25,449 nt of DNA, from IMG/VR virus record IMGVR_UViG_3300030101_001126, positions 1 to 25,449 of that record. The stretch is one strand, 5' to 3'. Positions 1 to 25,449 of the stretch are shown here, one piece after another. This DNA is from a virus. Positions within the stretch are counted from its first letter, which is position 1. Each line of letters opens with the position of its first letter. The notes beneath the pieces are model-generated. The model was given only the letters and a program-made list of their open reading frames with translations, made no database searches and was not told the DNA's origin. A program made the position numbers and the translations under genes.

Positions 1-3
1 AAT

Positions 4-24
4 TAAACACCTTTATATATATTA
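4..24 (+). promoter_or_regulatory. Candidate promoter upstream of the head block, cut by window edge
   Basis: An AT-rich block with TAAACAC followed by TTTATATATATT lies just upstream of the first gene. It resembles the right half of the motif at 19404-19434 (TAAACAC, two bases, TTTATATTTAT), but the spacing differs by one base and the upstream half would lie outside the window. Weak evidence; it could simply be AT-rich leader. Confidence 0.25.
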
Positions 25-29
25 ATGTT

Positions 30-716
30 ATGGGAACACTAGAAAAAATTTTAAATATCTTAAAAATGAAAAATGAAGCTAAATCTTATGGCGTAAAATT
101 CTACGCTGAAATGGTTTTAGAAGATGGTCGTGTAATTGCTACAGAAGATGAGCAATTTATGATTGGTTCTAAAGTCTTTGCGGTATCTGATGATGGAAAT
201 GCAGAAGCATTAGAATCGGGATCTTATACAATGCAAAATGGAAGTAAAATGACTATTGGCGATAAATCTGAAATCCTAGACCTAGGTGAAGAAAAAGAAG
301 CTGAAGATGTTGAAGCATCTGAAGAAGAAATGTCAGAAGAAGTATCTGAAGAATCTAAAGAAGAAGAATTAGCTGAAGAAGCTGATGTAGCTGATTGGAA
401 AGGTATGGAAATAAGAATCAAAAATCTTGAAGATGCTGTAGCAGATTTAAAAGCTGATAAAGAAGAAGCATCTGCTGAATTATCTGAAGAAACTAAAGAA
501 GATTCTGAAGAAGAAAAAACTGAAATGAGTTCAGAGGTAATAGGTGAACTTATGACACAAGTAGAAGAACTTAAAGGTAAAATAGTAGAATTAAGTGGCG
601 AACCTGCAACGGAAGGTATTAAATACAATCCTGAAGGCGAAAATTTTAATTCAACTATTGATTTGGCTAAACTTTCAGCGAGTGAAAGGGCAGCGTATTA
701 TATTAACAATAAATAA
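30..716 (+). CDS. Acidic coiled-coil protein, likely capsid scaffold
   Basis: 228 residues. The N-terminal ~85 residues look like a small beta-rich domain (KFYAEMVLEDGRV, then SGSYTMQNGSKMTIGD). The middle (about 95-165) is extremely acidic, dominated by Glu, Ser and Ala, and followed by a predicted coiled coil (about 125-195, MEIRIKNLEDAVADLKADKE and VIGELMTQVEELKGKIVEL). The short C-terminal tail ends in SASERAAYYINNK. An acidic helical protein immediately before the major capsid gene fits a scaffolding or assembly role, binding capsid subunits in the procapsid and leaving or being cleaved at maturation. No protease catalytic motif is visible. The start at 30 gives the longest frame; the next ATG at 66 (MKNEAKSYG) is possible. 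The function is inferred from position and composition, not from a signature. Confidence 0.6.
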   Translation: MGTLEKILNILKMKNEAKSYGVKFYAEMVLEDGRVIATEDEQFMIGSKVFAVSDDGNAEALESGSYTMQNGSKMTIGDKSEILDLGEEKEAEDVEASEEEMSEEVSEESKEEELAEEADVADWKGMEIRIKNLEDAVADLKADKEEASAELSEETKEDSEEEKTEMSSEVIGELMTQVEELKGKIVELSGEPATEGIKYNPEGENFNSTIDLAKLSASERAAYYINNK

Positions 717-723
717 TTTAAAT

Positions 724-1728
724 ATGGCAAACAATAAATATGTTCCAACGAACATTAGTAAAAAAAGAGATTTTGACATCTCTGTAAATCCTGCTACTAC
801 TTATGCAGGTGAACAAGCCTTGCCTTATGTAACGGCTGCGGTCAAATCAAATGATACTATCGCAAAAGGATATGTAAGACAAATGGATGGTTTAACAAGT
901 AAAGCAGTGATTAGCAGTTTAGTAACTACTGATCCTATTGTAGCAGCAGGTTGTGCATTTAATGATGCAGGTACTACTACACTAGGTGAAAGAGTACTTA
1001 CTGTAACTGATTTAAAAGTGAATCGTGAGGTTTGCAGAAAAACACTTTATCCTACTTGGGTTGGAAAAAATATGACACAAAATGGTGGACTTCCACAATC
1101 ATTTGAAGATTTTCTATTACAAGTTGTAGCAGGTCAAGCAGCTGCACAAATAGAAAATGGTATTTGGGTTGCAGATGCAAACAATATTATGGGTGCAGGA
1201 TTCTTATCTGATGATGGTGTATTTGACCAATTAGGTCTTAATGCTTCAGCTTGTGCTGACTTTACACAAGTAACAATGAATGCAGGTGCAGCAACTACAG
1301 CAGCTAATATAGATGATGCTTTAGCAACTGTTTATGCAAGTGTAACAGGAACTCATCCCGGTTTAGAATTTAAGCAAGGTTTTGGTTTCTATATGAACAA
1401 CAAAATGTTTAGCTTCTATGCACAATTTTTAGCAGGAACAGGAAATGGACAAGGTATAAATTCATTAGGTTTAACACTTAATCCTGATACATTAAGCTAT
1501 TTAGGTCATCCAATTTACAGATGCCCCGGTATGCCAGATGATGCCATAGTTGCAACTTATACTGATAATTTAGTAGTAGGTTCTAACTTAGGAACGGATA
1601 TGACTGAAGCTATTATTATACCAACTTATCAATATGATGGTGGGGATAATGTTAGAGTTGTAATGAACTTTGGACTTGGTGTTCAATCAGGAATTGGAAC
1701 TGACGGAGTTGTTGGTTGCACATTCTAA
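724..1728 (+). CDS. Major capsid protein (HK97-like, inferred)
   Basis: 334 residues starting MANNKYVPTNISKKRDFDIS. The frame is open further upstream to 595, but that stretch overlaps the scaffold gene in another frame and encodes an unlikely sequence, so the ATG at 724, seven bases after the scaffold stop, is preferred. Length, position after a scaffold-like gene, the Ala/Gly/Thr-rich composition of an abundant structural protein and the strong terminator directly after it all fit the major head subunit. The tail YQYDGGDNVRVVMNFGLGVQ resembles the beta-strand end of HK97-fold capsid proteins. There is no diagnostic short motif for this family, so the name rests on context and overall character. 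Cysteines are fairly frequent (AAGCAF, REVCRK, ASACAD, YRCPG, GCTF). Confidence 0.7.
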   Translation: MANNKYVPTNISKKRDFDISVNPATTYAGEQALPYVTAAVKSNDTIAKGYVRQMDGLTSKAVISSLVTTDPIVAAGCAFNDAGTTTLGERVLTVTDLKVNREVCRKTLYPTWVGKNMTQNGGLPQSFEDFLLQVVAGQAAAQIENGIWVADANNIMGAGFLSDDGVFDQLGLNASACADFTQVTMNAGAATTAANIDDALATVYASVTGTHPGLEFKQGFGFYMNNKMFSFYAQFLAGTGNGQGINSLGLTLNPDTLSYLGHPIYRCPGMPDDAIVATYTDNLVVGSNLGTDMTEAIIIPTYQYDGGDNVRVVMNFGLGVQSGIGTDGVVGCTF

Positions 1729-1740
1729 AAATACTTAAAT

Positions 1741-1766
1741 GGGAGGTTGTAAAATACCTCCCTTTT
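1741..1766 (+). terminator. Rho-independent terminator after the capsid gene
   Basis: A perfect 7-bp stem, GGGAGGT (1741-1747) with ACCTCCC (1756-1762), has an 8-base AT-rich loop and is followed by TTTT. It sits 12 bases after the capsid stop and would limit or tune transcription into the next gene. Confidence 0.85.
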
Positions 1767-1789
1767 ATTAACCCTTTAATAATAATAAT

Positions 1790-2383
1790 ATGGCTTGTAA
1801 TTTAACAAGAGCAAGAGGAATAGACTGCAAGGACCAAATAGGAGGCTTAAAAAGGCTGTTTTTTGTCAAGGCTTACGCTAATAATATATCAAAAAATGCT
1901 GTAATTACTGAAACAGAAATGACTACAGCAGGATTTGCTAACTGGAGTAGCGCTGATACTGGTGTTGTTACTGTTCACCAGTACGACCTAGTGCCTAATT
2001 TGTCTAGTATGACAGTTAATGTAAACTCAGATGTTGCTACTGGTACGGCTTTCTTTACTCAAACACTATCAGCAACACTACAAAAGATAGACCACGATAC
2101 TACTAATGAATTGAGGTTAATGTCTTATAGTAGAAGTCAGATATTTGTAGAAGACTCTAATAATAATTGTTTTCTACTAGGTATAGATAACGGCTGTACT
2201 GTATCAGGCGGAACTGTAGTAACAGGAGCTGCTAAAGGAGATATGGCTGGATATACTATAGAGTGGGTAGCTGAAGAAAAAGACGCTTTAATTCAGGTTG
2301 TTCCATCTGGCGGAATAGGAGTAGCAAAAGCACCATTTGACCAACTTTCAGATGTTGCAGCTATTACTATTAACACACCTTAG
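1790..2383 (+). CDS. Hypothetical virion protein between capsid and portal
   Basis: 197 residues starting MACNLTRARGIDCKDQIGGL. The N-terminus, with Cys at residues 3 and 13 and an IGG(L)K-type segment, followed by mixed beta-like sequence rich in Thr, Val, Ser and Asp, resembles structural proteins seen near the capsid gene in Bacteroidota phages. It could be a head decoration protein or the tail tube protein; I cannot decide from sequence. It is flanked by a terminator on each side (1741 and 2404), so it is probably expressed as its own short unit or by read-through from the capsid gene, consistent with an abundant virion component. The ATG at 1790 follows the A/T-rich leader TAATAATAATAAT. 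Confidence 0.6.
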   Translation: MACNLTRARGIDCKDQIGGLKRLFFVKAYANNISKNAVITETEMTTAGFANWSSADTGVVTVHQYDLVPNLSSMTVNVNSDVATGTAFFTQTLSATLQKIDHDTTNELRLMSYSRSQIFVEDSNNNCFLLGIDNGCTVSGGTVVTGAAKGDMAGYTIEWVAEEKDALIQVVPSGGIGVAKAPFDQLSDVAAITINTP

Positions 2384-2403
2384 TATTTTGCTCAAATAAA
2401 TGT

Positions 2404-2432
2404 AAAAAGGGGGTATTTTTACCCCTTTTTTT
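2404..2432 (+). terminator. Bidirectional-looking rho-independent terminator
   Basis: Stem GGGGTA (2410-2415) with TACCCC (2420-2425), loop of four T, followed by seven T (2426-2432). The run of A before the stem (2404-2408) can pair with the T tract, so it could act in both directions. It closes the capsid and 1790 gene unit. Confidence 0.85.
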
Positions 2433-2438
2433 GTACAC

Positions 2439-2469
2439 TAAAAAACAAATAACTATCTTTTATATTTAT
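2439..2469 (+). promoter_or_regulatory. Bipartite promoter candidate for the portal block
   Basis: TAAAAAACAAATAA (2439-2452), seven bases, then TTATATTTAT (2460-2469), ending 11 bases before the ATG at 2481 and right after a terminator. The same two elements with the same 7-base gap occur at 19404-19434 before the tail block. TATATTTA resembles the Bacteroidota -7 box (TAnnTTTG), but the upstream half is not the usual TTTG, which suggests a phage-specific promoter. The transcript leader would be very short. Confidence 0.5.
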
Positions 2470-2480
2470 AATAAAATAGT

Positions 2481-2648
2481 ATGGCGTATAAACTTAAAAA
2501 AGAATGGGAAGGCAAAAGGGTAGATTCTATTAGAATACCACTAGAAGAATTAACACAAGCTCAAATACTTAAACTTAATGAAAGTGTTAGAGATGCTTTA
2601 TTTATAGAAGAAAAACCTAAAAAGAAAAATGATAGAGTTAAAAGATAA
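2481..2648 (+). CDS. Small hypothetical protein, 55 residues
   Basis: Starts MAYKLKKEWEGKRVDSIRIP and ends in a basic tail (KPKKKNDRVKR). It is charged and helical in the middle (LEELTQAQILKLNES), with no signal peptide or membrane segment. It follows the candidate promoter at 2439-2469 by 11 bases and overlaps the next small gene by 20 bases, so it is the first gene of the portal unit. The function is unknown. Position suggests a small head or neck component or an assembly factor. Confidence 0.6.
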   Translation: MAYKLKKEWEGKRVDSIRIPLEELTQAQILKLNESVRDALFIEEKPKKKNDRVKR

Positions 2649-2748
2649 ATATAAAGACACTTTTTTACACTCTTATAGTCAAGAGCAACTAGAACAATTA
2701 AAAGAACAGTGTTCAGATTTTTTTAATACATATTTTACTAAATTATGA
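2629..2748 (+). CDS. Small hypothetical protein, 39 residues
   Basis: Starts MIELKDKYKDTFLHSYSQEQ. It is a short, probably all-helical peptide rich in Gln, Glu, Lys and aromatic residues. It begins inside the end of the previous small gene (20-base overlap) and ends with an ATGA overlap on the start of the 2745 gene. This translational coupling on both sides is the main argument that it is real. The function is unknown. Confidence 0.5.
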   Translation: MIELKDKYKDTFLHSYSQEQLEQLKEQCSDFFNTYFTKL

Positions 2749-3218
2749 TACAATTTGTAGTTCCTTCTAAATCAGGTGGTAGTCATCTTAAAGCAAATGT
2801 AACGTATTTAAATTTATATGATTTTTATGCTTCTACTGATGAATTTAGGTCTTTATGGACTATTACAAGTCAATTTACAAAAAAATCTATTACATATTTA
2901 CCAAGCACAGTTTATACGAATAAAGAAAGGTATGTTTATATGGTAACAGTAACAACTTGGGATATAGATGCTCAAGATTTGGCTACAGGCTTTATACAAT
3001 TAGGAACAACTAATTTTCCTTTAGGTTTTTATGATGTTGTTATATATGAAAACACAAGCAACACAAATACAGATACTTCAGGTTTAAAGGTTGTTTATAA
3101 GGGTTTAATGAACTTAATATCGCAAAATGCAACTACAGGAGCAGATACACCACCTGTTGATTATAAAGAATATACAACTAACGATTCTGATACAGAAAGC
3201 GTTTATATAACAATATAA
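2745..3218 (+). CDS. Hypothetical virion-associated protein upstream of portal
   Basis: 157 residues starting MIQFVVPSKSGGSHLKANVT. It looks beta-rich, with alternating hydrophobic segments (YVYMVTVTTWDID, FPLGFYDVVIYENTS, GLKVVYKGLMNL) and a Thr/Asp/Ser-rich C-terminus ending ESVYITI. It has no signal peptide and no catalytic motif that I can identify. It starts with a 4-base ATGA overlap on the preceding small gene and ends two bases before the portal ATG, so it is in the portal operon. A small beta-sandwich virion protein (decoration, connector or fibre-attachment) is a reasonable guess, not more. Confidence 0.6.
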   Translation: MIQFVVPSKSGGSHLKANVTYLNLYDFYASTDEFRSLWTITSQFTKKSITYLPSTVYTNKERYVYMVTVTTWDIDAQDLATGFIQLGTTNFPLGFYDVVIYENTSNTNTDTSGLKVVYKGLMNLISQNATTGADTPPVDYKEYTTNDSDTESVYITI

Positions 3219-3220
3219 TT

Positions 3221-5371
3221 ATGAATTTAGATTTAGTAAAATTATCGCATTATAATATCCCACATTTAATAGAAGATTCTAAAAATGATTGGATCAGTTT
3301 TGGTGAAGATAATTTATATCCCAATTATTTATTGGAGTTATTTTTAGGAAGTGCTATTAATGGTGCTTTAATTAAGTCAATAGGTGCTATGATTTATGGA
3401 GAAGGTTTAGCTGCAACTAATGCAGATGAATCAGATGCCACAAAAGAATCTTTTTTAAGATTAACGGAACTATTACACAATTCTGATGATGATGTGTTAA
3501 AAGACCTAGCGATGGACTTAAAACTCTTTGGAGGTTGTTATGTTAATGTTATATGGTCAAGAGATAGAAGCAAGATTGCTAAAATACATCATATTCCTGC
3601 ACAATATATAAGAAGTGGTAAAATGGTAGATGGTGAAATAGATACATATTATTATAGTGCAGATTGGTCTAAAGTAAGAAAAGCAGAATACAAACCTAGA
3701 CCATACAAAGCATTTAACACAGAAGATAGAACTCAAGCAAGTCAGATTCTAATGATTAGAGATAAAAACCCTGCTTTATTTTATGGATTTGCACCTGATT
3801 ATGTAGCTGCTACAGATTGGATTCAAATGGAATTGGAGATTGCTCAATTTCATTTATCTAATATAACTTCAGGAATGACACCTTCTATGCACGTTGGTTT
3901 TTCTAATGGAGTACCTACAGAAGAAGAAAGAAGAACTATAGAAAGACAACTGAATCAAAAATTTGCAGGTAGTGGTAATGCAGGTAAAATACTTATTACT
4001 TTTAATGATGGTAAAGAAACAGCACCTGTAATAGAACCTATCCAAATGAATGATGCTCAATCAGCTTGGGAAGGAATGAGCAAACAAGCCGTAAATCAAA
4101 TTCTAGCAGGGCATAGAGTTACAAGTCCTATATTATTTGGTATTCGTTCAGAAGGTGGTGGTTTAGGTAATAATGCTGATGAATTACGAGATGCTTACAG
4201 TTTATTTAACAATACTGTAGTGATTCCCTTCCAAAACACGCTTTTAAAGGGTTTAGACAAGATATTTAGAGTAAATGATATAAACCTTGATTTGTACTTT
4301 AAAACGCTTAAACCTGCTGATTTCATTGATTTAGAAGTTACTAAAACACAATCAGAAGAAGACCAAGAAAAAGAAGGTGTTACAAATGAAGATATAGAAA
4401 GTGAAGATTTAAGAGAAGAATTTAAAGACTTACAAGATATAGATACTAAACCAACTAAAGGAATGGTAGAAGAAGCAGAAAAGGGTTTAGAATGGCGTAG
4501 AGAACACGATAGAGGTGGAACACAGGTGGCAGTAGCTAGAGCAACTAATATTAAAAATGGTGATAATTTATCTTTTGATACGATTAAAAGAATGAATAGT
4601 TTTTTTGCTAGACACGAAGTAGACAAGAAAGCAGAAGGATTTAATCCCGGTGAAGAAGGTTTTCCTAGTGCAGGTAGAATAGCTTGGGCATTATGGGGAG
4701 GTGATGCAGGTCAATCTTGGGCAAAAAAAAAAGTTAAAGAAATAGAAAATGTTAGAGATGATTTATCTGATGAACAATTTAATGAATTATTAGATAATCT
4801 TAAAGGAGAAAAAATAGATGCTGAAAAATGGGAAATTGTAGATGAACAAGATTATGTAGAAGATTATGAAGAATGGGCAAAATCTTTAATTAAAGAACAT
4901 ACTAAAAAAGAGTTTGCAGATGAAATAAGAAGCAAAGAAGATGCTTTTAGTTATTTAGATAAATCCTTCTATAGAGTTAGATTTAAGTATATTAAAAAAA
5001 GCAGAAAGCCAAGTAAATCTACTAGAACATTCTGCAAAAATATGATGACATTAGCTAGAGCAGGATTTGTATATAGAATAGAAGATATAGATAAAGCTAG
5101 TAGAGAAGGTGTAAACAGGCAATTAGGACATAAGGGTAGAGCTTATGATTTGTTTAGATTTAAAGGTGGTGTTTATTGTAGACACGCTTGGAAGGTGATT
5201 CTATATAGATTAAAAGATGGAACAGAATTAAGAGAAGGTCAAAGTTTAGATGATTATAAAAAGACAGATAGTATACCTAAAACTTATACACCAAAACCAA
5301 AAGGAATAAAAGATGCAGTAACCGCACCTGAAAATATGCCAAATCAAGGACATTATCCGGGAGTAAAATAA
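3221..5371 (+). CDS. Portal protein with extra C-terminal modules
   Basis: 716 residues, well above the ~400-500 of many portals. Residues 1 to about 370 carry the portal-like core: an early YPNYLLELF segment, the long helical SDATKESFLRLTELLH region, HIPAQYIRSGK, and a C-terminal part with HRVTSPILFGI, GLGNNADELRDAY and NNTVVIPFQNTLLKGL, typical of portals that form the dodecameric DNA gate. An acidic linker (about 376-413) leads to a second module (about 414-505: EEAEKGLEWRREHDRGGT, MNSFFARHEVDKKAEGF, SAGRIAWALWGGDAGQSWA), a compact domain I recall from other phage head proteins. A third module (about 575-670) has SFYRVRFKY, RTFCKNMM, YRIEDIDKA and FRFKGGVYCRHAWK, and resembles a conserved domain of Bacteroidota phage head proteins. 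It may place minor-head functions in one chain with the portal. The tail is basic and Pro-rich. Confidence 0.8.
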   Translation: MNLDLVKLSHYNIPHLIEDSKNDWISFGEDNLYPNYLLELFLGSAINGALIKSIGAMIYGEGLAATNADESDATKESFLRLTELLHNSDDDVLKDLAMDLKLFGGCYVNVIWSRDRSKIAKIHHIPAQYIRSGKMVDGEIDTYYYSADWSKVRKAEYKPRPYKAFNTEDRTQASQILMIRDKNPALFYGFAPDYVAATDWIQMELEIAQFHLSNITSGMTPSMHVGFSNGVPTEEERRTIERQLNQKFAGSGNAGKILITFNDGKETAPVIEPIQMNDAQSAWEGMSKQAVNQILAGHRVTSPILFGIRSEGGGLGNNADELRDAYSLFNNTVVIPFQNTLLKGLDKIFRVNDINLDLYFKTLKPADFIDLEVTKTQSEEDQEKEGVTNEDIESEDLREEFKDLQDIDTKPTKGMVEEAEKGLEWRREHDRGGTQVAVARATNIKNGDNLSFDTIKRMNSFFARHEVDKKAEGFNPGEEGFPSAGRIAWALWGGDAGQSWAKKKVKEIENVRDDLSDEQFNELLDNLKGEKIDAEKWEIVDEQDYVEDYEEWAKSLIKEHTKKEFADEIRSKEDAFSYLDKSFYRVRFKYIKKSRKPSKSTRTFCKNMMTLARAGFVYRIEDIDKASREGVNRQLGHKGRAYDLFRFKGGVYCRHAWKVILYRLKDGTELREGQSLDDYKKTDSIPKTYTPKPKGIKDAVTAPENMPNQGHYPGVK

Positions 5372-5379
5372 AATAAAAT

Positions 5380-5961
5380 ATGGCGATACAACATACATTA
5401 ATGATTTCGGCTACACGCCTAAAGAAAGATACAGCATTAGGAGGTTCAGTAGATGATAACCTTATAATGCCCTATATACTATTAGCACAAGATATGTATA
5501 TATTACCTATTCTTGGAACTGATTTAGATGCTAAAATAAAGACAGAAATACAAGCAGGTTCATTAGCAGGTGCTTATAAAACATTAGTAGAAACATATAT
5601 CCAACCTGCATTAGTTCAGTTTAGCTTTGCAGAATTAGCACCATTTATGCGATTAAGATTCGTTAATAATGCTATTGTAGTAATGGGTGCTACTGAACAG
5701 TCATCTAGTGCTACTTATGAAGATTTACAGCCTATTATGGATAGAGCAAAAGATGCAGCAGAATTTTACAGACAAAGATGTATTGACTATTTAAGAAATA
5801 ATACAAGTTCATTTCCTGAATACTCTAGCAATCAAGGTTCTGATTTAGACCCTACTGTAAATAATTACTATGCAGGAATAAATTTAGATACTAACGTACC
5901 TAGAAGTAATAGATTAAAAAGTTTTTTACAAGGTGCAGATATTACTATCTATGGGTGTTAA
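5380..5961 (+). CDS. Head-tail connector / adaptor protein (DUF6712-like)
   Basis: 193 residues. The pattern NLIMPYILLAQDMYILPILG, followed by YKTLVETYIQPALVQFSFAEL, then a run of helices up to FYRQRCIDYLRNN, matches the small all-helical connector family common after the portal in Bacteroidota phages (DUF6712-like; compare gp6-type adaptors). It would form the ring beneath the portal that joins the head to the tail. It starts eight bases after the portal stop. The C-terminal ~45 residues (SSNQGSDLDPTVNNYY onward) are polar and probably extended. The family call is from remembered sequence pattern, not from a search. Confidence 0.65.
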   Translation: MAIQHTLMISATRLKKDTALGGSVDDNLIMPYILLAQDMYILPILGTDLDAKIKTEIQAGSLAGAYKTLVETYIQPALVQFSFAELAPFMRLRFVNNAIVVMGATEQSSSATYEDLQPIMDRAKDAAEFYRQRCIDYLRNNTSSFPEYSSNQGSDLDPTVNNYYAGINLDTNVPRSNRLKSFLQGADITIYGC

Positions 5962-6082
5962 GAGAAGAACATATCCAAGTAGTTTGGAAAATTTTAAGAA
6001 GCTAAAAAATTATATTAAAAAATTAAACAATGGCAGGACAAAGATTAACCGACAAGACAGCATTAGACCAACAGACAGGTAG
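5951..6082 (+). CDS. Possible tiny basic protein, 43 residues (doubtful)
   Basis: The frame starts MGVKRRTYPSSLENFKKLKN. It overlaps the end of the connector gene by 11 bases and runs 53 bases into the 6030 gene. The part before the 6030 start is a plausible basic helical peptide. The rest is encoded by the shadow of the next gene's first codons, which argues against full-length conservation. It could be a chance frame in the 68-base gap. Confidence 0.25.
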   Translation: MGVKRRTYPSSLENFKKLKNYIKKLNNGRTKINRQDSIRPTDR

Positions 6083-6560
6083 TGGTGACTTGTATATGAT
6101 TGTTGATGTAAACGACACAACAGGATCAGCAGAGGGAACAACTAAAAAAATAGATTCAAAATTTGTTATTCAAACAGATAAGATTTCAGTATCTAATGCT
6201 GAAGTAATAGATTTGCACAATAACGAAAAAATATTAGTAGGTGCTTTAAGTGGTTATATGATTACTCCAATTAGTGTTACATGTTTATGTACTTATGCAG
6301 CTTCTACAGAAAGCTCAAACAAAAATTTATATATAGGATATGATGATTCATCTGATGTTAAATATTGGGATAATAGTTCTAGGTTTATGGGAGGACTTTC
6401 AACTGATACTACTTTTGTATTTGGAGGGCGTTCTGCAGGAGGTGGAACAAAAGAGGGATCAACAATAAATTCTCCTTTGGTTATTTGGTCTAGTGGAGCA
6501 TTTAATGGTGGGTGGTCTATGGATGTTTATGTGACTTATTGCTATACTAAAATTATATAA
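6030..6560 (+). CDS. Tail/head fibre-like structural protein
   Basis: 176 residues starting MAGQRLTDKTALDQQTGSGD. The N-terminus up to YMIVDVNDTTGSAEGTTKKI resembles the virion-attachment end of small fibre or spike proteins in Bacteroidota phages, in which a start of this type is followed by a trimeric beta-rich body. The remainder is Gly, Ser and Thr rich with beta-like segments and ends GWSMDVYVTYCYTKII. It has no signal peptide. It closes the head block and is coupled to the next gene by a TAATG overlap. A role in host contact is plausible; an alternative is an unrelated structural protein. Confidence 0.5.
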   Translation: MAGQRLTDKTALDQQTGSGDLYMIVDVNDTTGSAEGTTKKIDSKFVIQTDKISVSNAEVIDLHNNEKILVGALSGYMITPISVTCLCTYAASTESSNKNLYIGYDDSSDVKYWDNSSRFMGGLSTDTTFVFGGRSAGGGTKEGSTINSPLVIWSSGAFNGGWSMDVYVTYCYTKII

Positions 6561-7579
6561 TGATGAGATTATTACTTTTATTATTACCTTTTATATCTTT
6601 TGGTCAAATAGACTTTTTTAAATACTCTACTATTTATACATCAATGAGTATAAATACTAGTATGGTAGAAGATGAAGATTATATATCTATTGCTAAAGGA
6701 TATGAAGATGTTACAGAAATTAATCCATACGATTATAATTTAACTATAGGCATCCGAAAAATTGCACGATTTGATTATGAATATAAAGTAAAAACTTGGT
6801 ATTATGGAAATGAAAAAGCTATTTCAGACAATTCTACTATTGGTAATGCTACCAATTTTGAGTATGTTTTTAATTATTCGTTTATCCGTAGTCGTGGTGA
6901 TTTATATACTGAACAGAATTTTTGGCTTCGATACTTGGGAAATAGATTCGTAACTAAAGTACAATATACTGATAATCAAAGAGTAGATTTAAAATATAAT
7001 TCTTTTGATACTAGATTACGTATTACTAAAAATGATTTTGACTTTACTATAGGTGGTGTATTTAGAATACATAATCCATACGGCATAGTACCTATTAGAG
7101 ATATTTGGGTGCAGGGCGAACAATCTTTTCCACAACTAGCAGAAGATTTTGGATATTCTAGTGAGTATGTAAATGGTGGTTGGCATTGGTTTAAAGATGG
7201 TGAATTACTAGCTACATCAAATGATGAATTCTATAAACACTATTTTGGTCAAGCTATAGCTGATTTTAACACTAGAGAATTAGAGAAAATAGGAATGGTA
7301 AAAGAAATTAGTTTAGTTGTAGGTGCAGAATACTATAAATACAATCCTAATTTTTGGCTTCACATTTGGGGTAATCTAATGCCTTTTCACTATGGTTTAG
7401 ATAGATTCTCTTATGAATATGAAGAAAGTGCCTTAAAACGCTTAGAATGGGATGCAGGAGGTATATTAGGTGTTAGAATAAACAAGCATTTAGGAGTGTT
7501 TGTAGAAGGAACACATTTAAAGTATTGGGGTAAAAGCATATATCAATGTAAATTTGGTTTTAATTATTTAATCTATTAG
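6560..7579 (+). CDS. Secreted outer-membrane beta-barrel-like protein
   Basis: 339 residues. It has a clear N-terminal signal peptide (MMRLLLLLLPFISFGQ, likely cut after Gln16) of flavobacterial type. The mature part contains many amphipathic alternating segments (YNLTIGIRKIARFDYEYKV, FDTRLRITKNDFDFTIGGVF, ISLVVGAEYYKYNPNFWLHI) and ends in FGFNYLIY, an aromatic final residue typical of outer-membrane barrel proteins recognised by the BAM machinery. This points to insertion in the host outer membrane rather than the virion. It overlaps the preceding stop by one base. Possible jobs are altering the host surface against superinfection, a channel, or a step in lysis; none is shown by the sequence. 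A second ATG follows at 6563. Confidence 0.6.
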   Translation: MMRLLLLLLPFISFGQIDFFKYSTIYTSMSINTSMVEDEDYISIAKGYEDVTEINPYDYNLTIGIRKIARFDYEYKVKTWYYGNEKAISDNSTIGNATNFEYVFNYSFIRSRGDLYTEQNFWLRYLGNRFVTKVQYTDNQRVDLKYNSFDTRLRITKNDFDFTIGGVFRIHNPYGIVPIRDIWVQGEQSFPQLAEDFGYSSEYVNGGWHWFKDGELLATSNDEFYKHYFGQAIADFNTRELEKIGMVKEISLVVGAEYYKYNPNFWLHIWGNLMPFHYGLDRFSYEYEESALKRLEWDAGGILGVRINKHLGVFVEGTHLKYWGKSIYQCKFGFNYLIY

Positions 7580-7581
7580 CT

Positions 7582-8094
7582 ATGAAAAATTTAATAAAAT
7601 TATTCTTTATTTTTTCTTTATCCTTTTCACAAGGGTATGATTTTCAACAATTATGTATAGAATGTGCAGAACAAAATGGTTTCTTTTGTGGTGATGACCC
7701 TGCTAATTGGACACAGTATTCACCAAATGGTTGTGTTCCTAATGGAGAAGGTGGATTATATTACTTAAATGATGGGTGGGCAGACTGTACAGATGCAAGT
7801 GATGAAGCAGATGCAGTTCCTACACCAATAGAAGAATGTTTACCACCTCCACCAATTTGCGATACAGTATATGTAACTGAATACATAACTCTAATAGACA
7901 CAATAATACAATTTCAAGATATTTTTACAATAGAATATATTGACTGTGTAACAGGTTTACCTTGTAATATAACAATACAAGAATTAGTAAACGAATCAAA
8001 AAATACAGGTTTATTATATGACCTTAATGGTAAAGTAATAAGAAAACCTGAAGGAGTATACATAAAAAATGGAAAAATAAAATATAAATTATAA
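7582..8094 (+). CDS. Secreted Cys-rich protein with LDLa-like motif and T9SS-like tail
   Basis: 170 residues. A signal peptide (residues 1-17, ending SLSFSQG) is followed by a Cys-rich segment (25-75). Its end, NDGWADCTDASDE (63-75), fits the calcium-binding signature of LDL-receptor class A repeats (DGxxDCxDxSDE), with FFC at 34-36 and GCVPN at 50-54 in the right order, though not all six cysteines are present. A Pro-rich hinge (PTPIEECLPPPPIC) leads to repeated DT(V/I) segments of linker type (CDTVYVTEYITLIDT). The C-terminus, YDLNGK (146-151) then GVYIKNGKIKYKL, resembles the short form of the type IX secretion C-terminal sorting motif. The protein therefore looks exported and perhaps surface-displayed by host machinery. 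It follows the barrel gene by two bases. The function is unknown. Confidence 0.6.
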   Translation: MKNLIKLFFIFSLSFSQGYDFQQLCIECAEQNGFFCGDDPANWTQYSPNGCVPNGEGGLYYLNDGWADCTDASDEADAVPTPIEECLPPPPICDTVYVTEYITLIDTIIQFQDIFTIEYIDCVTGLPCNITIQELVNESKNTGLLYDLNGKVIRKPEGVYIKNGKIKYKL

Positions 8095-8330
8095 TGAATA
8101 TATTTAAAGATAATAACGAATGGAATGAGAAAGCTATAATTGGTTCTATAGCTTTTTTAATAATGTGTTTAATAATGATAGCTGATTTACTTACAGGGTG
8201 GGTAGGCAAAGACCTAATCATCAATGAGTTCATATACGATTCCTTTGTGTGGGTTGTGTTAGGTTGTTTTGGAATTAGTGGTGTAGAAAAGGTGTCTAGT
8301 AATAAATGTAATAAACTTTGTGACAAATGA
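8094..8330 (+). CDS. Small membrane protein with two segments, holin-like candidate
   Basis: 78 residues. Two hydrophobic segments are visible (about 15-36, IIGSIAFLIMCLIMIADLLT, and about 45-63, FIYDSFVWVVLGCFGISGV), with a charged N-terminus and a short Lys/Cys-rich tail. Size, topology and position at the head of the lysis cluster would suit a holin, an antiholin or an accessory inner-membrane protein. The better holin match in this cluster is the gene at 9418. It is coupled to its neighbours by a TAATG start and an ATGA end. Confidence 0.55.
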   Translation: MNIFKDNNEWNEKAIIGSIAFLIMCLIMIADLLTGWVGKDLIINEFIYDSFVWVVLGCFGISGVEKVSSNKCNKLCDK

Positions 8331-8620
8331 AAATAAATGAAGGTTCAGAATTTACTTTAGATTTAAAAACAATTATCTTAATTGTAGGTGGTATTATATC
8401 TTTATCTGCTACTTATTATACTTTAACAGCAGAAATTGAGGTAGCTAAAACACTACCTAAAATGCCTATTAGTGAAAAAGAATTTGAACTGAAAGATGCT
8501 TTAATACGGCAAACTATACTTAATAATGGAACACAATTAAAAACACAGCAAGAGCAATTAAATAAGATTGAAAACAAAATTGATAAAATTGATGAAAGGT
8601 TATACAACATTAATAAGTAG
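8327..8620 (+). CDS. Single-span membrane protein with coiled coil, spanin-like candidate
   Basis: 97 residues. A short N-terminus precedes one transmembrane segment (about 14-32, TIILIVGGIISLSATYYTL), then a linker (IPKM-type, KTLPKMPISEKEFEL) and a C-terminal coiled coil (about 50-95, LKTQQEQLNKIENKIDKIDE). This is the topology of an inner-membrane spanin subunit, with the coiled coil in the periplasm, but no matching lipoprotein partner with a clear lipobox was found. It starts with a 4-base ATGA overlap. Alternatively it is a tail- or holin-associated membrane protein. Confidence 0.5.
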   Translation: MKINEGSEFTLDLKTIILIVGGIISLSATYYTLTAEIEVAKTLPKMPISEKEFELKDALIRQTILNNGTQLKTQQEQLNKIENKIDKIDERLYNINK

Positions 8621-8918
8621 TTTATTTTTTTTAATAAGCTATTCTCAAGTATCAGTTGTTCATTTTAATAGTGAATGGAATAAGGAAAATAATTATGATA
8701 TTTCAACTTTAAAAGATTGTCAAACATCAACCATTGTTATTTGCCATAATGCTGATTTACAGGAAAAGCATAGTATTATGTCTGTGCCAACTGTTATTAT
8801 TTTTGATAATAATATAGAGATAACTAGATTTCAGGCTAATATAATGTTACAGCTAGATGCAACTAAAAATGAAATACAACAAGCTGTAGACAAAGTTCAT
8901 CTTGCTAAATTTGAATAA
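8592..8918 (+). CDS. Periplasmic thioredoxin-fold protein lacking the CXXC site
   Basis: 108 residues from the ATG at 8592 (upstream in-frame TTG codons exist at 8568, 8580 and 8589). The signal peptide is MKGYTTLISSLFFLISYSQ. The mature part follows the thioredoxin pattern: beta strand VVHFNSEW, a helix, TIVICHNAD, then SIMSVPTVIIFDNN with the cis-proline (Pro66) that is the family hallmark, and a closing helix. The redox CXXC is replaced: after Trp29 come N-K-E-N, so neither cysteine is there. The fold probably survives without dithiol chemistry, perhaps as a binding or chaperone protein in the periplasm. It overlaps the spanin-like gene by 29 bases and precedes the endolysin by two bases, which suggests a role in lysis or envelope handling. 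Confidence 0.55.
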   Translation: MKGYTTLISSLFFLISYSQVSVVHFNSEWNKENNYDISTLKDCQTSTIVICHNADLQEKHSIMSVPTVIIFDNNIEITRFQANIMLQLDATKNEIQQAVDKVHLAKFE

Positions 8919-8920
8919 TT

Positions 8921-9421
8921 ATGCGTTTATCTAAATCATTTCTTTTATCTGAATTTACTAGGTCGAATACTGCTATGCGACTAGGAATAGATAATAAACC
9001 TTCTAAAGAGGGTATTTTAAAATTGACCTTATTAGCCACCGAACTCCTGCAGCCGATACGGGAACGATTATCAGCTCCATTGAGAATTACGAGTGGCTAT
9101 AGGTCACCTCAACTTTCTGAAGCTATAGGCTCATCTTCTAATTCACAACATTGTAGATATGAAGCAGTAGATTTACAATTTGTTAAGAGGGGTAAAATGG
9201 ATAATCTAATGATATATCAAGCCTTAATAGATTTAGATTTAGACTTTGACCAATGTATATTAGAGTTTGGAGATGCCACACAAAACCAAGACCCTACTAA
9301 ACCTGATTGGATTCATTTAAGTTGGAAGGTGGTTGATAATAGACGACAAGTTTTGGTAGCTTATAAAGATGAAAAAAACAAAACAAAATATAGACCAAAA
9401 ATAAAATACAATTCAATATGA
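8921..9421 (+). CDS. M15-family peptidase endolysin
   Basis: 166 residues. The peptidase M15A pattern is clear: LLSEFTRSNTAMRLGI at the N-terminus, the helix LLATELLQPIRERL, RITSGYRSPQLSEAIG, SSNSQHCRYEAVDLQF and DWIHLSW. The zinc ligands are His77 and Asp84 of SQHxxxxAVD, and His132 of IHLSW. The glycine usual in HxxGxAxD is Tyr80 here, a deviation close to the metal site. Enzymes of this type cut peptide bonds in peptidoglycan cross-links. There is no signal peptide, so release depends on a holin, such as the gene overlapping its stop by four bases (ATGA). Length is normal for a single-domain phage endolysin. Confidence 0.85.
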   Translation: MRLSKSFLLSEFTRSNTAMRLGIDNKPSKEGILKLTLLATELLQPIRERLSAPLRITSGYRSPQLSEAIGSSSNSQHCRYEAVDLQFVKRGKMDNLMIYQALIDLDLDFDQCILEFGDATQNQDPTKPDWIHLSWKVVDNRRQVLVAYKDEKNKTKYRPKIKYNSI

Positions 9422-9801
9422 AATTGTTAGGCAAATTATTAGGTGGTAATTTTTTAGATTCTGTTAATAAGATTGTGGATAATGTTGTTACCACAGATGC
9501 AGAAAGAGAGCAATTAAAAAATAACTTGCAAGAAATAATAGCTAAAGCTGAAAGTCAAGCACAGGAACAAGTTACTAGAAGATGGGAAGCAGACACTAAA
9601 GCAGGGTGGTTACCTGCAAATATTAGACCTTTGACATTAGCTTTTTTGACAATGGTATTTGTGTTAATATCATTTTTTGATGGGAATATAGGACAGTTTA
9701 AAATTAATGCTGCATACATTCCTGTCTATCAAACTTTATTAATGGTGGTGTATTCTGCATACTTTGCAGGAAGAAGTGTTGAAAAAATTAAAAAGAAATA
9801 A
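9418..9801 (+). CDS. Holin of the 3TM (GTA-type) family
   Basis: 127 residues. The family hallmarks are RRWEADTKAGWLPANIRPLT, then the membrane segment LAFLTMVFVLISFF, a short loop, and a second hydrophobic segment YIPVYQTLLMVVYSAYFAGR with the closing GRSVEK. This matches the Pfam holin family first described in gene-transfer-agent release (PF11351). The N-terminal ~60 residues form an amphipathic and coiled region. Two membrane segments are obvious; the third would be the N-terminal amphipathic helix. It directly follows the endolysin with an ATGA overlap and would open the inner membrane for it. Confidence 0.8.
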   Translation: MKLLGKLLGGNFLDSVNKIVDNVVTTDAEREQLKNNLQEIIAKAESQAQEQVTRRWEADTKAGWLPANIRPLTLAFLTMVFVLISFFDGNIGQFKINAAYIPVYQTLLMVVYSAYFAGRSVEKIKKK

Positions 9802-10535
9802 AACAATTAAAAGAATATAGGTTAAGATTAACAAAGTCAGAAAAAGACTTAATACATAATTTACGCCAATCTGAAAGTAGTGGTTTAGATAACGTTCTTG
9901 TTATCGGTGATTTACACGAACCATTTTCACTAGACAAATATCTGGAATTTTGCATATCTAAATATGATGACTTTGACTGTACCGAAGTCGTGTTTATAGG
10001 TGATGTAATCGATAATCATTACGCTAGTTACCACGAAACTAGTGCTGATGGTATGGGGGGTGCTGATGAATTAGAATATGCCATACAAAGAATATCTAGG
10101 TGGTATAAGGCTTTTCCGAAAGCAACAGTAATAATAGGAAACCACGATAGAATGGTTATGAGAAAAGCACAGACATCTGCTATACCAAGCAAATGGATCA
10201 AATCATATAAAGAAGTTTTAGAAGTACCAAATTGGGATTTTGTAGAAAGATATGTAAAAGATGGTGTTCAGTATTTACACGGAGAAGGTGGAACAGCTAG
10301 AACAAAGTGCCGTGCCGATATGATGAATACCGTACAAGGTCATCTACATACACAAGCCTATACAGAACATTATGTAGGTCAAAATTTTAGAGTATTCGGA
10401 TGCCAAGTTGGTACGGGAATAAACTTTTCAGAATACAGCTTTGCCTATGCCAAACACGGAAAGAAACCTGCTATTGGGTGTGCAGTCATTTTGAATAATG
10501 GAAAATTACCCGTAAATTTATTAATGGAATTATGA
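9798..10535 (+). CDS. Calcineurin-like metallophosphoesterase, non-canonical start
   Basis: Read from ATA at 9798, 245 residues. All metallophosphoesterase motifs are present: GDLH (37-40), GDVID (68-72), GNHD (114-117), LHGEG (His161) and GHLH (181-184), giving a two-metal phosphatase or nuclease fold. The first motif lies at 9906-9917, but the frame has no ATG, GTG or TTG between the stop at 9789 and GTG at 9990. Starting at GTG 9990 would delete GDLH and one metal site. At 9798 the sequence is ATAA: one A-to-G change would give ATGA, the same overlap used at neighbouring junctions. So either AUA is used, or the start is mutated or mis-sequenced, or the frame is entered by slippage from the holin. 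The substrate is unknown; such phage enzymes act on nucleic-acid ends or cyclic nucleotides. Confidence 0.75.
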   Translation: MKQLKEYRLRLTKSEKDLIHNLRQSESSGLDNVLVIGDLHEPFSLDKYLEFCISKYDDFDCTEVVFIGDVIDNHYASYHETSADGMGGADELEYAIQRISRWYKAFPKATVIIGNHDRMVMRKAQTSAIPSKWIKSYKEVLEVPNWDFVERYVKDGVQYLHGEGGTARTKCRADMMNTVQGHLHTQAYTEHYVGQNFRVFGCQVGTGINFSEYSFAYAKHGKKPAIGCAVILNNGKLPVNLLMEL

Positions 10536-10669
10536 GTAAAGAAAATCACATATATAGTGAACTACTTAAACTCGGTGCATATTATAGCTATGACAAAGAC
10601 AATAAGAAAGTCTATGATATAAAAACTATGCGAGAAGATTTTAAGAAGTTGATTAAACGCATTAAATAA
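10532..10669 (+). CDS. Small hypothetical protein, 45 residues
   Basis: Starts MSKENHIYSELLKLGAYYSY and ends DFKKLIKRIK. It is Lys and Tyr rich, with no membrane segment. It is coupled to the phosphoesterase by a 4-base ATGA overlap and is the last gene before the structured intergenic region. The function is unknown. Confidence 0.55.
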   Translation: MSKENHIYSELLKLGAYYSYDKDNKKVYDIKTMREDFKKLIKRIK

Positions 10670-10683
10670 ACTCTATCAATTAG

Positions 10684-10753
10684 GGTGTATATGCAGATTG
10701 TATTAAATGTCATCTCCACAATCTGAATTGTGTTCGACATATACACCTTTTTT
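10684..10753 (+). terminator. Nested inverted repeat with T tract
   Basis: Outer stem GGTGTATATG (10684-10693) with CATATACACC (10738-10747). Directly inside on the 5' side is the inner stem CAGATTGT (10694-10701) with ACAATCTG (10718-10725), with a 16-base loop and a 12-base bulge on the 3' side (10726-10737). Six T follow (10748-10753). It closes the lysis operon and acts plausibly as a terminator. The size and nesting are larger than a terminator needs, so a structured RNA or protein site is also possible. Confidence 0.7.
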
Positions 10754-10840
10754 GACTCTTTTTTAAACAATTCAACACAAAATATCAATTTTTTTTTATT
10801 AGCCTTATATCTGTTAATTGCAGAATTTGTAAAAGTTTTT

Positions 10841-10882
10841 TTATATTTATAGTAGATATTAAGAAAATTTAATATATATTTG
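10841..10882 (+). promoter_or_regulatory. Promoter candidates before the early small genes
   Basis: This 217-base gap (10670-10886) holds TTATATTTAT at 10841-10850, the same decamer as at 2460, 12838 and 19425, and TATATTTG at 10875-10882, which fits the Bacteroidota -7 box TAnnTTTG exactly. No TTTG box lies at the usual 19-21 bases upstream of either. The second box is only four bases before the ATG at 10887, so it would produce a leaderless message. The rest of the gap is A/T tracts. Confidence 0.35.
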
Positions 10883-10886
10883 TTAT

Positions 10887-11075
10887 ATGGAAAACAGATT
10901 TACAAAATACCAAACTTATAAAAAAATAGATATTTGCTATGATACCTTAATGAATGTTTGGATATGTTATCAAATGGACTTTACGGCAAATACATTACAA
11001 GAAATGAAAAATTATATAAGTGCTGAACATAGAATGAATATGTTAGCAGGACAATGTAAATTTATAAATAATTAA
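10887..11075 (+). CDS. Small hypothetical early protein, 62 residues
   Basis: Starts MENRFTKYQTYKKIDICYDT. It is rich in Tyr, Met and Asn, with MNVWICYQMDFTANTLQ in the centre and a helical C-terminus. It is soluble-looking and resembles nothing I recognise. It is the first gene after the long intergenic region, a typical position for early phage proteins acting on the host. It is followed by a 31-base gap. Confidence 0.5.
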   Translation: MENRFTKYQTYKKIDICYDTLMNVWICYQMDFTANTLQEMKNYISAEHRMNMLAGQCKFINN

Positions 11076-11106
11076 AACAAATTATTAATTAAAACAAACA
11101 AGTATT

Positions 11107-11361
11107 ATGAAAAAAGTATATAAAAATATAGAATTTACAACAGACCAATTAGCAATATCAATTACGATATTAGAGAGATTTATTAATCAAGAAAAAGAAT
11201 CAATACAATTTTTTTACGAAAAATTAAATGGTGCAGGAAGCACACAAGATGTAAGAGATTGGACTGATACAATACACACAAGTAAATCAAGAATTAATAA
11301 CCTTAATGAAATTATTAAGCAAATGGCTAATAATGAATTAATAACTAAACATACTTTATAA
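11107..11361 (+). CDS. Small hypothetical helical protein, 84 residues
   Basis: Starts MKKVYKNIEFTTDQLAISIT. It is predicted almost entirely alpha-helical, with two long helices (LAISITILERFINQEKESI and SRINNLNEIIKQMANNELI) joined by a turn with GAGSTQD, so it may form a helical hairpin or coiled-coil dimer. The next gene starts on the last base of its stop codon (TAATG). The function is unknown. Confidence 0.55.
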   Translation: MKKVYKNIEFTTDQLAISITILERFINQEKESIQFFYEKLNGAGSTQDVRDWTDTIHTSKSRINNLNEIIKQMANNELITKHTL

Positions 11362-11567
11362 TGTTAAAAGAGTTTATAATACAAGGTAAAGGAGAATATA
11401 ATAGAATAGTTAATGATCCTTATTTTGGAGAAAAAGAAATATCAGATATTCAGTCAGGATATGGATATATTAATTTCAAAGGAACAGATAAACAATTAGA
11501 TTCATTTTTGGAACACCTATATCAGGATGAATCTACTTTTAAAGTTATAGGTGTATTTAATAAATAA
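11361..11567 (+). CDS. Small hypothetical protein, 68 residues
   Basis: Starts MLKEFIIQGKGEYNRIVNDP. It is mixed alpha/beta, with a beta-like YGYINFKGTDKQLDSFLEHL followed by FKVIGVFNK. It has no known motif. It is coupled to its upstream neighbour through TAATG and lies three bases before the helix-turn-helix gene, so it belongs to the same early operon. The function is unknown. Confidence 0.5.
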   Translation: MLKEFIIQGKGEYNRIVNDPYFGEKEISDIQSGYGYINFKGTDKQLDSFLEHLYQDESTFKVIGVFNK

Positions 11568-11570
11568 AAT

Positions 11571-11801
11571 ATGAAAGCAACACATAAAACAAGAACGTTA
11601 AATTATTTAAAAGAATTTGGCAGTATAACCTCTTTAGAAGCTATTAGAGATTTAGGTAATACTAGACTAGCAGATACTATCTTTAGATTAAGAAAAGAAG
11701 GGTATGTAATAGAATCTAATAATGTTAAAGTTCCTACAAGATTTAAAAAAGATAATGGCGATACTGTTTTTACTAATGTATCAAAATATATTTTATATTA
11801 G
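11571..11801 (+). CDS. Winged helix-turn-helix protein (HTH_39 type)
   Basis: 76 residues. HKTRTLNYLKEFGSITSLEA, then IRDLGNTRLADTIFRLRKEG and YVIESNNVKVP follow the pattern of the small phage helix-turn-helix family in which a GSITSLEA turn is followed by a recognition helix containing RLA and LRKEGY (HTH_39-like). The wing would be the VIESNN to FKKDNGDT hairpin. Such proteins are short DNA-binding regulators of unknown target. The gene next to it encodes a second HTH protein. The call rests on the remembered family pattern. Confidence 0.7.
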   Translation: MKATHKTRTLNYLKEFGSITSLEAIRDLGNTRLADTIFRLRKEGYVIESNNVKVPTRFKKDNGDTVFTNVSKYILY

Positions 11802-11823
11802 TATCAATTTTAAAATTAATAAT

Positions 11824-12036
11824 ATGGATTTAAACAAGAGAAGGCAAAATATAATATCTTATGCTATGGATAGACATAAGGTAACTAAAGTAGAGTTAGC
11901 AGAAGCTCTAGGAATGTCTTATCCTACAATGCTAACTAAATTAAAATCAACAGGAGATTTTAAACTAAAAGAAGCTGATAATTTATGCAGCTATCTTAAC
12001 ATTGAATTAACTGAATTTATAACCTTAAAAAAATAA
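11824..12036 (+). CDS. Cro/CI-like helix-turn-helix protein
   Basis: 70 residues from the ATG at 11824. The open frame extends back to 11722, but that part overlaps the previous gene and encodes an unrelated hydrophobic stretch, so it is excluded. VTKVELAEALGMSYPTMLTK matches the XRE-type helix-turn-helix (helix VELAEALG, turn MS, recognition helix YPTMLTKL), followed by ADNLCSYLNIELTEFI, the usual last helix of this fold. It probably acts as a transcriptional regulator. Without an integrase in the window it need not mean lysogeny. Confidence 0.7.
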   Translation: MDLNKRRQNIISYAMDRHKVTKVELAEALGMSYPTMLTKLKSTGDFKLKEADNLCSYLNIELTEFITLKK

Positions 12037-12038
12037 TT

Positions 12039-12428
12039 ATGCAAGAAACAAAACAAGAAATCTTAAATAGATTATTCGTGGAAAATAATTTAACAGAAGA
12101 AGATTATTTTAAACACAAATTCTATACTATAATTACTAGAAGTGGTATTGATAAAATACAAGCATCTAATAATATAGAAATAAGCTACAATTTAATTTAT
12201 AACTCTTTAGATGCTAAATGTGTTATAATCAAAGCAACAGCTAAAATGGGCGATAAAGTAATAGAAACATTTGGAGAAGCTGCACCTAATAATAATCAAA
12301 ATTCTTATCCTGTTGCTATGGCAGAAAAAAGAGCAATGAGTAGAGCTTGTTTAAAGTTGGCAGGGTTTTATCAAAATAATGTATTCGGTGAAGATGAAGC
12401 AGATGCTTTTAAAAGAAGTAATAATTAA
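12039..12428 (+). CDS. Possible single-strand annealing / recombination protein
   Basis: 129 residues. The segment NNQNSYPVAMAEKRAMSRAC, then LKLAGFYQNNVFGEDEADAF is the notable feature. A motif of this kind (YPxAMAEKRA, followed by an acidic E-D-E-A-D end) occurs in a conserved phage family encoded next to single-stranded DNA-binding proteins and is reminiscent of Erf- and Sak-type annealing proteins. The N-terminal part has the strand pattern AKCVIIKATAKMGDKVIETF. It starts two bases after the HTH gene and is followed by an SSB-like gene. The functional reading depends mostly on this neighbour and on memory of the family; treat it as a hypothesis. Confidence 0.45.
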   Translation: MQETKQEILNRLFVENNLTEEDYFKHKFYTIITRSGIDKIQASNNIEISYNLIYNSLDAKCVIIKATAKMGDKVIETFGEAAPNNNQNSYPVAMAEKRAMSRACLKLAGFYQNNVFGEDEADAFKRSNN

Positions 12429-12441
12429 TAAATAAATAACT

Positions 12442-12759
12442 ATGTATAAAATAAGAGGAAAAATTAAAAAAACTGAAACAATAAATATAAATACTCAAAA
12501 GGGGGATTTTGTTAAGAAACTAATTACAATAGAAGAATTAGATACAGGATTTAATCATATACATCAATTTGAAATTTTTGGACAAGAAAGTATAGATGCA
12601 GTAGAAGGTTCAAAAAAATTAGTTGAAGATATTATAGTCAAAATTAATTTTTATATTAGAAGTAATGAATTTAAAAACAAGTTTTACAATACTTTAATGA
12701 TTAAAGAATTAATAGTAGAAGGTTCTTATGTAGAAGAATCTAACGAACCACCATTTTAA
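12442..12759 (+). CDS. SSB-like protein (DUF3127 type)
   Basis: 105 residues starting MYKIRGKIKKTETININTQK. The fold pattern is that of an OB-like domain of the DUF3127 family of Bacteroidota and their phages: GKIKKTETI, FVKKLITIEEL, HQFEIFGQES, DIIVKINFYIRS and a last strand. The acidic, Pro-containing end ESNEPPF resembles the C-terminal tip (D-x-x-P-F) that SSB proteins use to contact partners. It would coat single-stranded DNA during replication and recombination with the neighbouring proteins. A hairpin follows its stop. Confidence 0.7.
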   Translation: MYKIRGKIKKTETININTQKGDFVKKLITIEELDTGFNHIHQFEIFGQESIDAVEGSKKLVEDIIVKINFYIRSNEFKNKFYNTLMIKELIVEGSYVEESNEPPF

Positions 12760-12766
12760 TAATCCC

Positions 12767-12835
12767 GATAATGCCTGTATTACTTTTACTTGTTTTTTTC
12801 TATATATCTTATTTTTTTGTAGTACGGGCATTATC
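12767..12835 (+). terminator. 17-bp stem hairpin between SSB-like and replication genes
   Basis: GATAATGCCTGTATTAC (12767-12783) pairs with GTAGTACGGGCATTATC (12819-12835): 17 pairs including two G-U wobbles, closing a 35-base U-rich loop, followed by TTTT (12836-12839). It fits a terminator for the early operon. The same bases also contain the promoter candidate of the next gene, so it could instead be an operator or a transcript-end/promoter switch. Confidence 0.6.
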
Positions 12836-12847
12836 TTTTATATTTAT
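12816..12847 (+). promoter_or_regulatory. Bacteroidota-type promoter candidate for the replication gene
   Basis: TTTG (12816-12819), a 19-base spacer, then TATATTTA (12839-12846), close to the Bacteroidota consensus TTTG, about 19 bases, TAnnTTTG. It lies five bases before the ATG at 12853, so the message would be leaderless or nearly so. The 3' arm of the hairpin at 12767-12835 falls inside its spacer. Confidence 0.5.
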
Positions 12848-12852
12848 CAATT

Positions 12853-13614
12853 ATGAAAAAAACATATTTTTTACACGAATCAACTAGCTTTCAAGATTAT
12901 AAAATAATTAAAATGAGAAGCAAATTAGGAATACAATCTTACGGTATATTTTGGGCATTATTAGAATTATTATTTAACGAAGAAAATAAACTTTGTATAG
13001 ATGATTATGAGCCATTGGCATTTAGTTTACAATGTGATGCTAATATATTAAAGCAGGTAATAGAAGATTTTGATTTATTTGTATTAGAAGATGGTTGTTT
13101 CTATTCCAAGCGATTAAATAACCATATAGAAGATATAAATACAAAGTCTAATAAAGCTAAAGAAAGTGCTGCTAAAAGGTGGAGTAATGCGAACGCAAAG
13201 CAAACGCAAAGCGACAGTAATGCTAGTATTAGTATTAGTAATAGTATTAGTAGTAGTAAAAGTAAAAGTAAAATAAAAGATAGAATACACGAATTTAAAA
13301 ATTCGGTATACTCCCACAAAGATTTTGATAAGGAAGATTTAGAAAACTTTTTTCTGTACTGGTCAGAGTTAAATAAGTCAGGAAGTAAAATGAGATTTGA
13401 ACTTGAGAGAACTTGGTCGTTAACTTTAAGACTAAAAAGATGGGTGAACAATGGATTTAATAAAGATAAAAACAAAATTCCAGACTATTTTGACGAATTC
13501 TTATATAAAAAAATGAATATGGAATCAAAAAAAGAATACGAAAAAAAATTAAAAGCTAACGGGTGGGAATATATATACAATCCCAATAGTGGGGGCAAAT
13601 GGATTAAGAAATGA
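12853..13614 (+). CDS. Replication initiation protein (DUF4373-type N-terminus)
   Basis: 253 residues. The N-terminus (FLHESTSFQDYKIIKMRSKL, then GIQSYGIFWALLELLF) is the DUF4373 / Lin1244-Lin1753 N-terminal pattern, a winged-helix domain of phage replication initiators. Residues 105-141 are a Ser, Asn, Ala and Lys low-complexity linker built on short DNA repeats (13192-13272). The C-terminal part (FKNSVYSHKDFDKEDLENFF to WGW-like GWEYIYNPNSGGKWIKK) includes a helical DnaD-like region with SLTLRLKRWVNN and a Trp-rich end. It probably binds the phage origin and recruits the helicase. The initiator position, the linker repeats and the neighbouring SSB-like gene agree. The next gene overlaps by ATGA. 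Confidence 0.65.
   Translation: MKKTYFLHESTSFQDYKIIKMRSKLGIQSYGIFWALLELLFNEENKLCIDDYEPLAFSLQCDANILKQVIEDFDLFVLEDGCFYSKRLNNHIEDINTKSNKAKESAAKRWSNANAKQTQSDSNASISISNSISSSKSKSKIKDRIHEFKNSVYSHKDFDKEDLENFFLYWSELNKSGSKMRFELERTWSLTLRLKRWVNNGFNKDKNKIPDYFDEFLYKKMNMESKKEYEKKLKANGWEYIYNPNSGGKWIKK
13192..13212 (+). repeat. Two 10-bp iteron-like direct repeats
   Basis: AACGCAAAGC occurs at 13192-13201 and 13203-13212, offset by 11 bases, about one helical turn. The offset is not a multiple of three, so the copies encode different residues (N-A-K then T-Q-S), which favours a DNA-level role. The island is locally richer in G and C than its surroundings and is followed by AT-rich repeats. Confidence 0.6.
13225..13272 (+). 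repeat. Eight AGTNNN hexamer units
   Basis: Hexamers AGTATT, AGTATT, AGTAAT, AGTATT, AGTAGT and three AGTAAA run without a break, coding for alternating Ser with Ile, Asn, Ser or Lys. This is low-complexity linker coding sequence and an AT-rich tract, suited to duplex opening if the origin lies here, or simply to replication slippage. Confidence 0.75.
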
Positions 13615-14249
13615 AAGAATATCAATATAAAAATCTTAAAATCATTAATGCAAATTGTATGGATATGATGAAAGATTATAAAGATAATTATTTTGATTTA
13701 GCTATTGTTGATCCCCCTTATGGATTGGGAAATAAAACAACAAATGGAGGTAGTTTAAAAAATACATCTTCAAGATGGAAAAATCATACATGGGATAATG
13801 AAATCCCCTCTGACAAATACTTTGTTGAATTATTTAGAGTATCTAAAAATCAGATTATATGGGGTGGTAATTATTTCCCCTTTTTATGGGATAAAGGATG
13901 TAGAGGATTGATAGTTTGGGATAAAATGATTTATATTCCTACCATGTCTCAGATAGAATTTGCGTGGTATTCAGAGGATAAACTTCCTAAACTTGTAAAA
14001 ATAATTTGTATAGATAAAAAAAGGATACACCCTACTCAAAAGCCTGTTAAATTATATGAATGGATATTAAAAAATTATGGAGATAAAGATTTTAAAATTT
14101 TAGATACTCATCTAGGAAGTGGATCTAGTGCTATAGCTTCTTTTTATTTTGGTTGTAAAGAGTTTGTGGGAATGGAGATAGATAAATATTACTATGATAA
14201 AAGCATTAAAAGGATAAAACAACAAACAGCACAAATAAAATTATTTTGA
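13611..14249 (+). CDS. DNA N6-adenine methyltransferase
   Basis: 212 residues. The catalytic DPPY is at 34-37 (LAIVDPPYGLG), followed by a variable region, HPTQKP (140-145), and the S-adenosylmethionine-binding motif DTHLGSGSSAIA (165-176) and EFVGMEIDKYYY. The order, catalytic motif first and SAM motif last, is the beta-class arrangement of amino-methyltransferases. Length is at the short end, so the target-recognition part (about 45-135) is compact. No restriction partner is visible nearby, so protection of phage DNA or an orphan regulatory role is likelier than a restriction-modification pair. It overlaps its upstream neighbour by ATGA. A 15-bp sequence covering its start is repeated at the start of the next gene. 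Confidence 0.9.
   Translation: MKEYQYKNLKIINANCMDMMKDYKDNYFDLAIVDPPYGLGNKTTNGGSLKNTSSRWKNHTWDNEIPSDKYFVELFRVSKNQIIWGGNYFPFLWDKGCRGLIVWDKMIYIPTMSQIEFAWYSEDKLPKLVKIICIDKKRIHPTQKPVKLYEWILKNYGDKDFKILDTHLGSGSSAIASFYFGCKEFVGMEIDKYYYDKSIKRIKQQTAQIKLF
13612..13626 (+). repeat. 15-bp direct repeat, left copy, at methyltransferase start
   Basis: TGAAAGAATATCAAT, identical to 14247-14261. Together the copies bracket the methyltransferase gene. Each covers the stop of the upstream gene and the start of the downstream one. Confidence 0.8.
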
Positions 14250-14599
14250 AAGAATATCAATTACAGAAAGCAGTTTGTAAATACCTAGATTTAAAAGGTG
14301 TTTTATATTGTGGTTCTTTAGGTGGACAATACCAAGTACATTTTAGTCAAAGGATCAAAGCTAAAGCTACAGGCTACAAAAAAGGATTTCCTGATTTATT
14401 TATCTACGAAATTGCTAAAATAGATAATACTATCTATGCAGGATTAGCAATAGAATTAAAGACTAAAACAGGTAGACCTACAGTAGAGCAAATAGAATGG
14501 ATAAAACAACTTCAGAAAAGGGGTTATATGGCTTCTATATGTAAAGGAATAGATGAAGCATTAGAATTAATAGACAATTATATAAATAATAAAATATGA
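14246..14599 (+). CDS. VRR-NUC domain nuclease
   Basis: 117 residues, starting with TTG at 14246 that overlaps the methyltransferase stop (TTGA). The VRR-NUC pattern is complete for a stand-alone phage domain: QKAVCKYLDLKG, GYKKGFPDLFIYE (the PD of the PD-D/ExK core), GLAIELKTKTGRPTVEQIEW with the E-x-K, and QKRGYMASICKGIDEALELI. Such stand-alone domains are structure-specific or Holliday-junction-type nucleases that work in phage replication and packaging. The start begins MKEYQ, as in the preceding gene, because of a 15-bp direct repeat. Confidence 0.85.
   Translation: MKEYQLQKAVCKYLDLKGVLYCGSLGGQYQVHFSQRIKAKATGYKKGFPDLFIYEIAKIDNTIYAGLAIELKTKTGRPTVEQIEWIKQLQKRGYMASICKGIDEALELIDNYINNKI
14247..14261 (+). 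repeat. 15-bp direct repeat, right copy, at VRR-NUC start
   Basis: TGAAAGAATATCAAT, identical to 13612-13626. The base before it is T here and A in the left copy, giving TTG and ATG starts respectively. Confidence 0.8.
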
Positions 14600-14877
14600 A
14601 AATTAAACCAACATTTTTTAACACTAGAAGGGAGAGATTACATTGGGATTACATAGATACTAACAGTTACCTGTTTACAATTTTGTTTGATAGTGGTGCT
14701 TCTCAAAGTTTTATTTTACGAGATTTGAAAAAAAATGAATCTATAAAAAGTTATATTTATAATAAATTGCATAACACTTTTGGAAACATAGCAGAGATAG
14801 ATATAAGTAAAATTTCAAACGTAGAATATAATTTAATGAAGCAATTACGTATACCATCAATAACTAAAATATGCTAA
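14596..14877 (+). CDS. Hypothetical protein, 93 residues
   Basis: Starts MKIKPTFFNTRRERLHWDYI. The middle has FTILFDSGASQSFILRDLKK and the end KQLRIPSITKIC. No motif is recognised. DSGAS looks superficially like the D-S/T-G of aspartic proteases but lacks supporting context and is not called. It overlaps both neighbours (4 bases upstream, 7 bases downstream), which supports it being a real gene of the DNA-metabolism operon. Confidence 0.5.
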   Translation: MKIKPTFFNTRRERLHWDYIDTNSYLFTILFDSGASQSFILRDLKKNESIKSYIYNKLHNTFGNIAEIDISKISNVEYNLMKQLRIPSITKIC

Positions 14878-15380
14878 ACTCTTACCTTACTGATAATTAT
14901 AATAAGCTAAAAGATATGGCTTATAATATTACAGGAGGTAAATGGGATGATGATTTATTAAGTTTTGTAATTGAAGAATTATATAAATGTGACCAAAATA
15001 AAATAAATGAGATAATTGATAATGGAGATATGAGATGGTATATTATTAGAATAATGTTAAATCAGTATCATAGTAAAACAAGCAGATATTATTATAAGTA
15101 TAGAAAATTTTATGAATACCACGTTACAGGAATAATTGAAGCAATAACTCCTGATAATGTAGAAGTAAATATAGAAGATAAAAAAATAGTAGAAGAAAGA
15201 TTAGCTTGGATTGAAGAAAAATTAAAGGACTTATATTGGTTTGATGCAGAAGTATTTCGTATATATTATAGAGAAGGATTTAGCTTAAATGAAATGCAAA
15301 AAGAAACCAAGATAAATAGAAACACTTTACATAAGGCAATTAGTAATGTTAAAAATTATTTAATAAATGAAAAAAAGTAG
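14871..15380 (+). CDS. RNA polymerase sigma-factor-like protein
   Basis: 169 residues. The N-terminal half (YNKLKDMAYNITGG, DDDLLSFVIEELYK, DMRWYIIRIMLNQYHSKTSR) follows the sigma region 2 layout of small extracytoplasmic-type factors, with aromatic and basic residues where the promoter is melted. After a charged linker, the C-terminus (DAEVFRIYYREGFSLNEMQK to NRNTLHKAISNVKNYL) is a region 4 helix-turn-helix. It may redirect the host polymerase to phage promoters such as the motif at 2439 and 19404. Similar small proteins in other phages act as general DNA-binding proteins, so the transcription role is inferred. It overlaps its neighbours on both sides. Confidence 0.6.
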   Translation: MLNSYLTDNYNKLKDMAYNITGGKWDDDLLSFVIEELYKCDQNKINEIIDNGDMRWYIIRIMLNQYHSKTSRYYYKYRKFYEYHVTGIIEAITPDNVEVNIEDKKIVEERLAWIEEKLKDLYWFDAEVFRIYYREGFSLNEMQKETKINRNTLHKAISNVKNYLINEKK

Positions 15381-15609
15381 AATAATTAGAGCTATAAAAA
15401 AATATAATTCTGAAGATTTAAAAAAACATAATATCTGTAGGTTTGAAGATGAAAAGGGAAAAAGCTATTTTTTAGGTGAAGAAAATATATATATGCAAAA
15501 AATACAAGAAGGAATGAATTTAATTCTTCATAAGGTTTTTGAAATAATAGATGACAGTAAATTAAAGAATAAAATTTTAAAAAAATTAAAAGATGACAAA
15601 ACAAAGTAA
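15367..15609 (+). CDS. Hypothetical basic protein, 80 residues
   Basis: Starts MKKSRIIRAIKKYNSEDLKK. It is strongly basic at both ends, with a short beta-like centre (FEDEKGKSYFLGEENI) and a helical C-terminus (MNLILHKVFEIIDDSKLKNK). It overlaps the sigma-like gene by 14 bases and the following gene by 17. No family is recognised. Confidence 0.5.
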   Translation: MKKSRIIRAIKKYNSEDLKKHNICRFEDEKGKSYFLGEENIYMQKIQEGMNLILHKVFEIIDDSKLKNKILKKLKDDKTK

Positions 15610-15955
15610 GGGTTTAGGTGATAGTATAGAGAAAGTATTAAAAGCAACAGGAATAGATAAAGTTGCAAAAAAGGTATTAGGAGATGATTGTGGTTGTGAA
15701 GAACGTAAACAAAAGCTAAATAAATTATTTCCTTATGCTAGACCATTTACAGAAGATGAATTATCTATATATGAATCTGTATTACCTAGATTAAAAAGTG
15801 GAACAATAACAGGAAGCGACCAAGCTATATTGGTTAAGTTATATAATAAAGTATTTAATGCAAATAAAAAACCTAGTGGATGCTCTAGCTGTGTAAAAGA
15901 AACATTAGCTAAATTAGCGAAGGTATATGTAAATAGTTGTAAAAATGAAGAATAA
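15593..15955 (+). CDS. Conserved phage protein with CGC motif, function unknown
   Basis: 120 residues. KGLGDSIEKVLKATGIDKVA, then DDCGCEERKQKLNKLFPY, and a C-terminal GCSSCVKETLAKLAK with a last cysteine near the end. This arrangement (KGLGD..IEKVTKATGI, DCGCxxRKxKLNxxFPY) recurs in Bacteroidota phages as I remember them, always unnamed. The two pairs of close cysteines (CGC and CSSC) could bind a metal. It overlaps the preceding gene by 17 bases. Position between the sigma-like factor and the nuclease genes hints at DNA or RNA handling, nothing more. Confidence 0.6.
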   Translation: MTKQSKGLGDSIEKVLKATGIDKVAKKVLGDDCGCEERKQKLNKLFPYARPFTEDELSIYESVLPRLKSGTITGSDQAILVKLYNKVFNANKKPSGCSSCVKETLAKLAKVYVNSCKNEE

Positions 15956-16100
15956 AAGTCAAATGTTTAGATTTTGTTTAAACTGTATTAGAATCAGTTT
16001 AATACAAGAAGGTAAGTGTTATTTTTGTAATGGTAATTTTATAGTTAGCTGCCATAGTGATTATTTACATAAAATAAAAAAAGTTGAAAAAGCACACTAA
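15945..16100 (+). CDS. Small zinc-ribbon-like protein, 51 residues
   Basis: Starts MKNKSQMFRFCLNCIRISLI. Two CXXC knuckles, Cys11-x2-Cys14 and Cys25-x2-Cys28, with a short spacer, give a classic zinc-ribbon layout, and a further Cys36-His37 lies just after. The C-terminus is basic (HKIKKVEKAH), suiting nucleic-acid contact. It overlaps the upstream gene by 11 bases and the following HNH gene (TTG start) by 17. Confidence 0.55.
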   Translation: MKNKSQMFRFCLNCIRISLIQEGKCYFCNGNFIVSCHSDYLHKIKKVEKAH

Positions 16101-16380
16101 AATCTATATGGATTTTTTTGATTATGGCGAACAAGATTTTGTTATGTGTGAGATGTGTATGCAAGATAGAGCAGTAGATATACACCATTTAGAAAGTAGA
16201 GGTATGGGTGGTAGTAAGAATAAAGACTATATAGAAAACCTGATGGGATTGTGTAGAGAATGCCATTTAAAAGCAGAATCAGATAGTTCTTTTAATATGT
16301 TCTGCCGAATAAAACATTTAGAAAACGTTTGTCATCAGGTATATGCTAGAATAGAATATGAAAAAAAACTTAATAAATGA
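16084..16380 (+). CDS. HNH endonuclease
   Basis: 98 residues from the TTG at 16084. The next ATG is 16108, and the residues between (KKHTKIYMDFF) fit the family's usual start, so TTG is preferred. The HNH core is clear: CEMCMQDRAVDIHHLESRG with the catalytic-site HH, GGSKNKDYIENLMGLCREC with the central Asn, and CHLKAE. The CEMC and CREC pairs hold a structural zinc. Free-standing HNH proteins near phage terminase genes often assist packaging. Here the gene lies about 1.8 kb upstream of them, so packaging, a DNA-repair role or a homing-type role all remain open. It ends in an ATGA overlap. Confidence 0.8.
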   Translation: MKKHTKIYMDFFDYGEQDFVMCEMCMQDRAVDIHHLESRGMGGSKNKDYIENLMGLCRECHLKAESDSSFNMFCRIKHLENVCHQVYARIEYEKKLNK

Positions 16381-16868
16381 ATATAGAATTAATAGAAATA
16401 AATAAATTAAAACCTGCAACTTATAATCCTAGACAGATAAGCACAAAGCAGTATAAAGACCTTAAACAATCAATAGAGAAATTTGGTTTAGTTGATCCTA
16501 TTATTACTAATAAAGATTTTACAATAATAGGTGGTCATCAAAGATATAAAATATGCAAGGAATTAAAACACAAAGAAATTGATTGTGTAGTATTAGATTT
16601 AAGTAAAGAAGAAGAAAGAGAATTAAACATAAGATTAAATAAAAACACAGGGGAATTTGATATGGATATTTTAGCTAATGAATTTAATATAGATGAATTA
16701 GTAGATTGGGGTTTTAAGCATATTGATTTAGGTTTAAATATAGACAAGATAGAAGAAGATAAAGAAGATGAATATATTATAACCATAAAAGAAAATAACA
16801 TAGCAAAAGCAAATCAATTATTTAAAGAATTAGATGAACGAGGTTTAGATGTTAAAATAAAACTATGA
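16377..16868 (+). CDS. ParB/Srx-like N-terminal domain protein
   Basis: 163 residues. The ParB-type nuclease/NTPase domain is recognised from LKPATYNPRQIS, LKQSIEKFGLVDPIIT, FTIIGGHQRYKICKEL (the GGHQR box that binds nucleotide) and VVLDLSKEEERELNIRLNKN. The acidic C-terminal third (IEEDKEDEYIITIKE) is separate. Such phage proteins often accompany DNA methyltransferases, as here, where the C5 methyltransferase starts on its stop codon (ATGA). Whether it binds or cuts DNA, or partners the methyltransferase, is not shown by the sequence. It lacks the central helix-turn-helix domain of chromosomal ParB. Confidence 0.8.
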   Translation: MNIELIEINKLKPATYNPRQISTKQYKDLKQSIEKFGLVDPIITNKDFTIIGGHQRYKICKELKHKEIDCVVLDLSKEEERELNIRLNKNTGEFDMDILANEFNIDELVDWGFKHIDLGLNIDKIEEDKEDEYIITIKENNIAKANQLFKELDERGLDVKIKL

Positions 16869-17908
16869 TAACTATTGGCACAGATTTTAGTGGTATTGGT
16901 TCACCAGAACAAGCATTAATAAAATTAGGAATAGAACACAAATCAATGTTTGCTTGTGATGTGGATAAATACGCTAAACAAAGTTACTTGGCTAATTACA
17001 AAACCGAAAACTTTTATGATGACATTACTAAAAGAAACCACAACGAAACACCCTATGTTGATTTGTATGTTGCTGGTTTTCCTTGTCAAGCGTTTTCATT
17101 AGCTGGTAAAAGAAAAGGTTTTGAGGACACCAGAGGAACATTGTTCTTTGATTTGTTACAATATCTAAAAGCTAAAAAACCGAAATACTTTATATTAGAA
17201 AATGTAAAGGGTTTGTTAAGTCATAATGGGGGTAGAACATTTTTGACTATTTTAGATTGTTTAGCAAAGACAGTAAATAGACAATATAGTTTTACTAATT
17301 ATGAAGATGGTTTAAATTATTATGTTTATTATAAGGTGTTAAATACTAAAGATTATGGAATACCACAAAATAGAGAAAGAGTTTTTATAGTAGGTTTTAG
17401 AGACGAAAAGCACTCTTTTAAATTTCCTAAAAAAATACCATTAGAATTAAAGTTAAAAGATATATTAGAAAATAAAGTAGATGAAAAGTATTTTTTAAGT
17501 GATAAAATGATTAAAGGAATAGAAAAAAGTAATTTTAGAGAAAGACAACCCATAGATATTAACAGCGTTTGTAAAACACTTAAAATAGGTGGCGACACAC
17601 CTTGTTTTAAAGTTCACAGTTTATACCCTAGAAGTGGTAATCCAAAACAAGGGGGGACAGGACATTTAAGCAAAGAAGATGGAACAACATATTGTTTAGA
17701 CACAGGAAACAACCAAGCTATAGAATATGTTAATAAAATAAGAAGATTGACACCAATAGAATGTTTTAGGTTACAGGGTTTTCCTGATTCTTTTGTAGAT
17801 AAATGTAGAGAAATAGGAATAAGTAATACACAACTATATAAACAAGCTGGAAATTCTATAACAGTAGATGTAATGGAACATTTAATAAAAGAAATTATAA
17901 CAGATTAA
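16865..17908 (+). CDS. DNA (cytosine-5) methyltransferase
   Basis: 347 residues with the full ordered motif set: DFSGIGSPEQAL (motif I, SAM), CDVDKYA (II), GFPCQAFSLAG with catalytic Cys74 (IV), LENVKGL (VI), QNRERVFIVGF (VIII), a recognition region about 230-290, RRLTPIECFRLQGFP (IX) and QAGNSITVDV (X). It transfers a methyl group to cytosine C5 in a specific sequence, probably to shield phage DNA from host restriction. No cognate restriction enzyme is seen, although the HNH gene at 16084 is nearby. It overlaps the ParB-like gene by ATGA and ends nine bases before the terminase small subunit. Confidence 0.95.
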   Translation: MITIGTDFSGIGSPEQALIKLGIEHKSMFACDVDKYAKQSYLANYKTENFYDDITKRNHNETPYVDLYVAGFPCQAFSLAGKRKGFEDTRGTLFFDLLQYLKAKKPKYFILENVKGLLSHNGGRTFLTILDCLAKTVNRQYSFTNYEDGLNYYVYYKVLNTKDYGIPQNRERVFIVGFRDEKHSFKFPKKIPLELKLKDILENKVDEKYFLSDKMIKGIEKSNFRERQPIDINSVCKTLKIGGDTPCFKVHSLYPRSGNPKQGGTGHLSKEDGTTYCLDTGNNQAIEYVNKIRRLTPIECFRLQGFPDSFVDKCREIGISNTQLYKQAGNSITVDVMEHLIKEIITD

Positions 17909-17917
17909 ATAATACAA

Positions 17918-18265
17918 ATGGCACACAATAAAAAAGAGAAACTATTAAAAGCGTTACAAGAAACGCAAGGCCTAATATACCACGCTTGTAAAAAAGCAGG
18001 TAATATAAGCAGAAGCACCTACTACAGGTATATGCGAGAAGATGAAGAATTTGCTAAAGCAGTAGAAGATATTAAGGAAGCACAGATAGATTATGTAGAA
18101 GGCGAATTAATAAAGAATATATCTAAAGGTAAAGAAACAAGTATAATCTTTTATTTAAAATCAAAAGCAAGAGATAGAGGTTATGCAGAAAAGCTAGATA
18201 TTACAAGTGGTGATAAACCTTTAACAGAACTTAAAATTGAAGTTATTGACACAGGCAAAGATTAA
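17918..18265 (+). CDS. Terminase small subunit
   Basis: 115 residues. An N-terminal helix-turn-helix (LIYHACKKAGNISRSTYYRY, with MREDEEFAKAVEDI) binds the packaging site. A central helical region is followed by a C-terminal tail for contact with the large subunit. The pattern resembles small terminases with a homeodomain-like DNA-binding N-terminus. It precedes the large subunit with an overlap of 20-29 bases, the usual order, which confirms the assignment. The subunit recognises phage DNA and feeds it to the ATPase/nuclease motor. Confidence 0.8.
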   Translation: MAHNKKEKLLKALQETQGLIYHACKKAGNISRSTYYRYMREDEEFAKAVEDIKEAQIDYVEGELIKNISKGKETSIIFYLKSKARDRGYAEKLDITSGDKPLTELKIEVIDTGKD

Positions 18266-19403
18266 AACAACAAATGTATTTCATAAGGCGTATGGGTCTA
18301 AAACTAGAATAACGTGCTTACAGGGGGGTACGCGTTCTAGTAAGACCTATTCGCTTTGTCAGTTGTTTATTGTTAAATGCCTAGAAGATACAGGAAAAGT
18401 ATTTACAATATGTAGAAAAACCTTACCTGCTCTTAAAGGAACAGCCTATAGAGATGTTTTACAAATCTTAAAAGAATTAGATTTATATAATGAAGCTAAC
18501 CATAATAAATCAGAACTATCTTATCAGCTTAACGGAAATTTATTAGAGTTTATTTCTGTAGACCAACCACAAAAGATTAGAGGGAGAAAGCGTAATTATC
18601 TATGGCTAAATGAAGCCAACGAATTTACTTATGAAGATTGGCAACAGTTAGTATTAAGAACCACAGATAAAATATATTTAGATTATAATCCTTCTGATCC
18701 CTATTCTTGGATATATGATAAAGTAGTAGTTCGTGATGATTGCACCTTTATTAAATCAACATATTTAGCTAATCCTTTTTTAGATGAAGATACTGTAGCA
18801 GAAATTGAAAGATTAAAAGACCTAGACCCTGACTATTGGCAAGTGTATGGATTAGGTGAAATTGGTTCTGTTCAAACAATGATATTCAGAAACTTTAATC
18901 TAGTAGATGAAGTGCAAGGAAAATTAATTGGTTATGGGTTAGACTTTGGATTTACTAATTCACCATCTGCTCTGGTTGCAGTATATCAATCTGATGATAA
19001 TTTATATATCAAAGAGATGTTATATGAAAAGAGATTAACCAATACTGATTTAGCTAATAAACTAAAAGAATTTAGAATAGATAGACAATCAGAAATTATT
19101 GCAGATTCAGCAGAACCAAAAAGTATTGAGGAGGTATATCGTTCAGGATTCAATATAAAACCTGCTAAAAAAGGTGCAGGAATACATTTAGGTATTGATA
19201 TAATGAGAAGATATAAACTACATATAACTAAAGATAGTTTAAATGCAATCAAAGAATTTAGAGGTTATAAATGGGCAACAGATAAAAATGGTGATGTATT
19301 AAATACACCTGTAAAAGTTAATGACCATTTAATTGATGCAACTAGGTATCTTTGTTTAAATAAATTAAGTATTAATCATAGTGGTAAATACTATATAATG
19401 TAA
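18237..19403 (+). CDS. Terminase large subunit
   Basis: 388 residues from TTG at 18237; a second TTG at 18246 would give 385. The Walker A-type loop is GGTRSSKT (30-37). The Walker B region is YLWLNEANEF (121-130), with the catalytic Glu. The RNase H-like nuclease has GLDFGFT (Asp236), IIADSAEP (Asp290) and VNDHLIDATRYL (Asp363 or Asp367). This is the packaging motor of a headful or cos-type tailed phage; ATPase and nuclease are both intact. The RSSKT form of Walker A suggests the PBSX-like / Terminase_3 group. It is placed far from the portal gene (about 13 kb), unlike the common order terminase then portal, because the early block lies between them. Confidence 0.9.
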   Translation: MKLLTQAKIKTTNVFHKAYGSKTRITCLQGGTRSSKTYSLCQLFIVKCLEDTGKVFTICRKTLPALKGTAYRDVLQILKELDLYNEANHNKSELSYQLNGNLLEFISVDQPQKIRGRKRNYLWLNEANEFTYEDWQQLVLRTTDKIYLDYNPSDPYSWIYDKVVVRDDCTFIKSTYLANPFLDEDTVAEIERLKDLDPDYWQVYGLGEIGSVQTMIFRNFNLVDEVQGKLIGYGLDFGFTNSPSALVAVYQSDDNLYIKEMLYEKRLTNTDLANKLKEFRIDRQSEIIADSAEPKSIEEVYRSGFNIKPAKKGAGIHLGIDIMRRYKLHITKDSLNAIKEFRGYKWATDKNGDVLNTPVKVNDHLIDATRYLCLNKLSINHSGKYYIM

Positions 19404-19434
19404 TAAAAAACAAATAAACACAATTTATATTTAT
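19404..19434 (+). promoter_or_regulatory. Bipartite promoter candidate for the tail block
   Basis: TAAAAAACAAATAA (19404-19417), seven bases, TTATATTTAT (19425-19434), five bases before the ATG at 19440. Same elements and spacing as 2439-2469. There is no terminator in front, so read-through from the terminase genes is likely as well. Confidence 0.5.
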
Positions 19435-19439
19435 TAGTA

Positions 19440-20021
19440 ATGAAAGAGGTCAAATTAACAATACCTGATAAGTGGTCGGATATAACGATAGAAACTTATC
19501 AGAAATATGTAAAGATACAAGAAGGCAAAGGAAGTGAGAAAAGCAAGGTTATAAAGAGTTTAGCTTTATTATGTGGTACTACTCCATTTATAGTAAAGAA
19601 AATGGCTTACAAGGACTTATTAGAGATAATGGGTATAATTAAAAAGCTAATAGATACTGAACCTGCTAAAGAAGAATTTAGAAAGATATTTATGTTTAAA
19701 AAACAGGAATATGGTTTTTGTCCTAATTTAAGCAATATAACAACAGGAGAATATATAGACCTTGAAACATATTGTAAAGAACCTGTTGAAAACTTACATA
19801 TTATAATGAGTATTTTATATAGACCTATTTCATTTAAAAGAGGAGAAAGGTATGCAATAGAAAGCTATAATCCTGATGAATTTAAAGAAGAATTATTTAA
19901 AGACTGTCCAATGGATATAGCTTTAAATAGTTTAGGTTTTTTTTTGACTTTAGGAGAAAGATTGGCGAAGATTTCGCACAGCTATTTACAAGCACAGGAA
20001 ACGAAACGACAAAAGGTGTAA
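19440..20021 (+). CDS. Tail assembly chaperone (gpG-like), frame-0 product
   Basis: 193 residues starting MKEVKLTIPDKWSDITIETY. The first ~165 residues resemble the first chaperone protein encoded before the tail genes of Bacteroidota siphophages. Near codon 168, GGT TTT TTT TTG contains a nine-T run (19937-19945), and the -1 frame is open from 19931 to 20185. A slip here gives a 248-residue fusion with an extension that includes KWGWYNILYSLSN. The two-product arrangement matches the gpG / gpGT pair of lambda-like tail assembly. Read straight, the product ends TLGERLAKISHSYLQAQ and so on. Such chaperones bind the tape measure and tube proteins and do not stay in the virion. The family call rests on pattern and position. 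Confidence 0.7.
   Translation: MKEVKLTIPDKWSDITIETYQKYVKIQEGKGSEKSKVIKSLALLCGTTPFIVKKMAYKDLLEIMGIIKKLIDTEPAKEEFRKIFMFKKQEYGFCPNLSNITTGEYIDLETYCKEPVENLHIIMSILYRPISFKRGERYAIESYNPDEFKEELFKDCPMDIALNSLGFFLTLGERLAKISHSYLQAQETKRQKV
19937..19946 (+). other. Slippery T9 site for a -1 ribosomal frameshift
   Basis: Bases 19937-19945 are nine T followed by G. In the reading frame of the chaperone gene this gives T TTT TTT (19937-19943) and T TTT TTG (19940-19946), both fitting X XXY YYZ. The -1 frame is stop-free from 19931 (after a TAG at 19928) through to 20182. No clear stimulatory pseudoknot was traced by eye. Confidence 0.6.
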
Positions 20022-20023
20022 GT

Positions 20024-20185
20024 ATGCTATCCAAATGGGGTTGGTATAATATCCTTTATAGTTTATCTAATAGCATACTAGACATAGATAAAATAACTAG
20101 ATTGCCTATACTTGAGGTATTGACATATTTAGCATATACACAAGATTATAACGCAAAGCAAAATAATAATTATGATAAGTTTTAG
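20024..20185 (+). CDS. Tail chaperone GT extension, reached by frameshift
   Basis: From the internal ATG at 20024 this is a 53-residue frame, MLSKWGWYNILYSLSNSILD to LEVLTYLAYTQDYNAKQ. The same frame is continuous back to 19931, so it is more likely the C-terminal part of a -1 fusion: after the slip the product reads DFRRKIGEDFAQLFT, then STGNETTKGVSMLSKWGW. The KWGWY(N)ILYSLS and ITRLPILEVLTYLAY pattern recurs, as I remember it, in second chaperone proteins of Bacteroidota phages. Independent translation from 20024 remains possible. It overlaps the next gene by 14 bases. Confidence 0.55.
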   Translation: MLSKWGWYNILYSLSNSILDIDKITRLPILEVLTYLAYTQDYNAKQNNNYDKF

Positions 20186-20663
20186 AAACGTACTTGGATA
20201 TTTAGAAACAATAGCAGAAAAGCATTATGAAATAAATAGCTTTCATTCTGGCTTTATGGATGAAGTAGATATAAATAAATTAGGTGCTACTGATTACGTT
20301 ATCTTATATGCAGAACCAGGAACAGCTACAATAGACAAAGGTGTTATGACTTATTCTTTTACAATATATGTATTAGATATGATTAATGATGAAATAGGAG
20401 ATGCACCAAATAAAGAAAGATTAAGCAGAGTAGATACATTAAGTGAAAACCTAAATATCTTACAGGATGTTATAAGTGAATTTCATAGAAGTTTATATTC
20501 TACAAGTTGGGTAGATGGTGAAGTAGTTTTAGAATTACCAATATCAGCAGAACCATTTACAGCTAGATTTAACAATCTTCTGACAGGATGGTCAGCTACT
20601 ATTAGTATGGAAGTAAATAATCCTAACAATCTTTGTATTGTTCCTGTAGCTCCTAATTCATAA
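20172..20663 (+). CDS. Tail completion / tail terminator-like protein
   Basis: 163 residues starting MISFRNVLGYLETIAEKHYE. The pattern INSFHSGFMDEVDINKLGA, then TDYVILYAEPGTATIDKGVM, FTIYVLDMINDE, a helix with LNILQDVISEF, and SAEPFTARFNNLLTGWSATI, a beta-rich end that includes GW, fits the tail-completion proteins that cap the tail tube in Bacteroidota phages. It follows the chaperone extension with overlap and abuts the gp10-like gene (TAATG). It would set tail length and join the tail to the head. Confidence 0.6.
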   Translation: MISFRNVLGYLETIAEKHYEINSFHSGFMDEVDINKLGATDYVILYAEPGTATIDKGVMTYSFTIYVLDMINDEIGDAPNKERLSRVDTLSENLNILQDVISEFHRSLYSTSWVDGEVVLELPISAEPFTARFNNLLTGWSATISMEVNNPNNLCIVPVAPNS

Positions 20664-21202
20664 TGGAATTTAAAAATACTATACAAGCATTACAGAAACT
20701 TGGAGGAAATGTTATCAAGGAAGGTCGTGGTATTCTTAAACAAAAGAAAAAGACAACAAGCCAAAATACTTTATATAATCAATTTGATTATTTAGTTACA
20801 AGTGGTAAAGATAATGTAACACTAGAATTTGAGTTTGGTAGAGCAGAGGATTATTGGCAATTTGTAGATGAAGGTGTAAGAGGTGCAGGTGGATATAAAG
20901 GTAGTGGTAAAATGAGAGGACAAGGAAGTCCTTTTAAATTTGGTAGTAAAATGCCACCAAGACAACCATTAATACAATGGATAAAAAACAAACCATTAAA
21001 AGGAAGAAATAAAAAAGGTCGCTTTATTACAAATGAAAGTTTTGGGTTTTTGTTACAACGAGCAATATATCAAAGAGGACTAGAAAGAACACAATTCTTT
21101 ACAAGACCTTTTACAACACAATTAAAAAAACAAGAAAAGAAAATATTAGAAGCATTTGCTAATGATTTAGAAACAGAATTAAAAGAACTATTAAAAGATT
21201 AA
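20663..21202 (+). CDS. HK97 gp10-like tail-neck protein
   Basis: 179 residues. Basic and helical at the start (QKLGGNVIKEGRGILKQKKK), then DYWQFVDEGVRGAGGYKGSG, a segment typical of HK97 gp10-like proteins in Bacteroidota phages. A Lys/Arg/Gly-rich loop (RGQGSPFKFGSKMPPRQP) is followed by WIKNKPLKGRNKKGRF and a C-terminal helical half ending ETELKELLKD. Proteins of this family sit at the head-tail interface or help form the tail tube. The start is coupled by TAATG. The family call is from remembered pattern, with moderate certainty. Confidence 0.6.
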   Translation: MEFKNTIQALQKLGGNVIKEGRGILKQKKKTTSQNTLYNQFDYLVTSGKDNVTLEFEFGRAEDYWQFVDEGVRGAGGYKGSGKMRGQGSPFKFGSKMPPRQPLIQWIKNKPLKGRNKKGRFITNESFGFLLQRAIYQRGLERTQFFTRPFTTQLKKQEKKILEAFANDLETELKELLKD

Positions 21203-21205
21203 AAT

Positions 21206-22651
21206 ATGCCTTTAGGAAATATAACATTTGAACAATATCCTATACTAGATACAGAAAAAAGACCTGTTATTACTAATTGGACACCGATTATACCTTATGC
21301 AGTAAAACAAACTAATATAACTGATTTATTTTATTTTAAATTTATTTTAGAAATTAGATTAACAGATGCAACAGGAACTTTATTAGGTAAATTAAAACAA
21401 AAGAAAAGTCCTAGTAGTACATCAACAACAAATGTTGCTGCTGTATTTGATGTCAGAGATATTGTAAACACTCAATTAGAAACACAAGTATTTGATTTTA
21501 ATGTTGTTAAAAGTAGTATACACACACTTGGTTCTAATAATGCTGCTAAACCTTATAGTCAAAATACTACACAATTAATTGCAATATATGTAAAAGCATA
21601 TCAAGAATATTCTGAATCTGCTACTGCCTCACCTGCAGAAGTAACTTCAACAAGTGTAAATGATACTTTATTTTATATACCTGCTAGTTTAGATTTAAAT
21701 ACTACTAGAGGTACTACATATTTACAGACTGATGCTTTTGAAACTTTTAAATTAAAAGGTAGTGATAAAAGATTATTAAGTGATGTTCAATCAGGATATA
21801 ATAGTATAGGTGATGTTACAGGGTATGTAAATGTAATTAGAACAACAGATTATCATACAGTAGGATTTCTAAATGGTAAAGATGATTTTGATAGTGAAGC
21901 AAGATATTTTAAAATTAGATATTATAATGCAGCAGGTGTTAATCTAACCTCAAGTGGTGGAGATACATCAGAAAATATAGAAAACAATAATACTAATGGT
22001 GGAGCAAATCCTGAAACAAGTAGCGAAGTAAATACAAATAGTGAAAGATTAATATATTTTGGTTGTGGTCCTGCAAACCTAGAAGCACAATCTGTAAATA
22101 CACAAGCTAGACCAAGTGATTCAGGATATTCAGGGTGGGTACGCTATACTATACAGCCAATTAAGTCAGGAGGGGATGCTATGGGTGCCACGTACCACTT
22201 TGTATTAGATGATGACAACTGTAAAGGATATGATATTAGGAGATTAGGTTGGATCAATAGCGTAGGTTGTTGGGATTACTTTAATTTTAAAAAGAAGTCA
22301 ACCCAGACATTAAAAGTAGAAAGAGATAATTACGAAGTTATGTTAGGTGATTATAGTTCTGCTACTTATAGCTACAATAATTTTGATGGTGGTAAAAAAA
22401 CTAGAAAGACTACAGCTATGATTTCTGAAACATTAAACACAGATTGGATAAGTGAACTAGATGCCGTATTATTAGAAAACCTAATGAAGTCTACAAATGT
22501 TCAAATTATACAAAATGACTTTACTACATATACTGTACCTGTAATGATTAAAGATACTAGCTTTGTTAAAAAAACAACTGCTAATGATGGTATTAAAATA
22601 CAATACACAATACAGATAGAATACGCTAACCCAGAAAATACAAATTCATAA
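21206..22651 (+). CDS. Large tail structural protein
   Basis: 481 residues starting MPLGNITFEQYPILDTEKRP. It is beta-rich, with many Thr, Ser and Asn residues and a Gly/Asn-rich insertion (about 250-275: GGDTSENIENNN, NTNGGANPETSS). Segments such as PIIPYAVKQTNITDLFYFKF, VFDVRDIVN and GYDIRRLGWINSVGCWDYFN resemble large virion proteins in Bacteroidota phages that sit before the baseplate-like gene. The last third has YTIQIEYANPENTNS at the end. No enzymatic motif is seen. It is probably a tail tip or baseplate-associated structural protein. The next gene begins on the last base of its stop (TAATG). Confidence 0.6.
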   Translation: MPLGNITFEQYPILDTEKRPVITNWTPIIPYAVKQTNITDLFYFKFILEIRLTDATGTLLGKLKQKKSPSSTSTTNVAAVFDVRDIVNTQLETQVFDFNVVKSSIHTLGSNNAAKPYSQNTTQLIAIYVKAYQEYSESATASPAEVTSTSVNDTLFYIPASLDLNTTRGTTYLQTDAFETFKLKGSDKRLLSDVQSGYNSIGDVTGYVNVIRTTDYHTVGFLNGKDDFDSEARYFKIRYYNAAGVNLTSSGGDTSENIENNNTNGGANPETSSEVNTNSERLIYFGCGPANLEAQSVNTQARPSDSGYSGWVRYTIQPIKSGGDAMGATYHFVLDDDNCKGYDIRRLGWINSVGCWDYFNFKKKSTQTLKVERDNYEVMLGDYSSATYSYNNFDGGKKTRKTTAMISETLNTDWISELDAVLLENLMKSTNVQIIQNDFTTYTVPVMIKDTSFVKKTTANDGIKIQYTIQIEYANPENTNS

Positions 22652-25449
22652 TGAACGTAAGATTAGTTACTTATAGACCTACTTTAACAGCTTCAGGTAT
22701 TTATATTAATAATGGTTCAGGATATGCTGTTTCAGCAAGTGCTATTAGTATTGCTGTTGATGGTGCAAGTGCAACAACTGTATTAGATAATAATTATGTA
22801 AATGCAGGTAGAGCAACTTTAGTAGATTCTCAAGGAACTGTTTATGGAGTTATTAAATCTGTAGATAGTGCAACACAAATAACTTTATTTAGTTTAGATG
22901 TTGCTTTAAGTGATGATGACCAATTATATTATTATCCTGAAAATGCTTATGAATTAGAATTACAAGAAGCACCTAATATCTCTATTAACTTTCAATTTTC
23001 AGATATTAAAGAACCTGAAACAAGAAAAGGTAGTTATACTCAAACATTTAAATTACCCTTTACAGATGCCAATAATAAATTTTTTCAAAATTGGTATAAT
23101 GTAAACTTAAGCACATTAGTTTTTACTACAAAAAGAAAATTTAGTGCTGTATTATTTGTAGGTACAGTACCTCAATTTGAGGGATATATTCAATTAAAAG
23201 CAATATATAAAAAAGCTGAATATTACGAGGTTATACTAATGAGCAATACAGCAGACTTATTTAGTGTTATAGGCGAAAAGAAATTAAAAGATGTTTTTAA
23301 AGATGAAAACGGAAATTATAGTAATGAATTAAACCACAATTTCACTAAAACAAACATACAAAACTCTTGGAATGGTACATCATCTAGTTTTACTAATACA
23401 TCAGGAATATCATTAAGAGATACTGACTTTGATGTTCAAAAGGTTATGTACCCTTTATCAGTTACAGAATCTGATTTCTTTTTTGAAGAAGGAAGTAAGA
23501 AATATCTAGATATGTCAGATGCTGATATTGCAGAATATATTCCTGCAGGTGCAAATGCTTGGCAAACACAAAACGGATATGCAAGTGCAGCACAGTTTAT
23601 GGTTAGGATGACACAGTTAAGACCTGCTATACAAATAAGAACATTATTTAAATTTATACTAGCTAGAGCAGGGTTCTCTTATACATCTGACTTTATTGAT
23701 GGAACAGGTGACTTTGCTGCAGATAAATATTTTGGTAAGATATATATGACTACAGGAAATAAATTGCCTACATCATACTTACCTACTGCTATTACTTTAG
23801 GAACTGCACCAGGAGGTTATGTTGAAGCTAAAGACACATCTGCACAAGATGGTTTTAATTATACTTTTAATGCTACTGCTGCTTGTGGTTCTGCTGAACC
23901 CCCTGAAGATGAACCCTTTTTTATATGTGGTACAGATGTAGATGATAATTCAAATGTTTGGGATGAAGATAATAATAGTTTAAAAAAGATAAGCGAAACA
24001 ATGAATTGGGCGCAGCTACAATCAATAGCAATAGCAAGAAACGCTAAAGTATCAGGAACAAATTCATCTTCTATACCAATTCAATTAAAAACAGTATCAT
24101 CATTAAATACTAATATAGTATATTCAATTACAACTTTCTATATTGATTCTACTTTTGCAGGTGAGTCTACACCTTGGATTGCTTATGCTGATTTAACTAA
24201 TGTTCCTCCAGGTGCTTCTGTTAAATTTAAATTTGTTGCCCCTGCTATGTGTAAATTAAGTGATGCAGGGGGTAGTGATCCTTTTGTAGGTTTGCAAGGT
24301 TTATCGGGTTTAGTAAATCCAACAAGCAGAATAAAATCAGATTGGTTACCTTATAATAATACACAAATAGGAAAAGAAGTTTTAATTCCACAATGTATAG
24401 ACCCTGAACTCACACAGAAAGCATTTTTAAAAGATATAATAGAAAGGTTTAACCTTGTGCTTATAGCAGACCCTGATAATGCTTCAAATATACTCATAGA
24501 AACTTACGACTTTTACTTATCAAGAGGATTGATTGTAGATTGGACTAAAAAACAAGATTTATTAAAAGAGATAGTAATTAAAGATACTACTACTTTACAG
24601 AAAAGTATTATTAATTTAAGTGATTTAGAAGATGTTGATGTAATGAACAAATCTATTAAAGAAGAAGCACCTTCTTTAAATGTTTATGGTAAATACTACA
24701 ATAATAATATAAATAATGATTTTGCTACAGGAGAATTAAAAAACAATCCTATCTTTTCACCTTTTATAAATCAGAAAGTATTTAAAAATGCTGATATAAA
24801 TGCAGGAACAGAATTAACTAACGTAGCAGTACAATATGAAATAAGCTATGACCAAACTGATGACGGAATAGAACCTGCATTAGAAGAAACTAATCCGAAG
24901 TTATTTTATTACCACGGAGAAACAACTACAATTAAAAAAAATGCTACCACTAAAACCATATATCTACACGAAGTTAACCCTGACACAAGTGTTATAACTG
25001 CTAATAGTTTTACTAGCTATCCTGTATGTACACCTTATGATATAGATACTAATGAAGCAGCAGAAACTTATCAATATGAATTAACTCCTAATAATAAGAG
25101 TTTATTATGGAATTTTGCACCTCCTCAATGTGGTGATTTAGATATATTCCAATGGACTACAGCAGGTGATAGTTGGCAAAAGAATAGTCTGTATTTTAGA
25201 TATTGGAGAAACTTTTTAGAATCTATCTATAGTGGTGATGCTAGGATAATGGAATGTTATTTTAACTTAAATGAAGTAGATATATTTAATTTTAGATTTA
25301 GTGATGAAATTTTTGTTAAGGATTGTTATTGGAGAATCCTACAAATACAAAACTATCAAGTAGGTGAAAAAGCATCTACTAAAGTAGTATTACTAAAAGT
25401 TGTAAATAGTGTTCCTGATATAGGGGATGCTTATGTAAATTGTGAGTAT
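22651..25449 (+). CDS. Large tail/baseplate protein, truncated by window edge
   Basis: The frame is open for 933 codons and has no stop before the window ends, so the C-terminus is missing. It starts MNVRLVTYRPTLTASGIYIN. The segment ISINFQFSDIKEPETRKGSY, then TQTFKLPFTDANNKFFQNWY, and near the end NSLYFRYWRNFLESIYSGDA, ARIMECYFNLNEVDIFNFRF and SDEIFVKDCYWRILQIQNYQ, are features of a very large conserved tail protein of Bacteroidota phages. It probably belongs to the tail tip or baseplate and may carry the receptor-binding or hub functions in its unseen part. It is coupled to the preceding gene by TAATG. Confidence 0.75.
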   Translation, partial: MNVRLVTYRPTLTASGIYINNGSGYAVSASAISIAVDGASATTVLDNNYVNAGRATLVDSQGTVYGVIKSVDSATQITLFSLDVALSDDDQLYYYPENAYELELQEAPNISINFQFSDIKEPETRKGSYTQTFKLPFTDANNKFFQNWYNVNLSTLVFTTKRKFSAVLFVGTVPQFEGYIQLKAIYKKAEYYEVILMSNTADLFSVIGEKKLKDVFKDENGNYSNELNHNFTKTNIQNSWNGTSSSFTNTSGISLRDTDFDVQKVMYPLSVTESDFFFEEGSKKYLDMSDADIAEYIPAGANAWQTQNGYASAAQFMVRMTQLRPAIQIRTLFKFILARAGFSYTSDFIDGTGDFAADKYFGKIYMTTGNKLPTSYLPTAITLGTAPGGYVEAKDTSAQDGFNYTFNATAACGSAEPPEDEPFFICGTDVDDNSNVWDEDNNSLKKISETMNWAQLQSIAIARNAKVSGTNSSSIPIQLKTVSSLNTNIVYSITTFYIDSTFAGESTPWIAYADLTNVPPGASVKFKFVAPAMCKLSDAGGSDPFVGLQGLSGLVNPTSRIKSDWLPYNNTQIGKEVLIPQCIDPELTQKAFLKDIIERFNLVLIADPDNASNILIETYDFYLSRGLIVDWTKKQDLLKEIVIKDTTTLQKSIINLSDLEDVDVMNKSIKEEAPSLNVYGKYYNNNINNDFATGELKNNPIFSPFINQKVFKNADINAGTELTNVAVQYEISYDQTDDGIEPALEETNPKLFYYHGETTTIKKNATTKTIYLHEVNPDTSVITANSFTSYPVCTPYDIDTNEAAETYQYELTPNNKSLLWNFAPPQCGDLDIFQWTTAGDSWQKNSLYFRYWRNFLESIYSGDARIMECYFNLNEVDIFNFRFSDEIFVKDCYWRILQIQNYQVGEKASTKVVLLKVVNSVPDIGDAYVNCEY

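Follow-up and report, generated by a model that had tools for sequence, protein, structure and literature searches.

The locus treated here raises the question whether a phage may use the type IX secretion system (T9SS) of its host to export a protein of its own. The window (the whole stretch of DNA that was analysed) is a viral record of 25.4 kb with genes for capsid, portal, terminase, M15 endolysin and holin. At positions 7582-8094 on the plus strand, it contains an ORF with an ATG start that encodes 170 amino acids; coordinates and reading match those in an earlier note on this DNA. There, the product was described as a secreted protein in which a signal peptide is joined to an LDL-receptor class A (LDLa)-like motif at residues 63-75 and a T9SS-like tail. 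This combination in a single protein proved to be real and conserved. The main reading, to which we assign a probability of roughly 0.6, is that the phage encodes a cargo of the host T9SS, which is shown on the surface or released and acts with the outer-membrane barrel encoded upstream.

The protein family and its signal peptide

In an alignment-based scan, at least 214 IMG/VR contigs were found to carry a relative of the LDLa-like protein (80 of these contigs were kept), while no relative was found among 50,697 records of named phages. The layout is the same in all members: the signal peptide is followed by the LDLa-like module, the linker and a YxDCxTGxPC segment, and the tail stands last. 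Their sizes range from 148 to 305 aa because the linker, which is built from DT(I/V)xxxEY repeats, varies in length. In the window protein it covers residues 94-118 (7861-7935, plus strand) and is modelled with a pLDDT below 50.

The N-terminus is hydrophobic, as in a Sec signal peptide, and carries a Gln at the predicted cleavage site. The predicted signal peptide spans residues 1-16 (7582-7629, plus strand), with the cut expected before Gln17. This Gln is present in 61 of 61 aligned members, and a Gln directly after the signal peptide is likewise invariant in the partner barrel (59 rows) and in a thioredoxin-like protein encoded nearby (25 rows). A Gln after the cleavage site corresponds to the Q-rule of the Bacteroidetes (PMC5837995). 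From this rule and from the relatives of the phage, a Bacteroidota host is likely.

In the full-length alignment of 61 rows, the residues D64, W66, D68, C69, D74 and E75 are invariant. The same holds for the Cys at positions 25, 28, 36, 51, 86, 122 and 128 and for Y146, G150, Y160, I161 and G164 of the tail. Because these Cys, Asp and Glu residues are kept in the homologues, as are those of the tail, the lack of conservation that had been named in advance as evidence against the proposal is not seen. The gene is under purifying selection, with a median dN/dS of about 0.12 over its whole length (about 0.10 for the module, about 0.15 for the C-terminal part).

A variant LDLa module

The LDLa-like module comprises residues 24-86 (7651-7839, plus strand) with six invariant Cys and was recognised by alignment, profile comparison and cellular intermediates. 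Residues 63-75 read NDGWADCTDASDE and include the calcium-site-like loop DGWADCTDASDE (residues 64-75; 7771-7806, plus strand), whose invariant acidic positions may bind calcium. Acidic residues at these positions of LDLa domains hold calcium. The corresponding cage, D..D..DE, is present as D64, D68, D74 and E75. Across 72 distinct phage copies of the module, these four residues, W66 and C69 never vary and position 71 is either D or N; the pattern that collected the copies itself required part of these conserved residues.

Against the Pfam LDLa model (PF00057), the window protein scores 12.3 bits, below the cut-off of 24.1, and the canonical order of six Cys is not retained. Of the LDLa calcium signature that had been claimed for this protein, the acidic residues stand, while the phage module as a whole is an LDLa variant and not a canonical domain. 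It shares with PF00057 the acidic calcium-site residues and the positions of Cys 1, 2, 3, 5 and 6. Unlike PF00057, it has a long loop between Cys 2 and Cys 3 (GDDxxNWTxYSPxG), an Asn in place of Cys 4 and an extra N-terminal Cys. A profile of 35 modules found VLDL-receptor and glucosidase II beta chains as its best matches among PDB sequences (best E = 0.0085). AlphaFold2, run without metal, modelled residues 21-70 with a pLDDT of about 80-88.

The kinship to LDLa is made firm by the closest cellular homologues of the window protein, which, unlike it, pass the Pfam cut-off. L010, a 1123-aa protein from a Crocinitomicaceae MAG, contains the module twice in tandem and reaches 26.8 bits. L012, from the Neomarinimicrobiota, carries the module beside further LDLa repeats and reaches 51.2 bits. 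Together with a third carrier, L011, they also show how the Cys pattern differs: in the alignment, Cys 4 is present and the additional N-terminal Cys absent in L011 and L012, and L010 and the phages have Asn for Cys 4, a displaced Cys 6 and the additional Cys, which is Cys 25 of the window protein. This swap suggests that a C25-C86 bond may have taken over from the C4-C6 bond; the phage module would then represent a naturally occurring LDLa variant whose disulfides are paired differently.

The cargo reading also draws on L010 and L011, both of which carry at the C-terminus a full T9SS signal that scores over the Pfam cut-off. The L010 gene (L010:6001-9369) encodes a secreted protein that, besides the two tandem LDLa variants and the T9SS signal, contains PKD and Kazal domains. 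Its module was detected in only one of the 199 genomes of its order.

The C-terminal tail

The last 27 residues of the window protein read LLYDLNGKVIRKPEGVYIKNGKIKYKL. They form part of a putative short T9SS-type C-terminal signal at residues 129-170 (7966-8091, plus strand), which was recognised from three predicted strands, from profile matches and from the motifs described in PMC11969387. Motif B lies at residues 144-155, motif D at 158-161 (GVYI) and motif E at 164-170. One tail pattern fits 78 of the 79 members, with 42-44 residues after the conserved PC. In the viral loci (13,825 ORFs), the tail pattern is seen in members of the family only. AlphaFold2 places strands at residues 145-147, 158-162 and 165-169 with a pLDDT of 81-85. 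The model of the whole protein is of low to modest confidence (mean pLDDT 69, pTM 0.43), which counts against the T9SS reading, and a fold search with it gave no meaningful match.

The closest described counterpart is found in Prevotella intermedia. Here, 48 short T9SS signals of 40-55 residues were reported, with one predicted three-stranded sheet and the motifs B, D and E, of which the first two are separated by 1-6 residues; docking to PorV was predicted, and cleavage was determined experimentally for five of them (PMC11969387). The phage tail has in common with these signals the B/D/E motifs, the short distance between B and D, the three predicted strands and the length of 40-55 residues. 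The P. intermedia proteins are, however, cellular proteins with five proven cleavages, whereas the phage tail is a signal predicted from sequence. That short signals are proven in P. intermedia only also counts against the cargo reading. As judged from its sequence, the phage tail matches the recognised short, three-stranded type of T9SS signal, which suggests that this signal, hitherto reported from P. intermedia, serves elsewhere too.

The likeness was quantified by profile comparison. A profile of 28 phage tails scored 22.0 against 29 long Flavobacteriales T9SS signals, above 200 of 200 column-shuffled controls, and the match corresponds to motif B. When the second half of the tail was compared alone with the long signals, 1 of 200 shuffles scored as high; this half is not significant, a point against the T9SS cargo. 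Over 395 Bacteroidia genomes, the tail profile detected one clear short tail (L206), in a protein that ends in IYDLSGRRVQQMQKGIYIVNGKKVLCR, with an E-value of 2.9e-4 per genome, so that about 0.1 chance matches are expected over the 395 genomes. The same scan additionally returned one long signal (L208) and one match that is not C-terminal. The genome with the short tails encodes SprA and PorV and contains 11 tail matches, eight of which were checked as lying at or near protein C-termini. The phage tails align with these eight cellular tails over both motif blocks (probability 94.7, E = 6.4e-8), and 0 of 200 shuffles reach the real score. The cellular short tails match the long T9SS signals with a probability of 92.8.

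Two null results weigh on the other side. Among 114 genomes of Crocinitomicaceae, the tail profile found no convincing short tail, the sole match (E = 0.006) not being C-terminal. Furthermore, no T9SS model of Pfam or NCBIfam matches the window protein. The T9SS tail that had been proposed is consequently upheld by profile and motifs as a short three-stranded signal, but not by any curated model. In the same way, the suggested profile search with LDLa and T9SS models leaves the window protein without a passing match, while L010 and L012 do pass for LDLa.

The partner barrel

Directly upstream, at 6560-7579 on the plus strand, lies a gene for a predicted outer-membrane beta-barrel protein with a signal peptide. 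It was identified by AlphaFold2, which models about 12 strands, by Foldseek, in which outer-membrane barrels rank first with marginal E-values, and by gene pairing. The position of the LDLa-like gene directly after a barrel gene, as given in the earlier note, was confirmed, and the pair is moreover invariant. The LDLa-like gene was found in 106 of 106 barrel loci with at least 4 kb downstream, the barrel gene in 132 of 132 LDLa-like loci with at least 4 kb upstream, and the barrel is upstream on the same strand in 151 of 151, all three counts including contigs fetched twice and close relatives. These loci contain 123 distinct barrel sequences. The fixed pairing is a new observation. In view of this unbroken linkage of the two genes, their products are proposed to act together.

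When 59 barrel members were compared with Pfam and NCBIfam (PF19572 and PF11751 included), zero matches were obtained, and no relative was found among the INPHARED records of named phages. A viral barrel in BFVD, A0A516LKJ4, is a structural relative (TM-score 0.77, 30% identity, E = 4e-27). A relationship to PorV or PorP/SprF was considered and rejected, as the barrel resembles neither PF19572 nor PF11751 in sequence or profile; a weak SprF match stemmed from the signal peptide region and was gone after trimming. This non-kinship counts against the T9SS-cargo reading. In Flavobacterium johnsoniae, the gene of a type B cargo likewise adjoins that of a dedicated outer-membrane barrel, PorP/SprF (PMC12618676). 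Unlike in that system, the phage barrel is encoded upstream and has no detectable kinship to PorP/SprF, and the phage tail is nearer to the short form of type A.

In some loci, a further gene lies between the two. In some of the larger phages (L023:7286-7990 and L007:4286-4990), a GH16 gene was seen at this place (PF00722, E = 8e-16 in L023). In L006:4807-4995, it is a proline-rich, lipoprotein-like ORF of 63 aa, the layout of which recalls an outer-membrane spanin.

The remaining cassette

Downstream of the LDLa-like gene, three more genes follow on the plus strand. The first encodes a small membrane protein with two membrane helices predicted by eye (8094-8330; 51 of 83 loci), the second a protein with an N-terminal membrane helix and a coiled coil (8327-8620; 80 of 83 loci) and the third an exported thioredoxin-like protein (8592-8918; 80 of 83 loci). 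In this last, thioredoxin-fold protein, WNxxN replaces WCxxC; the W and both N are conserved, and N30 and N33 are invariant in 25 rows. The protein is, on the strength of this motif, redox-dead. The lysis genes of the window (8921-9801, plus strand) adjoin the cassette, with the M15 endolysin at 8921-9421 and the holin at 9418-9801. That the cassette is packed tightly against virion and lysis genes points to expression late in infection. In several larger phages, a gene for a PAP2-family phosphatase is located close to the cassette (e.g. L037:11320-11859).

Proposed mechanism and alternatives

According to the main reading, the LDLa-like protein would be exported by Sec and cut by signal peptidase before Gln17, a step for which the sequence evidence is strong. 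In the periplasm, the disulfide-rich module would fold around its calcium-type acidic loop. The C-terminal stretch of about 40 residues would act as the short T9SS signal and be taken by the SprA translocon and the PorV shuttle of the host, bringing the protein to the cell surface or releasing it. The upstream barrel may receive or hold the displayed protein. Phages of this family probably put a protein of their own on the surface of the infected cell.

The purpose that we favour, if only tentatively, is a change of the infected-cell surface, for instance to exclude other phages or to keep released virions off dying cells. Slightly more speculative is a self-contained display pair, in which the phage barrel replaces the host shuttle and, with the T9SS cargo, holds the calcium-site module outside the cell; such a pair would be the phage counterpart of the independently arisen cargo/SprF pairs. 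The main rival of a surface-changing purpose, itself unlikely, is an envelope-lysis complex. Here, the barrel, the LDLa-like, the coiled-coil and the thioredoxin-like proteins would open the outer membrane late in infection in place of spanins, and the tail would be a docking strand for the barrel and no T9SS signal. The cassette does cover the inner membrane, the periplasm and the outer membrane, and in the window it immediately precedes endolysin and holin. In addition, the coiled-coil protein is laid out like an inner-membrane spanin, one of its members matches a holin/anti-holin family, and the barrel and the tailed protein are inseparable. However, there were zero matches to spanin families, the cassette of many larger phages has different neighbours and no recognised endolysin next to it, and cellular tails of the same type sit on large secreted proteins in a T9SS-positive genome.

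The inseparable gene pair would also be expected if the tail bound in or beside the phage barrel and the T9SS were not involved, the likeness to its signals being a matter of old ancestry. The protein would then be periplasmic or surface-bound, with the barrel itself carrying it to the surface or with the protein plugging the channel. That curated T9SS models miss the tail fits this idea, as does the fold search, in which many barrels match equally, among them the polypeptide transporter FapF. The FapF match is weak, though (E of about 0.01), and the T9SS-type motifs are under purifying selection and closely match functional-looking cellular short tails; we consider this explanation even less probable than a lysis complex. 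By far the least probable is that an ordinary phage protein bears both motifs as chance resemblances. The weak database scores of the single sequence would agree with it, but the profile tests beat shuffled controls, the intermediates exceed the LDLa cut-off and bear T9SS signals, and conservation is strict over divergent phages.

The cargo reading is not without precedent. The earlier note had envisaged a new kind of host-surface modification, but a T9SS cargo encoded by a phage is not wholly new: one published case was found, Cryophage (2020), with three type A T9SS cargo proteins in variable genome islands (PMC7468147). As in the present family, genes of a Bacteroidetes phage carry a T9SS sorting domain and are thought to exploit the host system. 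In Cryophage, the cargo proteins are large (endoglucanase, GH39 and PA14), carry long type A signals and are encoded in variable islands of a single phage. The protein described here is, in contrast, small and LDLa-like, has a short signal, is fixed in hundreds of phage contigs and is paired with a barrel. The family is therefore set apart in protein type, signal type, prevalence and its fixed barrel partner. If the main reading is true, use of the host T9SS by widespread uncultured Bacteroidota phages is a standard step of infection rather than a rarely acquired trait. The LDLa-like/barrel pair is then a testable candidate for phage remodelling of the infected-cell surface.

Phages that carry the cassette

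The cassette occurs in two types of phages. Those of the window type are about 28-30 kb in size and share the capsid and portal of the window; the larger type is mostly 40-90 kb and has different virion genes. Nearly all window-type sequences form one clade of the barrel tree, nested among the larger type, which implies that the cassette probably moved between the phage types rarely and long ago. Frequent exchange was rejected because two label changes suffice to explain the tree, and one of these rests on a single row.

For the window portal, the best named relatives are Nonlabens phages, and for the terminase, Bacteroides phages are among the best matches. Within the portal ORF (window 3221-5371), a stretch of about 120 residues (approximately 406-536) is 49-67% identical to pieces of genes of Roseobacter and Synechococcus phages, which are annotated as capsid or portal; it is far more alike to these phages than the remaining portal ORF.
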